Notes under the pieces: model-generated
The model's input: the letters and a program-made list of their open reading frames with translations, nothing else
Databases searched by the model: none
Told to the model about the DNA's origin: nothing
Shown here: positions 1 to 64,000 of the stretch, one piece after another
How the letters are laid out: each line of letters begins with the position of its first letter
How positions within the stretch are numbered: the first letter of the stretch is position 1
Position numbers and translations under genes: made by a program
Assembly: GCF_027571405.1 (NCBI RefSeq)
Contig: NZ_CP092968.1
Location: 1,178,001 to 1,242,000, forward strand
DNA: 64,000 nt
Source of the DNA: Methylocystis parvus OBBP
GTDB lineage: Bacteria; Pseudomonadota; Alphaproteobacteria; Rhizobiales; Beijerinckiaceae
Direction of reading: 5' to 3'

Positions 1-1226
1 GCCTCGTAACCGGCCCCGCTGTTCGAATTGAAGACGACGGTTTCGCCGCCGTCGGGTCCGATGGATTGTTCCGGCAGAACGAAAACGTCGCGCCCGCCGA
101 TGTGATGCCATCCGGTGCGCTCGACCAAGCGGACCCGGTTGTTCGTAAGCACGTCTGAGAGATAGATTGCGAGATACCGCTGGCAGTTGCGCTTAATGTA
201 AAGACCGACGTTACGCAGTTTTTGACACAGAGTGCCGGGATCGCCGTGAGTCTCGGCGTCAGTAACGATCATGGTTTTGATCTTGCGATCCTTGTCGCGC
301 CAGCGGATCAGCTTTCCCCATTCGGCGCCATTCGTGTCGCGGGTAATGCCGACAATCTCGAACGCCTGGCAAACCTTGACGTCTATGACCGTCGCGCTCT
401 CGCCCTTACCCTTCTCGATTTCGATCCAAAGCCCGTCGGCGCGCATCTCGTAGGGCTCATACGAGACGTAACGCGCGCCCGCTTCGACATAGGGCTTCGC
501 CAGAGAGGCGGCGACCTGTTTCAGCTTGGGAAGATCGGCGGCCCATTCCTCGATTGCGTCGGCGGCGTCCCAACCAGGCTTGAAGGACTCGCGCTCGCCG
601 CCGTCGGGCGCTTTGAGCGCTAGCGCCCTGGCGTCGATGACGCGAATCTCGGCCCCAAGATCGAAAAGGATCGCGCCGACATCGGCGGCGTATTTCTGGC
701 CAGCCTCGTCGCCGTCAGGCCAGACGATCACTTTGCGGCCCGCGAGCGGCGACCAGTCAGCTTTATCGGCCGCGCTGGAGCCGTTCGGCGACGTGGTCAC
801 GATGTGGTCGTGGAAAACGGCTTGGGCCGCCACAGCCGATTTCTCGCCCTCGGCGATCACGACCGGCTTCGACTGGTCGAAGGCCAGCTTGTCGAGATTG
901 AAGAGCGGGCGCGGCGCGGGAACGCCCTTCCACAGCCAATTGAGAGCGCCGTCCTTGTCGCGCCAGACCGACAGGGGAAGGATGATCTTGCGCCCGTCGC
1001 GCAGGTTGAAGCGGTTCACGACGAACAGCAGGTTGCCTTCGGCGTCCTTGTATTCCCAGGAGGCGGCAGGCTTTCCGAGCTTCGGATGGCTGGTTGGCGG
1101 GGAAGGAGCATCAGCCGGGACCGGCAGGACTGCCTGGGACGCGCCCTCGGTCGGGCAATCCTCCTCCGGGACGGCGGCGATGGCGGCGGCGATTTCCGCC
1201 TCGGTGAGCGGCGCGAACTTGTTCAC
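1..1226 (-). CDS. TOPRIM / DUF927 replication protein of the island (3' end beyond window)
   Basis: The minus-strand frame is open from a GTG at 1226 to the window edge, so the C-terminus is missing. The N-terminal half carries a TOPRIM-like segment (VVIAEGEKSA, then VWPDGDEAG), as in primases and primase-helicases. The second half has the DUF927 pattern (DGLWIEIEKGKGE; then GAEWGKLIRW; then RVRLVERTGWH), found in helicase-like proteins of phages and integrative elements. The GTG overlaps the stop of the upstream primase-like gene as GTGA, so the two are co-translated. It probably takes part in replicating the excised island. Plus-strand open frames here are antisense shadows. Confidence 0.8.
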   Translation of the reverse strand, partial: MNKFAPLTEAEIAAAIAAVPEEDCPTEGASQAVLPVPADAPSPPTSHPKLGKPAASWEYKDAEGNLLFVVNRFNLRDGRKIILPLSVWRDKDGALNWLWKGVPAPRPLFNLDKLAFDQSKPVVIAEGEKSAVAAQAVFHDHIVTTSPNGSSAADKADWSPLAGRKVIVWPDGDEAGQKYAADVGAILFDLGAEIRVIDARALALKAPDGGERESFKPGWDAADAIEEWAADLPKLKQVAASLAKPYVEAGARYVSYEPYEMRADGLWIEIEKGKGESATVIDVKVCQAFEIVGITRDTNGAEWGKLIRWRDKDRKIKTMIVTDAETHGDPGTLCQKLRNVGLYIKRNCQRYLAIYLSDVLTNNRVRLVERTGWHHIGGRDVFVLPEQSIGPDGGETVVFNSNSGAGYE

Positions 1227-1597
1227 GAGCGCGCCTCCACATCCAGACCGAGCATTTTGGCGAGCAGGCGGGCGGCTTCGCCCTGGGAGACGCCTTCAAG
1301 ATAGGCGACGAGCGAAATCACGTCGCCGCCCTTGTCGCCGGTGGCGAAGTCCGCCCACTTGCCGCGACGCATGTTCACGCTGAACGATCCGGTGTTCTTG
1401 TCCGCGCGTTTCGGATTGCGGACGACATATTCGCCAGAAGAGACTTTGCCGCCCGGGAGAAGACGGGCAAGGATGGCCGGAAGCGCACACATCGCCGCGC
1501 GGTTTATCGCAGCGAAGTCGATACGCGCCGACTTTGCGCCGTTTCCTTTCTGGCGCTTGAATCCGACTTGCGCGTTTTGTGGATTTTCGACACCCAT
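1223..1597 (-). CDS. Primase-like N-terminal domain protein
   Basis: A 124-residue protein resembling the N-terminal part of mobile-element DNA primases: after about 25 residues it has an AINRAAMCALPAILARLLPGG helix, then a segment of the NPKR..KNTGSFSVN..RGKWADFATGDKGGD type. That segment corresponds to the CHC2 fold of DnaG-like primases, but no zinc-binding cysteine/histidine set is visible. It overlaps the following TOPRIM/DUF927 gene by 4 nt, so a primase seems split over two coupled genes. It starts at an ATG at 1597. The function is inferred from fold-level similarity only. Confidence 0.65.
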   Translation of the reverse strand: MGVENPQNAQVGFKRQKGNGAKSARIDFAAINRAAMCALPAILARLLPGGKVSSGEYVVRNPKRADKNTGSFSVNMRRGKWADFATGDKGGDVISLVAYLEGVSQGEAARLLAKMLGLDVEARS

Positions 1598-1705
1598 ATT
1601 CGCGTTCCTGATTGAGTTGTCGCGGTTCCAGTAGCGTTGCGAGGACTGGCGGGGTTGCGGATTGAGATTCGGAAGGCCGGCCGGAAGGTCCCGGCCATTC
1701 GTTTT

Positions 1706-1945
1706 TCAGGCGGCGGGCTGGGCCTGCGGCAGGCTCGCGAGCCAGGCGCGGATGTCATCCGCGAGAACGATCGTGCGGCGGCCTGCCTTGCGCGACTTGA
1801 GGCGTCCTGCCCTGATTTCCTCGTAAAGCGCCGTGCGGCCGAGGGAAGTGATGCGAGCGGTTTCTTCGATCGAATACGCCAGTTTGACGAGGAAGGGCGC
1901 GCCTCCGCCGAAGGGCGATTGCTGCTCGGGAGGGATGGGAGGCAT
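1706..1945 (-). CDS. AlpA/excisionase-type helix-turn-helix protein
   Basis: A 79-residue protein with the winged-helix/MerR-like DNA-binding motif of AlpA regulators and excisionases (SIEETARITSLGRTALYEEI, then RLKSRKAGRRTIVLADDIRAWL). Such proteins direct integrase toward excision or activate integrase expression. It lies upstream of the primase pair and within the same island as the tyrosine integrase at 3500-4846. The first 18 residues are proline/glycine-rich, so translation may begin slightly later. Excisionase rather than transcriptional regulator is an inference from context. Confidence 0.75.
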   Translation of the reverse strand: MPPIPPEQQSPFGGGAPFLVKLAYSIEETARITSLGRTALYEEIRAGRLKSRKAGRRTIVLADDIRAWLASLPQAQPAA

Positions 1946-2104
1946 TTAGGTTTTCCGTTGTTCGCTTATGTCGCCGATTGTCGACGACTAACAACGGACA
2001 AACTGCGCGATTCACCTCGGCAATTGAATGCGTAAGCTATTGATAATAAGCATATTTCTGGTGAAACCCGGTAAAATCCGGCAAAATCGGTTGTCGTGAC
2101 CTCC

Positions 2105-3106
2105 TTATTTCGACGGCCAAGCGTGGTTGCGCGCCTTCAGGATCGTCATGTCATCTGCCGCCTCGAATTCATTCTTGCCCTGTAGCTTGAAATGTCGGCG
2201 CCAGTCTCCGACCGACTTGCCCGGGTCGTGGTCTGATTGGGTGCGCATATACTCACCGATGACAACAGACTTCGTCCGCCTTTGCTTTTTCTCGACTGTG
2301 CTTTCGGGCGGAGCAGCGCATGGCGCGATCTCGCCGTTAATTGAGGAACTGTCGCCATCTGCATGATTAAGTTCTTGGCCTGCGGCCGGCCACATTGTTA
2401 GCAAGTCGGCCTTCTTCACACAAAGGCGACGCCAAAGAATCTTTGATCGAGTCTCGATCGTATCGCCGTCACCGGTTCGCCAATCTTCTTCATGATCGAG
2501 TATCCAGCGGATGACGGGGACATCCGAAAACATGATAGCGTCGGGAACATCGCCGGTGAACTGCGATTCGGCGATGAAACATTGAGCGGGAACCACCATC
2601 TGAATGGTATCACTATCATTGGCGCCAAACACCATAATCTTCTCGTTGCACGCCGCTCCAATAAGGTCACTGGCTGCTTTCTCAAGGTAGGCGTCGCCGC
2701 AAACCGCACAGAGTTTTGAACGCCCTTTCGTTGCGATCCAGTAGACCGCCGCAGAAATGGAGACATAAACTCGCTCCCAATCACGTGCGAAAAGCTCGCT
2801 CCATGCCTGGACGCTTTCTGAAAGGCGCTTGGCTTCACGACGAGCTACGCGATACTCAACGCTCTCGCACCCCAACGAAGCGCATATGGCGTCCACTACG
2901 CCGCCTAGCCCGCTATCGCGACGATATTCGCCTTCCATCCGGCGCCAGACGCAGGACCGCAAGCCATCGTCGTCGAGCACGGGCCTTTTACCGCGCTCTA
3001 TCTGCGCCTGCCGCAGCGCGAGCGCCCATCGTGCAAGGCGTTCCTGCGATGACGGACGCATGTGTTTCAGTCGGGTTTCCGATTTTGTGCTATCGTGACC
3101 ACACAC
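2105..3106 (-). CDS. Hypothetical island protein with a lone Cys pair
   Basis: A 333-residue protein I do not recognise. The GTG start at 3106 is preceded by a GAGGA motif about 8-10 nt upstream; an ATG at 3061 is the alternative. One cysteine pair (KLCAVCGDAYLEKAASDLIG) near residue 135-140 resembles half of a zinc knuckle. The C-terminus is basic (KKQRRTKS) and followed by a predicted helical tail. It sits between the AlpA-like gene and the integrase, all on the minus strand, so it is cargo or a replication accessory of the island. No signal peptide or membrane segment is visible. Confidence 0.5.
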   Translation of the reverse strand: MCGHDSTKSETRLKHMRPSSQERLARWALALRQAQIERGKRPVLDDDGLRSCVWRRMEGEYRRDSGLGGVVDAICASLGCESVEYRVARREAKRLSESVQAWSELFARDWERVYVSISAAVYWIATKGRSKLCAVCGDAYLEKAASDLIGAACNEKIMVFGANDSDTIQMVVPAQCFIAESQFTGDVPDAIMFSDVPVIRWILDHEEDWRTGDGDTIETRSKILWRRLCVKKADLLTMWPAAGQELNHADGDSSSINGEIAPCAAPPESTVEKKQRRTKSVVIGEYMRTQSDHDPGKSVGDWRRHFKLQGKNEFEAADDMTILKARNHAWPSK

Positions 3107-3499
3107 GGTGAGAAGTCCTCTTTCTCAATGTGACGGCCGGGCGGAGACGTTGCGTCGTCTTGCCTGGCCGTTTTTGGACGGATCGCCTCCATGGCTGGCC
3201 TCCAGACGCTGGCCTCCAGGGATCGAAATGTACCCGTTACGCGCTCGGCTCCAACTTGGAACAACACGTGGAACAACGTCTGGAACAACATCTAGAGGGC
3301 AGAAAAAAACCTAATAAAATTAATTCGCTAACAACATTAACAACAGTAACAACACGGTTTCTCCTCCCTAAAAGTTTCAGACTCCAGAACCGAGTTTCAG
3401 CCCAGTCTTTGTCCTCAGCCTGGAAGGGGGGCGCCAGCCCGTCATCGAGCATCTGGAGCGGACCGACGAAGCCCATTGGAGCGCAGGGAAACGAGCAGA
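3107..3499. other. Intergenic stretch of the island, no gene seen
   Basis: About 390 bp between the hypothetical gene and the integrase. It holds two short imperfect tandem arrays: three units of the form TGGAACAACRYS at about 3256-3292, and three AACAAC-type units at about 3329-3352. No convincing reading frame or RNA gene is visible. It likely contains the promoter of the 2105-3106 gene. Confidence 0.4.
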
Positions 3500-4846
3500 C
3501 TACCTCGCCTGTCGGCTGGCCGGCCTATCCCCGCGCGTCTCGTTACATCCCCGCCTCAACGGCATGACGCTCGATTTTTCGACAATTCCCAACACCGGCA
3601 ACGCCGCGCGCACGGTGTCGGCGACGTAGTTCGGGGCCAAATGGGCGTAGTGCTTCTCGGTCATGCGAGTGTCTGCGTGTCCAAGCTGGGCGGCGATGAC
3701 GCCCATGGGGACCCCGCGCATGGCGAGCGTGCTGGCGTAAGTGTGCCGCAGAATATGGAAGGTCGCGGCCGGCTCGATCTTGGCGCGCTTGCTCGCGGCT
3801 TCGAGAGGCCGTTGCTGGTGCGAAGCCGCCCATGGCCGGCCGTCGTCGCGGATAAAGATCGGATCGCGAGCCGCCTTGCCGGCCGTCAACGCCGCGAATA
3901 GCTGTCGCCCCTCGTCGGTGAGCGCGACATGGCGGGGTTTCCCGGCCTTGGATTCGCGGACGGTGATCGTCCCAGCCTCGGTGCCGAAATCGCTCGCGCG
4001 CATCCGGGTCAGTTCTCCATAGCGGCACCCGGTCAAGAGCGCGGCGCGGACCAAATCGCGAAATGCTCCGTCACATGCGTTCACCAACCGGCGGCACTCG
4101 TCCTCGGAAAGGAAGTGGATCACCGCGGCGTCCGCCTCCCGGAAGGGCTTCACCTTCCGCCAAGTGTCGTCGCTCGCGACGCGCGCCTCATGAAACGCAT
4201 GATTCAACGCAGCTTTCAGGACCGTGAGCGTCCGGTTCGCCGTCGAGCGGCGCGCGCGGACGGCATCAGCGTCGGCCAGATCGACGGCACGGGTCTTTCG
4301 CTTCATGGTCATGCGGCTAGCGCGGGCCAGCTTGGGCGCCGTGGCGAGGCCCGCGTGCCAGTCGCGAAGGCGCTTCGTGGTCAACTTCCCAATCTCAACC
4401 TCGGCAAGCTCAGGCAGGATGCGGACATTTGCGGCGGCGCGGTCCTTGGCCAGCCCCTTCGAGCCGCGCCGCTCGCGTTCGGCGAAATATGCTTCGAGCG
4501 CCTTGGCGACTGTGTAGGGACCGTCGTCGGGCGCGTGGCCGAGGTCTCTTCTCTGTTCCACCTGCCACCATGCGCGGGCGGCGTCCTGGGCGTGCTTGAA
4601 TGAAAAGAGCGTAACGCCGTCCGCCGCGTCGCCATCGTGGTCATCAGCAATGCCGAGCTTCGTCTCACGGTAACGCCCTTCCCCGATGAAGCGGCGGGCG
4701 ATCCAGGCGCCACTCGCCTCCTTGTTCCGCCGGTAACCGAGATGCAGGCCGGTTTCGATAACGCGCCAGTAAGGCTTGCGACGCGGCGCCAACCCGCGCC
4801 TTGCCTGCCGGGTTTGGAGGTTCGTGTCGCGGACTGTGCGGGCCAT
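3500..4846 (-). CDS. Tyrosine-type site-specific integrase
   Basis: A 448-residue phage-type tyrosine recombinase that would integrate and excise the island at a tRNA gene. The N-terminal third has the Arm-binding/DUF4102-like and SAM-like core-binding character. The catalytic domain shows the conserved set: Arg in TGCRYGELTRMR, Lys in ESKAGKPRHV, HILRHTY with His and Arg, and the C-terminal HADTRMTEKHYAH containing the nucleophilic Tyr. It is transcribed away from the attachment site, which starts about 160 bp beyond its start codon, the standard layout for tRNA-integrating elements. It appears intact. Confidence 0.93.
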   Translation of the reverse strand: MARTVRDTNLQTRQARRGLAPRRKPYWRVIETGLHLGYRRNKEASGAWIARRFIGEGRYRETKLGIADDHDGDAADGVTLFSFKHAQDAARAWWQVEQRRDLGHAPDDGPYTVAKALEAYFAERERRGSKGLAKDRAAANVRILPELAEVEIGKLTTKRLRDWHAGLATAPKLARASRMTMKRKTRAVDLADADAVRARRSTANRTLTVLKAALNHAFHEARVASDDTWRKVKPFREADAAVIHFLSEDECRRLVNACDGAFRDLVRAALLTGCRYGELTRMRASDFGTEAGTITVRESKAGKPRHVALTDEGRQLFAALTAGKAARDPIFIRDDGRPWAASHQQRPLEAASKRAKIEPAATFHILRHTYASTLAMRGVPMGVIAAQLGHADTRMTEKHYAHLAPNYVADTVRAALPVLGIVEKSSVMPLRRGCNETRGDRPASRQAR

Positions 4847-5004
4847 GGAAAGCGTCTCCTGACGGCGAAATCAGGCCGTGCCCAACTTGTGCCCAATATC
4901 CGTAGCCGGACGCCGGCGAACGGTCAAGAACGTAATTTACGATATATCAATGCACTAAATTCATGCCTAATGTCCGCCGACGACCGCCAAAGGCTGTTAT
5001 TTCC

Positions 5005-5050
5005 CCCTCTCACGGCGAAAACAGGGGTTCGAGTCCCCTAGGGAGCGCCA
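5005..5050 (+). other. attachment site: 3' part of a tRNA-Glu gene
   Basis: The sequence matches the 3' half of tRNA-Glu: anticodon loop CTCTCAC (anticodon CTC), then a complete T-arm with GGTTCGAGTCC, an acceptor 3' strand and encoded CCA. The 5' half of a tRNA is absent upstream, and the anticodon stem has a mismatch on its 5' side. This is therefore the duplicated end left by integration, not a working tRNA. Its orientation means the intact tRNA-Glu should lie at the other island end, left of position 1. It marks the island/chromosome junction. Confidence 0.82.
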
Positions 5051-5089
5051 AGCTACGATATTTTGCGACGTTGTACGATGTGGGCTCTA

Positions 5090-5569
5090 TCAAGGCGCCG
5101 CAGAGGTGTGATCTCCGTCGCCTTTCTTCTTCGCATGGAAGGCATCTTTCTCAGCGTGGTATTTGATCGCGCGTTCGCCTTTAGCGGTTAAGCGCCATTT
5201 CTTGCGGAACGGTTTTATGAACTCATATTTGCTTAATGCGTTGACCGCTTGCTTGTGGAGCTGCTCGTAATTGCCTTCTGTGATTCTGCGGAGCGTGGAA
5301 ACTGCGGTGTCGGAAAGAAAGTCTGCACCATAGAACTCCATCCAAGGATGCGTGCGCCGATATTCGCACTCATCGTAGTCAGCCTCGCGCTTCAATCGAA
5401 AAGCTTTCTCAATCTGGGCGCAACTTTCAGCCCGTCTATAATTTTTAGTCCAGCAATAATGGTCGTTCGATCGAGATCCAATTCCTATGCTCCCGTTCGC
5501 CAGCGCCTCTGCTATCGCAATTGTCTTGACTTTCTTGGAAATACCGCAACTGTCGGGTGTATCTCTGCC
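5090..5569 (-). pseudogene. Hypothetical gene, probably 5'-truncated
   Basis: The frame is open from just after a TGA at 5570-5572 to a stop at 5090, about 159 codons. It has protein-like composition throughout, but no ATG, GTG or TTG until a TTG at 5395, which would give only 101 residues (beginning LKREADYDECEY). Codons upstream of that TTG still read as plausible protein. I therefore suspect loss of the true N-terminus, possibly together with the island insertion nearby. The C-terminal half resembles a small winged-helix-like segment ending in a lysine-rich tail. No family is recognised. Confidence 0.45.
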
Positions 5570-5591
5570 TCAGGCGATCCGATAAGATAAC

Positions 5592-6089
5592 CTAGCGAAG
5601 CGATGCCGCAATATCAGCGATCGATCTGAAGAGGATCAGTGGATCGTCTTTTGAGGGAATGAAACCACGTCGCACCCAGAAGGCAGCAGCTTCGGCGTCA
5701 ACCGCGTTGACGACCAGGGCGCGGCCTCCAATGAGACTTGCGGCCGTGACACACCGTTGCAATGCATGCTTGAGCAGGCCGGCGCCAACGCCCTTGCCGG
5801 TCCAATTCTGGTCCGTTGCAAGTTGTCCCAGGAGCAGGCAGGGGACAGGGTCGGGCGGCTGGCCTGTTCGGACAGATCGCGGCAGCACTGAAGGCACGAT
5901 TGCCGTTGGCGCGAGACCATAATAACCGATCACGCGATTGGCTTCATGGACGACAAGAACGGCGGTAAAGCCTTTCTCCTGATTGGATAGCGCTCGGGTT
6001 TTGAGCCAACGATCAAGTGACGGCTTGCCACAGGAGAACCCCGCGAGATCGTGGGCTACCGTCAATAATTCAGGACCGGAGATCGCCAA
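5592..6089 (-). CDS. GNAT acetyltransferase toxin (TacT-like)
   Basis: A 165-residue GNAT-family protein with the layout of TacT/AtaT-type toxins, which acetylate the amino acid on charged tRNA and block translation. The N-terminus (HDLAGFSCGKPSLDRWL) matches the family signature and the acetyl-CoA loop is seen in QNWTGKGVGAGLL. It begins at a TTG, 3 nt after the antitoxin stop, so the pair is coupled. The region AAFWVRRGFIPSKDD has Arg where related toxins usually carry a Tyr before GF, so activity should be tested. The toxin role is inferred from pairing with the DUF1778 gene. Confidence 0.82.
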   Translation of the reverse strand: MAISGPELLTVAHDLAGFSCGKPSLDRWLKTRALSNQEKGFTAVLVVHEANRVIGYYGLAPTAIVPSVLPRSVRTGQPPDPVPCLLLGQLATDQNWTGKGVGAGLLKHALQRCVTAASLIGGRALVVNAVDAEAAAFWVRRGFIPSKDDPLILFRSIADIAASLR

Positions 6090-6092
6090 GCC

Positions 6093-6395
6093 TTAGTTCC
6101 CGGTCTTTGAACCGCTGGTCTCCCACGGGGCCGCACGCCTGAAGAGTTCAACCATCTCGGGAACCGCGGCGGCGGGCTTCGATAATGCCGCCGTGAAGGC
6201 CTGGAACCCCGCAGCGCTCATCCGAATGGGCGCCGTCTCCATCAGCACCTCCTCGGCCGCTCGTACGGCCGCATCACGTACGAAATCGGTGCGTGAACGG
6301 CCGCGCAGCGCCGCAGCCCGATCTATGATGGCGATGTCAGCTTCGGGCAGCCGCATCGAAACCGGATGCTCCTTGCGCTCAACAGCTCGGGGCAT
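6093..6395 (-). CDS. DUF1778 ribbon-helix-helix antitoxin (TacA-like)
   Basis: A 100-residue protein with an N-terminal ribbon-helix-helix domain (HPVSMRLPEADIAIIDRAAA, then GRSRTDFVRDAAVRAAEE), the DUF1778 signature of antitoxins paired with GNAT toxins. The C-terminal tail should wrap and neutralise the toxin, and the dimer should repress its own promoter. The ATG at 6395 has a GGAGG ribosome-binding site 6 nt upstream, which is why the longer open frame was not used. It lies directly upstream of the toxin gene. Confidence 0.85.
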   Translation of the reverse strand: MPRAVERKEHPVSMRLPEADIAIIDRAAALRGRSRTDFVRDAAVRAAEEVLMETAPIRMSAAGFQAFTAALSKPAAAVPEMVELFRRAAPWETSGSKTGN

Positions 6396-7281
6396 GAGAA
6401 ACCTCCATCGCAATAATATAGAGCACTGTAGCGCGTTTTGCAATACGGAACCCGAAGGCAGGGCTTCAACAGGAAAAAATTATAACGCGATTTCAATCAC
6501 ATATGTGTTCGTATCTTTGCCCCGACCGGCGCGTCAAGGAAATCAGTGAGATACGACCTCACTGGCGAAAATCGTCTAATATCCGTCGAATAAACGCTTG
6601 CGGACTTAGGCGGCATTTACGCCCACTGTCCTTCCCCTCGCTTCCCATCCCGAGCGCGCGATACCGCGACGAATCCTGCGGAGAACTCCCCGCAACATGG
6701 CGCGCCGCCCGCTCCGCGACGATAAGCCCTCTCCATGTGCGGGCGCTTCACATGACGCCGTCCAGATTGCCCACGAAGCGAGCCGAAGAGAACGCCTCCA
6801 GAACCTGAAAAATCCTAATCCAGAGAGGGAGTTTTTTGCGCGGCATGCACGAATACTGAACAAATACGCAACTTATAGGAATTGCTTGGTGACGGCGGAC
6901 ATTTGGACGCCACTCTTCGCCGTCCCCATCCCGCTGGTGACATACGCCTGATGCGCGGTCAGATCGCCCTGGCGATAAGCGCGCGCCGACGATGACCTTG
7001 TGAAGCAGCTCTCACGGAAGCCACGTCGCGCGCGGGCCGAAAGGATTGTGGCATTCGAGAGACGAGTGGAACCGATTTTCATTGTTGTTCAATGATATAG
7101 CTCAGATTTTCTTGCAAAAACCGCCAAGCGGGCGGGACCGCCCCCGTCGCCGGCAAACCAAAGGGCTCCCGTCGTCCGCCGCAGGATAAGCCCGCGACCG
7201 CCATGCGTTCATGACTTGGCGACTGAGCCGCATAAGCACAAATGAACATCCTGAGGGCTGCCAATTCCTCAAAGGTGGACC
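6396..7281. other. Gene-poor stretch
   Basis: Nearly 900 bp in which I find no reading frame with convincing protein character. The beginning holds the TacAT-like promoter region. A 37-bp sequence at 6501-6537 recurs at 8628-8664. Several short open frames are arginine-rich by-products of high GC. Decayed mobile-element sequence is possible. Confidence 0.4.
6501..6537 (+). repeat. 37-bp dispersed repeat, copy 1
   Basis: It matches 8628-8664 at 32 of 37 positions, and all five differences are transitions. In one shared frame both copies end in the residues SLPRPARQ, so they may be tails of a degraded common gene family instead of a regulatory element. Confidence 0.5.
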
Positions 7282-7392
7282 ATGCAAAACCCCGGGCGCT
7301 GCAGGCAAGTCCTGTTTGTCTCGATTGGAGCGGCGCTTGTCGTTCTGGTCTTTCTCAGCACATGGGCTTTCGTTAGCCGACTCGATTATTAA
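7282..7392 (+). CDS. Small single-span membrane protein (36 aa)
   Basis: A 36-residue frame from ATG 7282 to TAA 7392 with a short basic N-terminus (QNPGRCRQ) followed by one hydrophobic span (VLFVSIGAALVVLVFLSTWA) and a short polar tail. A plausible ribosome-binding site (AAAGGTGG) sits a few nt upstream. It has the typical build of a small bitopic inner-membrane protein, but no homologue is known to me and the reading frame could be fortuitous. Confidence 0.4.
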   Translation: MQNPGRCRQVLFVSIGAALVVLVFLSTWAFVSRLDY

Positions 7393-7584
7393 TTGACGAA
7401 AATGCCCGCGCGCAGGCCGAGCAGCGCAGCCGCTGGCGGGGCGCCCGCACCTCGATCGTTCCGGGAAACGTCCACCTGTGCAAGCGGTTAGAGCCGTGAG
7501 CCCAACCGGAATTATACCGGTAGCGCAATGACTTAGTAAGAAAAAAAGGCTAAATGTTTCTGGATTATGTCGGAGGTTTCAAGG

Positions 7585-7821
7585 ATGTTCACTAAACCGA
7601 AATGCCCTCATTGCGAGGTCGAGCTCTCGAAGCTCGACGCTAAGCGAATGGTGGTTGGGGATCAATTCGGTGGCACATTTTGGTATGGCATTGTGGCTAC
7701 CTGCCCCTACTGCAAGACGGTGATCGGCGTATCAATCGACCCGGCCGATGCATTGCAGAAAGTTGCGGCCGAAATAGCGGAATTGCGAAAGCTGCTGGCC
7801 CCTGCGCCGCTCATAGAATAG
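7585..7821 (+). CDS. Small zinc-ribbon-like protein
   Basis: A 78-residue protein with two CxxC knuckles, CPHC near residue 6 and CPYC near residue 45, spaced as in treble-clef/zinc-ribbon folds. A helical C-terminus follows (DALQKVAAEIAELRKLL). The ATG at 7585 is chosen because a GGAGG motif lies 8 nt upstream; an in-frame ATG at 7567 overlaps that motif. It is a stand-alone gene in a sparse region. It probably binds zinc; no further role can be assigned. Confidence 0.6.
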   Translation: MFTKPKCPHCEVELSKLDAKRMVVGDQFGGTFWYGIVATCPYCKTVIGVSIDPADALQKVAAEIAELRKLLAPAPLIE

Positions 7822-8068
7822 CGCGCTCTTCGCCCGGACTGCCTAAAAGCAAAAACGTCCTGCCCGCCGGCCGCTGGCGCAGGAGACGTCGCCCGCGCGC
7901 ATGCCGAGGGCGCGTTGTGCACCCCCTCCCCTGTGGCGCCGCCAATCATTCCACGGAGTGCGGCGGAAACCGCGCGTCACGACGACCTTGTTCGGAGCAT
8001 TCCAAGCGTTTAACAAACTGAGCCGCTCTTCAAGCTTCGAGCGGCGATTTTATTAATACCGGAGCGAA

Positions 8069-8473
8069 GTGCAGAAGATGGTACTAAGAATTGACGTTCT
8101 GGCCACTCTCACTGCATATTTTTCAATTGCGCCTGCCCTCGCATTGGATTCAAGGGCTTACGCTGGCCTTCTTCGCCTCGACCCGCAAATGCGCCTGGAA
8201 CAAATTTGTGATCTCGAGGCAATGGAGCGTATCGGAAGAGAAAACAGCCGATTTCGGCCGGATCGCGCAAAAAGCGATGTAATTTCCCATCCGCAACATC
8301 TTGGCGACATACTCAAAGCGCCGGGCGCCGCTTTCCGGAGCAATAACAATTGGTATTCGCTTTCATTCATATGCAAGGCTTCGCCAGACCATATGAAGGT
8401 ATTATCGTTCGAATATAATATTGGCAGCCTGATTCCAGAGTCAAAATTGAGCGACTACGATTTGTGGAGATGA
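8069..8473 (+). CDS. DUF930 family secreted protein
   Basis: A 134-residue protein with a hydrophobic signal-like N-terminus ending near ALALDSRA. A conserved body follows (LDPQMRLEQICDLEAMERI; RADRAKSD-type motif RPDRAKSDVIS; WYSLSFICKASPDHMKVLSF) that I recognise as the DUF930 family, common in Rhizobiales and of unknown function. Two cysteines in the mature part may form a disulfide. It starts at GTG 8069 (GGAG 4 nt upstream) or at ATG 8078. It stands alone between sparse DNA and the two-component genes. Confidence 0.75.
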   Translation: MQKMVLRIDVLATLTAYFSIAPALALDSRAYAGLLRLDPQMRLEQICDLEAMERIGRENSRFRPDRAKSDVISHPQHLGDILKAPGAAFRSNNNWYSLSFICKASPDHMKVLSFEYNIGSLIPESKLSDYDLWR

Positions 8474-8627
8474 AACTGCGACAGCTTCGAAGTGACAAAC
8501 GGAGCACGCTTTTCATCAGCGAGCGCGTCGCGTCCTTCGCAGACGCGTGGATAGAAACGCCGCGTGCGATGATCGCCTCCCATGTGCGGCGCTCCAACGG
8601 CGCCGAAATCTGCATTGATATTTCTAT

Positions 8628-8664
8628 ATATGCGTTCGCATCTTTACCCCGACCAGCGCGCCAA
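8628..8664 (+). repeat. 37-bp dispersed repeat, copy 2
   Basis: Second copy of the sequence at 6501-6537 (32 of 37 identical). It lies immediately downstream of the end of the histidine kinase gene, on the opposite strand. Confidence 0.5.
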
Positions 8665-8683
8665 CAATCCTGTCAATATTCCG

Positions 8684-10105
8684 TCAGGCGTCAGCCGTCT
8701 GCGCGGGCCGCGTAAGGACCTCGTCGCTGTCCGCCGTCGGGAACGCCAGTCTAAACGTCGCGCCGCCGCCGGGCGTCTCCTCGACCCAGACGCGCCCGTG
8801 GAGTTTCGTCATCAGCTCCCTTGCGATGGCGAGGCCGAGACCCGTTCCGGGCCTTGTCTCGCTCTTTCGCCAGAACGGCTCGAAAATCATCTCGCGATGA
8901 GCGGGCTCCACGCCCTCCCCGTGGTCGACGACCTCGACCGTCGCATTGGCGAGAACGCGGACGATCACCGTTCCGCCCTCGGGCTCGGCGCGCGCGGCGT
9001 TTTCGATGAGATTCGTCACGACGCTCTCAATCGCCCATTGATAGCCCTTGACGATCACCGGTCTCGCCGGGCCCTCAAAGGCGATGCGCCGGCCATGGGC
9101 GAGCGCCAGCGGCGTGTAGTCGGCCGCGACGGCGAGCGCCGTCTCGCCAAGGTCGATCTCCGGAACGGTCGGGCTCGCGCCGCGCTCCTCGACCTGCGCC
9201 AGCACCAGCAATTGCTCGAGGATCGTCTGAATGCGCTGCGCGTCGCGCTTCAGCTCCCGCTTGATCTCCGTTTCGTCAAGCTTGTCGACGCGCGTGCGCA
9301 GAATGGCGATCGGCGTGCGAAGTTCATGCGCCGAATTGGCGATGAAGCGGCGCTGCCGCGCCACGCCGTCGTCGACGCGCTGGAAGGCGGCGTTGACGGC
9401 GTTGATGAAGGGAACGACCTCCGAGGGCAGTCCCTCGACGGGAACGCGCCGGTCGAGCGAGTCGAGATCGATCTCGGAGACGGTCGCCGCGCTGGCGCGC
9501 AGCGGCTGGAGGCTTTTCCGCACGACGAACAGCGCGACGAGCGACAATGCGGCGCATAAGAGGGCGTAAGCGAGTAGATTTGGGATCGTGAGATAATAGT
9601 AGAGCGCGAAGACGAGATCGTCCCAGTGGAAGTCGGCGCCGTAGACAATGGTGCCGAAGCGCCCGATGGGCGTCTTGACCATGCGCGCCGAGCCCCGAGC
9701 CTTTCGATTTGGATCGCCGACGATGTGAAAGGTCGAGCCATAGGTCTCGATGAGCGTCATCTCGGCGCGAAAATATTCGGCGAGCGCGGCGTCCGAGCCC
9801 GGCAGGACGACGCCGGAGGTCGCGTCGAAGGCCGCATATCTGAATGACGGATTGCGTGCGATATGCGCCCGCAATGCGTCAGTCATTTCGACATAGGCTC
9901 CCTCCGGGCCCTTTCGCAGCGCGCTGATCAAGATGACGCGCGCGCGTTTGGAGGTCAGCCCTTCGAGCCGAACATAGCCGAGATCCTCAATTCCCAGCGC
10001 CGAAAGAGGAACCAGGACGGTTACAGGCACGGTGAAGAAGGCGAGCAGCGAGAAGGCGACCCAATAGACGACGAGACGCGATGAAAGCGATCGCGCTTGC
10101 CTCAC
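8684..10105 (-). CDS. Sensor histidine kinase of the mbn-adjacent two-component system
   Basis: A 473-residue inner-membrane histidine kinase. The N-terminal span (YWVAFSLLAFFTVPVTVLVP) and a second span around residues 180-200 enclose a periplasmic sensor of about 130 residues. A HAMP region and a phosphoacceptor box NSAHELRTPI (His260) follow. The ATPase domain has an N-box (NLIENAARA), a G1 box (DHGEGV) and a G2 box (GTGLGLAIA). The start overlaps the response-regulator stop as ATGA. No Met/His-rich copper-binding cluster is apparent in the sensor, so the signal is unknown. Its place next to the TonB receptor suggests it controls that gene, an inference. Confidence 0.88.
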   Translation of the reverse strand: MRQARSLSSRLVVYWVAFSLLAFFTVPVTVLVPLSALGIEDLGYVRLEGLTSKRARVILISALRKGPEGAYVEMTDALRAHIARNPSFRYAAFDATSGVVLPGSDAALAEYFRAEMTLIETYGSTFHIVGDPNRKARGSARMVKTPIGRFGTIVYGADFHWDDLVFALYYYLTIPNLLAYALLCAALSLVALFVVRKSLQPLRASAATVSEIDLDSLDRRVPVEGLPSEVVPFINAVNAAFQRVDDGVARQRRFIANSAHELRTPIAILRTRVDKLDETEIKRELKRDAQRIQTILEQLLVLAQVEERGASPTVPEIDLGETALAVAADYTPLALAHGRRIAFEGPARPVIVKGYQWAIESVVTNLIENAARAEPEGGTVIVRVLANATVEVVDHGEGVEPAHREMIFEPFWRKSETRPGTGLGLAIARELMTKLHGRVWVEETPGGGATFRLAFPTADSDEVLTRPAQTADA

Positions 10106-10779
10106 GCCGGCGACTTCTCGATGAGATAGCCGATGCCGCGCAGCGTGTGGATCTCCACGCCCGCCCGACAGTCCTTCAGCCGCTGGCGCAGGCGCGAGAC
10201 GGACATTTTCAGCGCGTCGAGCTGCACGCTGTCATTGAGCCCGTACATCTCGGAAACGAGCGTCGTATGGGTGACGGCGCGGCCGGCGCGGCGCACAAGC
10301 GACTCGAGCAGCAGCAATTCGCGTTTCGAGACGACGAAGGGCTTGCCGCGCACGAAAGCCTCATGCTGGTTGAGATCGAAAGAGAGATCGCCGATCGCGA
10401 CCGGCGGCACGATGGATCTGTCGGCGCGCCGCAGCACCGCGCGAATGCGCGCCAGCAATTCGTCGACGTCGAAGGGCTTGGTCAGATAGTCGTCGGCTCC
10501 GGCGTCGAGCCCATTGATCTTTTCGTCGAGCGCACGCGCGGCCGTCACCAGCATCACGCGCGTGCTGGGCCGCGAAACGCGGATCGTCTGCAGAATGGAG
10601 ACGCCGTCGCCGTCGGGCAGGCGCCGATCCAGCAGGAGCAGCGGATATTCATATTGCCGCAACGCCTCGGTCGCCTCCGCCAGCGTGCCGACGCAATCGG
10701 CCACATAGCCGGACCGCGTGAGCCGTTCCCCCATGACCGCAGCCAGGTCGGGCTGATCTTCGACGATTAAAATCCGCAT
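10102..10779 (-). CDS. OmpR/PhoB-family response regulator
   Basis: A 225-residue regulator: a receiver domain (EDQ acidic pocket, phosphoacceptor Asp51 in LLLLDRRLPDGDG, Lys in DYLTKPF) followed by a winged-helix DNA-binding domain (VSKRELLLLESLVRRAG; then VSRLRQRL and RGIGYLIE). The start is ATG 10779; the longer frame extends into the regulatory region. It is divergent from the DUF2946-like/TonB receptor genes. A pair of CGTTACG motifs at an 11-bp period, the usual spacing for this family, lies in the shared intergenic region. Confidence 0.9.
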   Translation of the reverse strand: MRILIVEDQPDLAAVMGERLTRSGYVADCVGTLAEATEALRQYEYPLLLLDRRLPDGDGVSILQTIRVSRPSTRVMLVTAARALDEKINGLDAGADDYLTKPFDVDELLARIRAVLRRADRSIVPPVAIGDLSFDLNQHEAFVRGKPFVVSKRELLLLESLVRRAGRAVTHTTLVSEMYGLNDSVQLDALKMSVSRLRQRLKDCRAGVEIHTLRGIGYLIEKSPA

Positions 10780-10915
10780 CTGAACAGGTTCCGCATCTGG
10801 TTTCCGGTCGGCGAGAAGCGAGATTGGAGACAGGCGACGGCTCAGCTTTGACCCTGTGTTGTTTCCTTGCAACACGGCTTTCCAAACGGAGCTTCCACAA
10901 AAACGGCGGCAAAAG

Positions 10916-10933
10916 CGTTACGTTGCCGTTACG
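10916..10933. promoter_or_regulatory. Candidate response-regulator site: two CGTTACG direct repeats
   Basis: CGTTACG occurs at 10916-10922 and 10927-10933, so start-to-start spacing is 11 bp, the helical period favoured by OmpR/PhoB regulators. It lies between the divergent regulator gene and the DUF2946-like gene if the latter starts at TTG 10979. Binding is inferred from spacing alone. Confidence 0.35.
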
Positions 10934-10978
10934 CGCCTCTTGGTAAAGATCAATTCGTTCATTACCGAGGATGCATCG

Positions 10979-11359
10979 TTGCAGCGGCTGGTTCGGCTCT
11001 TTGCGATATTCGCTTTTCTCCAGAGCTTCGCGCTGAGCGCCGCTCTGGAGACGAAGCACGCGCAAAATGCCGACGCGGCGGCGCCGGCGGCGGTCCTCGT
11101 CGCGGGCGACTGTGGAGCTCTCGGGGACGATGGCGGGGACCTCCCCCGACAATGCCGTCACGATCCATGCTGCATTCTATGCTCGTCCGGCTGTCAAGGC
11201 AAAACCGGCTTTTCAGTAGCTATTTTATCGGCGCGCGCGGAATTTGGAGCGCCAGAAATCCGGATAGGCTCCGTCGCCCGCGCCGACGGCGTTCCGGACA
11301 GACCGACCGCCATATTGGCGGGGTCCGTCTCCCAGCGCGGACCGCCGCTCAACTCCTGA
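10979..11359 (+). CDS. DUF2946-like cysteine-rich membrane/secreted protein
   Basis: A small protein of about 126 residues starting at TTG 10979 (GAGG 8 nt upstream); an in-frame ATG at 10856 would run through the regulatory repeats. It has an N-terminal hydrophobic signal/anchor (LVRLFAIFAFLQSFALSAALE), a cysteine cluster (CRHDPCCILCSSGC) and a C-terminal RGPP motif. This resembles DUF2946 proteins, which often neighbour copper genes. A related gene lies at 22144-22533, so two copies bracket the methanobactin locus. It is followed 75 nt later by the TonB receptor, probably in one operon. A copper-binding role is inferred. Confidence 0.6.
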   Translation: MQRLVRLFAIFAFLQSFALSAALETKHAQNADAAAPAAVLVAGDCGALGDDGGDLPRQCRHDPCCILCSSGCQGKTGFSVAILSARAEFGAPEIRIGSVARADGVPDRPTAILAGSVSQRGPPLNS

Positions 11360-11434
11360 CCGACCGCAACCGGCCTTTCGAGCCGAATGTCGTTATATGC
11401 GCGTGTCTCGGAGCCGCGCCAGGAGATTACCATT

Positions 11435-13852
11435 ATGCAGTCTTTTCGCAGCACCCTTTGGCGCGGCGTCTCCCTTTGCGCCTTCTCGGTAGCCGCCCTT
11501 AGCGCCACCTCCGTGGTCGCGCAGCAGAACCTTCCGGTCATCGATGTCGGCGCCGGGGCGCGTCGCGCGGCGCCGGGTCCGGCGACCCGGGCGCCCGTGG
11601 CCGGCGCGCCCGCTTCGTCCGGCCCGCGCACGCCCGCCAACGGCCAACCAGGAGCAGCGGCGGCTTCCGGCGACGCGCTGACGGCGCAGACCGGCGATCG
11701 CGCGACCGGCTATCTCGCGCAGCGAACGACTTCGCTCAAGCTGAACAAGCCCGTTCTGCAGATTCCCGTCTCGGTGCAGACGGTCACCCGTCAGACGATC
11801 GACGATCAACAGACGACCGACGTGTCCCAGGCGATCATCGGCAATGTCAGCAGCGCCTCGCCGCTGCCGATGAACTGCACGCTCTTTCAAAATCTTATGA
11901 TCCGCGGCTTCCCCACCGGGACGCTGTCCATGTCGAATCTCTATCGAAACGGCCTCCTCGTGCCGAACCAGCGTTGTCCGAGCACGGCGAATCTGCAGTC
12001 GATCGAGGTGGTGAAAGGTCCCGTCGCGATGCTTTACGGGCGCATCGAGCCCGGCGGCCTCGTCGACATGATCGTGAAGCGGCCGCTCGAGACGCCCTAT
12101 TATTCCTTCCAGCAGCAGGGCGGATCGTTCGGCGTCGCCAGAACGACGTTCGACGCCACTGGACCGCTCACGGCGGATAAGAACTGGCTCTATCGGGTCA
12201 ACGCCGAATATTTCCACAACCCGTCCTTCATCGATTTCGTGAACGACGAACGCTGGTTCGGCTCCGCGACGCTGACCTATCATCCGATCCAGAATTTCAA
12301 GCTGAATATCGACGCGGAATATAAGGACAACGTCTATACCGACGCCAATCCCAACATTCCGGCCATCGGCTACAACGCCGCGCCGATACCGATCAGCCGC
12401 TATATCGGCGATCCGAGCATCACCGTGAACAATCCGGATCACGACATGCGCCGGTTCGTCGCCTATGACTGGAAATACGACATCAATGAGAATTGGAATG
12501 TCGTGAATCGCTTCGCATACAGCAATACGCGTTCGATCCAGTCGAGCATGTTCAATATTTGCGTGAATGCGCCGCCGATCCCCGGCGCCGCCGTGCCGCC
12601 CGGCGCCTGTCCCGCGAACAGCCCCTTTGGAACGTCGACCCTGTCGCTCAATTGGGGGCCGCTCAGCATCCGGACGATCAGCGGCAATCTCGATTTGAAC
12701 GGCAAGATTCAGACCGGCCCGCTGCAGCATGTGCTGCTCTTCGGCACGGATCATGTGAGTTCCGCCAATGTCGGCGACATCTATCAGGCGAACGTCGCGC
12801 AGAACATCAACGTCTTCGCGCCGATCTATTCGCCCTTCGGCTTGTCTCGCTTCCTGATCCCGGCGAACGGCGCGGCGGTCATCCGAAAGCAGGAATGGCA
12901 GGGCTTTTATGCGCAGGACATGATTTCCGCCTTCGACGACCGCGTGCATCTGCTGCTCGGCGGACGTTACGATTCCGCCTCGGCCTTGAGCTCCGTCGGT
13001 CAGTCGACCTCCGCCATCATCAACAACGCCATGGACCGGGCCAATTTCCTCGGCGTTTCGGTGACCGATCACTTCTTCAGCCCACGGGCGGGCCTCGTGA
13101 TCCAGCCGATGCCCTGGCTATCCGTCTACGGCAACTACACGCAGTCCTATGGCGTGAACAATGGCGTCACCCGGGCCAACACGCCGCTCGGCTCGCAGCA
13201 GTCGACCCAATGGGAGGGCGGCGTGAAGGCCGAATTCTTCGATGGAAGGGTGCTTGCGACTGTCGCGTATTTCGACATCAAGAAATACAATCTCGCGCAG
13301 AACTCCCCAACCGCCCCGAACGCGCTCAGGGGCTATGTCGTGGATCTCCTCAACGCCCGGAGCCAGGGCGTGGAGTTCGACCTTAATGGCAGGATCGATG
13401 AAAACTGGAGCGTGATCGCCAATTACTCGCATCTCGGCACATATGTGACCAAAGGGTCGATACTTCCCGCCAACGACCCGTTCGACATTCGCACGCAAGC
13501 GCCGGTCGTCGGCAAGCGCCTCCCTGCGGTGCCGGAAAACATGGGCAGCGTCTGGCTGAAATATGACGCCGCCGGCGTCTTCCGGGGCTTCAGCGCCGCC
13601 GGCGGCTTCAGCTATTTCGGCAATTCCTGGGTCGATCCTGCGAACACCTATCTCAATCCCGCGTACACGCTGGTGAGAAGCATGGTGTCCTATCGCTTTC
13701 CTGTGGGGCCGACGCATGTGACGGCGCAGGTGAACGTCGATAATATTCTCAACCAGAACTATTATTACGGCACATCGCTGTTCCCCGGCCGCTATGCCGG
13801 AACGGCCGGCGTCCCGCGCAATGTCATGGGTTCGCTGCGCGTAGAGTTCTGA
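11435..13852 (+). CDS. mbnT: TonB-dependent receptor, probable methanobactin importer
   Basis: An 805-residue outer-membrane receptor of the siderophore type, expected to take up copper-loaded methanobactin with TonB energy. It has a signal peptide (ending SVVAQQ), an Ala/Pro-rich linker, a plug domain (QIPVSVQTVTRQTIDDQQ; then IEVVKGPVAMLYGR..PGGLVDMIVKRP) and a 22-strand barrel ending in SLRVEF with terminal Phe. The ATG at 11435 has AGGAG upstream. Unlike sigma-signalling receptors it has no N-terminal STN domain before the plug. The substrate is assigned from its place beside the mbn genes; another chalkophore or siderophore is possible. Confidence 0.75.
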   Translation: MQSFRSTLWRGVSLCAFSVAALSATSVVAQQNLPVIDVGAGARRAAPGPATRAPVAGAPASSGPRTPANGQPGAAAASGDALTAQTGDRATGYLAQRTTSLKLNKPVLQIPVSVQTVTRQTIDDQQTTDVSQAIIGNVSSASPLPMNCTLFQNLMIRGFPTGTLSMSNLYRNGLLVPNQRCPSTANLQSIEVVKGPVAMLYGRIEPGGLVDMIVKRPLETPYYSFQQQGGSFGVARTTFDATGPLTADKNWLYRVNAEYFHNPSFIDFVNDERWFGSATLTYHPIQNFKLNIDAEYKDNVYTDANPNIPAIGYNAAPIPISRYIGDPSITVNNPDHDMRRFVAYDWKYDINENWNVVNRFAYSNTRSIQSSMFNICVNAPPIPGAAVPPGACPANSPFGTSTLSLNWGPLSIRTISGNLDLNGKIQTGPLQHVLLFGTDHVSSANVGDIYQANVAQNINVFAPIYSPFGLSRFLIPANGAAVIRKQEWQGFYAQDMISAFDDRVHLLLGGRYDSASALSSVGQSTSAIINNAMDRANFLGVSVTDHFFSPRAGLVIQPMPWLSVYGNYTQSYGVNNGVTRANTPLGSQQSTQWEGGVKAEFFDGRVLATVAYFDIKKYNLAQNSPTAPNALRGYVVDLLNARSQGVEFDLNGRIDENWSVIANYSHLGTYVTKGSILPANDPFDIRTQAPVVGKRLPAVPENMGSVWLKYDAAGVFRGFSAAGGFSYFGNSWVDPANTYLNPAYTLVRSMVSYRFPVGPTHVTAQVNVDNILNQNYYYGTSLFPGRYAGTAGVPRNVMGSLRVEF

Positions 13853-13861
13853 TTTCGTCAA

Positions 13862-13907
13862 AGCGCCGTGGGCGGAGCAGGAGCCACCCTGCTCCGCCCA
13901 CGGCGCT
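13862..13907. terminator. Bidirectional terminator with a 20-bp perfect stem
   Basis: Left arm 13862-13881 and right arm 13888-13907 are perfectly complementary with a 6-nt loop. It sits between the convergent ends of the TonB receptor gene and the dioxygenase gene, so it can end transcription from both sides. The T-tracts are modest. Confidence 0.85.
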
Positions 13908-13927
13908 CTTCCTTCAAACGCTGATTG

Positions 13928-14551
13928 TCAGTCGCGGATCCAGAAGCGGAGTAGAATGCGCTCATCTCCTTCCAGCGCGTCGCGCCCGTGCAGCATCCGC
14001 CGATTGTCGATCACCAGCAGACTGCCGGGCCGCAACGCGATTGCGACGCTCGCGGGCCCGGGAAACTCGTCCAGCGCCGCCATGAGAGGCGCGCAGGACG
14101 CAGAGAGCGACCCAGTTTCGACGAGCCACGGCGCGTAATTGAGACGCCAGCCCCTCTCCGCATCTCCGTCGAGCACCGGGAGACTGCCCGCTTCATGCAT
14201 GCCGTCGATTTTGGGAAAGCGCGCTTTGGTGCGCCGCAAGGCGTCGCGCTGCGCGGCGGGCGCGGCGTCGAAGATCGGCCTCGTATCCTTCAGCCGCATC
14301 TCGCCCCCGCTCTCCTGCTGTGCGACGCAGAGCCAGGCGACGTAGCGCGCCATCGGCGAGTCCGTGTGATAGGGCAACATATCCTTACGCCTGAAATAGG
14401 ACGTGGCGCCGGGCTCGACGCGGATTTCAGTCCGATGCCCGATCGGTCCGAGTTCGGCGCAGACCGCCGTGAAACGCGCGAGCGCGACCGGCGCCTCCGA
14501 GAGAAAATAGCCTTGCTTCGCGACCGTTTCGCGGACACTGTCCGGAGTCAC
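13928..14551 (-). CDS. TauD/TfdA-like Fe(II)/2-oxoglutarate dioxygenase
   Basis: A 207-residue oxygenase. The iron triad is visible as HTD in LPYHTDSP and a distal His in RRMLHGRDAL; the 2-oxoglutarate-binding Arg follows in LLRFWIRD. The start is the GTG at 14551, overlapping the mbnF stop as GTGA, so it is the last gene of the mbnABCMF run. It occupies the position taken in other methanobactin operons by tailoring genes such as mbnN or mbnS. It therefore probably hydroxylates or oxidises the peptide product, a new tailoring step inferred from context. The terminator at 13862-13907 follows. Confidence 0.8.
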   Translation of the reverse strand: MTPDSVRETVAKQGYFLSEAPVALARFTAVCAELGPIGHRTEIRVEPGATSYFRRKDMLPYHTDSPMARYVAWLCVAQQESGGEMRLKDTRPIFDAAPAAQRDALRRTKARFPKIDGMHEAGSLPVLDGDAERGWRLNYAPWLVETGSLSASCAPLMAALDEFPGPASVAIALRPGSLLVIDNRRMLHGRDALEGDERILLRFWIRD

Positions 14552-16197
14552 GACGCCTGCTCCGCCACCTGCGCCGCGCGCGCCGGATCGACGGGTCCGG
14601 GCAGACAACGCACTTGTGCGAAGGCGGCCGCCAATTGCGTCGCAGGATCTTCCGTAAGGGAGACCGACCGCCAAGCAATGAATCCATCCGGACGAACAAG
14701 GAGGGCGCCGTCGTCGAAAAGGCCCGTCTTTTCGAGGAAGCGGCCTTCTTCGTCCAGCGCGTCCACCGACAGATGCGCCGCCAGAATGGGTTCGCCCTGC
14801 CCCGCAAGGCGCCGCGCCGCCTCCGCCCACGCCGCGCCGCGCGGGCCGACGAATAGCGTGTAATCCCGACCAGCGAAATCATGGCTCGACAGGAGGCGGT
14901 CGTTCTGGCGCAAAACGACATGTGCGAGGCGCGTGCCGGGCGAACCGGAAGGCGTCAGCGGGTTTTCCGTCTCCGCCCCGTCGTCGCTGGCGTCGAGCGC
15001 GATGGCGTCGGAGCGGTAGCGATAGCCCATCGCCGCGCTGAGATAATCGGCCTCATGCGCGCGCAGGCGCACATCGTCGCGCGCGGGCTGAAGTCGTTCG
15101 ACATAATTGGCGAGCTGCCGCGACAAGGCGATATGAGCGACCGGCAGGCGCTCGGCCTGATAGGCGTCAAGCAGCGCCGGGCCGGCATGGCCTTTCAGCA
15201 CGAAAGCCAGCTTCCAGGCGATGTCGGCCGCATCCTGCAGCGCGGTCTGGCCGCCGAGCCCGCCGACCGGCGGCATGAGATGCGCGGCGTCACCGATGAG
15301 GAAAACGCGACGATCGGCGATCCGCTTGGCGATGAGCGCGGATTTTCGCCAGAACAGAACGTCGAGAATTTTCACGTCGATAGCGCCGAGGCCGAGCGCG
15401 TCGCGCACCATGGCGGCGCAACGCGTCGCGTCATAGGCGGACGCAGGTTCGGCGTCGGGATCGATGGCGATATTGAGCTGGCCGCGCCCCGGATCGTCGC
15501 AACTCACGAAAACGCCGGAGAAGGACGGATTGCGCAAATAGCACAGCACGAATCCGCCGCCGGGGATCAGTTTCGCGGGATCAGCCTCGAACAGGATCGA
15601 GACGGAATGCGAGATGACGCCCGGTCCCTCCATCTCGATCCCGAGCGCGTCCCGCGTGACGCCATGCGCCCCGTCGGCGGCGATCATATAATCCGCGCGC
15701 ACCTCATAGTCCCGGTTCGAGGCCTCGTCGCGCAATGTCGCGGTCACGCCCTCTTCGTCTTGCGCAAATGTCGTGAGCGTCGTCGAAAAGCGGATATCGG
15801 CGCCCTGCGCGCGCGCATGTTTGAAAAAGACCGGCTCGACGCGGTCCTGTCCGGCGGTGCAGATCTGCGCCGGCGAGATGCTCGGCCCGTCGAAATCGCT
15901 TTTCCTGATGAGCGTTCGCTGGCGGGGACCGGCGACGGTTTCGGCGATATAAACGTCGACCTCATTGGCGCCGGCGCGGGAGATGGCGAAGAGCTCGCTT
16001 TCCAACCCGGGAACCACCCGCAGCAGCTCCATGCTGCGACGGTTGACGCCATGCGCCTTGGGATGCCGCGACGCCGCGGCGTGACGCTCCGCCACGATGC
16101 AGGCGACGCCGCGCCATGCAAGCAACATGGCCGCCGCCAGACCGGCATAGCCGCCGCCGCGAACGAGCACTTGCGTGCGTTCGACCTGCAAGCTCAT
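14548..16197 (-). CDS. mbnF: FAD-dependent monooxygenase of the methanobactin pathway
   Basis: A 549-residue class A flavin monooxygenase (PheA/TfdB type). It shows a dinucleotide-binding GGGYAGLAAAM near residue 15, the DG motif (MIAADGAHGVTRDALG) and the GD motif (VFLIGDAAHLMPPVGGLGGQ); a thioredoxin-like C-terminal domain follows. The ATG at 16197 has AAGGAGGG upstream. It lies 41 nt after mbnM and overlaps the dioxygenase gene. In Methylocystis methanobactins MbnF is linked to converting an oxazolone-type ring into a pyrazinedione. I infer the same kind of ring oxidation here, though the substrate core differs. Confidence 0.85.
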   Translation of the reverse strand: MSLQVERTQVLVRGGGYAGLAAAMLLAWRGVACIVAERHAAASRHPKAHGVNRRSMELLRVVPGLESELFAISRAGANEVDVYIAETVAGPRQRTLIRKSDFDGPSISPAQICTAGQDRVEPVFFKHARAQGADIRFSTTLTTFAQDEEGVTATLRDEASNRDYEVRADYMIAADGAHGVTRDALGIEMEGPGVISHSVSILFEADPAKLIPGGGFVLCYLRNPSFSGVFVSCDDPGRGQLNIAIDPDAEPASAYDATRCAAMVRDALGLGAIDVKILDVLFWRKSALIAKRIADRRVFLIGDAAHLMPPVGGLGGQTALQDAADIAWKLAFVLKGHAGPALLDAYQAERLPVAHIALSRQLANYVERLQPARDDVRLRAHEADYLSAAMGYRYRSDAIALDASDDGAETENPLTPSGSPGTRLAHVVLRQNDRLLSSHDFAGRDYTLFVGPRGAAWAEAARRLAGQGEPILAAHLSVDALDEEGRFLEKTGLFDDGALLVRPDGFIAWRSVSLTEDPATQLAAAFAQVRCLPGPVDPARAAQVAEQAS

Positions 16198-16238
16198 CGC
16201 CCCCTCCTTCGCCGACGCGTTTTCTCGGAACCCGCGCG

Positions 16239-17510
16239 TTAAATCTGAAAGGCCGTCCGCCGCACGCCCCGCGTTCCGGCGAGACGCGACGACAGCAGCA
16301 TCGCGCAAACCGCCTCGGGCGCGACGAGCGCCAGATAGGCGACGGCCGGCATGTCGAGATGAAGCCCGAGCGCCGTCAAAGGCAGCGCGACGCAGGCCGC
16401 GGCGAGCGCGTCCGTCATGGCGGCGTCCGGGAAGCGGCCGGCGGCCTGAAGCGCGCCACGAAACACATTGGCGACGAAGCGGATCGGCAGGGAGATGGCG
16501 AGCGCCGCGACGAAGGTCGACCACCAGCGTCCCTCGCTGTGATAAAGCGCGGCGCCGAGACGATCGCCGCTCAATTGAAGCAACAAGGCGGCGACAAGCG
16601 CAACAGGAAGGCCCTGGCGCAGCAGTGGCCGGATGCGATCAATCGGCGCGCTGGCGAGACGAATAGCGAGAAAACGCGTCAACGCTGTGAAAGGGGTCAA
16701 CGCCAGAAGAATGAGCGTCTGTCCCGCCGCGTAGCAATCGACGCGCGACAGCTCGAAACGTCCGATCCAGGGAGACGCGAACAGCGCGAAGGATGCAAGG
16801 ACGAGCAATTGCGGAGAGAGAATGCGCGCGGCTTCGGACAGGGCGTCGACGACAATGGCGCGCACGACGGGCCAGGGCGGAAGCCGGGGCCGCGCCTCGT
16901 TGCGGAAACCCACCATCGCAAAACTCGCCGCCGCTCCGGCGAGGGCGGCCGCGAGGCTCGCCGCGAAGACGCCCGAAAAGCCGAAGCCGAGCGGATAGAC
17001 GAAGGCGTAAGCGAGCGCCGCCTTCATCGCGATCTCGAAAAATTTCCAGCTCAGCGCCGCGCCTCCCTTGTCGAGCGCGAACAGGATGAAAAGACCGACG
17101 CCTGAGAGAATTCGAAACGGGATCGCGACGAGGTGCCAGCCTAGCGCCGCATTGGCGAAATCCGCGACTTCGGCGGCGCCCCCGACAAAGCGCAGAATGG
17201 CCGGGTATGCAAGCGCGCCGCAGGCGCTGGCCAGAAGCCCGGCGACGACGGCGACGACCCATAAATGGCCGACGATCTTGGCGCGATTTGACGGGTCGGA
17301 TGTTTTGGCGACCGCCACGGAAGCGACCGCGCCGATTCCCGCCGCCAGCGCAGCGTCAAGCATCGCGATCCGGCTCAGCAAAGCGTAGCTCGCCGGCGCG
17401 CCCGTTCCCAGCCGCGCGATCAACGCAATGTCGATCTGCGCCGAGACCGGCGCGATCGACAGCGTCGCGAGCAGAGGAAAAAAGCCGCGCCAGAAGCCCG
17501 CCTGAATCAT
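16239..17510 (-). CDS. mbnM: MATE-family exporter of methanobactin
   Basis: A 423-residue polytopic protein with about twelve hydrophobic spans and the fold of MATE exporters, including the duplicated domain pattern. MbnM proteins are thought to export apo-methanobactin across the inner membrane. The ATG at 17510 overlaps the mbnC stop as ATGA and has GGAG 9 nt upstream; an in-frame GTG at 17528 lacks a ribosome-binding site. Export in this strain is inferred from the conserved operon position directly after mbnC. Confidence 0.88.
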   Translation of the reverse strand: MIQAGFWRGFFPLLATLSIAPVSAQIDIALIARLGTGAPASYALLSRIAMLDAALAAGIGAVASVAVAKTSDPSNRAKIVGHLWVVAVVAGLLASACGALAYPAILRFVGGAAEVADFANAALGWHLVAIPFRILSGVGLFILFALDKGGAALSWKFFEIAMKAALAYAFVYPLGFGFSGVFAASLAAALAGAAASFAMVGFRNEARPRLPPWPVVRAIVVDALSEAARILSPQLLVLASFALFASPWIGRFELSRVDCYAAGQTLILLALTPFTALTRFLAIRLASAPIDRIRPLLRQGLPVALVAALLLQLSGDRLGAALYHSEGRWWSTFVAALAISLPIRFVANVFRGALQAAGRFPDAAMTDALAAACVALPLTALGLHLDMPAVAYLALVAPEAVCAMLLSSRLAGTRGVRRTAFQI

Positions 17511-18079
17511 AACGGCAAACTCCGCCACCCGGGAAAGGTCGTGATTTCGGGCGCCGCGACCGTGAAATAGCCGAAAAACTCATCGCCCAGGGGAAGCGGC
17601 TCCTCCAGCTCGATCATCTCGACCTGACGCCCCGCGTCGAGACTGCGGCACTTCCAGCCGACGACGAGATTTGGGACTTCCTTGCAGCCGATCACGAGCC
17701 CCATCGCAGCGCTACGGTCGCGCACCGCCCAACGCGCGGCCGACGCGCCGATCAGCGACTGCAACAGATCCTTCGTGAGGCGGTCAGCGAACGCCGACTG
17801 CCGCAGCCAAACGTAAAGCCACAAATAATAGGACCAGGTGAAGCGAACGCCGCGCTCCCGCGCCCATTCCATGAAAGGCGAAAAGATCGACATGCCGTCC
17901 GGGCCGGACAATTCGAGAAGCTCGGGGCAGATGTCGAAGGTCGAATGCCAGTAGGCGCGCAAGCTGACGTCGATGCGCGCATAGGCGCGCGACTCCGGAG
18001 GATAATTCAGGATCAGCTTCGGCGAGGTCAGAACGTCGTATAATTCCGGATCAGTGCGCGCAAGCGAGGTTTGACTCAT
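17507..18079 (-). CDS. mbnC: MbnC, partner of the oxazolone/thioamide-forming enzyme
   Basis: A 190-residue protein matching MbnC in size, position and character. MbnC forms a heterodimer with MbnB and binds the leader peptide so that Cys-containing pairs become oxazolone-thioamide groups. Aromatic-rich segments (ARIDVSLRAYWHSTFDICPE; YYLWLYVWLRQ) are typical of the family. It starts 29 nt inside the end of mbnB with AGAGGA upstream, so the two subunits are translationally coupled. It is soluble, with no signal peptide. Confidence 0.88.
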   Translation of the reverse strand: MSQTSLARTDPELYDVLTSPKLILNYPPESRAYARIDVSLRAYWHSTFDICPELLELSGPDGMSIFSPFMEWARERGVRFTWSYYLWLYVWLRQSAFADRLTKDLLQSLIGASAARWAVRDRSAAMGLVIGCKEVPNLVVGWKCRSLDAGRQVEMIELEEPLPLGDEFFGYFTVAAPEITTFPGWRSLPL

Positions 18080-18887
18080 GTCGCTGGTCCTCTGAAGTCG
18101 TCGAGAAGATGTCCCGCAGACGCTTGAGATCGATCACGATCGACTCGTAGTCGATATTGCCGTCCCGCTCGTACGTCATCGTCGCATTCGGCTTGTCGAA
18201 GAGGTCGCGCCGCCCGCGCAGAAAATCGAGCGTCTTCTCCGACAGTTCTTCCGAATGCGAGTCGTGGATGACATACGGGGGCGTCGTCGCGCGGCTGTAG
18301 CCCGCCACATGAAAATGCGGCGTCTCGGCGATGATCTTGTCCCAGGCCTCGAGCGGCGCGCCGCAATTGAGATTGGCGCAAACCGCATTCGAGGCGTCGA
18401 AGAGCACGCTGGCGCCCGTATCCGCGATGAGGCGCTCGAAGAAGCGCGGCGCCTCCCATCCGCCTTCGAGGATAGAGGGATAATTCTCGATGAACAGGCG
18501 CTGGCCGAGCATTTCCTGCCAAAGATCGACCCGCGTGCGAACGCGATCATAATCCTTCACATAGTCGAGCTCGCCGAGATGAAACAGATTGACGCCGCGA
18601 TGGGTGAAGCTGGCGCCGTGATCCGAAACGTAAAGCGGCTGCATGTCGCGAATGAGCACGCGAATTCTCTTTGCGAAATCCTCGAGCGTCTCCTGATCCG
18701 CGTCGATGAATTCCGAGAACATGATGTGGAAGCCGACCGGACAATCGAAGGCCCGCGCGAGTTCCGCCGGCGGAACGCCGATGAAATTGTCGATCAGAAA
18801 TTCGCAGTAATCGATATGGCCTTCAGCCAACATGCGCCGCACCATGTCTGCGGTCTCGGTGAGGGTAAAGTTGAAGCCAATCCGCAT
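18051..18887 (-). CDS. mbnB: MbnB, DUF692 iron-dependent peptide-modifying enzyme
   Basis: A 278-residue DUF692 TIM-barrel protein. With MbnC it converts X-Cys pairs of MbnA to oxazolone/thioamide groups using iron and O2. Likely metal ligands match the family pattern: His54 (GFHIM), His90 (SDHG), Glu134 (FIENYP), Asp164 and Asn167 (FDASNA), His193 (FHVAG), Asp209/His211 (HDSH) and Glu240. ATG 18887 is chosen because the family begins at MRIGFNF and GGGGGA lies upstream; the longer frame runs into the mbnA-mbnB hairpin. It overlaps mbnC. Confidence 0.93.
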   Translation of the reverse strand: MRIGFNFTLTETADMVRRMLAEGHIDYCEFLIDNFIGVPPAELARAFDCPVGFHIMFSEFIDADQETLEDFAKRIRVLIRDMQPLYVSDHGASFTHRGVNLFHLGELDYVKDYDRVRTRVDLWQEMLGQRLFIENYPSILEGGWEAPRFFERLIADTGASVLFDASNAVCANLNCGAPLEAWDKIIAETPHFHVAGYSRATTPPYVIHDSHSEELSEKTLDFLRGRRDLFDKPNATMTYERDGNIDYESIVIDLKRLRDIFSTTSEDQRHESNLACAH

Positions 18888-18916
18888 CTCGATCCCCCGC
18901 GCGCCACATGAAGAAA

Positions 18917-18943
18917 GCGTGCGCCGCCGGCGACGGCGCACGC
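18917..18943 (-). terminator. Stem-loop between mbnA and mbnB (possible attenuator)
   Basis: Arms 18917-18926 and 18934-18943 form a perfect 10-bp GC-rich stem with a 7-nt loop, starting 7 nt after the mbnA stop. On the transcribed minus strand it is followed by TTTCTT, a weak U-tract. Partial termination or 3'-end protection here would yield more precursor message than enzyme message. The structure is seen directly; its function is inferred. Confidence 0.65.
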
Positions 18944-18950
18944 GACGGCG

Positions 18951-19034
18951 TTACGCCCAGCAGGCGGTGCCGCAATCCGCGCCGGCGCGGCCGTTAACGG
19001 CGAGGGCGGTGCGCTTCACGATCTTGATCGTCAT
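18951..19034 (-). CDS. mbnA: Methanobactin precursor peptide MbnA
   Basis: A 27-residue ribosomal precursor of a copper-binding chalkophore. The leader begins MTIKIVK and contains the family GRA motif (VNGRAG, residues 13-18). Aligned with known precursors, cleavage after residue 19 leaves an eight-residue core DCGTACWA. Its two Cys (21 and 25) are spaced C-x3-C, so the two modified pairs would be Asp20-Cys21 and Ala24-Cys25. The ATG at 19034 has a strong GGAGG site 6 nt upstream. The core is shorter than the 11-residue cores of the best-known methanobactins and lacks extra cysteines. From memory, similar short-core precursors were predicted in acetic acid bacteria; I could not check this. 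Confidence 0.93.
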   Translation of the reverse strand: MTIKIVKRTALAVNGRAGADCGTACWA

Positions 19035-19068
19035 CTTAGCCTCCAATTTTAATGATGAGCATCTCGCA

Positions 19069-19080
19069 CGAAATATTTCG
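19069..19080. promoter_or_regulatory. 12-bp perfect palindrome upstream of mbnA
   Basis: CGAAATATTTCG lies 34 nt before the mbnA start codon, in an AT-rich 178-bp gap between mbnH and mbnA. Upstream of it, on the minus strand, there is a TTGACT and a long run of TA steps (around 19135-19165). It could be an operator for a dimeric regulator or part of the promoter. No binding protein can be named. Confidence 0.35.
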
Positions 19081-19183
19081 CGCATCACATGAATGCTCGA
19101 CAAGTCATTTGTGAATTGCGAGCAGGTATATTCAAGCATATATATAATATATGAGTCAACAATAATTCCGTTATGTCTATGTT

Positions 19184-19219
19184 ACGCTGGATCAATTTAG
19201 ATTTTAGCAGATTCAGCGT
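19184..19219 (-). other. Inverted repeat over the mbnH stop codon
   Basis: Arms 19184-19193 and 19210-19219 pair at 9 of 10 positions with a 16-nt loop. It straddles the mbnH stop, with no U-tract after it on the transcribed strand. It may be a weak terminator or mRNA-end structure ahead of the separate mbnA promoter. Confidence 0.3.
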
Positions 19220-20391
19220 GAGTTTAAGTTACTTGACGTCTTTGCAATGCTCGCATCATTGCCCGCCCATGGGTTCGAATAACGTGGCGAGCGCAGAAAC
19301 TCCTCATCCGTCAGCGTCTTCAAAAAGGCGATGAGATCGCTTTTTTCCTGGGGGCTGAGGTCGATGGGAACGATCAGATCGCTCTTGTGCGGATTGACGC
19401 GGCCGTCTCCGGCGAGCGGGCCGGAAGCGACGTCGCGCCCTCCCGCCGCGTAGAGATCGACGACGTCTTCGAGAGTCGCCACGCTGCCGTCATGCATGTA
19501 GGGCCCGGTCACCGCGATATTGCGCAGGCTCGGCGCGCGGAACTTGCCCATATCGTCGAGCGCATGCGTCGACTCGAACAGGCCGCGATTGGGCGCGGGA
19601 TAATCGCCCTTGCCGCTGAGATTGTACATGCCGGTATTGTGGAAGGGCGTCTCGATCTCGCGCGTGCCCGCGTGATAGAACTGGTCGTCGAAATTCACGC
19701 TGCCATGGCAGTGATGACACTCGGCCTTTTCGCCGAAGAAGAGATCCTTGCCGCGCGTCTCCTCCGGCGTCAGCGAGGCCTTTCCTTCAAGATAGAGGTC
19801 ATATTTCGAGCCGGTTGAAATCACGCCCCGCTCGAAGGCGGCGATCGCCTTGATGATGTTGCCGAATGAGATCGGCTCGGCCTCGTTCGGAAAGGCGCGC
19901 GCGAAGGCGCGCCGATAGGATTCGTCGCTCTTGAAGCGCGCGACGATTTCGCCGCGATTCGCGTCGTTCACGCCCATCTCGACGGGCCCTTCTCCAAAGA
20001 GCGGGCCTTCCATCTGGCGTTCCAGCGTCACCATCGCCGGGTTCGCCCAGGTCAGCGTCGCGCGCCAGGCGGCGTTGGCGATGCTCGGCGAGTTTCGCGG
20101 CGTCTGTTCGCCCGTCGATCCGATCGCGACCTTGCGGCCGTCCGTGAAGGCGCGCTCCTGCAGATGGCATGAGGCGCAACTCTCCTTGCCATTGCCGGAA
20201 AGCCGCGTGTCGTAGAAGAGCGTTCGCCCGAGCTGAAATCGCGCCTCCGACATTGGATTGTCGGCCGGAACGCGGGGCGGCGGCAGGAAGCTCGGGAGAT
20301 TCCAGCTCCATTTCTCCGCCTCCTCGCCCGCCGAGGGAACGATCTGCGCCAGAAGGGCGACGGCCGCCGCCGTCTTTCGCCAATTCCGCAT
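19213..20391 (-). CDS. mbnH: MbnH, MauG-like di-haem c peroxidase
   Basis: A 392-residue periplasmic di-haem protein of the bacterial cytochrome c peroxidase/MauG family. The signal peptide ends near PSAGEE. The two haem sites are CASCH (about residue 80) and CHHCH in KAECHHCHGSV. MbnH oxidises a tryptophan of MbnP to kynurenine in Methylosinus, producing a copper-binding protein. The start is ATG 20391, whose first base overlaps the mbnP stop (TAATG), so the pair is co-translated. Here the pair lies upstream of mbnA, in contrast to the better-known order with P and H at the end. Confidence 0.88.
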   Translation of the reverse strand: MRNWRKTAAAVALLAQIVPSAGEEAEKWSWNLPSFLPPPRVPADNPMSEARFQLGRTLFYDTRLSGNGKESCASCHLQERAFTDGRKVAIGSTGEQTPRNSPSIANAAWRATLTWANPAMVTLERQMEGPLFGEGPVEMGVNDANRGEIVARFKSDESYRRAFARAFPNEAEPISFGNIIKAIAAFERGVISTGSKYDLYLEGKASLTPEETRGKDLFFGEKAECHHCHGSVNFDDQFYHAGTREIETPFHNTGMYNLSGKGDYPAPNRGLFESTHALDDMGKFRAPSLRNIAVTGPYMHDGSVATLEDVVDLYAAGGRDVASGPLAGDGRVNPHKSDLIVPIDLSPQEKSDLIAFLKTLTDEEFLRSPRYSNPWAGNDASIAKTSSNLNSR

Positions 20392-21431
20392 TATTTGCTC
20401 TCGACTTTGAAAAGTTTCGCCGCGACATTTCCGCTCTTGGCGCCCTCTCCCGGCTGCGCGCTTTCTTTGGCGCCGAGGCCGAAGGCGTCGAAGACGGCCG
20501 CGCATTCGGGATCGGTCGGCCCGCTCATGCATCCCGTGGCGCCGCCCTTGTCGCGATTGAGATCGAACGGCGCAAGAAGGCTTTGCAGATCGAGAACGAC
20601 GCGCTGCTTGACGGGATCGAAGCGCGCAAGCGTCACTGGAACGCGATTGGGAGTGGCGCAGGCCACGATCTCGCCCGTTATCGGATCGCCTTTGCACCCT
20701 GTCGATCCGAGATGGAGCATCCAGGTCGCGACGGTGATGGTGCCGTCGGCGTTGCTCTGTATCGGCTCCGGCGTCTGATCGGCCTTCTCCGGCGCGTCGG
20801 CCCGCGGCGGCGGGCTCGCGCTACCCGCGGCGGCGGCGCGCGGCGGACGCGGCGGCATTGGCGGACGCACGATCCCGCCTTCCGGCGCGACTTCGAGCTT
20901 GACGAATTTACGACCGGCCTGCCAGCTCCAGCTCATCGACTGAATGTCGAGCGGCGCCGGCGCGGTCGCGAAATTCGAATGGTTGAGCGAGACTTCTTTC
21001 CCGTCGTCTCCCTTGCCGAGGGTCGGCACGCCGATCACGAAGGAAAGGCCCTGATAGCGGCCGGCTGGAACCTGCCCCGTCAACGTGGCGTTGGCGCCCT
21101 TCGTCCCGCGACAATTGCCTGTCTTGTCGTCGAAATCGATGAGCGCGACATTGGCGTATTGCCAGTCGTTGCGCGTCAGCTCGATCGGCGTGGCCTTGCC
21201 GTTTTTGTCGATCAGCGCGGCGTCGGAGACGTAGAAGCTCGCTTCGCGGAGCTTGGCGTTCACATGGTTCGCGCCGAGGCCATGAATGTCGTGGCCGCAA
21301 TCGACCGGCTGGCCGTCCGCGGCGAGCGCGAAGGAAATCTCGACGGCTTGCGGTTTCGCGGGCGCCGCTGAAACGCCGGCGGCCCCCGCAACCGTCGCCA
21401 CGAAAATAATGAAGAACTCGGACCGCATCAT
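20391..21431 (-). CDS. mbnP: MbnP, periplasmic copper-binding partner of MbnH
   Basis: A 346-residue secreted protein of the MbnP family. The signal peptide ends near GVSAAPA. The core has DCGHDIHGLG, then the conserved tryptophan segment SMSWSWQAGRKFVKLE (Trp168 and Trp170 of the precursor). In the characterised homologue, a Trp in this motif is converted by MbnH to kynurenine and helps bind copper. An unusual Pro/Ala-rich insert (residues about 184-222) follows the motif. Two Cys pairs later (GSTGCKGDP; VACATPN) may form disulfides. It is translationally coupled to mbnH and preceded by the sigma-factor gene. Confidence 0.87.
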   Translation of the reverse strand: MMRSEFFIIFVATVAGAAGVSAAPAKPQAVEISFALAADGQPVDCGHDIHGLGANHVNAKLREASFYVSDAALIDKNGKATPIELTRNDWQYANVALIDFDDKTGNCRGTKGANATLTGQVPAGRYQGLSFVIGVPTLGKGDDGKEVSLNHSNFATAPAPLDIQSMSWSWQAGRKFVKLEVAPEGGIVRPPMPPRPPRAAAAGSASPPPRADAPEKADQTPEPIQSNADGTITVATWMLHLGSTGCKGDPITGEIVACATPNRVPVTLARFDPVKQRVVLDLQSLLAPFDLNRDKGGATGCMSGPTDPECAAVFDAFGLGAKESAQPGEGAKSGNVAAKLFKVESK

Positions 21432-21528
21432 GCTCCCTCGATTTTTCTTTCGACGCTTTCGCCGATTGTGATGCGTTGAACGCGCGGCGCGCCGAAAACC
21501 CGACGCGCCGCCGTTAATTTTTTTCCGG

Positions 21529-22047
21529 TCACGCGCGCGCGCAGCCGCCGTGAGACGCGCGATCGCGCAATTGGGCGAGGCCCCGCGCCAAACGCCGTTC
21601 GACCGTGCGCAGCGTGACGCCGAGATGGCGCGCGACCTGCTCCTGACTCATCTCTTCGAACCAATAGAGAAGAAAGACGCCTCGGCACGCCGGCGGCAGC
21701 TCGTCGAGCAGCGCCTTCATCTGCCCGCGCGTTATTTCCGGCTCGACGGCTGGTTCGTATCCGCAAGCATTTGCAGAGGCGAATTCATGCGCAACGTAAC
21801 GCAGGCGCGTCGCCCGCCGTCGCAGCGCGTCGATTCCGGCGTTTTGCACAACGGCGAAAAGATAAGCCCTCGGATAGCGCCAGGCCGCCTCCGGCTGGCA
21901 TTGAATCAACTTCAAAAACGCGTCATGCACGACGTCTTCGTCGTCGAGCGCGCCAACGCGTTTTCGCGCGTGGCCGCGCAAACATTGCGCATGATCGCGG
22001 TACAGCGCTTCGAAGAAGTCGCGCTCGGCGTTCATCGTCGCCTCCAT
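21529..22047 (-). CDS. mbnI: ECF sigma factor, MbnI-like
   Basis: A 172-residue FecI-type ECF sigma factor with region 2 (DEDVVHDAFLKLIQ.. RAYLFAVVQNAGIDALRRR) and region 4 (LDELPPACRGVFLLYWFEEMSQEQVARHLGVTLRTVERRLARGL). In methanobactin loci MbnI drives mbnA expression during copper starvation, restrained by the FecR-like MbnR and signalling through the STN domain of MbnT. Neither an mbnR gene nor an STN domain is present here, so another mechanism must control it. It lies 97 nt before mbnP in the same direction. The symbol is assigned by context. Confidence 0.78.
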   Translation of the reverse strand: MEATMNAERDFFEALYRDHAQCLRGHARKRVGALDDEDVVHDAFLKLIQCQPEAAWRYPRAYLFAVVQNAGIDALRRRATRLRYVAHEFASANACGYEPAVEPEITRGQMKALLDELPPACRGVFLLYWFEEMSQEQVARHLGVTLRTVERRLARGLAQLRDRASHGGCARA

Positions 22048-22143
22048 GACGGGTGCGTTCGGCCGCGACGCCCGCGCGCGTCGTGACGTCGGGCGGCCGG
22101 TTGATATAGGAGGAAGGTCGATCCGCAGCGCGCGAGGCGCGCG

Positions 22144-22533
22144 TTACGACGCGTCGTAAGAGCGATGCCCGGCGAAGACGTCGGGCGGACCGCGCGCGGC
22201 GGCCAAACGGCGCGTTACAGACGCGCTCAACGCTTTGTCGAAGCGGCGCCAGTCAATGACCGTATCCAGGCGGCGCGGCGTCGGCGACGCGCTGCCGACG
22301 GCGACATAAAGCCCGCCGAAACAGGCCGCGCCTAAAACGCAGCACCCGCTTTCGTCGACATGTGCGCTGTCGGGATTGAGCGGATTCGAGAGCGAACACG
22401 CCGCCATCGAAAGCGCCGCGCCGTTCTCCGGCCGGGACTGCGCGGCCGCCAGAACAGACAAGGCGAAAAGCCAGCACGCCAAAGCGCACGCGAGGCGCGC
22501 TCTCCCGAAAAGAATTTTCAAGCAAAAGTGCAT
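22144..22533 (-). CDS. DUF2946-like cysteine-rich protein, second copy
   Basis: A 129-residue protein with an N-terminal hydrophobic helix (LACALACWLFALSVLAAAQS), a central cysteine cluster (ESGCCVLGAACFGG) and RGPP near the C-terminus. It shares this layout with the gene at 10979-11359 although overall identity looks low. It resembles DUF2946 proteins, frequently found near copper genes. It is the first gene of the minus-strand methanobactin run, 96 nt ahead of the sigma factor. It may act in copper sensing or handling, an inference; enzymatic motifs are absent. Confidence 0.6.
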   Translation of the reverse strand: MHFCLKILFGRARLACALACWLFALSVLAAAQSRPENGAALSMAACSLSNPLNPDSAHVDESGCCVLGAACFGGLYVAVGSASPTPRRLDTVIDWRRFDKALSASVTRRLAAARGPPDVFAGHRSYDAS

Positions 22534-22590
22534 GGCGCGCGAAGGATAGGACGCATCGCCGAAATTGCAATTGGATTATGTCGCGCGCAG

Positions 22591-22618
22591 CGTAACGAAG
22601 CGAAGGAAATTCGTTACG
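22591..22618. promoter_or_regulatory. Inverted repeat CGTAACGAA...TTCGTTACG
   Basis: Perfect 9-bp arms (22591-22599 and 22610-22618) with a 10-nt spacer, 58 bp upstream of the DUF2946-like gene that heads the mbn run. The inner heptamer is the same as the direct repeats at 10916-10933 before the TonB receptor operon, so one regulator might serve both. A hairpin in the leader RNA is the alternative. Confidence 0.4.
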
Positions 22619-22806
22619 ATCAAAAACGATCCTGTCGCACCCTTGTCGGCAACGGCATTCTCGCCGCAATGGCGTCCTCCTGGCGGCGAGCGGCATTCCA
22701 TAAAATCTTAGGCGGACCCGTCCGGCTCCTTCGAAATTCCTAATAGAGCCCTTACATCGAACGCGCCCATTTTCCGTGAGCAACTCTCGCTGAGGAGATC
22801 GCGCTC

Positions 22807-22890
22807 ATGAGCGACGTCGTCTTTCTTGTTCTTGGCCTGCTCCTCTTCGCGCTTGTCGCTGCTTATGCCCGCGCCTGTGCGCGTCTCTAG
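22807..22890 (+). CDS. 27-residue membrane peptide ahead of kdpF
   Basis: ATG 22807 to TAG 22890 encodes 27 residues: MSDVV, a single hydrophobic span (FLVLGLLLFALVAAYA) and a basic end RACARL. It precedes kdpF by 13 nt, so it is probably translated as part of the kdp operon. I recall similar short proteins upstream of kdpF in other bacteria, often unannotated. It may be an accessory KdpFABC peptide or a leader peptide; which one is unknown. Confidence 0.55.
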   Translation: MSDVVFLVLGLLLFALVAAYARACARL

Positions 22891-22903
22891 AGGAGGTTCG
22901 TCA

Positions 22904-22990
22904 ATGTCCGAGCCCGACATCGGCTTGATCGTCGCCGTCCTGCTTGGCGGCTATCTCGTTTACTCGCTGTTGCGTCCCGAAAAATTCTAA
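22904..22990 (+). CDS. kdpF: KdpF, small subunit of the K+-transporting ATPase
   Basis: A 28-residue single-span peptide: [20 protein letters not shown] then SLLRPEKF. The C-terminal LLRPEKF motif is diagnostic of KdpF, which stabilises the KdpFABC complex in the inner membrane. The ribosome-binding site AGGAGG lies upstream of ATG 22904. It is followed 31 nt later by kdpA. Confidence 0.92.
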
Positions 22991-23021
22991 CCGAGAGGGC
23001 CGGCTGCGCCCGGCTGACGCC

Positions 23022-24731
23022 ATGACATTCATCGGATTGGCTCAGATCGCCATCGTACTCGTCGCCGTCGTCTTGGCGGCGATTCCGCTCGGCGGCTATG
23101 TCGCCCGCGTTTTCGCCGGCGAGCAAACCTTGCTCTCGCCCGCGCTGTCGCCGGTGGAGAACGCCTTCTACCGCTCCGCTGGCGTCGATCCGTCGCGCGA
23201 GCAAGGCTGGCAAGCCTATACCTTCGCCATGCTGGCGTTCAGCGTCGTGGGATTCGCGTCGCTCTATGCGTTGCAGCGCCTGCAGGGCGTCCTGCCGCTC
23301 AACCCGCAAGGCTTCTCCGGCGTCCCGGCCGATCTCGCCTTCAACACGTCGCTGAGCTTCGTCACAAACACCAACTGGCAGAATTACGGCGGCGAGACGA
23401 CGATGAGTCATCTCACGCAAATGCTTGGCCTGACTGTGCATAATTTCGTCTCTGCGGCGACGGGTCTCGCAATGGCCTTCGCCCTTGTGCGCGGTTTCGC
23501 GCGCTCCGAATCCGCGACCGTCGGCAATTTCTGGGTTGATCTCACGCGAGCGACGCTTTACGTGCTGCTGCCGCTCTCCGTCGTCTTCGCGCTCGTCCTC
23601 GTCGCGCTCGGCGTTCCACAAACGCTCGCCGGCTCGATCGAAGCGACGACGTTGGAAGGCGTCAAGCAGATCATATCGATCGGGCCCGTCGCCAGCCAGG
23701 AAGCGATCAAGGAGCTCGGCACGAATGGCGGCGGTTTCTTCAACGCCAATTCCGCGCATCCCTTCGAGAACCCCAACGCAGCCTCCAATATGTTGGAGAT
23801 TTTCGCGCTGCTCCTCGTTCCCTTTGCGTCGGTCTTCGCTTTTGGCCGGACCGTGCTCGATGCGAGACAGGGGCGGGTCATCGCGATCACCATGGGGATC
23901 GTGCTCGTCGCGGGCGTGCTGATCGCCTATTGGGCCGAAGCCGCGGGCAACCCGCTTCTAACGGATATCGGCGTCGATCCGTCGCCGGGGAATATGGAAG
24001 GAAAGGAAGTGCGTTTCGGCGTCGCGGCCAGCACGCTCTTCGCGGCGGCGACGACGGGCACGAGCACGGGCGCCGTCAACTCGACGCACGATTCCTTCAC
24101 GCCGCTCGGCGGCTTTGTTCCGCTCTTCAACATGCTGCTCGGCTGCATCTCGCCGGGCGGCGACGGCGCGGGCCTTTACGGCTTCCTCGTGCTCGCCGTG
24201 ATCGCGGTCTTCGTCGCCGGTTTGATGGTCGGCCGCACGCCGGAATATCTCGGCAAGAAGATCGAAACGCGGGAGATGAAGCTCGCAATGCTCGCCGTGC
24301 TGATCTATCCGCTGAGCGTGCTCGGCTTCACCGCCGCGTCGCTGATGCTGAAGACCGGGCTGGACAGCCTCGCCAACGCCGGGCCGCACGGACTTTCCGA
24401 AGTTCTCTACGCCTTCGCGTCGACCAACGCGAATAACGGCTCGGCCTTCGCAGGCCTCGCCGGCAATACGCTTTGGTACAATACGACGCTCGGCGTCGCC
24501 ATGTTCGTCGGGCGCTTCTTTTTCATCGTGCCGGTTCTGGCGCTCGCCGGGTCTTTCGCGGCGAAGAAAAAGGCGCCCGCTTCCGTCGGCACATTCCCGA
24601 CTCACGGACCGCTCTTCGTCGGCCTGCTGCTCGGCGTCATCCTCATCCTCTACCTGCTGCAATATTTCCCGGCGCTCGCGCTCGGCCCCATCGTCGAGCA
24701 TTTCCTGATGCATGCCGGCAAAAGCTTCTAA
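23022..24731 (+). CDS. kdpA: KdpA, potassium-binding channel subunit
   Basis: A 569-residue integral membrane protein, standard length for KdpA. It contains the selectivity-filter-like loops (for example [46 protein letters not shown]) of the superfamily of K+ transporters and about ten spans. It forms the K+ path of the KdpFABC pump used at very low external potassium. The start is ATG 23022; the longer frame includes part of kdpF in another frame. Confidence 0.96.
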
Positions 24732-24742
24732 GGAGCCGATCC

Positions 24743-26791
24743 ATGTCCGCCAAAATCGCCGCTCCCGGCCTTTTCGACGCCGAGATCATGAAACGCGCCA
24801 GCATCGACGCCTTCGTGAAACTCGACCCGAGAAAGCTCGCGCGCAATCCGGTCATCTTCGTCACGGAAGTCGTTTCCGCCGTCGTGACGTGCTTTTTCAT
24901 CCGCGATCTCCTCGCCCATAACGGCGCGGCCTTCTTCTCCGGGCAGATCGCAGCCTGGCTGTGGTTCACGGTTCTTTTCGCGAATTTCGCGGAGGCCGTC
25001 GCGGAAGGGCGCGGCAAGGCGCAAGCGGATACGCTGCGGAAGACGCGCTCCGATACACATGCAAAGCGCCTTATCGACCCGACCGGAGCGTCGGGCATGA
25101 AGGGCGTCTATCAAGGCGTTTCGGCGCTCGAACTGAAGGTTGGCGACGTCGTCCTCGTCGAGGCCGGCGATCTCATTCCCGGCGACGGCGAAGTCGTCGA
25201 AGGCTGCGCGTCGGTCAACGAATCCGCCATAACCGGCGAGTCCGCTCCCGTCATACGCGAAGCGGGCGGCGACAGATCGGCGGTGACCGGCGGCACCACG
25301 GTTCTCTCCGACTGGATCAGGGTGAAGATCACCGCCGCGCCGGGCTCCACCTTCATCGACCGGATGATCGCGCTCGTCGAAGGCGCGCAGCGGCAGAAGA
25401 CGCCGAATGAGCTTGCTCTCTCCATTCTCCTCGCGGGCCTGACGATCGTCTTTCTCATCGTCTGCGTGACGCTCTGGCCCTTGGCGCTCTATTCGGGAAC
25501 GACGCTGTCGATCACGGTGCTGATCGCGCTCCTCGTCTGCCTGATCCCGACGACCATTGGCGGCCTGCTCTCGGCGATCGGCATCGCCGGCATGGACCGT
25601 CTGATCCGCTTCAACGTCATCGCCACATCCGGACGCGCCGTGGAAGCCGCGGGCGACGTCGACACGCTGCTGCTCGACAAGACGGGCACCGTCACTTTCG
25701 GCAATCGCATGGCGGACGAATTCACGCCCGTCGGCGGCGTGACGGAACAGGCGCTGGCCGAAGCGGTGCTGCTCGCGTCGCTCGCCGACGAGACGCCGGA
25801 GGGGCGTTCGATCGTTTCGCTCGCGAGACGGACCTATGACGTCGCCGCGCCGGCCTTTGGATCGGAAGTGACGATCGTTCCCTTCTCCGCACATACGCGC
25901 GTCTCGGGCGTCGATCTCCCAGGCCGCTCTTTGCGAAAGGGCGCGGTGGACGCGATCGTCGGCGAAGCGTCGTCCGTCCCTGTCGATTTCGAGCGCGCCG
26001 TCGAACGCATCTCGCGCGCGGGCGGCACGCCGCTCGCCGTCGCCGAGAATGGAAGGCTGCTCGGCGTGATTCATCTCAAGGACATCATCAAGCCGGACAT
26101 CAAGGCGCGCTTCGCCGCGCTTCGCGCCATGGGAATCAAGACGGTCATGGTGACGGGCGACAATCCGGTCACCGCCGCGGCCATCGCGGGCGAAGCAGGC
26201 GTCGACGATTTCATCGCGCAGGCGAAGCCCGAGGACAAGCTCGCTTATATCCGCAAGGAGCAGCAAGGCGGCCGTCTCATCGCCATGTGCGGCGACGGCA
26301 CCAATGACGCGCCGGCGCTCGCCCAGGCCGATGTGGGCGTCGCCATGCAGACCGGCACGCAAGCGGCGCGCGAGGCCGGCAATATGGTCGATCTCGACAG
26401 CGACCCGACGAAGCTCATCGAGATCGTGCGGATCGGCAAGCAATTGCTGATGACGCGCGGCTCCCTGACGACCTTCTCGATCGCGAACGACGTCGCGAAA
26501 TATTTCGCCATCATCCCCGCTCTGTTCGTCGTCGCCTATCCCGAACTCGACGCGCTGAATGTGATGAAGCTCGCATCGCCGCAATCGGCGATCCTGTCCG
26601 CCGTCATCTTCAACGCGCTGATCATCGTCGCGTTGATACCGCTCGCCCTCAAGGGCGTTGAATACCGGCCCGTCGGCGCGGCCGCTCTCTTGCGCCGCAA
26701 CCTGCTGATCTACGGACTCGGCGGCCTCGTCATTCCCTTCATCGGGATCAAGGCCATCGATCTGATCATATCCGCGCTGCATCTCGCCTGA
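24743..26791 (+). CDS. kdpB: KdpB, P-type ATPase subunit
   Basis: A 682-residue P-type ATPase that powers K+ uptake. Visible are the actuator TGES motif ([11 protein letters not shown]), the phosphorylation site DKTGTVT (Asp312), the nucleotide-binding TGDNPVTA and hinge [17 protein letters not shown], and membrane segments before and after. It lies 11 nt after kdpA and 11 nt before kdpC. Confidence 0.97.
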
Positions 26792-26802
26792 AGGAGGCGC
26801 AA

Positions 26803-27402
26803 ATGCTGTCTCAATTACGTCCCGCCATCGTCATGATCCTGCTCTTCACCGCCGTCACCGGCCTTCTCTATCCGCTGGCGATCACCGCCATCGCGCAGCT
26901 CGCGCTGACGGCGCAGGCGAATGGCGGCCTCATCGAGCGCGACGGCAAAGTCGTCGGCTCCCCGCTCATCGGCCAGAACTTCGTCAGCGACCGCTATTTC
27001 CACGGGCGCCCTTCCGCCACCGTCGGACCCGATCCGGCGGATGCGGGCAAGACCGTCGATACGCCCTATAACGCCGCCAATTCCGCCGGCTCCAATCTCG
27101 GGCCGACCTCGAAGAAGCTCGTCGACCGCGTAAATGCGGCCATCGAAGCAGAGTTCGCGGCCGGACGCATCGGCATGGTCGCCGCCGACGCGGTGACGGC
27201 TTCGGCCTCGGGTCTCGACCCGGACATCTCGCCGCAATACGCTTTGGCGCAGGTTCCCGCCGTCGCTGCGGCGCGCGGCCTCGCCGAAGACGGCGTCCGC
27301 GCGCTTGTCGAGACGCATATCGACAACCGCATTCTCGGAATCATCGGCGAGCGGCGCGTAAACGTCCTGAAGCTGAACATCGCGCTCGATGCGCTGAAAT
27401 AG
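26803..27402 (+). CDS. kdpC: KdpC subunit of the K+-transporting ATPase
   Basis: A 199-residue protein with one N-terminal membrane span ([20 protein letters not shown]) and a periplasmic domain bearing family motifs ([46 protein letters not shown]). It stabilises KdpA-KdpB coupling. It sits between kdpB and kdpD in the same operon. Confidence 0.96.
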
Positions 27403-27416
27403 GAGAAGCGTCTCGT

Positions 27417-30098
27417 TTGAGCCTGGAGGAACGCCGCCCCGACCCTGACGCCCTCCTTGCCTTAACCGGCAAGGAGGGACAGGGAAAATTGCGCGTTTTC
27501 CTTGGCGCCGCGCCGGGCGTCGGCAAGACCTATGCGATGCTCGCGCGCGCCCGCGCGGCGAAAGCCGAAGGGCTGGACATCGTCATCGGCCTCGTCGAAA
27601 CTCATGGCCGCAAAGAGACCGAGGCTCTGGCCGAGGGGCTGGAAATCCTGCCGAGGCGGAAGATCGCCTATCGCGGTCGCTCGATCGAGGAATTCGACAT
27701 AGACGCGGCCCTAGAGCGCAAGCCCCGGCTCATCGTCGTCGACGAACTCGCCCACACCAACGCGCCCGACAGCCGGCACCCGAAACGCTGGCAGGACGTC
27801 GAAGAGCTGCTGGACGCGGGCGTCGACGTCTGGACCGCGCTCAACATCCAGCATCTGGAAAGTCTGGCCGACGTCGTCTCGCGCATCACCGGCGTCGCGG
27901 TTCGCGAGACCGTGCCCGATCGCGTCCTGCAGAGCGCCGCCGATGTGATCCTCGTCGACATCACGCCCGACGAGCTGCTTCAGCGGTTGCAGGAGGGCAA
28001 GGTCTATGTCCCCGAGACCGCGCGGCGCGCGACGCAGAATTTCTTCACCCCGCGCAATCTGACGGCGCTGCGCGAATTGGCGCTGCGCCGCACCGCGGAG
28101 CGCGTCGACGATCAGATGGTCGCCTATCTGAGACAAGGCGCCATTGAAGGTCCCTGGGCGACGGCCGAAAGGCTGCTCGTTTGCGTCGGCGACGAGGGGT
28201 CCGAAAGCGCGATCCGCGAAGCCGCCCGTTTGGCGAGCGCCCTCAATGCCTCCTGGATCGCGGCCTATGTCGAGCGCGCAGGTCACGAAACGCAATCCGC
28301 GGAGGCCGTTCGCAAGCTGGACGACGCGCTTCATCTCGCCGAACGCCTTGGCGCGGAGACCGCGCGGCTTTCCGGCGACGATCTCGCGGGAGAAATCCTC
28401 AAATTCGCCCGTCAGGAAAACATTACGCAGATTGTCGTCGGCCGATCCCGCGCGGGCTTTCTCGGAAAGTTTTTCAGACGCTCGCTGCCGGACGAGATCG
28501 CGCGACGCGCCGCCGACATCGCCGTCCTGCTCACCGGCGCCGGCGAGGTCGCGCCGATGCCGCGCGCGTGGAAGCCGCCCAAAACCGCCAATATCTGGTT
28601 CGGTCTCGCCGCCGCGACGGGCGCCGTCGCCGCGACGGCCGGCGTCGGCGTCTTGATCGAGAACTGGCTCAACATCCCCAACATGGCGGTGATTTTTCTG
28701 TTGCCGGTGATGGTCTGCGCCATTTGGCTCGGCCTTTCCTCGGCGATCGCCGCCGCCGTCCTCTCCTTCTTCGCCTGCGATTTCTTCTTCGTCGAGCCGC
28801 GCTATGGATTGACGGTGACGGAGCCGCAGGAGTTTCTGGAACTCGTCGTCTCGCTCGCCGTCGCGACCGTCACAGGGATGCTCGCCAGCCGCATGCGGGA
28901 GCAATCGCACGCCATGCGGCGCAGGGCCGAAACGGCGCAGTCTCTCTTCGATTTTTCGCGAAAGCTTTCCGCCGCGACCAGCGAGGACGATATTTTGTGG
29001 GCGACGACGTCGCAGGTCCAGAAGGCGATGGAATCGCCATGCGTCGTTATCCTGACGCCCGAAGAAGGGGGCTTTGCAATCGCCGCGTCATGGCCGCCGC
29101 TCGATCAGCTCGACGCGGGCGAAGACGGCGCGGCTCGATGGGCGCTGGAAAAGAGCGAAGCTTCTGGCTGGCGAACGGGCACCCTGCCAAATGTGCGCTT
29201 TCAGTTCCGCCCGCTCGCAACCCCGCGAGGCGTCGTCGCGGTCTGCGGGGTGGAGCCGAAGCGGCGCGCCGAGGCTTTTTCGGGACAGGAGGAGCGCATG
29301 TTGACAGCGCTTCTCGAACAGACCGCGATCGCGATCGACAGATCCCGTCTGGTCGGCGACTCCATCAAGGCGGCGGCGCTCGAGGAGAATGAGAGGCTGC
29401 GCACGACCTTGCTGGCCTCGCTCTCGCACGATCTTCGCACGCCGCTCGCCTCCATCACCGCCGCGATCACCAGCCTCAGGCAGCTCGGCGAGAGGCTGCC
29501 GCCGGATGATCGCCGCGATCTCATGGCCTCGATCGAGGAGGAGGCGGGACGCCTGGGGCGCTTCATCGCCAATCTGCTGGACATGTCCCGCATTGAAGCC
29601 GGAGGCCTCGCCCCGCGCCGCGATCTCGTCGACGTCGCGAGCGCGATCCGCGCCGCCGTCGAGCGCATTCGGAAGACTTATCCCGCGCAGAGAACGGCGG
29701 TCAGCGTTGCGCCCGAGCTTCCCCTGATCCGCGGCGACGCCAACCTTCTCGGCCAGGTCCTTTTCAACCTGCTGGACAACGCCCACAAATATGGCGGTCC
29801 GAACGGCGCGATCGTGCATGCGCGCCCGGAGGGCGCGGAGGTTGTCATCACCGTCACCGATGAGGGTCCCGGCGTGAAACCCTCCGATCTCGACCGGATT
29901 TTCGAAAAATTCTATCGCGGCGGACGTCCGGACGGGCGGAAAGCCGGCACCGGACTCGGCCTCTCCATCTGCCGCGGGCTCGTTCAGGCGATGGGCGGCG
30001 AGATCATCGCCCAAAGCCCCGCGATCCGCCGACGCGGAACGAGAATCGTCATGCGTTTTCCAGCGGTCCACGGAACCTCCGGCGGAGCGAAGCCATGA
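27417..30098 (+). CDS. kdpD: KdpD, potassium/turgor sensor kinase
   Basis: An 893-residue sensor kinase. The N-terminal KdpD domain has a Walker A (GAAPGVGKT) and the VDELAHTNAP Walker B segment; a universal-stress-protein-like domain follows. Four clustered membrane spans lie at about 395-500, then a GAF-like region, the phosphoacceptor SHDLRTPLAS (His671) and an ATPase domain with GTGLGLSICRGL. It starts at TTG 27417 with AGGAG upstream, 14 nt after kdpC, and overlaps kdpE as ATGA. Confidence 0.95.
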   Translation: MSLEERRPDPDALLALTGKEGQGKLRVFLGAAPGVGKTYAMLARARAAKAEGLDIVIGLVETHGRKETEALAEGLEILPRRKIAYRGRSIEEFDIDAALERKPRLIVVDELAHTNAPDSRHPKRWQDVEELLDAGVDVWTALNIQHLESLADVVSRITGVAVRETVPDRVLQSAADVILVDITPDELLQRLQEGKVYVPETARRATQNFFTPRNLTALRELALRRTAERVDDQMVAYLRQGAIEGPWATAERLLVCVGDEGSESAIREAARLASALNASWIAAYVERAGHETQSAEAVRKLDDALHLAERLGAETARLSGDDLAGEILKFARQENITQIVVGRSRAGFLGKFFRRSLPDEIARRAADIAVLLTGAGEVAPMPRAWKPPKTANIWFGLAAATGAVAATAGVGVLIENWLNIPNMAVIFLLPVMVCAIWLGLSSAIAAAVLSFFACDFFFVEPRYGLTVTEPQEFLELVVSLAVATVTGMLASRMREQSHAMRRRAETAQSLFDFSRKLSAATSEDDILWATTSQVQKAMESPCVVILTPEEGGFAIAASWPPLDQLDAGEDGAARWALEKSEASGWRTGTLPNVRFQFRPLATPRGVVAVCGVEPKRRAEAFSGQEERMLTALLEQTAIAIDRSRLVGDSIKAAALEENERLRTTLLASLSHDLRTPLASITAAITSLRQLGERLPPDDRRDLMASIEEEAGRLGRFIANLLDMSRIEAGGLAPRRDLVDVASAIRAAVERIRKTYPAQRTAVSVAPELPLIRGDANLLGQVLFNLLDNAHKYGGPNGAIVHARPEGAEVVITVTDEGPGVKPSDLDRIFEKFYRGGRPDGRKAGTGLGLSICRGLVQAMGGEIIAQSPAIRRRGTRIVMRFPAVHGTSGGAKP

Positions 30099-30781
30099 AA
30101 GGCGCCAAGATCCTCATTGTCGACGACGAACCGCAGATCCTGCGCGTGCTGCGCCCGGCGTTGACGGCCTCCGGCTACGACGTCGTCGGCGCGGCGACGG
30201 CGACGGAAGCGCTCGGCGCGCTGCGCGACGGCATGCCGGACCTCGTCATCCTCGACCTTGGCCTTCCCGACATGGACGGGAAGGAGGCGCTGAGGAAAAT
30301 GCGCGTTCTGACGAACAGGCCGATCATCGTGCTGTCGGCGCGCGACCGCGAATCCGAGAAAGTCATGGCGCTCGACCTCGGCGCCGACGATTATATCGAA
30401 AAGCCTTTCGGCATGGACGAATTGCTGGCGCGCATGCGCGCAGCCCTTCGCCATGCGAAATCGGCCGCCGAGCCCGAACGAATCAGAATTGACGGGCTCA
30501 CGATCGATATCGGCAAGCGCCTCGTTCAGAAAAGAGGCGAAACGCTGAAGCTCACGCCGAAGGAATTCGACCTCCTGGTCTTCCTTGCGAGGCGCGCCGG
30601 ACGACCCGTATCGCATCGCGAAATTTTGAAGGCCGTTTGGGGCCCGGCGCACGAAAATGACAGCCAATATCTGCGTGTCTTCGTCGGCCAATTGAGGGGA
30701 AAGATCGAGGACGACCCCGCGAATCCGCGCCTTTTGACGACCGAGCCCGGCGTGGGCTACCGCTGTTGCGACAATGCGTAA
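30095..30781 (+). CDS. kdpE: KdpE, response regulator of the kdp operon
   Basis: A 228-residue OmpR-family regulator: acidic pocket DDE, phosphoacceptor Asp54 (LVILDLGLPDMDG), Lys in DYIEKPFGMDELLAR, and a C-terminal winged helix (LTPKEFDLLVFLARRAG; EPGVGYR). It activates kdpFABC when KdpD signals potassium limitation. The 4-nt overlap with kdpD indicates coupled translation and the operon ends here. Confidence 0.95.
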   Translation: MKGAKILIVDDEPQILRVLRPALTASGYDVVGAATATEALGALRDGMPDLVILDLGLPDMDGKEALRKMRVLTNRPIIVLSARDRESEKVMALDLGADDYIEKPFGMDELLARMRAALRHAKSAAEPERIRIDGLTIDIGKRLVQKRGETLKLTPKEFDLLVFLARRAGRPVSHREILKAVWGPAHENDSQYLRVFVGQLRGKIEDDPANPRLLTTEPGVGYRCCDNA

Positions 30782-31034
30782 GCTCTTCTTTATCGTGCGC
30801 TTTGGGGGAATTTCGCCCCAGCGGCCCATGGTGCGCCGCCGGGGCTTGGCGCCATCGCTCCGATGACGAGGGGGTCAAGCGATGAGCCACAGCTAGACTA
30901 TTTGACTTCGCTCAATTCGGCAATCGAATTTGATCAATATTGGTCGTCGAGGACTGGATCGTCGCAAATCAGATACTTTCACGCGGATGACTTTGCGCTA
31001 TCAGAGAGGGGTTTCGCCCTTTGAGGTTGTGACG

Positions 31035-31568
31035 ATGCTCTCTTGCAATGTCGGCGTTAGGCTTTTCGGGCGCGGTGTCCTCCGCGCGCTTTTCATCCTC
31101 CTGCTCGCCTCCCCTCTCCCCGGCGGCGCGCAAGCTGAAGTCTCGCCGCCCGCCGCCAAATTCGGTGCCTGGGACCTGCAATGCGCCTCGCCGCCCGGCG
31201 CAAAGGGTCCTGTATGCGCCTTGACGCAGACGGTTCGCTCGGAGGAGATGGCCAGCGCCAGCGTCATCGTCGCGTTCAGAAAGTCGCCCGCCATTCCCAA
31301 TGGCGTGCTTCAGATCATGGCGCCGCAGAGCGTTTTTCTCCTCGAGGGCATAAAGGTCAAAATCGACCAGGACGACATCGGCGCCATCCCCTTCTTCAGA
31401 TGCACCCAGATCGGCTGCGCGGCGGAGGCGCCGCTCGGCGAAGACGTCGTCAAGAAGCTCGCCAGCGGACGAAATCTGCTGATCACGATCTACATCAATC
31501 CGGGCGAGGGCCTGCGCAACATCGTGCCCCTCGAAGGCTTTAAGGACGGCTACAAGGCGCTGCAATAG
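31035..31568 (+). CDS. Invasion-associated locus B (IalB) family protein
   Basis: A 177-residue secreted protein with a signal peptide (ALFILLLASPLPGGAQAEV) and the IalB fold signature: FGAWDLQCA near the N-terminus, conserved cysteine pairs (CASPPGAKGPVCAL; FFRCTQIGCAAEA) and VPLEGFKDGYKAL at the end. The ATG at 31035 has GAGG 8 nt upstream; upstream in-frame ATGs lack such a site. IalB-like proteins are widespread in Rhizobiales and function in the periplasm or outer membrane; the name comes from Bartonella and does not imply virulence here. Confidence 0.85.
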   Translation: MLSCNVGVRLFGRGVLRALFILLLASPLPGGAQAEVSPPAAKFGAWDLQCASPPGAKGPVCALTQTVRSEEMASASVIVAFRKSPAIPNGVLQIMAPQSVFLLEGIKVKIDQDDIGAIPFFRCTQIGCAAEAPLGEDVVKKLASGRNLLITIYINPGEGLRNIVPLEGFKDGYKALQ

Positions 31569-31586
31569 CAAAGAGAGCGAAGACCT

Positions 31587-31820
31587 TCAAAGCCCCTGCG
31601 TTTCCCTTTCATAGCGCTTCTTGTCGGCCTCCATCACGCGCGCCAGAGCGCCGCATTTCTCCGGCTCGTCCCGGTTTTGCGCGGAGCATAATTGGTAAGC
31701 CTTCAACGACTGTTCGTAAGACCCGACGGCGTATTCCTGCTCGGCTTCTTTCTTGGCGCTTTGCGCGCTGTTGCAGCCGGTCAGTCCGATCAATCCGACG
31801 ATCGCGATCAAGTGACGCAT
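31587..31820 (-). CDS. Small lipoprotein
   Basis: A 77-residue predicted lipoprotein with a short signal peptide and lipobox IGLTGC (Cys16). The mature part is a helical tetratricopeptide-like segment (AEQEYAVGSYEQSLKAYQLC), with two further cysteines. It ends 18 bp from the convergent IalB gene and follows another lipoprotein gene on the same strand. Family unknown. Confidence 0.65.
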   Translation of the reverse strand: MRHLIAIVGLIGLTGCNSAQSAKKEAEQEYAVGSYEQSLKAYQLCSAQNRDEPEKCGALARVMEADKKRYERETQGL

Positions 31821-31830
31821 GCCTTTCCTC

Positions 31831-32235
31831 TTATCCTCGAGCCGATTTGAGGCGCATTTTCGAGATGACGCCGTTCGCGCCGATGGCGACGCTGACCGGG
31901 CTCATGCAGGCGTAGGGAATATTGACAACGTCTCCTGCGGCGAAAACGCGGCCGACATACCAGTGCTCGAACGTCGCGCATTTGCCGTTGTTGACGGAGA
32001 CGCTTTCGATCTTCACCGCCGGCCCGGCGACGACCCGGCATGCGATCCATCGATAGCCGCTATATGTCGGAAATTCCGGCAGCACGGCCGTCGTTTCGAT
32101 CAGACCGCACTCGAAGGGGGCGTAGGAGGGCGTGAGCGGCGGCGGAACGCAGGCGGCGAGCGGGAGGCCTGCTAAAAGCGCGGCGCAAAGGCGCGCGGCG
32201 CGCGCCGGCGCAAATCCTTGAAGTCGCTTCTCCAT
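31831..32235 (-). CDS. Predicted lipoprotein of unknown function
   Basis: A 134-residue protein with a basic N-terminus, hydrophobic core and lipobox (LAGLPLAACVPPP). The mature domain carries paired cysteines (FECGL, WIACRV, GKCATFEHWY, PYACMSP) and probably forms a small disulfide-stabilised beta domain. It lies 10 bp upstream of the small lipoprotein gene in the same direction, so they may be co-transcribed. No family recognised. Confidence 0.6.
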   Translation of the reverse strand: MEKRLQGFAPARAARLCAALLAGLPLAACVPPPLTPSYAPFECGLIETTAVLPEFPTYSGYRWIACRVVAGPAVKIESVSVNNGKCATFEHWYVGRVFAAGDVVNIPYACMSPVSVAIGANGVISKMRLKSARG

Positions 32236-32420
32236 GCCGCCCCTCCCCTTCTGGCCGGCATACCAACCCCAAATGCCCGCAAACGCAACAAATCTTCATC
32301 AATAGTCAGGCAGTTTCCCACATAGTGTCCGCCCAGCGCGGGCCAGGCTCGATTTGGCGCGCGCGCCGCCCGGACCATGGCGCGGCTTTAGAAATCCCAT
32401 TTCCCGAAAGGACCGACATC

Positions 32421-33485
32421 GTGGCGGCGATCGATCGTAAAGAAATGATTGTCATGGGCGCCTCGGCGGCGCTCATCGGCGTCGCGGGGGCGACGCATTT
32501 CCTGCATGCGGGTCCAATTGTCAGCTTTCTCGCCTGCGCCCTCGCTTTGGCGGGCGTCGCCCACGTCATCGGCGAAGCGACGGATCAGGTCGGCAACCAT
32601 CTCAGCCCCTCCGCGACCGGCCTCGTCCAGTCAGCCGTTGGCAGCCTGCCCGAGCTTTTCGTCTGCATCTTCTCGCTGCAGGCTGGACTCGTGACCGTCG
32701 TGCAGGCCTCGCTGATCGGCTCGATCCTCGCCAATGTTCTTCTCGTGCTCGGCCTCGCTTTCGCGGTCGGCGGCTGGCGCCATGGCGTGCTGCATTTCGA
32801 GAGCCAGACGCCGCGCATGATCGCCTCGCTCCTGCTCCTCGCCGTATCCGCGCTCGTCCTGCCGACGCTCGCCAACGAGCTGCATCTGCCCGCCGCCTCT
32901 CACGAGCAGGATCTCGCCGCCGTTTGCGCCGTGGTGCTGCTTCTCGTCTTCGCCATCATGACGAAGTCGATGCTCTCGCAAGGCCAGCGCGCCGTGCCCG
33001 CCGAAGCCCATGCGCGCGCGCATGCCTGGCCGCTCGCGACCGCGATCACGGTGCTGCTCGTCTGCGCGGGCGGCGCGGTGCTGGTGTCGGACTGGTTCGT
33101 CGAGGCGCTGGAGCCCGCCATCGACACGGCCGGCATCAGCCAGACTTTCGCCGGTCTCGTCGTCGTCGCCATCGCCGGCAACGCCATCGAGAATGTCGTC
33201 GGCATTCGCCTCGCCGCCGCCGGAAAGGCGGACCTCGCCGTGAGCGTCGTGCTCACCAGCGCCCTTCAGGTCGCGGTCGTCATCGTGCCGATCCTGATCC
33301 TCGTCAGCTTCGGCATTGGCGGCTCCGCCTTCACGCTGGTGATCCCCCCGATCCTCGCGGCGGCGCTGTTCCTTTCCGTCATGGTCGTCACGGTCGTGAC
33401 GGTGGACGGACAAGCCGACATGGTGGACGGCGCGGCGCTGATCGGGCTCTATATCGTCATCGCCACCATCTTCTGGTGGGGCTGA
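32421..33485 (+). CDS. Ca2+/H+ (cation) antiporter, CaCA family
   Basis: A 354-residue polytopic membrane protein with about eleven spans and the duplicated alpha-repeat motifs of cation/proton exchangers: GLVQSAVGSLPELFVCIFSL in the first half and GLVVVAIAGNAIENVVGIRL in the second, each with the conserved acidic residue. It should extrude calcium in exchange for protons. The GTG at 32421 is preferred because AAGGA lies 8 nt upstream; the longer frame to 32325 is possible. Confidence 0.85.
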   Translation: MAAIDRKEMIVMGASAALIGVAGATHFLHAGPIVSFLACALALAGVAHVIGEATDQVGNHLSPSATGLVQSAVGSLPELFVCIFSLQAGLVTVVQASLIGSILANVLLVLGLAFAVGGWRHGVLHFESQTPRMIASLLLLAVSALVLPTLANELHLPAASHEQDLAAVCAVVLLLVFAIMTKSMLSQGQRAVPAEAHARAHAWPLATAITVLLVCAGGAVLVSDWFVEALEPAIDTAGISQTFAGLVVVAIAGNAIENVVGIRLAAAGKADLAVSVVLTSALQVAVVIVPILILVSFGIGGSAFTLVIPPILAAALFLSVMVVTVVTVDGQADMVDGAALIGLYIVIATIFWWG

Positions 33486-33525
33486 TCAGGAAGCGGATGG
33501 CCCGACCGTATCGGAGCGGCATGCC

Positions 33526-34179
33526 TTAAAACTCCACCTCGAGCTCCTCGATCTCGTCCTTCTCCAGCTTCGCCGCCTCGATCCATTCCTGCATGGCGGG
33601 CCAGGCGAAGATGCGGTCGCAATAGGCCTGCGAGACCTCGTCAAGCTCAACGCCATAGGTGCGAAAGCGCGTCGCCACCGGCGCATACATGGCGTCGGCG
33701 ATGGAGATGTCGCCGAAGAGCCAGGGTCCCCCGCTCGTTTCGAGGCATTCGCGCCAGATTTGCGTCACGCGGGCGATGTCGCCCTGCGCCTTCGACCACA
33801 CCTTGAAATGCGGGAAATGCGCCTTGAGGTTCATCGGCAGCGCCGAGCGCAGCGAATTGAAGCCTGAATGCAGCTCGCCGCAGATCGAGCGGCAGCGCGC
33901 GCGGCTCAAGCGGTTGGCCGGCATCAGCTTCGCCTCGGGAGCGATCTCGTTCAGGAATTCGCCGATCGCCAAAGTGTCCCAAATCCGGAAACCGTCATAA
34001 GTCAGGCAGGGCACGAGGATCGAAGGGGAGAGCAAAAGGATTTCCTCCCGCGCCGTCGCGTCGTCGGGATCGACGGCCACTTCCTCGAAGGGCAGGCCGG
34101 AGAGCTTCATCATCAGCCAGCCGCGCAGCGACCAGGAGGAGTAGTTTTTGCTGCTGATGGTGAGCGTCGCGACCGGCAT
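33526..34179 (-). CDS. Glutathione S-transferase-like protein
   Basis: A 217-residue cytosolic protein with an N-terminal thioredoxin-like GST domain (ISSKNYSSWSLRGWLMMKLSG; SPSILVPCL; WDTLAIGEFLNE) and an all-helical C-terminal domain. The SSWS motif fits zeta/serine-type GSTs where a Ser activates glutathione. The substrate is unknown. It is convergent with the antiporter gene and divergent from the PHA depolymerase gene. Confidence 0.85.
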   Translation of the reverse strand: MPVATLTISSKNYSSWSLRGWLMMKLSGLPFEEVAVDPDDATAREEILLLSPSILVPCLTYDGFRIWDTLAIGEFLNEIAPEAKLMPANRLSRARCRSICGELHSGFNSLRSALPMNLKAHFPHFKVWSKAQGDIARVTQIWRECLETSGGPWLFGDISIADAMYAPVATRFRTYGVELDEVSQAYCDRIFAWPAMQEWIEAAKLEKDEIEELEVEF

Positions 34180-34294
34180 TTCTCGTCCCCGTTGAACCGT
34201 CTGCGGATCAGCAAGTCATGTGCCACTTTCTTGGGCAGATGGCACGGCCCTTGCTGCGGAGGAAGCCAGCGAAACAAGGGCTCCTCTCCAGCGC

Positions 34295-35509
34295 ATGTAT
34301 GACGCCTATCAGGCCTATGCCGACTTCATCGATCCGGTCCGTACGGCCGCCGCGAGCAATGAGCGCATCCTGAGCCTTTTCGGGACGATGCAATTCGTCT
34401 CGCCGCTTCGGTGCTGGCAAGCCTATCATGAAGTCGTCTCTTTGGCGGGCTTCACCCATAAGCGGCCGGATTACGGCATTGGCGACATTACGACCGAGGC
34501 GGGCGAGACCACGCCCGTCGTCGAGACGCCTGTGACCTCGACGCCCTTCTGCACGCTGCAGCGCTTCTCCCGCGCCGGCGCGAGCGGCGATCCGCGCGTG
34601 CTGCTCGTCGCGCCCATGTCCGGCCATTTCGCCACGCTCCTGCGCGGCACGATCCGCACGCTGCTGCGCGACCACGAAGTCTATGTCACGGACTGGCGCA
34701 ACCCGCGAGACATTCCGCTCGATCAGGGGAGCTTCGCTTTCGAGGACTTCGTCCAGCACATCATCGACTTCCTGAAATTCATGGGACCGCAATCCCATCT
34801 CGTCGCCGTCTGCCAGCCGACCGTCCCGGCGCTCGTGGCCGTCGCGCTGATGGCGCAGGAGCAAGACCCCGACCAGCCCGCGAGCCTCACGCTGATGGCC
34901 GGGCCGATCGACGCCCGCGTCTCGCCCACGAAAGTGAATGAATTCGCGACCTCGAAGCCCATCGAATGGTTTCGCGAAAAAATGATCAGCACCGTCCCGC
35001 GCGGCCTGCCCGGCGCGGGACGGCGCGTCTATCCCGGCTTCGTGCAGCTTGCGGCTTTCATGTCGATGAACATCGACCGGCACCGGAAAGCCTTCGCCGA
35101 TCTCTTCGAGCACAGGGTCAAGGGGGACGACGCCAAGGCCGATCAGATCAGGACCTTCTACGAGGAATATTTCGCGATCATGGATCTCGACGCGGATTTC
35201 TATCTGCACACGATCGAGACGGTCTTCCAGAAATTTGCCCTTCCGGAAGGCAATCTGACTTTCAAGGGTCGAAAGGTCGAACCGCGCGCCATCAAGAAGA
35301 CCTTCCTGCTCACGGTCGAAGGCGAGAAGGACGACATCTGCGCCATCGGCCAGACGCTCGCCGCGCAGGATATTTGCGGCGGGTTACGCCCTTATATGAA
35401 ATCGCACCATATGCAGGCGGGCGTGGGCCATTACGGCGTCTTCAACGGCAAGCGCTGGGACAGTCAGATCTATCCGGTCGTGCGCGAACATATTCGCTGC
35501 AGCATATAG
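34295..35509 (+). CDS. phaZ: Intracellular polyhydroxyalkanoate depolymerase
   Basis: A 404-residue alpha/beta-hydrolase of the intracellular PhaZ type that mobilises stored polyhydroxybutyrate. The probable catalytic triad is visible: Cys in VAVCQPTVPAL, Asp in TVEGEKDDI and His in VGHYGVFNGKRW. Family motifs such as SGHFATLLRGTIRTLL, YVTDWRNPRD and GPIDARVSPT are intact. The start at ATG 34295 gives the usual N-terminus (MYDAYQAYADFIDPVR); a longer frame begins at 34220. PHA storage is common in type II methanotrophs. Confidence 0.9.
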   Translation: MYDAYQAYADFIDPVRTAAASNERILSLFGTMQFVSPLRCWQAYHEVVSLAGFTHKRPDYGIGDITTEAGETTPVVETPVTSTPFCTLQRFSRAGASGDPRVLLVAPMSGHFATLLRGTIRTLLRDHEVYVTDWRNPRDIPLDQGSFAFEDFVQHIIDFLKFMGPQSHLVAVCQPTVPALVAVALMAQEQDPDQPASLTLMAGPIDARVSPTKVNEFATSKPIEWFREKMISTVPRGLPGAGRRVYPGFVQLAAFMSMNIDRHRKAFADLFEHRVKGDDAKADQIRTFYEEYFAIMDLDADFYLHTIETVFQKFALPEGNLTFKGRKVEPRAIKKTFLLTVEGEKDDICAIGQTLAAQDICGGLRPYMKSHHMQAGVGHYGVFNGKRWDSQIYPVVREHIRCSI

Positions 35510-35532
35510 GCGCTTTCCCGGGAGCCTGCGGC

Positions 35533-35802
35533 TCACCAATAGCGCCAATAAGGCGCGCCATAGAAGCGCGGGCCGCCATAAAGCATGAGTTCCTCCCGGC
35601 TCGCGCGCCGGTCGGCGGAGCGGTCGAGATCGATGTCGAGCAGGCATTTCGAGAAGCCGTCGCTCCCACGCTTGAAGCCGTAGGACCGGCAGCGGGCGTC
35701 GTCAGCCGCGCGCTGCTGCGCCGGCGAGGTCGTCTCGCAGGCGCCAAGGGCCGCCCCCAGGGCGACAAGGGCGACAAGGGCGAAAAATCGAGAAATCCGC
35801 AT
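35533..35802 (-). CDS. Small lipoprotein with conserved Cys pair
   Basis: An 89-residue predicted lipoprotein: signal peptide FFALVALVALGAALGAC with lipobox LGAC. The mature region (DDARCRSYGFKRGSDGFSKCLLDIDLDR) is a motif widely seen in small alphaproteobacterial lipoproteins, probably disulfide-linked. It ends in a Gly/Tyr/Trp-rich tail. Function unknown. The start ATG 35802 was chosen over the long upstream frame because it begins at the signal peptide. Confidence 0.7.
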   Translation of the reverse strand: MRISRFFALVALVALGAALGACETTSPAQQRAADDARCRSYGFKRGSDGFSKCLLDIDLDRSADRRASREELMLYGGPRFYGAPYWRYW

Positions 35803-36007
35803 TTTTTGATTCCCGTCGGGCACGATAGGAAAATTCCGGCAAAAAGTGGCCGCTTCGCGGCGAACGATCGGCGCGCCTGCGCAGGATGAGGACGCCGATC
35901 CTCCGGCGCCCCACGAGCCTCGCTCTGGAGCCCCCCAAGGGGGCCAGCGCGGGAAACGCCGCGAAACTGGCGGCTCGCGCCAACAAGGCCGCGTCACCAA
36001 GATCGCG

Positions 36008-36340
36008 TCACCAGGGCTGTTTCGCCAATGGCTGCTCGACATTTCTCAGATTGCCCTCTATCGCCGCGACGCGCTGGGAAAGGGACGCGACGGCGTTTTG
36101 CAGCATGGCGAGTTGGCGCGCCAATTCCTCTATGCGCGCCGTCTCATTGTGGTCGGAGACCGTCGCGTCGCCGCGCAGCTGCGCCAATTGCCGCCCCAGG
36201 CAATTGACCGCCGCGACGACGTCGGTCTGCTCGGCGATGACGCCGGTGACGCCGGAGGCCTGCGGAATGCAGGTCACTTCCGCGTGAGCCGGAAGCGACA
36301 AGGCGAAAGATACGAAAAGCGGACCAATCAATAGTCGCAT
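36008..36340 (-). CDS. Secreted coiled-coil protein
   Basis: A 110-residue exported protein: signal peptide (LLIGPLFVSFALSLPAHAEV) followed by two cysteines (CIPQ; NCLGRQL) and a long heptad-patterned helix (RIEELARQLAMLQNAVASLSQRVAAIEGNL), likely a coiled coil. The ATG at 36340 has GGAGGG upstream. Family and role are unknown. Confidence 0.65.
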   Translation of the reverse strand: MRLLIGPLFVSFALSLPAHAEVTCIPQASGVTGVIAEQTDVVAAVNCLGRQLAQLRGDATVSDHNETARIEELARQLAMLQNAVASLSQRVAAIEGNLRNVEQPLAKQPW

Positions 36341-36491
36341 ATTCCCTCCAAAGGCGCGTCCGCGCGCATCCAGCGTCGCAGGCTTTCCCGAAACGCCGCA
36401 TTGGTAAAGCGCGATTTCGGCCGGTGGTTCTTGCCAAGCCTCCGCGGAAAAGCATTTATCCGGCAAAAGCAAAACGGGAGGAAGACGCTTC

Positions 36492-36962
36492 GTGGCCCTG
36501 CCGCTCGCGCCGGAACTGGCGGTCTCGCGCTGGTTCAACGCCGCCGCGCCCATTACCCTCGCGTCGCTGCGCGGCCGGGTCGTGATGCTGCACGCCTTTC
36601 AAATGCTTTGCCCAGGCTGCGTCTCCCACGGAACGCCTCAGGCCCAGCGCGCGCAACAGCTCTTCCGTAATACGGATCTCGCCGTCATCGGACTCCATGC
36701 GGTTTTCGAACATCACGCGGCGATGACGCCCGTCTCGCTCGAAGCCTTCATCCATGAATATCGCCTGACCTTCCCCATCGGCGTTGACGAAGCGTCGAGC
36801 GGCGATCCCATCCCCGTCACCATGCGGCGCTACGAGATGCGCGGCACGCCGACATGCGTCCTCATCGGCCGCGACGGAACGGTCCGTCACCATGGCTTCG
36901 GACAGGAAGACGACATGGCGCTCGGCGCGATCATCGGAACGCTGCTGGCGGAGACGCCGTGA
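36492..36962 (+). CDS. Thioredoxin-fold redox protein (TlpA/redoxin-like)
   Basis: A 156-residue thioredoxin-fold protein with active-site CPGC in MLCPGCVSHG and the cis-Pro region RGTPTCVLIGRDG. It starts at a GTG (36492) and has no clear signal peptide, so it is probably cytosolic. A thiol reductase or peroxiredoxin-like role is likely; the partner is unknown. Its stop overlaps the start of the MOSC gene (GTGA), so the two are coupled. Confidence 0.8.
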   Translation: MALPLAPELAVSRWFNAAAPITLASLRGRVVMLHAFQMLCPGCVSHGTPQAQRAQQLFRNTDLAVIGLHAVFEHHAAMTPVSLEAFIHEYRLTFPIGVDEASSGDPIPVTMRRYEMRGTPTCVLIGRDGTVRHHGFGQEDDMALGAIIGTLLAETP

Positions 36963-37660
36963 CGCTGCGTCAGACTCATCCGCTCGTGTTGGTTGGCGAG
37001 GTCGCGCCGCTCGGCGACGCCCGTCATGTCAGCGCGATCGACAAGCGGCCGGCCGCGGGGCCCTGGCGCATCGGCAAGACAGGCGTCGAGGGCGACGCGC
37101 AGGCCGATCGCAAACATCACGGCGGCGCGGAGAAGGCCCTCCATCATTACGCGCTCGATCACTATGCGACGTGGCGTGACGAAATCGGCGCGGCGCCGGC
37201 GCTCGATGCGCCCGGCGCCTTCGGCGAAAATCTTTCGACGCAAGGCTGGATCGAAGACGACATCTGCATCGGCGACGTTATCCGCTTTGGCGGCGCGCTG
37301 CTGCAAGTAAGCCAAGGGCGTCAGCCCTGTTTCAAGCTCAATCTCCGTTTCGGCCTGCGCGACATGGCGCGGCGGGTGCAGATGAGCGGGCGCACCGGCT
37401 GGTATTACCGCGTGCTCGAAGAAGGCGTCGCGAATGAAGGCGCCGCGCTGCATCTGACCGAGCGCCCCTGCCCCGACTGGCCGCTGACGCGCCTTTCGCA
37501 TTTACTTTATCGCGACATGCGCGACCGCGAGGGGCTTGCGGCCATGGCCGCGCTGCCCCACCTTGCTCAAAGCTGGCGCGGCCTCGCGCAGAAGCGGCTG
37601 GACAGCGGCAGGGTCGAAAATTGGAGCGCACGGCTTTACGGCCGGCAACGCGCAGGCTGA
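36959..37660 (+). CDS. MOSC-domain protein (YiiM family)
   Basis: A 233-residue MOSC protein. The motifs GVEGDAQADRKHHGGAEKAL, GAFGENLST and SQGRQPCFKLNLRF, with the conserved Cys, match YiiM-type molybdenum-cofactor-binding enzymes that reduce N-hydroxylated compounds. A C-terminal 3-alpha segment follows. The GTG start overlaps the redoxin stop, so the thiol protein may act with it, an inference. Confidence 0.87.
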   Translation: MTLRQTHPLVLVGEVAPLGDARHVSAIDKRPAAGPWRIGKTGVEGDAQADRKHHGGAEKALHHYALDHYATWRDEIGAAPALDAPGAFGENLSTQGWIEDDICIGDVIRFGGALLQVSQGRQPCFKLNLRFGLRDMARRVQMSGRTGWYYRVLEEGVANEGAALHLTERPCPDWPLTRLSHLLYRDMRDREGLAAMAALPHLAQSWRGLAQKRLDSGRVENWSARLYGRQRAG

Positions 37661-37716
37661 TTGCGCGCACGCTGCGATAATCCTAATCTCCGCCGCAATC
37701 ATCAAGGGAAACGCCC

Positions 37717-38448
37717 ATGTCCGCTCGACACGAAACGCTGCACGACAATCTCTTCACCGGCAAAATCGGCGCGGAATATGACTTCCTGACTTTCATGTGC
37801 CCCCACCACGCGCTGCTCGCGAAGCGGCTCGGCGAGACGGTCGCGAAATGGAAGCCGGACGTCGCCCTCAAAGGCGTCGAAATCGGCTGCGGCACCGGCG
37901 TCAGCACGCTCCCGCTGCTTGCGGGCCGCCACAATCTCACGCTGACGGCGATCGACGCGGCGCCCGCCATGCTCGATCAGGCCCGCGAAAGCCTCGCGGA
38001 TTATGTGCAGGCGGGGCGCGTCGACTTCAAACAGGCGGATGCTTTGGAAGCGTTGAAGGCGTTGCCGAGCGACAGCCTCGACCTCGTGACCTCGAACTAC
38101 GCCATTCACAATTTCCTGGACGATTACCGCTCGCTCGTCCTCGCTGAAATCCACCGCGTGCTGAAAAAGGGCGGGCTCTTCATCAATGGCGACCGCTACG
38201 CCATGGATGACCGCGCCGCGCATCTTCTCGACACGCAGGAGACGGTGCGCCGCTGGTTCAAACTCTTCCGCGAGATCGACCGGCTCGATCTGCTCGAAGA
38301 CTGGGTCGTGCATTTCTACAGCGACGAGTCGGAAGACCACATCATGCATTTCACGCCGTCGATGGAGAGGCTGAAGGCGCTGGGCTTTTCGGTGACGGTC
38401 GATTTCCGTGAGGGCGTCGATACGCTGGTGCGGGCGGTTAAGGCCTGA
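37717..38448 (+). CDS. Class I SAM-dependent methyltransferase
   Basis: A 243-residue Rossmann-fold methyltransferase. Motif I is VEIGCGTGVSTLPLL, motif II ends in TAIDAAPAML, the post-motif acidic loop is FKQADALEAL, and motif IV/V is DLVTSNYAIHNFLD. The substrate cannot be told from sequence. It is a free-standing gene with its own upstream region. Confidence 0.85.
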   Translation: MSARHETLHDNLFTGKIGAEYDFLTFMCPHHALLAKRLGETVAKWKPDVALKGVEIGCGTGVSTLPLLAGRHNLTLTAIDAAPAMLDQARESLADYVQAGRVDFKQADALEALKALPSDSLDLVTSNYAIHNFLDDYRSLVLAEIHRVLKKGGLFINGDRYAMDDRAAHLLDTQETVRRWFKLFREIDRLDLLEDWVVHFYSDESEDHIMHFTPSMERLKALGFSVTVDFREGVDTLVRAVKA

Positions 38449-38590
38449 CGCCAGCCGTCGACGCGAACAAACCAGATGCGTGATATTGCTTTGCCCTTCA
38501 CCCTGCCTACGGAGAGGAAGTTGGGGTGGGCAAGGGGCTCCCGCACACGCCGCTTGAGCGTCCTTTGCAAAACTGCGCTATAGCGGCGCC

Positions 38591-39493
38591 ATGGACCTCG
38601 CGCTTCTCGCCCTCCTCGCCGCGCTTTTCTCCGCCTTGTGCCAGTCGGTCACCGATCTCGGCACGAAGGCGGCGACGCGCGTGGCGGACGACCGCGCCAT
38701 TCTCGCCGTGCAATGGGGCAGCGCCGCCCTTTTGCTGGCGATCGCCTGCTGCGTCGTCTATCCGGGCTTCCTCGACGCGCCCGTCGCGACGATGGCGTCG
38801 GTGACGCAGCCGGGGTTCTGGACCTTGCTCGCCTGGTCGGGCGCGCTGAACGTCACCGCCTACGCCTTCTACATTCGCAGCTTCCGCCTTTCCGACGCCT
38901 CGCTCGTCGCGCCGCTCGTCTTGCTGACGCCGGTGCTGATGCTCGTCACCTCGCCCATCATGACCGGCGAACATGCGCCGCCCATGGGCATGCTCGGCGT
39001 GCTTCTCACCGTGCTCGGCGTCGGGCTGCTCGACGCCAATCGGGAGAACGGCAAGCGTTTCAATTTCTCTGTCTTCGCGAAAGACGTTGGCGCGCGCTAT
39101 ATGCTCGCGACGGCGACGGTCTGGAGCGTCACCGCCAATATCGACAAGCTCGGCGTCAAAGCCTCGACGCCGCTCATCTGGATCGCGTCGCTTTGCAGCG
39201 TGATCGCGCTTTGCTCCGCTGCCTATTGGGCCGTCGGCGCGAGAAAAACGCCGCGCCTCGCGGCCCTGCGTTACGCCGTCATGGCGGGCTCCGCTCTGTC
39301 CATCGGCACAGCGGTGCAGATGTGGGCGCTGACAATCCTGTTCACGCCCTATGTCATCGCCATCAAACGCCTGTCGGCGCTCTTCACCGTGCTGGCGAGT
39401 TCGCATGTGCTGAAGGAGGAGACCGGCGGGCGGTTGTTTGGAGCGGCGGTGATGCTGGCGGGGGCGGTGATGATCGCGATGGCGCGGGGGTGA
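38591..39493 (+). CDS. EamA/DMT-family transporter
   Basis: A 300-residue protein with ten predicted spans arranged as two EamA repeats (for example ALLAALFSALCQSVTDLGTK and RYMLATATVWSVTANIDKLG). It is typical of drug/metabolite transporters that export small polar metabolites. Substrate unknown. Confidence 0.82.
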   Translation: MDLALLALLAALFSALCQSVTDLGTKAATRVADDRAILAVQWGSAALLLAIACCVVYPGFLDAPVATMASVTQPGFWTLLAWSGALNVTAYAFYIRSFRLSDASLVAPLVLLTPVLMLVTSPIMTGEHAPPMGMLGVLLTVLGVGLLDANRENGKRFNFSVFAKDVGARYMLATATVWSVTANIDKLGVKASTPLIWIASLCSVIALCSAAYWAVGARKTPRLAALRYAVMAGSALSIGTAVQMWALTILFTPYVIAIKRLSALFTVLASSHVLKEETGGRLFGAAVMLAGAVMIAMARG

Positions 39494-39506
39494 GCGTTCT
39501 CAACGC

Positions 39507-39761
39507 TCAATAATGATACCTGCACTGTGCAATCAGCAGGCTCTCGCCTTCAACGCGATACACCAGCCGATGCTCCAGCGTGATCCGTCGCGACCACCAG
39601 CCGCGCAAGTCGCCCCGTAGCGGCTCGGGCTTTCCCGTCCCTGAAAAAGGCGTGCGCGCACATTCCTTGATGAGTGAATTAATGCGCTCCAGAACCTTCG
39701 CGTCCTGCGACTGCCAGTAGAGGTAATCCTCCCAGGCCTGTTCCGCAAAGACGAGCTTCAT
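39507..39761 (-). CDS. yoeB: YoeB-family mRNA interferase toxin
   Basis: An 84-residue RelE-fold toxin with the YoeB signature: KLVFAEQAWEDYLYWQSQD at the start, GKPEPLRGDLRGWWSRRIT in the middle and QCRYHY at the C-terminus, including the catalytic Arg/His/Tyr. It cleaves mRNA at the ribosome A site when freed. It overlaps the antitoxin gene by 4 nt. Confidence 0.93.
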   Translation of the reverse strand: MKLVFAEQAWEDYLYWQSQDAKVLERINSLIKECARTPFSGTGKPEPLRGDLRGWWSRRITLEHRLVYRVEGESLLIAQCRYHY

Positions 39762-40012
39762 TCCGAGAGCTTGCGCTCCACGCCCTTGCCCGCGTCCAGT
39801 TCACCGATCGCAGCGAGAAGGCGCTCGGCGTTGCGCGGATTCTTCAAAAGATGCGCGGTCTCCTCATAGGACGCGAAGTCCTCGAGCGAAATGAGAACGG
39901 CGGCGGGCTTGCCGCGATCGCGCGTGATGACTACCGGCTCATGATCTTCGGTCACGCGGTCGAGCGTGGCGGCGAGGTTCTTGCGGAGATCGCTGTAAGA
40001 AGTGGTGCGCAT
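39758..40012 (-). CDS. yefM: YefM-family antitoxin
   Basis: An 84-residue Phd/YefM-fold antitoxin (SYSDLRKNLAATLDRVTEDH; VVITRDRGKPAAVLISLEDF; LLKNPRNAERLLAAI). The N-terminal domain binds the promoter and the C-terminal tail blocks YoeB. It lies directly upstream of yoeB in one autoregulated operon. Confidence 0.93.
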   Translation of the reverse strand: MRTTSYSDLRKNLAATLDRVTEDHEPVVITRDRGKPAAVLISLEDFASYEETAHLLKNPRNAERLLAAIGELDAGKGVERKLSE

Positions 40013-40143
40013 TGATGGAATATGTACGGGATTAAGTACGTTTACAAGCTATCATGTTCGCCTTGCGCGGCGGAATCAACGCATCGCGGCGCCGAGGCAG
40101 ATCTCCCAAAATGCCCGAAATTCTCAATTGAAGGCATTCGCTT

Positions 40144-41952
<1,809 letters not shown>

Positions 41953-42108
41953 GGCGCCGGGGATAGCAGGGAGACGTCCCAAAAGAAAGGGCGCGGTTAA
42001 CCACCGAGTCCAGACCGCCGGCCGGCCTTCAACGACGGCCTGGTCCTCCGAGACACAGCCCCGGCTCGCCGGTCAGGACGATCCCCAACTTGCTGATTTA
42101 AAAAGAAA

Positions 42109-42157
42109 CCCCTCATGCTGAGGAGCTTGCGCGGCAAGCGTCTCGAAGCATGAGGGG
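42109..42157. repeat. Palindromic intergenic repeat / possible terminator
   Basis: Outer arms 42109-42119 (CCCCTCATGCT) and 42147-42157 (AGCATGAGGGG) are exactly complementary, and an inner GCTTGC/GCAAGC hairpin lies within. I recall this CCTCATGxTGAGG...CGTCTCGAA...CATGAGG type as a dispersed palindromic repeat of Rhizobiales genomes. It may also terminate transcription between the flanking genes. Confidence 0.65.
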
Positions 42158-42196
42158 CGCCCATTCGATTCTGTCAGAATAGTGGCGCGGAACGCC

Positions 42197-42856
42197 TCAC
42201 TTCTTGGCCAGCAGCTCCTCGACCTTGGCCATGCCTTGTTTGGAGAGCGCGATGACCCTCGGCGTCGCCCAGGCGATGAATTCCTTTGTCAGCTTGATCG
42301 CCAAGCAGCCGACCCTGGTCACCGTTTCGACGGTCTTGTCGAAATAGGGAAGGACCGGGCTGTCGGCGGGAATCTTGTTGCGGACCCAGGCCACGCCCTG
42401 CTTCGTCCTGTCGGCCAGAACGTCGAGCAAGAGCTCGAACGGGTCGGTCGAAGGCTTGGCGTCGAGCGCATCGCGCAGGCGCTGGATTTCCATCGAAGAG
42501 GCGACGAATTGCCGGTTGGCGTCGTCGGCCTTGCGCGTGGCCTCCTGCAAAGCGGTTTCGACGGCGCCCTTCTCGCGGGCGAGCTGGTCGCGCTGAGAAG
42601 TGAGATCCGCGACGAGCTTGTCATGCTCCGCGACGACGTCGCCGATCATCTGGTCGCGCTCGGCGAGGACGGAGGCGAGCTCCTCCTTCAGTTCATCGCG
42701 TTCCTTGGCGTAATCGTTCGCCTTGGCGACGATCTGCGACTTTTCAAAGCTCTGCTGGTCCCGGTCGGCCTTGACCGCCTTGAGCTGCTCTTGGAGATTC
42801 TCGTATTCGGCGCGGGAAACGCCATCGTCGGGTTGCGAAACGGTTTCGTCGGACAT
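42197..42856 (-). CDS. Coiled-coil protein of unknown function
   Basis: A 219-residue protein. Residues about 15-125 form a long charged coiled coil (ENLQEQLKAVKADRDQQSFE through RLRDALD). The remainder is a more ordered helical region with an amphipathic stretch (TVTRVGCLAIKLTKEFIAWATPRVIALSKQG). No signal peptide. It could be a scaffold or surface-layer-associated cytoplasmic protein; I do not recognise a family. Confidence 0.6.
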   Translation of the reverse strand: MSDETVSQPDDGVSRAEYENLQEQLKAVKADRDQQSFEKSQIVAKANDYAKERDELKEELASVLAERDQMIGDVVAEHDKLVADLTSQRDQLAREKGAVETALQEATRKADDANRQFVASSMEIQRLRDALDAKPSTDPFELLLDVLADRTKQGVAWVRNKIPADSPVLPYFDKTVETVTRVGCLAIKLTKEFIAWATPRVIALSKQGMAKVEELLAKK

Positions 42857-43037
42857 ACCGCCTCCTAGAAGCTTTCGATTCCATGCGAACGCGCAATGGC
42901 GCGGAAATGCGTCAGTAGCGCTTCGGCCTCAAAAACGCTCGCCAACCAAATCCATCAATACGGTTAATTTTTTGATTACGCAAAAAATGTCTTCTTCTGA
43001 GACGGCTTAGCTGACGGAATGCGCCGTCTCGCGCGCT

Positions 43038-43316
43038 TTATCGTCCTTGTTCCTGCAGACGTTGCAAGGCGGCGGCGCAATCGCGCGGCGCGGCGAGGCA
43101 GCGGTCGCGCGCGGCGGCGACGAGCGCGTCGGCCCCGGCTTGCGCCATGTCCCTCGCCGTATCTTCGAATTGAGGGCGCCGGGGCGGTTTGGGCGCCCCG
43201 ACGCGGCCATGCGCATCTCCGGCCGCGTGATGGGCGGTCGGCGCGTCCTCGCCGCGCCATTCGAGCGCGACGAGGACGAGCGCGATGCAGGCGAGACATT
43301 TCAAAAGAAAGACCAC
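43038..43316 (-). CDS. Small membrane-anchored protein
   Basis: About 92 residues starting at GTG 43316 (GGAG 6 nt upstream): an N-terminal anchor (VVFLLKCLACIALVLVALEW) and a basic/Pro linker. A periplasmic helical part follows with paired cysteines (ARDRCLAAPRDCAAALQRL). The longer frame to 43412 lacks a convincing start. Family unknown. Confidence 0.5.
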   Translation of the reverse strand: MVFLLKCLACIALVLVALEWRGEDAPTAHHAAGDAHGRVGAPKPPRRPQFEDTARDMAQAGADALVAAARDRCLAAPRDCAAALQRLQEQGR

Positions 43317-43516
43317 GCGCGTCTCCGATCTTTTCCAGACTTTTCGCGCGCCCGGGTTGCCCGAAGGTAAATGCGGCCGGCGCGAATTGGACTCGGGCGT
43401 GAAACCAAACACAAACCATCGCGGCCGCGCGGGGCCGAAAATGTCGGTTCACGCCGCACGCTTAGCAGTCACTTAAGATAGGTCTGCGACGCTCCCTGCA
43501 ATCAGGAGCGTATGCT

Positions 43517-45388
43517 TTGAGTAAAACTGTCTCATTCGACCGTCCGGCGATATGGATCGACCATCTCGTACATGAAAGCGTTCTGAAGCGCCCTCTCGAG
43601 TCGGCGCGGCATCGCTTTTTCGTGCTTCCGAGGCTTGTCGTCGCCGCCTGCATTTTGCTCGGCGCGCCGGTCTGGCTTTTCCTCTATGGCGCGCCCTCGG
43701 CGTCCGAACTCATGATTTACGCGCTCGCCCAAATGCCGCTGATCTCGGTCGGCGTTCTGGCGCGCACGGGCCAGCTTCGCCTCGCGCAGAGCGTCTCGAT
43801 TTTCGGCTGGCTCGCAATGGCCGTCGCCCTGCACGGTCTGACGCAGGGCTATGAAACGATTTCGATCACGCTGCTGACGATCGCGCTCGTCGAAGCCGCG
43901 CTGACTCCCGAGATCGTCATGATCTTCGTCATCGAAGCGGCGACGATCGATCTCATCGCGCTCACGGCCGGCGTCCACATGCCGGGCCAGCATCTCAGCG
44001 CCTTCGAGCGCTCCGCCTCGCTCGCCATTCTCGCCGCGCCGCTGCTGCTCTACATCGCCTTCCTGTCCGTCTGCGCCATCCGTGCGGAGAATACGCGCAC
44101 CAAGGTCGACTCCGCCAACGCCCGCGATTTGCGTCTGCTGACCGACGCGATCGGCGACATCGTTCTGCATCTCGATCGCGGCGGGGCCGTCGGGATGATC
44201 ATCGGCGACACGCATAAGGTCTACGGCCTCGATCGTCGCGATCTCATCGGCCGCGGCTTCTTCCAGCGCGTCCATATCGCCGATCGTCCGGCGTTTCTGA
44301 AGCTCGTCTCCGACGCCTTCGATCAGGACGCGCCGATGACGACCGTTCTGCGCGTGCAGGTGGGCCTGGCACCCTCGGCGTCCGGGAAATATGTCGAGCC
44401 GATCTTCAACTATTTCGACGCGCGCATGTGCCTGGCGCAGCCCGTCGCCGACGATTTGAATCTGACGAACGAAAATCCCCGTCCCGTCGTCTGCATTCTG
44501 CGCGACGTGACCGCCGAGAAGCGCGCCGAAGAAGCGATCGCGGCGGCGCGCGCCGAAAGCGAACGCGCGACGATGAGCAAGACGCGCTTCCTCGCCAATG
44601 TCAGCCACGAGCTGCGCACCCCGCTCAATGCGATCATCGGTTTCTCCGAGATGCTCGCCAATGCGGAGCTGGCGCCGTCCGATCCTGCGAAGCAGCGCGA
44701 ATATGCGCAGATCGTCGCCAATTCGGGCCATCATCTGCTCGAGGTCGTCAACACCATCCTCGATATGTCGAAGATCGAATCGGGTTCGATGCAGATCTTC
44801 CCCGAGCCCTTCTCTCTTCCCTCCCTTATCGACCAGTGCTGCGACATGGTGCAGCTCAAGGCCGATCAGGGGGGCGTGAATCTGCTGCGCGACTATCGCC
44901 GCGACATGGAGGAGCTCGTCGCCGACAAGCGCGCCTGCAAGCAGATCCTGCTCAACCTGCTTTCCAACGCCGTGAAATTCACGCCGGCGGGCGGCAAGGT
45001 TCGCGTCGTGATCGCGCCCGAGGGCAATCTTCTCGCGGTGACCGTCGCGGACACTGGCATCGGCATTGCGGCGAGCGACCTCTCGCGTCTCGGCGACCCC
45101 TTCTTCCAGGCCAGCGCCTCGCATGACCGCGCTTATGAGGGCACCGGCCTCGGCCTCTCGGTCGTGCGCGGCCTCGTCGGCCTTCACGGCGGCGCCATCA
45201 CCGTGGAGAGCATGCCGAAGAAAGGCACCTCCGTTACGGTCCGTCTGCCGCTCGACTGTCGCGAGCCGACGCTGGGAACCTGCGTCTCCGCGCAGATCGA
45301 AGCCATTCCGCGCATCGGCGCCGCCATCGGCGCGGATATCAGCCAAGTCAACGAAATCGCCAAGAAGACGGTGAAGAAAATTGCGTGA
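43517..45388 (+). CDS. DivJ/PleC-like membrane histidine kinase
   Basis: A 623-residue kinase. About six N-terminal spans (residues 35-195) precede a PAS-like domain (LLTDAIGDIVLHLDRGGAVG; RVHIADRPAFLKLVSDAF). The HisKA box is RFLANVSHELRTPLNAIIGFSEML (His364) and the ATPase domain has GTGLGLSVVRGLV. The architecture and HisKA sequence resemble the alphaproteobacterial cell-cycle kinases DivJ and PleC. It starts at TTG 43517. It overlaps the next gene by 8 nt. Whether it controls the cell cycle is inferred. Confidence 0.83.
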   Translation: MSKTVSFDRPAIWIDHLVHESVLKRPLESARHRFFVLPRLVVAACILLGAPVWLFLYGAPSASELMIYALAQMPLISVGVLARTGQLRLAQSVSIFGWLAMAVALHGLTQGYETISITLLTIALVEAALTPEIVMIFVIEAATIDLIALTAGVHMPGQHLSAFERSASLAILAAPLLLYIAFLSVCAIRAENTRTKVDSANARDLRLLTDAIGDIVLHLDRGGAVGMIIGDTHKVYGLDRRDLIGRGFFQRVHIADRPAFLKLVSDAFDQDAPMTTVLRVQVGLAPSASGKYVEPIFNYFDARMCLAQPVADDLNLTNENPRPVVCILRDVTAEKRAEEAIAAARAESERATMSKTRFLANVSHELRTPLNAIIGFSEMLANAELAPSDPAKQREYAQIVANSGHHLLEVVNTILDMSKIESGSMQIFPEPFSLPSLIDQCCDMVQLKADQGGVNLLRDYRRDMEELVADKRACKQILLNLLSNAVKFTPAGGKVRVVIAPEGNLLAVTVADTGIGIAASDLSRLGDPFFQASASHDRAYEGTGLGLSVVRGLVGLHGGAITVESMPKKGTSVTVRLPLDCREPTLGTCVSAQIEAIPRIGAAIGADISQVNEIAKKTVKKIA

Positions 45389-46316
45389 CGCATCGCTCAG
45401 CGCCTCGAAGTTTCAGGACTTCCCCGAAGAACGCGCCGCGCCGAGGCGCCGCGCGCCGGCAGCTCCCGCCCAGCCGGCGCCCACGCCGCGCATGCCGAAG
45501 AAAAAGCCCTCGGTCCTCGCGCGCGTTTTCGCGCCCCAGCGCATGGGCGTGCTGGTTCTGCTCGGCATTGGCGGCCTCGCCTTTGTCGGCGTGCCGATGA
45601 ACGCCCTCTTCCTTCAGGACGGCCATCACCCCGCCCCGCTCTTCGCCGCTCGCACGCCTCTCCCGCAAAAGGCGGCAGGCGCGGATGTCGCCGCGCCCGT
45701 GGCGGCGAAGTCCGAATCGGCCCGAATCGAGAGCGACGCCGCGAAGACGGACGCGGCCAAGGCCGAAGCGGCGAAGGCGGAGATGGCGCTCCCCGCCGCC
45801 AAGCCCTCCAGATCCGAGGCCGCCGCGCTGAAAGCCATGCTCGCGCGGCCCGAAGGCGCCGCTCGCGCCGAAAAGAAACATGATGCGGCGGATCGCGACG
45901 CCATCGCCGCCATGCTCGGCGGCGCGGAGGCTCCCGTAAAGACCCGGACGGCTCCGAGCGCCCGCGCGCCGGCGCCGGAGGCGAAAGCCCAGGCGACCCA
46001 ACTGAAAACGCCCGCTCAGCCGAAAATCGCCGCCGCCCCGGCGCCGGCTCCAAAGGTCCTGACCCAGCCGCCGAAGGCGCCGGCGCCGAAAGCCCAGCCG
46101 CAGACGCAGGCCACGGCGCCCGCTGAAAGCGTCGCCACCGCCCAGCGTTCGCTGCAGCGGCTCGGTTATGTCGTGAAGCCCGACGGCGTCCTGAGCCCGG
46201 GCACGCGCCAGGCGATCGAAAAATTCGAGCGCGACAATGGTCTGCCCGCGAAGGGCGACCTCACGCCCAAAATCGCCAAGCTGCTGGCGACGCGCGCTGC
46301 GGCGCCGCACCAATAA
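45381..46316 (+). CDS. Peptidoglycan-binding-domain protein with Ala/Pro-rich linker
   Basis: A 311-residue protein: a basic cytoplasmic N-terminus, one span (MGVLVLLGIGGLAFVGVPMNALF) and a long Ala/Lys/Pro-rich linker. A C-terminal PG_binding_1 domain closes it (SVATAQRSLQRLGYVVKPDGVLSPGTRQAIEKFERDNGLP). It should anchor in the inner membrane and contact the cell wall. The start is TTG 45381, overlapping the kinase gene, so an operon is likely. Confidence 0.75.
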   Translation: MRDASLSASKFQDFPEERAAPRRRAPAAPAQPAPTPRMPKKKPSVLARVFAPQRMGVLVLLGIGGLAFVGVPMNALFLQDGHHPAPLFAARTPLPQKAAGADVAAPVAAKSESARIESDAAKTDAAKAEAAKAEMALPAAKPSRSEAAALKAMLARPEGAARAEKKHDAADRDAIAAMLGGAEAPVKTRTAPSARAPAPEAKAQATQLKTPAQPKIAAAPAPAPKVLTQPPKAPAPKAQPQTQATAPAESVATAQRSLQRLGYVVKPDGVLSPGTRQAIEKFERDNGLPAKGDLTPKIAKLLATRAAAPHQ

Positions 46317-46360
46317 AGACAGGCTTAGACCGGAGACGCATTTCGCCCTAGATTAACGCA

Positions 46361-46702
46361 ATGCGTCTCCGATCCGATATTTTCGCGGCCGCGCTCATTC
46401 GCCGGGCAGAAGCGCAAGGGGCCGTCGCAATGTTGCGGCGCCGAGGCGCCGCCGAAGCGGGCGCCCTTTTCATCAAGCTCGACCGGCTCGACGGCCGCGC
46501 CGCCGTTTACGGACCCGCGCCGCAAAGCGAAGAGCCGCCGGAAGGCGTCGACCGTCTGTTTTCCAGGGTCCACGTCAATGACTGGCTCGATCCGGCCGAG
46601 GCGGAAGCGCGGCTCAAACGCGAGATGATGTTCGACCCGGATCTGTGGATCGTCGAAATCGAGGACCGCGACGGCCGCGTCTTCGTCGATCTCGCGGCGT
46701 AA
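46361..46702 (+). CDS. DUF1491 family protein
   Basis: A 113-residue protein matching DUF1491, a small cytosolic alphaproteobacterial family of unknown function (MRLRSDIFAAALIRRAEAQGA; GALFIKLDRLDG; DPDLWIVEIEDRDGR). Complete, with its own start at ATG 46361. It is the last conserved chromosomal gene before the Rhs array. Confidence 0.88.
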   Translation: MRLRSDIFAAALIRRAEAQGAVAMLRRRGAAEAGALFIKLDRLDGRAAVYGPAPQSEEPPEGVDRLFSRVHVNDWLDPAEAEARLKREMMFDPDLWIVEIEDRDGRVFVDLAA

Positions 46703-46726
46703 GCGCATGGACCGCTGTCCTGGCGC

Positions 46727-47460
46727 GTTGGTCGTTGAGGTCGTGGACATAGAGCGTCGTCGTCGTGGTCGACCCGCTGGTCGCCGTGCGCGAGGCTAGA
46801 CGGTTCAGGGCGTCATAGCCATAGACCGCGCCCTGCGACGGGGCGTTGGTCTGATAGGCTTTGGAGAGCCGCCCCTCCACGTCATATTGGAAGGTCATCC
46901 CCAGCGCGCCGGTGCGGCTATCGGTCACGATGTCGCCGGAAGCGTCAGGCGAAGGACCGCCCCGACTGACCCGAAGGCGTGACCGAGCTCAGCCGGTTCG
47001 AGCCCGCCGGATAGGCGTAGGTCGACGTGACGCCGTTGCGCGTTTCGCTCGCGCGGTTGCCGTTGGCGTCATAGGTCCAGGACAGCGTCCCGTAATAGCC
47101 CTGCGCCGTCATCAGCCGCCGCGTCGGCGTATAGGTGAAGAGCTGCGCCTGCGACGTATAGGTGAAGGGCGGCGTCGTGGACGGATTGTTGTTGTCGGCG
47201 ATGCTGTCGACCATGTCGCCGGTCCAGGACAGGACGCGGTCGATGATGAAGCCCGGACCGCCCGACCAGCCGGTCTGCACCCGCGTGATGCGATAATCCG
47301 TGTCGGTCGTGAAACTCGTAATGGCGCCGTAGCCGAAGGTCATGCCGGCGAGGGGGCCGTAGGGGTTCCACTACACGCCGGAGACGACCGTTTGCGGAGC
47401 GGCGGCGGCGTTCTGCTGCGTCGTCACGCCTGACACGCGCCCCATCGCGTCGCGGGCCGC
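46727..47460 (-). pseudogene. Rhs core fragment (lineage 1), distal end of the array
   Basis: The minus strand holds YD-repeat sequence closely matching 58150-58840 (for example FTTDTDYRITRVQTGWSGG and YDALNRLASRTATSG). It is broken: a short deletion near 46945 (GCGTCA-GGCG where the intact copy has GCGTCATAGGCG) shifts frame, and both ends stop abruptly. No toxin tip or immunity gene follows. It is a decayed remnant of the same Rhs lineage as the large gene at the right edge. Confidence 0.85.
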
Positions 47461-47534
47461 TTTGGGCCCAAATTAAGCCGAAAGGTCAGCGAACCAATTT
47501 CCGTAAATGCTATGCCTGTGTCTGTTTAATTGAA

Positions 47535-47906
47535 CTATTTTCCGGCCTCGCGCAGTAAATCTATAATCAACGGTGGCGCATTAATCTTCAGCGCATATTG
47601 AAGGGGCGTGTCTCCCCAGTGGTTTGCGATTTTTACGTCAGCTCCATTATCTAACAATAATCTAACAACGTCGGCATTTCGACCAATGACTGCGTTAAAC
47701 AACGGTACCCCATCCATATCACCTAGCTCGTTGACCTTAGCTCCGCCCTCCACGAGGGTTTTTACTGCATCAACGTCACCCCAAGTACAAACGGTATGTA
47801 AGGGTGTATCACCTAGGTGATTTTTCTGGCCTAGAGATGTTATCTTCAAACCATACCAGCTCGCCGTTTTTTCACATTCACGTAAAACTTCAGAGATAGA
47901 AGCCAT
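47535..47906 (-). CDS. Ankyrin-repeat immunity protein (module H)
   Basis: A 123-residue protein with about three ankyrin repeats (DTPLHTVCTWGDVDAVKTLVEGG; DGVPLFNAVIGRNADVVRLLLDNGA; WGDTPLQYALK). It begins at ATG 47906 with GAGG 9 nt upstream, 5 nt after the stop of the preceding Rhs tip, the position of a cognate immunity gene. A clear paralogue follows the related tip at 50341-50712. It is expected to bind and neutralise the module H toxin in the cytoplasm. No enzyme motif is visible. Confidence 0.8.
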   Translation of the reverse strand: MASISEVLRECEKTASWYGLKITSLGQKNHLGDTPLHTVCTWGDVDAVKTLVEGGAKVNELGDMDGVPLFNAVIGRNADVVRLLLDNGADVKIANHWGDTPLQYALKINAPPLIIDLLREAGK

Positions 47907-47911
47907 TTCTT

Positions 47912-48853
47912 TCAATCCTCAGGCGAACTTGGTGGGCAGACTTGGCTGTTACAATATCTCTTGATATCGTCAGCCGCGTTTTTCATTCGCTGTTTTACTT
48001 GCTCTAAGGCAGGTTCATGTATGGCTCTAGTCTTGGCATCCCCCCAACGCTCTTCCCACTCTACGCGCCTCTGGTAACAGACCAGGGCCTGACGATACCG
48101 CCAACGGGCGCTCGCGCATGGTGACAGGCCGGGCGGTTCACGCCGGTCGCATATCCTATGATAATTATTGTGATCCAAATCTTTTTGAATATCATCCCAA
48201 TCAATACCGATCTTCGGCGGCCATTGTATGATGAGGCCGTCTGGATCGATATACGCCAACGGGTTCTGCCCCACATACCCATACAAGCTCCGCCCGCCTG
48301 CATAGCCGATCGGATCCGGCTGCACATACCTCCCGAGGCTCGCGTCATAGTGGCGATGCCAGTTATAAGCCAGCCCGCTCTCCATCTGGAACCACTGTCC
48401 CGGAAAGCGCATGTCGAGCTTGATCGTGGAATCGAAGATCGCCGCGACGCCGCCGAAGGGGGAGTAGATCACGTCCCACACGGAGGCCCAGTTCTGCGCC
48501 ACCATGCGCGCCGGGCGGCCCAAGTGGTCGGTGTGGACGGAATACATTGTCGGCGTCGCCGTGTCGGCGCCGTCGATCACGGCGATCGGAATGTCGTTCA
48601 GCCAGATATATTCGCGCTTCGTCACCCCCGCCGCATCGGTCTCGGCGATGACGTGGTTGTCGAGATCGTGGATGTAGAGCGTCGTCGTGGTGGTCGCGCC
48701 GCTCGTCACGGTGCGAGAAGCCAGGCGGTCCTGCGCGTCATAGGCGTAGACCGCGCCCTGCGACGGGGCGTTGGTCTGATAGGCTTTCGACAAGCGCCCC
48801 TCGACGTCATATTCAAAGCTCATGCCGAGCGCGCTGACACGTGTATTCGTCAC
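47912..48853 (-). CDS. Orphan Rhs tip with intact toxin domain (module H)
   Basis: A 313-residue fragment. About 200 residues of lineage-2 Rhs core end with the hallmark [29 protein letters not shown], after which a variable C-terminal toxin begins. The toxin (about 105 residues) has a NYHRICDR motif, several cysteines (SPCASARWRYRQALVCYQRR; YCNSQVC) and a long helix. Its activity is unknown. The fragment begins at a GTG within core sequence and lacks the export regions of a full Rhs, so it is likely a silent donor tip. The ankyrin immunity gene follows directly. Confidence 0.8.
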   Translation of the reverse strand: MTNTRVSALGMSFEYDVEGRLSKAYQTNAPSQGAVYAYDAQDRLASRTVTSGATTTTTLYIHDLDNHVIAETDAAGVTKREYIWLNDIPIAVIDGADTATPTMYSVHTDHLGRPARMVAQNWASVWDVIYSPFGGVAAIFDSTIKLDMRFPGQWFQMESGLAYNWHRHYDASLGRYVQPDPIGYAGGRSLYGYVGQNPLAYIDPDGLIIQWPPKIGIDWDDIQKDLDHNNYHRICDRREPPGLSPCASARWRYRQALVCYQRRVEWEERWGDAKTRAIHEPALEQVKQRMKNAADDIKRYCNSQVCPPSSPED

Positions 48854-48868
48854 GGCGTCCAGTTAAGC

Positions 48869-49372
48869 TTAACCGTCCCTTCCTCTGACAAAAATAATAT
48901 TCCGGGGCGCGACAAGCGCATGCTTTCCTACAATTTCCGGAAGAGATTTGCATGTAATTATAGTTATTTTCACAAATTCATAGTCTTTTAAGTCAATATC
49001 AGACCAGTCAAAAAATGAAATAAATTTGCATTTTGCATCAGATGGGATTTCTTTAATAGGATAGTCCCAGTATCCAGATTCTATATCGCGGTTTAATAAC
49101 GCAGGTATAGAGTCTAAATAGCTAGCGCCTATCACCTCTATTTCATGATTTACCCTTCCATAAGGAATGATCTGAAAATCAAGAGGCTCTAGAACGATAT
49201 AATTGAACATATGTCTCTCAAGTTCTGTAAAATATTCGTTTATATTCCAGGCTAATTTAGTATTACTCCAAGGATTATCTACATAAAAAGCTATATTGAA
49301 AACTTCCCTGCTTAAAGACCGGAAGAGGCGCATCCTTATGTCCAGGTTATTTGAGTCATCCATGGCCAGCAT
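48869..49372 (-). CDS. Candidate immunity protein (module G)
   Basis: A 167-residue AT-rich gene directly after the module G tip (18 nt gap), starting at ATG 49372 or 49363. The product is an acidic soluble protein (LERHMFNYIVLEPLDFQIIP; FISFFDWSDIDLKDYEFVKI) ending in a basic tail. I recognise no family. Its base composition clearly differs from the GC-rich Rhs core, as usual for immunity genes acquired with their toxin. Role inferred from position. Confidence 0.65.
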   Translation of the reverse strand: MLAMDDSNNLDIRMRLFRSLSREVFNIAFYVDNPWSNTKLAWNINEYFTELERHMFNYIVLEPLDFQIIPYGRVNHEIEVIGASYLDSIPALLNRDIESGYWDYPIKEIPSDAKCKFISFFDWSDIDLKDYEFVKITIITCKSLPEIVGKHALVAPRNIIFVRGRDG

Positions 49373-49390
49373 TTTATGTTTCCCTGCTCG

Positions 49391-50330
49391 TTAATCCTGA
49401 TGGCTAACTCGTTTTGGATAGCAGGTGCAATCTGGTGCCTGATGCCATTCAATGCCGTGTCGGTGTTTACCCCCCGTAGACCCATGCGCATCGCCTTCCG
49501 CTTCCCAGTATATGTTTGGCGGGCAAGGGTTGCACTTGCCATTGCAATCTTTGCCAGGGTTTATCGGCTGCACATCCTGAACTGGATCGACTTTGCCTCT
49601 GGCTCTGCTCTCCCAAGCTGTAATGATCAGTTTCCCACTATAATACGCAGCGGCGCCGGCTACGATCGGAATCAAAACTGGGATCGCTGGAATAGCGAAC
49701 TGCCCCTTTGGATCGATCCTCGCCAAGGGGTTCCCCCCTACATAATCGAAGGGGTTCGGACCATCCGTTTGTAAAGATGATAGTCCCATCGGATCCGGCT
49801 GCACATACCTCCCGAGGCTCGCGTCGTAATGTCGATGCCAGTTGTACGCCAGCCCGCTCTCCATCTGGAACCACTGTCCCGGAAAGCGCATGTCGAGCTT
49901 GGTCGTGGAATCGAAGATCGCCGCGACGCCGCCGAAGGGGGAGTAGATCACGTCCCACACGGAGGCCCAGTTCTGCGCCACCATGCGCGCCGGGCGGCCC
50001 AAGTGGTCGGTGTGGACGGAATACATTGTCGGCGTCGCCGTGTCGGCGCCGTCGATCACGGCGATCGGAATGTCGTTCAGCCAGATATATTCCCGCAGCG
50101 TCACCCCCGCCGCATCGGTCTCGGCGATGACGTGGTTGTCGAGATCGTGGATGTAGAGCGTCGTCGTGGTGGTCGCGCCGCTCGTCACGGTGCGAGAAGC
50201 CAGGCGGTCCTGCGCGTCATAGGCGTAGACCGCCCCCTGCGACGGGACGTTGGTCTGATAGGCCCTTCGACAGCCGTCTCTCGACGTCATACTGGACGGG
50301 CATCCCCGGCGCGCCCATGCGGGAGCGTCC
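49391..50330 (-). pseudogene. Orphan Rhs tip (module G), core decayed at its start
   Basis: Lineage-2 Rhs core resumes in frame from about 50265 (AYQTNVPSQGAVYAYDAQDRL) and runs to the junction NPFDYVGGNPLARIDPKG. Upstream, an extra base near 50265 and divergent sequence destroy the frame. The toxin tip has a hydrophobic Ala-rich pair of helices (AIPAIPVLIPIVAGAAAYYSG). A CNGKCNPC cluster follows, then HGSTGGKHRHGIEWHQ with PDCTCYPKR. This cysteine/histidine layout recalls the tip of module A, so both may be the same toxin superfamily. No native start. Confidence 0.75.
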
Positions 50331-50340
50331 GGAACAAACA

Positions 50341-50712
50341 CTATTTTACAGCGCGACGCAAAAGCTGAATAATTTCCATGGGCGCTCCCACAGTCTCCGC
50401 GTGTCCTAACGGCGTCCATCCAAAAGAGTTTGCAACATTGGGGTCAGCGCCCCTCTCCAGCAACAATCGCACGACGCCGGCGTTACGACCAATGATAGCG
50501 TTAAACAAAGGCACTCCTTCGTGGTCGCCCAAAGCGTTGACGTTTGCCCCGGCGTCTAAAAGAGTCTTTACTGCGTCGATATCACCCCAAGTACAAACTG
50601 TGTGTAAGGGCGTATCGTCGAGATAATTTTTTTGATCAAGCGACGTGATGGACATACCAAACCAACTTGCCGTCTCCTCGCATTTTTCTAAAACTTCAGC
50701 AAGAGATGCCAT
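50341..50712 (-). CDS. Ankyrin-repeat immunity protein (module F)
   Basis: A 123-residue ankyrin protein, paralogue of 47535-47906 (shared DTPLHTVCTWGD, GVPLFNA and VVRLLL segments) and located just after the module F toxin tip. The start is ATG 50712 (or 50718) with GAGGATTG upstream. Since the module F toxin carries a stop codon while this gene stays intact, it may be kept to protect against the paralogous module H toxin or against toxins from neighbouring cells. Confidence 0.8.
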   Translation of the reverse strand: MASLAEVLEKCEETASWFGMSITSLDQKNYLDDTPLHTVCTWGDIDAVKTLLDAGANVNALGDHEGVPLFNAIIGRNAGVVRLLLERGADPNVANSFGWTPLGHAETVGAPMEIIQLLRRAVK

Positions 50713-50717
50713 CGTCA

Positions 50718-52026
50718 TCAATCCTCAGGCCCGTCTGGTGGACAAACCTGCGTGTTACAATACTTCTTGATGTCATCCGCCGCGTTCGTCATACGCTCTT
50801 TTACATTTTGTATTGCCGAGGCATGTTTAAGTCTAGTTTCTGCATTCCCCCAGCGCTCTTCCCAATCTAATCGTCTCTGATAGCAGACCTTGGCTTGACG
50901 ATACCTCCAACGGGCATCCGCGCAAGGCGATAGCCCCGATGGCTTTTGCCGGTCGCAAATCCGATGATAATTATCGTAATCCATTTGCTTTTGGAAAGCA
51001 TCTCAGTCAACTCCGACCTTGGGCCATTTTACAATTTGCCCATCGGGATCGACATGCGCCAGCGGGTTCTGCCCGACATACCCATAGAGACTCCGCCCGC
51101 CCACATAGCCGATCGGATCCGGCTGCACATACCTCCCGAGGCTCGCGTCATAGTGGCGATGCCAGTTGTACGCCAGCCCGCTTTCCATCTGGAACCACTG
51201 TCCTGGAAAGCGCATGTCGAGCTTGGTGGTCGAATCGAAGATCGCGCTCACCGCCCCAAAGGGCGAATAGATCACGTCCCACACGGAAGCCCAGTTCTGC
51301 GCCACCATGCGCGCCGGGCGGCCCAAGTGGTCGGTGTGGACGGAATACATTGTCGGCGTCGCCGTGTCGGCGCCGTCGATCACGGCGATCGGAATGTCGT
51401 TCAGCCAGATATATTCGCGCCTCGTCACCCCCGCCGCATCGGTCTCGGCGATGACGTGGTTGTCGAGATCGTGGATGTAGAGCGTCGTCGTGGTGGTCGC
51501 GCCGCTCGTCACGGTGCGAGACGCCAGGCGGTCCTGGGCGTCATAGGCGTAGACCGCTCCCTGCGACAGGGCGTTGGTCTGCCAGGCCTTGGACAGACGT
51601 CCCTCGACGTCATATTCGAAGCTCATGCCGAGCGCGCCGCTGCGGCTGTCGCTGACGATGTTCCCCGCCGCGTCATAGGCGAAGTTGCGCGCGCTCTGTC
51701 CCGAAGGCGTGACCGAACTCAGCCGGTTCGACGTGACGGGATAGGCGTAGGTGGAGGTCACGCCGTTCGCGGTCTCTGTGAGGCGGTTGCCGTTGGCGTC
51801 ATAGGTCCAGCCGAGCGTGCCGTAATAGCCCTGCGCCGTCATGAGCCGCCGCGTCGGCGTATAGGCGAAGAGTTGCGACTGGGAATTATACTGGCCGGGC
51901 GTCGCGCCGGGGTTCTTGTTGTCGATGATCGAGGCGACGACGTCGCCGGTCCAGGCGAGCGCGCGGTCGACGAAAAGGCCCGGATCGGTCGGGGAGCCGT
52001 GCTGATAGCGGGTGATGCGGTAATCC
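50718..52026 (-). pseudogene. Rhs core and toxin tip of module F, with in-frame stop
   Basis: Lineage-2 Rhs core (TDYRITRYQHG to NPLAHVDPDG) leads into a tip homologous to module H. At 51003-51005 the codon is TGA where module H has the Trp codon of GIDWDD, so translation stops just inside the toxin. The same frame then continues uninterrupted to 50718 with the conserved NYHRICDR and YCNTQVC. A single nonsense change has thus silenced an otherwise preserved toxin. Upstream, the core is interrupted by the IS66-family insertion at 52027. Confidence 0.85.
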
Positions 52027-52051
52027 GTAAGCGTGATGCGACGACCGCGGA

Positions 52052-52741
52052 TCAGTTGAGGCCGCAGCATTTCTTGTATTTTTTGCCTGATCCGCATGGA
52101 CAGGGATCGTTGCGACCGACTTTGCCGAACGAAGTGGATGTGAGCGGCGACGATACTGGCGTCATGTCGCCGAGATCATGGCTTTCGAGACGCCATTTAT
52201 TGAGGGCCAAGACGAACGGGCCGATCAGTTCCGTCGCGGTTGATGCGAGGGCGTCATGCTCGAGCTTGGAGAAGCGCGCGTCGCCTCGAGCGATATCGGC
52301 GAGCGTCAGCAAGCCCGACATGGCTTTGGCGGTATCCAAGTCCGCATCGAGCAACGGTCGCCATGCAGCGGGGCGAAGCTTCACCGCCTTTTCGAAGCCT
52401 TCGATCCACAACTCCCAAAGCACATCGCCGTTGCGATCATCGATGGCGAAGTAAGGCGCATAGGTCCCGGGCCTCTCGAAAAGCCGTTTCGCGAGATCAT
52501 TGTAGTGCGCCATGACGAGCGCCAGCACTTCGTTCAGGTGAGCCATCGAGTCGAAGGCGGGCGCCGCCTCCTCGTCCGTCTGCCCCCAGACGACCGGCAG
52601 CCATTCGCTCGGCGGGATCATCTCCGGACAAACGAGCACGCCGGCGACGAGCCCATCGAGTTCTTCCAGCAGCATGGCCTCCTCGCCCATGTCGAGGAGA
52701 GCGCTTTTAAGCTGCCCGAGATGGCGCGGCGGCTTCCGCAT
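52052..52741 (-). CDS. YecA/UPF0149-like protein with SEC-C zinc motif, IS66 passenger
   Basis: A 229-residue protein: an N-terminal UPF0149-like helical domain ([20 protein letters not shown]) and a C-terminal SEC-C zinc-binding motif ([20 protein letters not shown]), as at the end of SecA. It starts at ATG 52741, overlapping the end of tnpC, so it is expressed with the transposase. It ends 25 bp before the left inverted repeat. Genes of this type commonly ride within IS66-family elements; their function there is unknown. Confidence 0.82.
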
Positions 52742-54287
52742 GAGGCTTCCATTTCCAGGGAAGGAGATCATCGATCCGGTTGATCGGGTGATCGGCGATG
52801 CGAGCGATGACGTCGGCGAGCCAGGCTTCCGGATCGACGTCGTTGAAGCGCGCGGTTTCGATCAGCGTATACATGATCGCCGCCCTTCGCCCGCCCTCGT
52901 CGGAGCCGGCAAAGAGGTAGTTTTTTCTGCCCAATGTCAGGGGCCTGACGGCACGTTCGGCAGCGTTGTTCGTCATCTCGAGACGTCCGTCGTCGACGTA
53001 GCGGATCAAGGCCATCCAGCGCGAGGTCGCATAACGGATGGCCTTGGCGAAGTCGCTCTTGCCGCTGATTTTGGCCAGCGTCGCGTCAAGGAAGGCGCGG
53101 AGTTCGGCAAGGACGGGAGCCGATCGTTCCCGGCGCGCGGCGACGCGCTCGGCCGGCGGCTTGCCTTTGACGCCGGCCTCGATGACGAAGAGCCGCGCGA
53201 TGATGTCGAGCGCTTCGGCCGCCGCCGGCGATTTCGTTTCGATATGCACGTCGTAGAGCTTGCGCCTCGCATGCGCCCAGCAGGCGACCTCCTTCAGCGG
53301 CGCCGGCGCGCCGGTTTTCGGATCGGCCTCGTAAAGGCCGCCGAAGCCCGTGTAGCCATCGGCATGGAGATGGCCGCGACAGCCCTTCAGCAAGGCATGG
53401 GCGTGCTCGGACGTGCGGTCCGGCGAGTAGAGGTAGAAGGCGGCCGGCGGCGCCGTCGACCCATAGGGCCTTTCATCGCGCACCGCCGTCCATAATCGGC
53501 CAGTCTTCGTTCTGCCGCGTCCCGGATCGAGCACGGGCACCGTCGTATCGTCAGCATGAACGGCGGGACCGCCGCGCACGTGACGCGCGATGCACTCGGC
53601 CAGCGGCTCCAGCAGCGCCGCCATATGGCCGACCCAGCCGGCCATGACCGAGCGGTCGATCGTCACGCCTTCGCGTGCGTAAATGCCGGACTGGCGATGC
53701 AACGGAAGGTGATCGCAATATTTGGCGACGATGACATGAGCCAGCAGCGCCGGCCCCGGCCGTCCCTTCTCGATCGGCAGCGTCGGCATGGGCGCCTGAA
53801 CGATCGTCTCGCAGGCGCGGCAGCTCATCTTCGGCCGCACATGCGCCACGCGCTTGAAGTGCGAGGCGACATATTCCAGCATCTCGCGCTCGTCGACGCC
53901 GACCCGTCCGAATTTGCTCCCGCCGCAGGTCGGGCAGACGCAGGGCGCGTCGTGCACGACCGTCTCTAGCGGGAGATGGTCGGGCAGAGGCGCACGAACG
54001 GACGGCTTCTTCGGGGTCGATGACGAAGCGCCGTTTGTGGTCGCTTCGCTTCGCGCCACGCGCCCGGCGTCGCTCTCCTCCATGTCGCCGATCAAGAGTT
54101 CGAGCTGTTCGATATCGCGGTCGAGCTTTTCCGACGAACGCCCGAAACGCGCGCGCCGCAAAACGGCGAGCTGCATTTTCAGCTTCTCGATCAGCAGGGT
54201 CTTGGCGTGAACTTCCGCGGCGAGCGCCTCGGCGAACCGTCGCAGTTCGGTGGGGTCTTCGGGCAAATCGGCAGCGGCGCGCGACAT
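52707..54287 (-). CDS. tnpC: IS66 family transposase TnpC
   Basis: A 526-residue DDE transposase of IS66. Visible are the N-terminal leucine-rich segment ([25 protein letters not shown]), the zinc-finger ([28 protein letters not shown]), the DDE core ([53 protein letters not shown]) and the C-terminal IS66 domain ([15 protein letters not shown]). It catalyses transposition with TnpA and TnpB. Start ATG 54287. Confidence 0.95.
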
Positions 54288-54339
54288 GGTTTTGTCTACC
54301 ACAAGACACGCGTCGGCGCAGCTCGAGAATGCATGGATT

Positions 54340-54696
54340 CTAAAGGAAGACCGGGCGTTCCGGCGCTTCTGGCGCAACCGTCCGCCGCCAGTCGATCCCC
54401 TCGATCAGCAAGGCCAGTTGCGCCGCCGTCAATTGCAACGCGCCCTCGACGATCGGCGGCCAGACGAACTTTCCCTTCTCCAGCCGCTTGGCGAAAAGAC
54501 ACAGGCCCGACCCGTCCCAGGTCAAGATCTTCACGTAATCGCCGCGCTTGCTCCGGAACACGAAAGCCGCGCCGGAGAAGGGATCGTTGCGAAGCACCTG
54601 CGCCACGTCGGCGGCGAGTCCGTCGAAACCGCGCCGCATGTCGACGGGCTTCAACGCCAGATAGACCTTCACCCCCGGCGCGAACTGAAGCATCAA
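54340..54696 (-). CDS. tnpB: IS66 accessory protein TnpB
   Basis: A 118-residue protein with the Orf2 signature of IS66 elements ([58 protein letters not shown]). Required for transposition in the family. It overlaps tnpA by 4 nt and precedes tnpC. Confidence 0.95.
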
Positions 54697-55166
54697 AGGT
54701 CACCCAGCGCCGACAACACGCGGCGCAGAGCCTCAGTGTCCACATCTGCGTCGAGCGACAAGCGCGCGCCATTCGGCAGGCTGACTTCCATGGCGCCGCG
54801 CCGCACGTTCTTGCGCGACACCCGCGCCGGCGTGGCGGCAATCTTCGCCACCGGCGCCGACGACGGCGGCAGAGCCGGGCTCATCGGAGCCGGCTTCAAC
54901 TCCAGCAGCTCGACGGGAACGAAAGTCTGTGCGGCTAGCTCCGGCGACATTTTCGCGGGCGCTGTCTCTTTCGCCGGCCCCCGCCGGCGATCCAGCCAGC
55001 CTTCGCGCGAACGCCGCAGCCACTTGAAAACCAGATTGGCGTTCAATCCGTGCCGTCGCGCGACAGCCGCTACGGACGCGCCAGGCGCCAACGCCTCCGC
55101 AACGATCCGCTGCCGCTCCTCAAGGCTCCACGTGCGCCGCTTGACGCCATCCTTCGCCGCCGACAT
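54693..55166 (-). CDS. tnpA: IS66 accessory protein TnpA
   Basis: A 157-residue protein with an N-terminal helix-turn-helix (RRTWSLEERQRIVAEAL; VAAVARRHGLNANLVFKWLR), typical of IS66 Orf1. The ATG at 55166 is preferred because the perfect 10-bp inverted repeat just upstream (55168-55195) likely holds regulatory signals. It is the first gene of the element. Confidence 0.92.
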   Translation of the reverse strand: MSAAKDGVKRRTWSLEERQRIVAEALAPGASVAAVARRHGLNANLVFKWLRRSREGWLDRRRGPAKETAPAKMSPELAAQTFVPVELLELKPAPMSPALPPSSAPVAKIAATPARVSRKNVRRGAMEVSLPNGARLSLDADVDTEALRRVLSALGDL

Positions 55167-55167
55167 T

Positions 55168-55195
55168 GGTGTCCACCTGTTCGATGGTGGACACC
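55168..55195. promoter_or_regulatory. Inverted repeat upstream of tnpA
   Basis: GGTGTCCACC (55168-55177) and GGTGGACACC (55186-55195) are perfectly complementary with an 8-nt loop, immediately before the tnpA start codon. It could be a TnpA operator or an RNA hairpin that limits translation from outside transcripts. Confidence 0.5.
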
Positions 55196-55244
55196 TAACC
55201 AACTCCATATGCGTTCCGGTAGGCGGTCGTCAGATCACGCATAC

Positions 55245-55545
55245 GGTAATCCGCATCGGTCGTGAAGATTGCGGAGCCCCCATAGCCGAATCTCATGCTG
55301 GCGAGCGGGCCATAGGGGTTCCACGTCACGTTCCAAGCGACGGACTGGGCGGCGGCGGCGGCGTTCTGCCGCGTCGTCACCGCCGCGACCCGCCGCATCA
55401 GGTCGCGGGGGCGGGCTGGAGGGTAAATTATGCAATTCGTATTCACCGTAATACGTGACCGACGTCAGCCGGTTCGAGGTTGCCGCATAGGCGTAGGTGG
55501 AGGTCACACTGCTCAAAGTCTCGGTGAGACGATTGCCTCGTGATA
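55245..55545 (-). pseudogene. Rearranged Rhs core fragment upstream of the IS66 insertion
   Basis: Two Rhs segments occur in reversed order compared with the intact gene. First (55440-55545) is the later piece STYAYAATSNRLTSV. Then, after a junction near 55435, comes the earlier piece with NPYGPLASMRFGYGG and FTTDADYR, which runs to the target site of the insertion. Removing the IS would join it in frame to the core at 52026 (module F). Confidence 0.7.
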
Positions 55546-55579
55546 GGCGGAAGTTAGCCTTTAAATCGCCTTCATCGCA

Positions 55580-55852
55580 TCATTTTTTCTCTGATTCGAG
55601 CGAATAGGTGAGGCGTATTTCGCTGCTTCTAAGAAGCGAAACATCTCCACTGATTTCCAGGTTCCCAACCTTTTCCAACTGCCGAATACGGCATATGATC
55701 CTATCAATTAGCTGATCAGACCACTCCTCCCGAATTGTCTTCAACACTCTCTCAATAATTAGAGCCGTTTTTTTCCAGCTATATTCGGTACATGACATTA
55801 TGGCGGCGTCGATTATTTTATCATTATCCATATTATTTTTGTCGATATTCAT
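55580..55852 (-). CDS. Candidate immunity protein (module E)
   Basis: A 90-residue AT-rich gene placed 56 nt after the module E tip, starting at ATG 55852 with GGAGG 7 nt upstream. The product is helical and charged (DKIIDAAIMSCTEYSWKKTA; EEWSDQLIDRIICRIRQLEK). I recognise no family; the immunity role is inferred from position. Confidence 0.6.
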   Translation of the reverse strand: MNIDKNNMDNDKIIDAAIMSCTEYSWKKTALIIERVLKTIREEWSDQLIDRIICRIRQLEKVGNLEISGDVSLLRSSEIRLTYSLESEKK

Positions 55853-55908
55853 GCATATCCTCCGGCGCATTATGCGCTTTGTTGCGAAGTCAAATATATA
55901 GCAGTAGA

Positions 55909-56403
55909 CTAATGAGTTACGGGATTTCCGCCACATCGTTCAGAAACATAGCCCATCGCACATCTGCGTAAATTATACGGTTCAGGGCCAAACCTTCGCT
56001 TATTGAAATTTTCACCATTGGCGATCAGTTCTCGACATATTTCGTATGCCTCCTTCCATTCTTTGTCACAGCCTCCATCTTTTGGTGAATCATTTCCGGT
56101 TTTGCTACGGCAGAAGTCAATTCCAGCCTGAATTAAGTCTCCTGCGGCTCGCGCAGCGGCGCCAGCCGCTCCGATGCATAGAGCGGGAAATCTAATACAG
56201 ATTGCGGGAATAGCGATCGCTGTCCGCCCATCCGGATCAACATACGCGAGCGGGTTCTGCCCCACATACCCATAAAGGCTCCGCCCGCCCGCATAGCCGA
56301 TCGGATCCGGCTGGACGTATCTCCCAAGCGTCGCGTCGTAATGTCGATGCCAATTATACGCCAGCCCGCTCTCCATCTGGAACCACTGTCCCGTGAAGCG
56401 CAT
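55909..56403 (-). CDS. Orphan Rhs tip (module E)
   Basis: Rhs core begins abruptly at [18 protein letters not shown] and reaches the junction [13 protein letters not shown] after about 60 residues. The tip that follows has a hydrophobic Ala-rich region and four spaced cysteines ([25 protein letters not shown]), a pattern shared by many small Rhs tips. An IS5-type transposase remnant is fused at its upstream side, so it has no natural start and is a silent cassette unless recombined. Confidence 0.7.
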
Positions 56404-56578
56404 CGACGCCGATCCAGGCTTCAAAGTCCTGCCGCGACGCTGGGTGGTTGAGCGAACCTTTGGCTGGATGACCCGCTGGCGACGCCTCGTGCGCGATTAC
56501 GAAAAGCGCATCGACGTCTCCAAGGCCATGATCCACGTCGCTCTCGGTGGACTCCTCTTGCGCAGGATCGCGCACTGA
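56393..56578 (+). mobile_element. IS5-family transposase C-terminal remnant
   Basis: The plus strand encodes [20 protein letters not shown], then [20 protein letters not shown], the C-terminal catalytic end of IS5-type transposases containing the conserved Glu. Only about 60 residues are left and no inverted repeats are evident. It truncates the module E Rhs core. Confidence 0.82.
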
Positions 56579-56623
56579 AATCAATTCTCAAACGGACTCT
56601 GAGAAGCGTCATAGGTCCAACAC

Positions 56624-56971
56624 TCAAAATAACACGATATTAAAAGACCGAGAACCTATAATGATAGATGAAGAATCCGAAAAATTCAATGTGAATTGAG
56701 AACAAGAGGAATGCGCATCATATGTCGACGCTACGCCACCTTCCTCTAGCATGTCGACCAGCTCTTTATTTACACCACTATCCCCAAGTTTAACATTTAA
56801 TATATGAGGGTTATTAAAATAGACTCGTGCAAGACGTCGAATATCTAAAGTATCTTCTTTCTGAATCTGGAAATTTATCATATTTAAACACACAAAAAAA
56901 GTAGGCCTATACGAAAAATCCTTAAGAGACCATCCGATAAGCTGCCGAAGTGACTCGCCATTTGTTAGCAT
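56624..56971 (-). CDS. Second small gene after module D (possible immunity)
   Basis: A 115-residue AT-rich gene overlapping the previous one by 7 nt, so the two are coupled. The protein has a leucine-rich start (ESLRQLIGWSLKDFSYRPTF) and an acidic region (GVNKELVDMLEEGGVASTYDA). No family recognised. It could be a second immunity gene brought with the module D toxin. Confidence 0.55.
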   Translation of the reverse strand: MLTNGESLRQLIGWSLKDFSYRPTFFVCLNMINFQIQKEDTLDIRRLARVYFNNPHILNVKLGDSGVNKELVDMLEEGGVASTYDAHSSCSQFTLNFSDSSSIIIGSRSFNIVLF

Positions 56972-57306
56972 TTTCTTCCTCTATTCCTACTAGAAAGAAT
57001 ATAAGTCATTTTTTTTGCTTCAAATAATACTTTCCCTTCATTGAAGCCTACATCAATCGTCCATATATTTGCGTCGTTTCGATAGATTTCGACATGCTTG
57101 GTGAGAGGAAAAACATGTATACACTCAAACTGTGCACAAGCAAGACGAACATCAACAAGGAAAATATTGAGCTCGTTATAAGATTCCTCCGTTGGCTGCC
57201 CATCAAATCTCAACTTTATAATCCCAGTCCCATTGCTCTCGATTTCGTTGAGATGCAGGTTTTCTAGGCTTGGAAATCCTTCTGGAACATTTTTGTGCGA
57301 TGTCAT
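56965..57306 (-). CDS. Candidate immunity protein (module D)
   Basis: A 113-residue AT-rich gene starting at ATG 57306 with GGGGA 7 nt upstream. The product is acidic (SLENLHLNEIESNGTGIIKL; VRLACAQFECIHVFPLTKHV) and soluble. The start is chosen because the restored toxin frame of module D ends at 57318, just upstream. Immunity by position; family unknown. Confidence 0.62.
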   Translation of the reverse strand: MTSHKNVPEGFPSLENLHLNEIESNGTGIIKLRFDGQPTEESYNELNIFLVDVRLACAQFECIHVFPLTKHVEIYRNDANIWTIDVGFNEGKVLFEAKKMTYILSSRNRGRKC

Positions 57307-57317
57307 GCTAATATCCC

Positions 57318-59485
57318 CTATAGGAAATTCTTGCATTCTACGATACCCAGATGTTCGACGACAATCTCGTTGTCATTGGCTGCGCCATGAGAGCAATCAT
57401 ATTTGCAGATAGTTCTGGTATACCGCCATCGCTCACTATTGCTATCCCACTGTTAGGGCACACTCGCTGTACTGCGCATTTGTCACCGACATCTGGTCGC
57501 TGTGTATAAGGCCAAACGGTAACCAACCCTTTCGGATCAACCTTCGCCAGCGGATTCTGCGTGCTGTATCCATAAACGCTCGGGCCGTCTGGAAAGTTCG
57601 AGCGGCGGGGTGAGGCGGGCGTCTGCAGGCCTTCAGCCGCCCCGAATCGCTGCGCGCCCGACCGCAGATAAATTTGATCGGTTAGCGAAGCTGGAGGTTG
57701 CAAGCGCCACGCAGAGACGCCCCCAACCGTCTCTCCTTCCCGCTCATCCGCCCGCAGCGGATCCGGCTGGACATATCTCCCGAGGGTGGCGTCGTAATGT
57801 CGATGCCAGTTGTAGACCAGCCCGCTCTCCATCTGGAACCATTGCCCCGGAAAGCGCATGTCCTGCGTCACGCCGGGATCGCTCCAGACGCCCGCGACCT
57901 CCCCGAACGGGCCATAGGCCACGTCCCAGGCCCAGTGCCAGTTCTGCTCCAGCACCAGACGCGCCGGACGGCCGAGATGGTCGGTGTGGACATAGTAGAT
58001 CACCGGCGTCGCCGTATCGACCTTGTCCACCACCGCGATCGGCAGGTCGTTCAGCCAGATATATTCGCGCAGCGTCTGACCAGCCGTATTGGTCTCCGCG
58101 ATGATGTGGTCGTTGATGTCGTGGACATAGAGCGTGGTCGTCGTGGTCGACCCGCTGGTCGCCGTGCGCGAGGCTAGACGGTTCAGGGCGTCATAGCCGT
58201 AGACCGCGCCCTGCGACGGGGCGTTGGTCTGGTAGGCTTTGGACAGACGCCCCTCCACGTCATATTCGAAGCTCATCCCCAGCGCGCCCGTGCGGCTGTC
58301 GCTGACGATGTTCCCCGCCGCGTCATAGGCGAAGTTGCGCGCGCTCTGTCCCGCAGGCGTCACTGAACTTAGGCGATTCGACGTTGCGGGATAGGCGTAG
58401 GTGGAGGTGACGCCGTTGCGCGTTTCGCTCGCGCGGTTGCCGTTGGCGTCATAGGTCCAGGACAACGTCCCGTAATAGCCCTGCGCCGTCATCAGCCGCC
58501 GCGTCGGCGTATAGCTGAAGAGCTGCGCCTGCGACGTATAGGTGAAGGGCGGCGTCGTGGACGGATTGTTGTTGTCGGCGATGCTGTCGACCATGTCGCC
58601 GGTCCACGACAGGACGCGGTCGATGATGAAGCCCGGACCGCCCGACCAGCCGGTCTGCACCCGCGTGATGCGATAATCCGTGTCGGTCGTGAAACTCGTA
58701 ATGGCGCCGTAGCCGAACGTCAGGCCGGCGAGGGGGCCGTAGGGGTTCCACTGCACGCCGGAGACGACCGTTTGCGGAGCGGCGGCGGCGTTCTGCTGCG
58801 TCGTCACGCCTGACACGCGCCCCATCGCGTCGCGGGCGTAGGTAACGCTCCGCCCGGAGGGGTAGACGATGTTCCAGATATTCCCGGCGGGGTCGTAGCC
58901 ATATTGCGTCGCCAGCGCCGATGTCATCGGCGCGTTCGTCCGATAGTCGATCCAGATGCGGCCCTTCGTGTCGATGCCGCGCCAGCTCGTCCCCGACTCG
59001 CTGTAAAGGCCGACCAGACGGCCGACGCCGCTCGTCCCGTTCGTCAGATCCCAGTCGAAGGACTGCCAGTAAGCGGGCTGACCCGAATAGGTCTTGCCCG
59101 TCAGACGGCCGGAATTGTCGTAAGTGTAGTTGGTCGACACCCCGCGCGCGTCGGCGCGTTTTGTCACGAGGCCGCGCGCGTCGCGCCAATAGGCGATCGT
59201 CCCCCGGTCGGGCGAAACTTCCTGAATGACCTCGCCGAAGCCGTTGCGGATATAGCTCGTCGAGAGATTGCGCGCGTCCGTGTAGGTGGTGACCGCGTCG
59301 GTCCCGTTGCGCGTCAGATTGACGGTCTTGTTCTCCTCGTCGGTCTCGCTGATCAGGCGGTTGAGGGGATCGAAGCCGTAGGAGAAGACGTTCGACCGCG
59401 GGTCGGTGACGGTCTTGAGATTGTCCGTCTTGTCATAGCCGAACTGATAGCTCTGCGACCCCGCCCCCATCGAACGGATCAGGCG
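57318..59485 (-). pseudogene. Rhs fragment with frameshifted toxin tip (module D)
   Basis: A long lineage-1 core (from MGAGSQSYQFGYDK) nearly identical to module A, then a distinctive junction (DPLRADEREGETVGG... NPLAKVDPKG). The frame as it stands ends at 57338 with SSNIWVS. A different frame from about 57445 reads WDSNSERWRYTRTICKYDCS, then HGAANDNEIVVEHLGIVECK. It ends at a stop at 57318, just before the immunity gene. A one-base shift near 57440-57456 therefore likely broke a Cys-containing toxin. Confidence 0.78.
57777..59485 (-). repeat. 1.7-kb Rhs core direct repeat, copy 1
   Basis: It matches about 61800-63508 at a constant offset near 4,023 bp. Most of it is identical; differences cluster in patches around 57780-57960 and 58390-58450. 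The pair could recombine, exchanging the 3' toxin tips between modules A and D. Confidence 0.85.
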
Positions 59486-59526
59486 GCCGGACGGCGATGC
59501 GAGCGATGCGCGTCATATGGCGCTTG

Positions 59527-59898
59527 TTAAGAGACGATGTAGGTTATGAAATTGAGCTCTGCTCCAAGCGTCGTGAGGCAATTCATTACGCGGGGAGGCA
59601 GTTGCGAGTGAGCAACTTGCGTCTCCGCAGGATGATAGATCGCGATTTCAGCGACCAGCTTATAAGGCGCCAACTCGGCGAAGGATTTCAGTAATTCGGT
59701 CTGGCGCCTTTTGAGAAAAACAGACCTCTCAAGCTTTATTGCCAAGTTTAAGGCAACGTATTCTCCGGAATGTACGACTGCTTTTCTGAACGGCTTGATC
59801 ACTTTCAAACGCCGTTCAGAAATGTTTTTGCGCCCTGTCAACTGAAGCCACAGGACCACATCGGACACCGATATTTTTCTCGGACGCTTTGGCTTCAT
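59527..59898 (-). CDS. Candidate immunity protein (module C)
   Basis: A 123-residue gene overlapping the end of the module C tip as ATGA, so the two are coupled. The product is basic at the N-terminus (MKPKRPRKISVSDVVLWLQL) and helical (VALNLAIKLERSVFLKRRQ; LLKSFAELAPYKLVAEIAIY). No family recognised; immunity by position. Confidence 0.65.
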   Translation of the reverse strand: MKPKRPRKISVSDVVLWLQLTGRKNISERRLKVIKPFRKAVVHSGEYVALNLAIKLERSVFLKRRQTELLKSFAELAPYKLVAEIAIYHPAETQVAHSQLPPRVMNCLTTLGAELNFITYIVS

Positions 59899-60343
59899 GG
59901 TTTACCCAGACGACACCATTCGTCATGCAACTCGCATGCTTCCTCGTAGCATAGGTCAGCGTCTCCGGGGAGCTTGACCTCTCGATGATACCAGCGCCAA
60001 AACTTTTTAGAAAATCCAAATCGTTTATCGTTTGGCTGTAATCCACTAAAGTCTGTTAAGCTCATCGGTTTTTGACTTGCGTAACCAAATAAACCCGGCC
60101 CATCCGCAAAGATGAGGCGTTGCGACGACGCGGCCGTCGTCACCCCCGCAGCCGCGCCAAAACGCTGCGCACTCGACAGTTGATAAATCTCATCGACAAG
60201 CGACGTTCGCGGCAGCAGCGCTGACGGGGCCAACCCCCCGATCGTCTCTCCCTCCTTCTCCTCCACCCGCAGCGGATCCGGCTGCACATACCTCCCGAGC
60301 GTCGCGTCGTAATGTCGATGCCAGTTGTAGGAGAGGCCGGTTC
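59895..60343 (-). CDS. Orphan Rhs tip (module C)
   Basis: A short core remnant ([20 protein letters not shown]) and a linker of the module D type (EEKEGETIGG...AQRFGAAAGV) lead to a small tip of about 55 residues: FSKKFWRWYHREVKLPGDAD then LCYEEACELHDEWCRLGKP. The tryptophan-rich tip followed by an acidic helix ending GKP is a pattern I have seen in other Rhs/YD-repeat C-termini, but its activity is unknown. There is no native start; the core is cut at about 60343. Confidence 0.68.
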
Positions 60344-60376
60344 GAGGTTACCGGATAGGATCCTTACCGATCCGCT

Positions 60377-60784
60377 TTATTCAAGTAATTTTTCTCGACA
60401 GAGACGATCGTATTCTTTGTCGGAGTCTCGAATATCGCAGTCGACGAGAAAGTGACCGAGTGCATGGACGGCTTCATTTAGAAGGGTATTTCCTCTACTC
60501 TCCATTTTTGAGACAAACATATCAAAATCGGCCAGATTGATCGTCCCCGCGAGAGTTCCTGAAGATAGAATAAGACTCTTTCTTTTATATCCATTCGTTA
60601 CCGCCAGCGTCTCGAATTGACCGGGATATGTTTGTCCATGAATGGCAGAATATGGAAGTGTAGGACGGGCTCGCCCCCTGTTCCTGGCGTGTAAGGGAAG
60701 AGCGATTCGAATGAAGCGGACGGAATGCGACAGAAAGGAACTATGCCCCCCACATTTCTTTGCGCGCTTGATCGGGATCTCTAA
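60377..60784 (-). pseudogene. Degraded coding remnant, likely an old toxin or immunity gene
   Basis: An uninterrupted minus-strand frame of about 135 codons ends at TAA 60377. Its last 90 codons read as convincing protein (LPYSAIHGQTYPGQFETLAV; LNEAVHALGHFLVDCDIRDS), with no upstream start. At the upstream end, a second frame reads YYGLVRDPDQARKEMWGA before a stop near 60728, suggesting that the adjoining gene at 60785-61030 has been shifted. It looks like a decayed tip/immunity cassette. Confidence 0.5.
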
Positions 60785-61030
60785 CTAGACCATAATATGC
60801 AAAAAGTAGGTTTGTTGCGGTGCAGGGCAGGGACAGAAATCTTCTGTCCGCCACATCAACTTAAAAATAGCCACCTGCAAAAACATGCGGGCAACTAAAT
60901 TCCCTTTTGCCGCCATCTTCTTGAGAATAGCGATTGCCATCAGTGTATCGAAGCGAGAACCGAAAAACGCCAAGTGCCTTGCATAGAATAATTTCGATGT
61001 CTCATGTGCATGAGGTAAATCTAAGAACAT
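60785..61030 (-). CDS. Small helical protein after the module A immunity gene
   Basis: An 81-residue frame beginning at ATG 61030 about 29 nt after the module A immunity stop. The central part (FDTLMAIAILKKMAAKGNLV; FLQVAIFKLMWRTEDFCP) is helical. The last residues may be out of frame, because another frame continues as a better protein into 60728. It may be a second immunity gene or a decaying one. No family recognised. Confidence 0.45.
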   Translation of the reverse strand: MFLDLPHAHETSKLFYARHLAFFGSRFDTLMAIAILKKMAAKGNLVARMFLQVAIFKLMWRTEDFCPCPAPQQTYFLHIMV

Positions 61031-61059
61031 TTTTTACAGGCGACGTGATAGGCCTAACA

Positions 61060-61290
61060 TCAAGGAGCACGACCAACAAACTTCAAATCCTCCTCGAGTT
61101 TCTTGTAATGAATAATGCCAAACGTCGTGAATTTGATGATTACGCCCTGCTTCAAATAACCCCACTCTTGTTCTGGGAAGCCTTCATCAAATTCACCGCC
61201 GTCAAGATTGGCGACCACAACCCCTGTTGAGTCATTAGCTAGGGAAACCCTGTCACCAAGCTTTACTGTTTGTCCAGTTGAGTATTTCAT
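61060..61290 (-). CDS. Immunity protein of module A
   Basis: A 76-residue protein (MKYSTGQTVKLGDRVSLAND; STGVVVANLDGGEFDEGFPE; LKQGVIIKFTTFGIIHY) starting at ATG 61290, 4 nt after the Rhs stop. I recall this small beta-rich family, with KLGD and EWGYLKKGVLI-type motifs, as the usual partner of Rhs tips containing the NQNPNNCQCFW motif seen here. It should neutralise the module A toxin. Confidence 0.75.
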   Translation of the reverse strand: MKYSTGQTVKLGDRVSLANDSTGVVVANLDGGEFDEGFPEQEWGYLKQGVIIKFTTFGIIHYKKLEEDLKFVGRAP

Positions 61291-61294
61291 TGGT

Positions 61295-64000
61295 TCACTT
61301 TGCGAATGGCTCAATTGGTATAGCGCCGGCCGGCAACTCGGACGGCCTAACTGCACCGACCGACTGCCAGAAGCACTGACAATTGTTCGGGTTTTGGTTA
61401 GCACGGTAGATGTTATAGTGCGGTCCGACAATTCCATGCTCAGGCTTATCAGGGGTATCGAGAGGTCTGTAGGCTATAGTCCCTACAGGCACGATCTTGC
61501 CACTGAGAGTTTTACACGGGCCGCATGGCTTTTTGCATTGCTGCTCATTCGAGCTATGGCCCTGCAGGTTCGAGCTATCGCCCGGGAGGCTGAGGATCGC
61601 AGCAAGTGCCATGGCGGCTGAGATCGCAGTACCAATTCCGGCTCCAATCCCGCAGCCAATGGGTCCTCCCCAAGAGCCTACAATGCAGCCAAACGCGGGG
61701 TTCTGTCCATCCGCGTCGATATAGGCAAAGGGATTTTGCCCCACATACCCATACAAGTTCCGCCCGCCCGCATATCCAATCGGATCCGGCCGCAGATACC
61801 TCCCGAGCGTCGCGTCATAGTGGCGATGCCAGTTATACGCCAGCCCGCTCTCCATCTGGAACCATTGTCCCGGAAAGCGCATGTCCTGCGTCACGCCGGG
61901 GTCGCTCCAGACGCCTGCGACCTCGCCGAACGGACCGTAGGCCACGTCCCAGGCCCAGTGCCATTCTTGCTCCAGCACCAGACGCGCCGGCCGGCCGAGA
62001 TGGTCGGTGTGGACATAGTAGATCACCGGCGTCGCCGTATCGACCTTGTCCACCACCGCGATCGGCAGGTCGTTCAGCCAGATATATTCGCGCAGCGTCT
62101 GACCAGCCGTATTGGTCTCCGCGATGATGTGGTCGTTGATGTCGTGGACATAGAGCGTGGTCGTCGTGGTCGACCCGCTGGTCGCCGTGCGCGAGGCTAG
62201 ACGGTTCAGGGCGTCATAGCCGTAGACCGCGCCCTGCGACGGGGCGTTGGTCTGGTAGGCTTTGGACAGACGCCCCTCCACGTCATATTCGAAGCTCATC
62301 CCCAGCGCGCCCGTGCGGCTGTCGCTGACGATGTTCCCCGCCGCGTCATAGGCGAAGTTGCGCGCGCTCTGTCCCGCAGGCGTCACTGAACTTAGGCGAT
62401 TCGACGTTGCGGGGTAGGCGTAGGTCGACGTCACGCCGTTGCGCGTTTCGGAAGCCCGGTTGCCATTGGCGTCGTAGGTCCAGGAGAGCGTCCCGTAATA
62501 GCCCTGCGCCGTCATCAGCCGCCGCGTCGGCGTATAGCTGAAGAGCTGCGCCTGCGACGTATAGGTGAAGGGCGGCGTCGTGGACGGATTGTTGTTGTCG
62601 GCGATGCTGTCGACCATGTCGCCGGTCCACGACAGGACGCGGTCGATGATGAAGCCCGGACCGCCCGACCAGCCGGTCTGCACCCGCGTGATGCGATAAT
62701 CCGTGTCGGTCGTGAAACTCGTAATGGCGCCGTAGCCGAACGTCAGGCCGGCGAGGGGGCCGTAGGGGTTCCACTGCACGCCGGAGACGACCGTTTGCGG
62801 AGCGGCGGCGGCGTTCTGCTGCGTCGTCACGCCTGACACGCGCCCCATCGCGTCGCGGGCGTAGGTAACGCTCCGCCCGGAGGGGTAGACGATGTTCCAG
62901 ATATTCCCGGCGGGGTCGTAGCCATATTGCGTCGCCAGCGCCGATGTCATCGGCGCGTTCGTCCGATAGTCGATCCAGATGCGGCCCTTCGTGTCGATGC
63001 CGCGCCAGCTCGTCCCCGACTCGCTGTAAAGGCCGACCAGACGGCCGACGCCGCTCGTCCCGTTCGTCAGATCCCAGTCGAAGGACTGCCAGTAAGCGGG
63101 CTGACCCGAATAGGTCTTGCCCGTCAGACGGCCGGAATTGTCGTAAGTGTAGTTGGTCGACACCCCGCGCGCGTCGGCGCGTTTTGTCACGAGGCCGCGC
63201 GCGTCGCGCCAATAGGCGATCGTCCCCCGGTCGGGCGAAACTTCCTGAATGACCTCGCCGAAGCCGTTGCGGATATAGCTCGTCGAGAGATTGCGCGCGT
63301 CCGTGTAGGTGGTGACCGCGTCGGTCCCGTTGCGCGTCAGATTGACGGTCTTGTTCTCCTCGTCGGTCTCGCTGATCAGGCGGTTGAGGGGATCGAAGCC
63401 GTAGGAGAAGACGTTCGACCGCGGGTCGGTGACGGTCTTGAGATTGTCCGTCTTGTCATAGCCGAACTGATAGCTCTGCGACCCCGCCCCCATCGAACGG
63501 ATCAGGCGCCCCAGCTCGTCATAGGCGCGCGTGCGGCTATAAGCGGTCGTGGCGTTGGGACGCTTGATCGTGACGGAAGTGGCGTCGCCATTGGCGTTGC
63601 GGGCGTAAGTGATCGTCTCGCCCGCCGAATTGGCGACCGTCGCCAGCCGGCGGGCGTTGTCGTATGTGTAGCTTTCATAGGCGCCGTTGGGCAAAGTGAT
63701 CTTCGTGACCGCTCCGACCGCGTCATATTGGATCGTTGTCGTCGCCGGCGTTCCGGCGGCGTCGACGCTCATCTGCGTCAACAGGCCGCGCGCGGCTTCA
63801 TAAGCGAGCGTCGTGACGACGCCGTTGGGATCGGTGATCGAGGTCGGCTGGCCCCGGCTGTTCCAGGCGGTGACGGTCGTCACCTTGCCCATCTCATTGG
63901 TGACGGTCTGGAGATTTCCGGCGGCCGAATAAGCGTAGGCGACCGTGTCGCCCGTTCCGGCGAGCGGCCCGTCGACCGAGGTCAGGCGCCCGGCGGCGTT
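61295..64000 (-). CDS. Rhs/YD-repeat polymorphic toxin, C-terminal part (module A; 5' end beyond window)
   Basis: The frame is open from the right window edge to a stop at 61295, giving the last 901 residues. It consists of YD repeats (many G-x-x-x-x-Y-x-Y-D-x-x-G-R-L units) ending with HLGRPARLV, the Rhs-associated core WNYHRHY-type motif [20 protein letters not shown] and the cut point NPFAYIDADG. The tip has a Gly/Ala-rich hydrophobic stretch and a CKKPCGPC cluster. The final motif is ANQNPNNCQCFWQ, a known Rhs-tip type of undetermined chemistry. As the only copy with a long uninterrupted core, it is probably the functional gene of the array. Secretion regions lie outside the window. Confidence 0.88.
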   Translation of the reverse strand, partial: NAAGRLTSVDGPLAGTGDTVAYAYSAAGNLQTVTNEMGKVTTVTAWNSRGQPTSITDPNGVVTTLAYEAARGLLTQMSVDAAGTPATTTIQYDAVGAVTKITLPNGAYESYTYDNARRLATVANSAGETITYARNANGDATSVTIKRPNATTAYSRTRAYDELGRLIRSMGAGSQSYQFGYDKTDNLKTVTDPRSNVFSYGFDPLNRLISETDEENKTVNLTRNGTDAVTTYTDARNLSTSYIRNGFGEVIQEVSPDRGTIAYWRDARGLVTKRADARGVSTNYTYDNSGRLTGKTYSGQPAYWQSFDWDLTNGTSGVGRLVGLYSESGTSWRGIDTKGRIWIDYRTNAPMTSALATQYGYDPAGNIWNIVYPSGRSVTYARDAMGRVSGVTTQQNAAAAPQTVVSGVQWNPYGPLAGLTFGYGAITSFTTDTDYRITRVQTGWSGGPGFIIDRVLSWTGDMVDSIADNNNPSTTPPFTYTSQAQLFSYTPTRRLMTAQGYYGTLSWTYDANGNRASETRNGVTSTYAYPATSNRLSSVTPAGQSARNFAYDAAGNIVSDSRTGALGMSFEYDVEGRLSKAYQTNAPSQGAVYGYDALNRLASRTATSGSTTTTTLYVHDINDHIIAETNTAGQTLREYIWLNDLPIAVVDKVDTATPVIYYVHTDHLGRPARLVLEQEWHWAWDVAYGPFGEVAGVWSDPGVTQDMRFPGQWFQMESGLAYNWHRHYDATLGRYLRPDPIGYAGGRNLYGYVGQNPFAYIDADGQNPAFGCIVGSWGGPIGCGIGAGIGTAISAAMALAAILSLPGDSSNLQGHSSNEQQCKKPCGPCKTLSGKIVPVGTIAYRPLDTPDKPEHGIVGPHYNIYRANQNPNNCQCFWQSVGAVRPSELPAGAIPIEPFAK
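61800..63508 (-). repeat. 1.7-kb Rhs core direct repeat, copy 2
   Basis: Counterpart of 57777-59485 within the module A gene. At 63508 the copies diverge sharply: module A continues with normal YD repeats while module D is joined to unrelated sequence, showing that module D is the displaced, truncated copy. Confidence 0.85.

Follow-up and report, generated by a model that had tools for sequence, protein, structure and literature searches.

The chromosomal methanobactin locus of Methylocystis parvus OBBP: a Cys-Trp precursor and a neighboring TauD-like oxygenase gene

The window analyzed here, a 64,000-nucleotide stretch of the Methylocystis parvus OBBP genome, very probably holds a chromosomal Group II methanobactin operon of the Cys-Trp subfamily. 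As one joint reading, the core peptide would be oxidized and freed of its leader, exported through MbnM, bound to copper and returned by a TonB-dependent receptor. The identities and order of the genes, the positions of the MbnB ligands, the family placement and the conserved company of a TauD-like gene are read from the sequence. The locus itself is ordinary and adds little that is new, the TauD-like gene being a modest addition; its value lies in a single strain having two different methanobactin operons. The Cys-Trp product and its private oxygenase also offer a probe of which cores MbnBC, MbnF and the TauD-family enzyme can act on.

Gene content and order

The locus comprises twelve frames, all of them free of internal stops:

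8684–10105, minus strand: sensor histidine kinase, 67% identical to that of a related locus (L034)
10102–10779, minus strand: response regulator, 75% identical to that of L034 and conserved next to the other Cys-Trp locus
11387–13852, plus strand: TonB-dependent receptor, probable mbnT (TIGR01783, 275 bits, cut-off 223.5)
13928–about 14551, minus strand: TauD-family Fe(II)/2-oxoglutarate oxygenase at the operon tail (PF02668, E 1.8e-15)
14548–16197, minus strand: mbnF, FAD monooxygenase (NF045577, 892 bits, cut-off 800)
16239–17528, minus strand: mbnM, MATE exporter (NF045578, 510 bits, cut-off 285)
17507–18079, minus strand: mbnC (TIGR04160, 281 bits, cut-off 185)
18051–18887, minus strand: mbnB, iron enzyme of the MNIO/DUF692 family (TIGR04159, 446 bits, cut-off 325)
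18951–19034, minus strand: mbnA, 27-residue precursor (PF25751, TIGR04071 and an alignment with 11 other precursors)
19213–20391, minus strand: mbnH, di-haem enzyme (TIGR04039, 487 bits, cut-off 363)
20391–21431, minus strand: mbnP, copper-binding partner (TIGR04052, 276 bits, cut-off 140)
21529–22047, minus strand: ECF sigma factor (sigma70-ECF model TIGR02937, 83 bits, cut-off 42.9)

Read 5' to 3' on the minus strand, the order is ECF, mbnP, mbnH, mbnA, mbnB, mbnC, mbnM, mbnF and the tauD-like gene, with mbnH and mbnP overlapping by one base. Past the tauD-like gene lie the TonB receptor and the two-component system, whose sensor kinase finds its best NCBIfam match in a heavy-metal kinase subfamily at 161 bits, under the cut-off of 293. 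Searches against the PDB returned MbnC 7fc0 for the MbnC protein (E 3.9e-57) and 8fhj for MbnF (E 3.6e-201).

The mbnA product (MTIKIVKRTALAVNGRAGADCGTACWA) is preceded by a GGAGG ribosome-binding site rated as good. It matches the Pfam Methanobactin family PF25751 along all 27 positions (60 bits against a cut-off of 27; E 1.9e-16) and TIGR04071 with an E-value of 5e-15 (54.9 bits, cut-off 24). A MbnA-family precursor with MbnB and MbnC directly downstream, together with a MbnM exporter, a TonB importer or both, is the arrangement of a methanobactin locus, and the window shows it, with both transporters. The first-pass annotation had proposed a 27-residue precursor within a complete gene set, with MbnB, MbnC, the MATE exporter and the FAD monooxygenase downstream and MbnP, MbnH and the ECF factor upstream. 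Since the precursor and the flanking Mbn proteins (MbnB, MbnC, MbnM, MbnF, MbnH and MbnP) all score above curated cut-offs, that observation is correct and not due to chance, and the placement of the genes is likewise as described. The TauD-like gene, the TonB receptor and the two-component system lie inside the interval covered by that annotation and were left unnamed there. It also supposed that so short a precursor gene could escape automatic annotation; the sister mbnA of the plasmid is an annotated gene (see below).

MbnB and the relatives of the locus

The window MbnB is close to the MbnB entries of the PDB (E 1.6e-106). In VcMbnB, the ligand residues are His55, His91, Glu135, Asp165, Asn168, His194, Asp209, Glu238 and His211 (MbnBC structure paper). 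Their counterparts in the window protein, assigned by position with VcMbnB outside the alignment, are H54, H90, E134, D164, N167, H193, D209, H211 and E240, and these are invariant in all 33 rows of the alignment. The refuting condition named at first pass, a MbnB that lacks the family ligands on structural modelling, thus does not hold at the sequence level.

The MbnB tree was built from the same 33 rows, i.e., 42 sequences less one with a stop and less eight identical ones. In it, the window protein pairs as sister with the MbnB from the other DCGTACW locus, with full support (100/100). This Cys-Trp pair sits with the Group II proteins of Methylocystis, although support for the broader Group II fork (91/86), which was drawn open, is less firm. 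Compared with the Methylocystis Group II loci, which encode the core RCASTCAATNG and its kin, the window has the same MbnABCMF order and C-x3-C spacing, and the MbnB proteins are about 58–60% identical. The differences are that the window core ends in Trp-Ala and has no TNG-type tail, and that its locus has an added TauD-like gene. Moreover, the Methylocystis Group II precursor appears to be fused in frame to the ECF sigma gene, judging from the open frames of 280–364 residues in the genomes surveyed and from PMC3621798, whereas the window precursor is not.

Cys-Trp loci were few in the genomes surveyed. The Pfam Methanobactin model found matches in 22 of 39 genomes of the genus, the source genome included, and in 7 of the 10 surveyed from the sister genus. 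The two genera yielded 31 mbn loci (23 + 8), and the precursor could be read in every one; only the window and genome G078 (MAINIVKRTTLVVNGRTGADCGTACWG) have a Cys-Trp core (2/31), a count in which absences are soft because some genomes are incomplete. A MbnB search across 385 genomes of the class gave five with a match at E 1e-60, again counting the source genome. Across 397 genomes of the order, the source genome was the sole match to the precursor; G078 was either not drawn or missed, so this search says little about rarity.

The G078 locus, L034, belongs to another genus, and the block from the kinase to MbnB is conserved between it and the window. L034 has a TonB receptor, 61% identical to that of the window; the second operon of Methylosinus sp. 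LW3 is described as having none nearby (PMC3621798). The 19.9 kb of L034 showed no MbnP, MbnH or ECF gene, which argues against a fully shared unit.

The core peptide, its predicted modification and the TauD-like oxygenase

Cleavage of MbnA is predicted, from the boundary in known precursors, to separate the leader MTIKIVKRTALAVNGRAGA from the core DCGTACWA. Trp directly follows the second Cys and there is no CASTCA motif, the features by which the Cys-Trp subfamily of Group II is recognized. This core had been described at first pass as very short and unlike the 11-residue products. It is indeed short, at eight residues; the supposed unlikeness was overstated, as predicted methanobactin cores range from 7 to 15 residues and that of Methylocystis SB2, RCASTCAA, likely followed by TNG, also has eight (PMC3621798). 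Given this range, the length of DCGTACWA is not extraordinary.

All chemistry, export, import and regulation set out here for the window product is inferred. MbnBC acts on X-Cys pairs, MbnM is believed to be the exporter and a TonB receptor imports the product (PMC9601215; MbnBC structure paper), and a pyrazinedione or imidazolone has been proposed to arise from the N-terminal oxazolone through MbnF (PMC10167746). By analogy, MbnB and MbnC would probably oxidize at least one X-Cys pair of DCGTACWA to a heterocycle and a thioamide, and MbnF would probably alter the N-terminal ring. One further oxidation would probably come from the TauD-family oxygenase, which may hydroxylate the core. The leader would be removed and the product exported by MbnM; outside the cell, it would bind copper and be brought back by the TonB receptor.

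Both X-Cys pairs could plausibly end up as copper ligands and are treated here as putative ones. With Trp behind its second Cys, the core deviates from the C(G/A/S) motif that is tied to modification in the solved products (PMC3621798), and modifying more than one Cys possibly calls for further enzymes (MbnBC structure paper). Both points would suit a product in which only the first Cys, that of Asp-Cys, forms a heterocycle and the second, before Trp, stays a thiol, copper being held by one ring and one thiol or by a dimer. Both the other Cys-Trp locus and the CASTCA-type precursors of Methylocystis nevertheless keep two Cys in C-x3-C spacing, as would be expected if both were ligands, and modification of the first Cys only is considered rather unlikely.

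The oxygenase gene has a presumed GTG start and a 4-base overlap with the mbnF stop. Close homologues (E ≤1e-10) turned up in one genome out of 39 in the genus and one out of 10 in the sister genus, i.e., in 2 of 49, and these are the same two genomes that encode a DCGTACW core; the gene adjoins mbnF in both. The two copies are 59–60% identical and both retain H65-T66-D67, H191 and R201/R205 (HTD...H...R), which we take to be the iron- and 2-oxoglutarate-binding pattern of the TauD-like superfamily. Among 13 compared mbn loci, the strain's own plasmid locus counted, only L034 carries the gene, and it was absent from eight further mbn loci; several loci are truncated, and at least L008 and L061, whose contigs are equally long, seem to be one and the same. 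A PDB search with the protein gave no match at E 0.01. The name MbnD denotes a dioxygenase. In the MbnBC structure paper, MbnD is listed as suggested for methanobactin biosynthesis.

The gene could be a chance neighbor with no role in methanobactin synthesis. Only two loci carry it, and these may represent one inherited block, as that explanation would have it. Its overlap with mbnF, the identity and conserved HTD...H...R residues across the two loci, and its restriction to the two genomes with a Cys-Trp core all speak against coincidence, which is accordingly judged unlikely. On a bolder proposal, the Cys-Trp methanobactins would form a chemical class of their own, in which the TauD-family oxygenase, confined to Cys-Trp loci in this survey, hydroxylates the core, either converting Asp into β-hydroxyaspartate beside the first ring or acting on Trp, an oxidative step unseen in solved methanobactins. 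This proposal is tentative and somewhat doubtful. Asp opens both Cys-Trp cores and also two cores from the genus Methylocystis, DCGATCSATNG and DCASVCTSVNG; no TauD-like homologue was found in their source genomes, G217 and G223, the latter only 59% complete, and the idea that Asp is the substrate is thereby weakened.

Two operons in one strain

The source genome contains two MbnB and two MbnA genes above cut-off. The second precursor (MAIKIVKKEILPVIGRVQAFCSSCSGGGQCGCGPA) is encoded on contig 3, a 205-kb plasmid, and has no Trp; its core (FCSSCSGGGQCGCGPA) is long, has four Cys and belongs to Group I. The plasmid operon shares mbnABCMF, MbnP/MbnH and a TonB receptor with the window, the two receptors being 43% identical. 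It differs in having FecR and sigma genes nearby and in lacking a TauD-like gene.

Two distinct mbnA genes and two mbn operons were reported for M. parvus OBBP by Kenney and Rosenzweig in 2013, who placed M. parvus OBBP, Methylosinus sp. LW3 and a bioreactor metagenome in a Group II subfamily with Trp after the second Cys (PMC3621798). The source genome agrees with that account in strain, in its two operons and in the position of Trp. Since the plasmid precursor has no Trp, we infer that the published Cys-Trp operon is the one in the window. The locus therefore appears to be already known, and a reading of it as a new discovery is not supported, as both the two OBBP operons and the Cys-Trp precursor were in print in 2013 (PMC3621798). 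The TauD-like gene and the two-component system are present in the window and go unmentioned in the available text of that article. Five Group IIB clusters have been counted (PMC9601215), a group that may or may not coincide with the Cys-Trp set.

The Cys-Trp product of this locus seems uncharacterized in the literature: no isolation was found among the matches listed in a search of open-licence full text. Hits to short core motifs in papers on a virus, Phytophthora and ticks did not include the complete core and are taken to be letters of DNA primers. The LW3 product of Park et al. 2021 reportedly has 13 residues and is thus not the Cys-Trp one.

From OBBP itself, a "group I MB" with N-terminal Phe has been isolated (PMC8788703), and these features fit the plasmid operon. 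That isolation would be explained if the chromosomal operon were silent or a relic and the plasmid operon supplied all methanobactin of the strain. Twelve frames devoid of internal stops, Mbn-named proteins above curated cut-offs and a kinase-to-MbnB block conserved in a locus of another genus speak against it, and this explanation is regarded as very improbable.

The M. parvus OBBP genome measures 4,529,117 bases, with two plasmids of 248,224 and 204,886 bases (PMC10112054). M. parvus BRCS2 is reported to be 99.99% identical to OBBP (PMC7788130). Over 6,001 bases that include its mbn genes, contig 3 agrees at 100% identity with NZ_CP044333.1, a BRCS2 plasmid of 204,886 bases, and the plasmid mbnA is annotated on a M. 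parvus plasmid record.

Group I operon of the plasmid

The Group I methanobactin operon on the M. parvus OBBP plasmid (contig 3; stretches L020 and L033) includes mbnF, the FAD monooxygenase gene.

L020 8366-15102, Group I operon
L033 7274-11869, Group I operon

Two oxazolones are reported in methanobactin isolated from OBBP (PMC8788703), and formation of the N-terminal pyrazinedione/imidazolone has been proposed to be the work of MbnF (PMC10167746). The presence of mbnF, the two-oxazolone product and the proposed role of MbnF are hard to reconcile.

In the BRCS2 plasmid record, NZ_CP044333.1, the gene at the MbnH position is labelled as follows, and mbnM proper is called 'hypothetical protein'.

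L033 11999-13159, labelled 'methanobactin export MATE transporter MbnM'

On contig 3, the equivalent region gives a 68% match to MbnH; these mbnH and mbnM labels are likely an annotation mix-up.

Chromosomal locus edge and MbnB-like genes

The far edge of the methanobactin locus in the window is marked by a gene lying beyond it.

22944-24731, + strand, KdpA potassium-transport gene

Searching the genome with the MbnB model gave three further matches. All fall below the model's cut-off and are therefore other MNIO/DUF692-type genes.

C1:3670636-3671361
C1:2340329-2340832
C1:537719-538441

Outlying precursors in related genomes

The MbnB of a Methylocystis-genus locus (L039/L060, genome G201) lies on a long branch of the MbnB tree, and nothing within the 19.9 kb of this locus matches MbnP, MbnH, the TonB receptor or the ECF gene of the window. 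Its outlying precursor has the core CCGSHCTPVR. In the sister genus, the precursor of locus L038 (genome G199) has the core FCDGGQCAALAA, which is unlike the rest of the sister-genus cores that were read.
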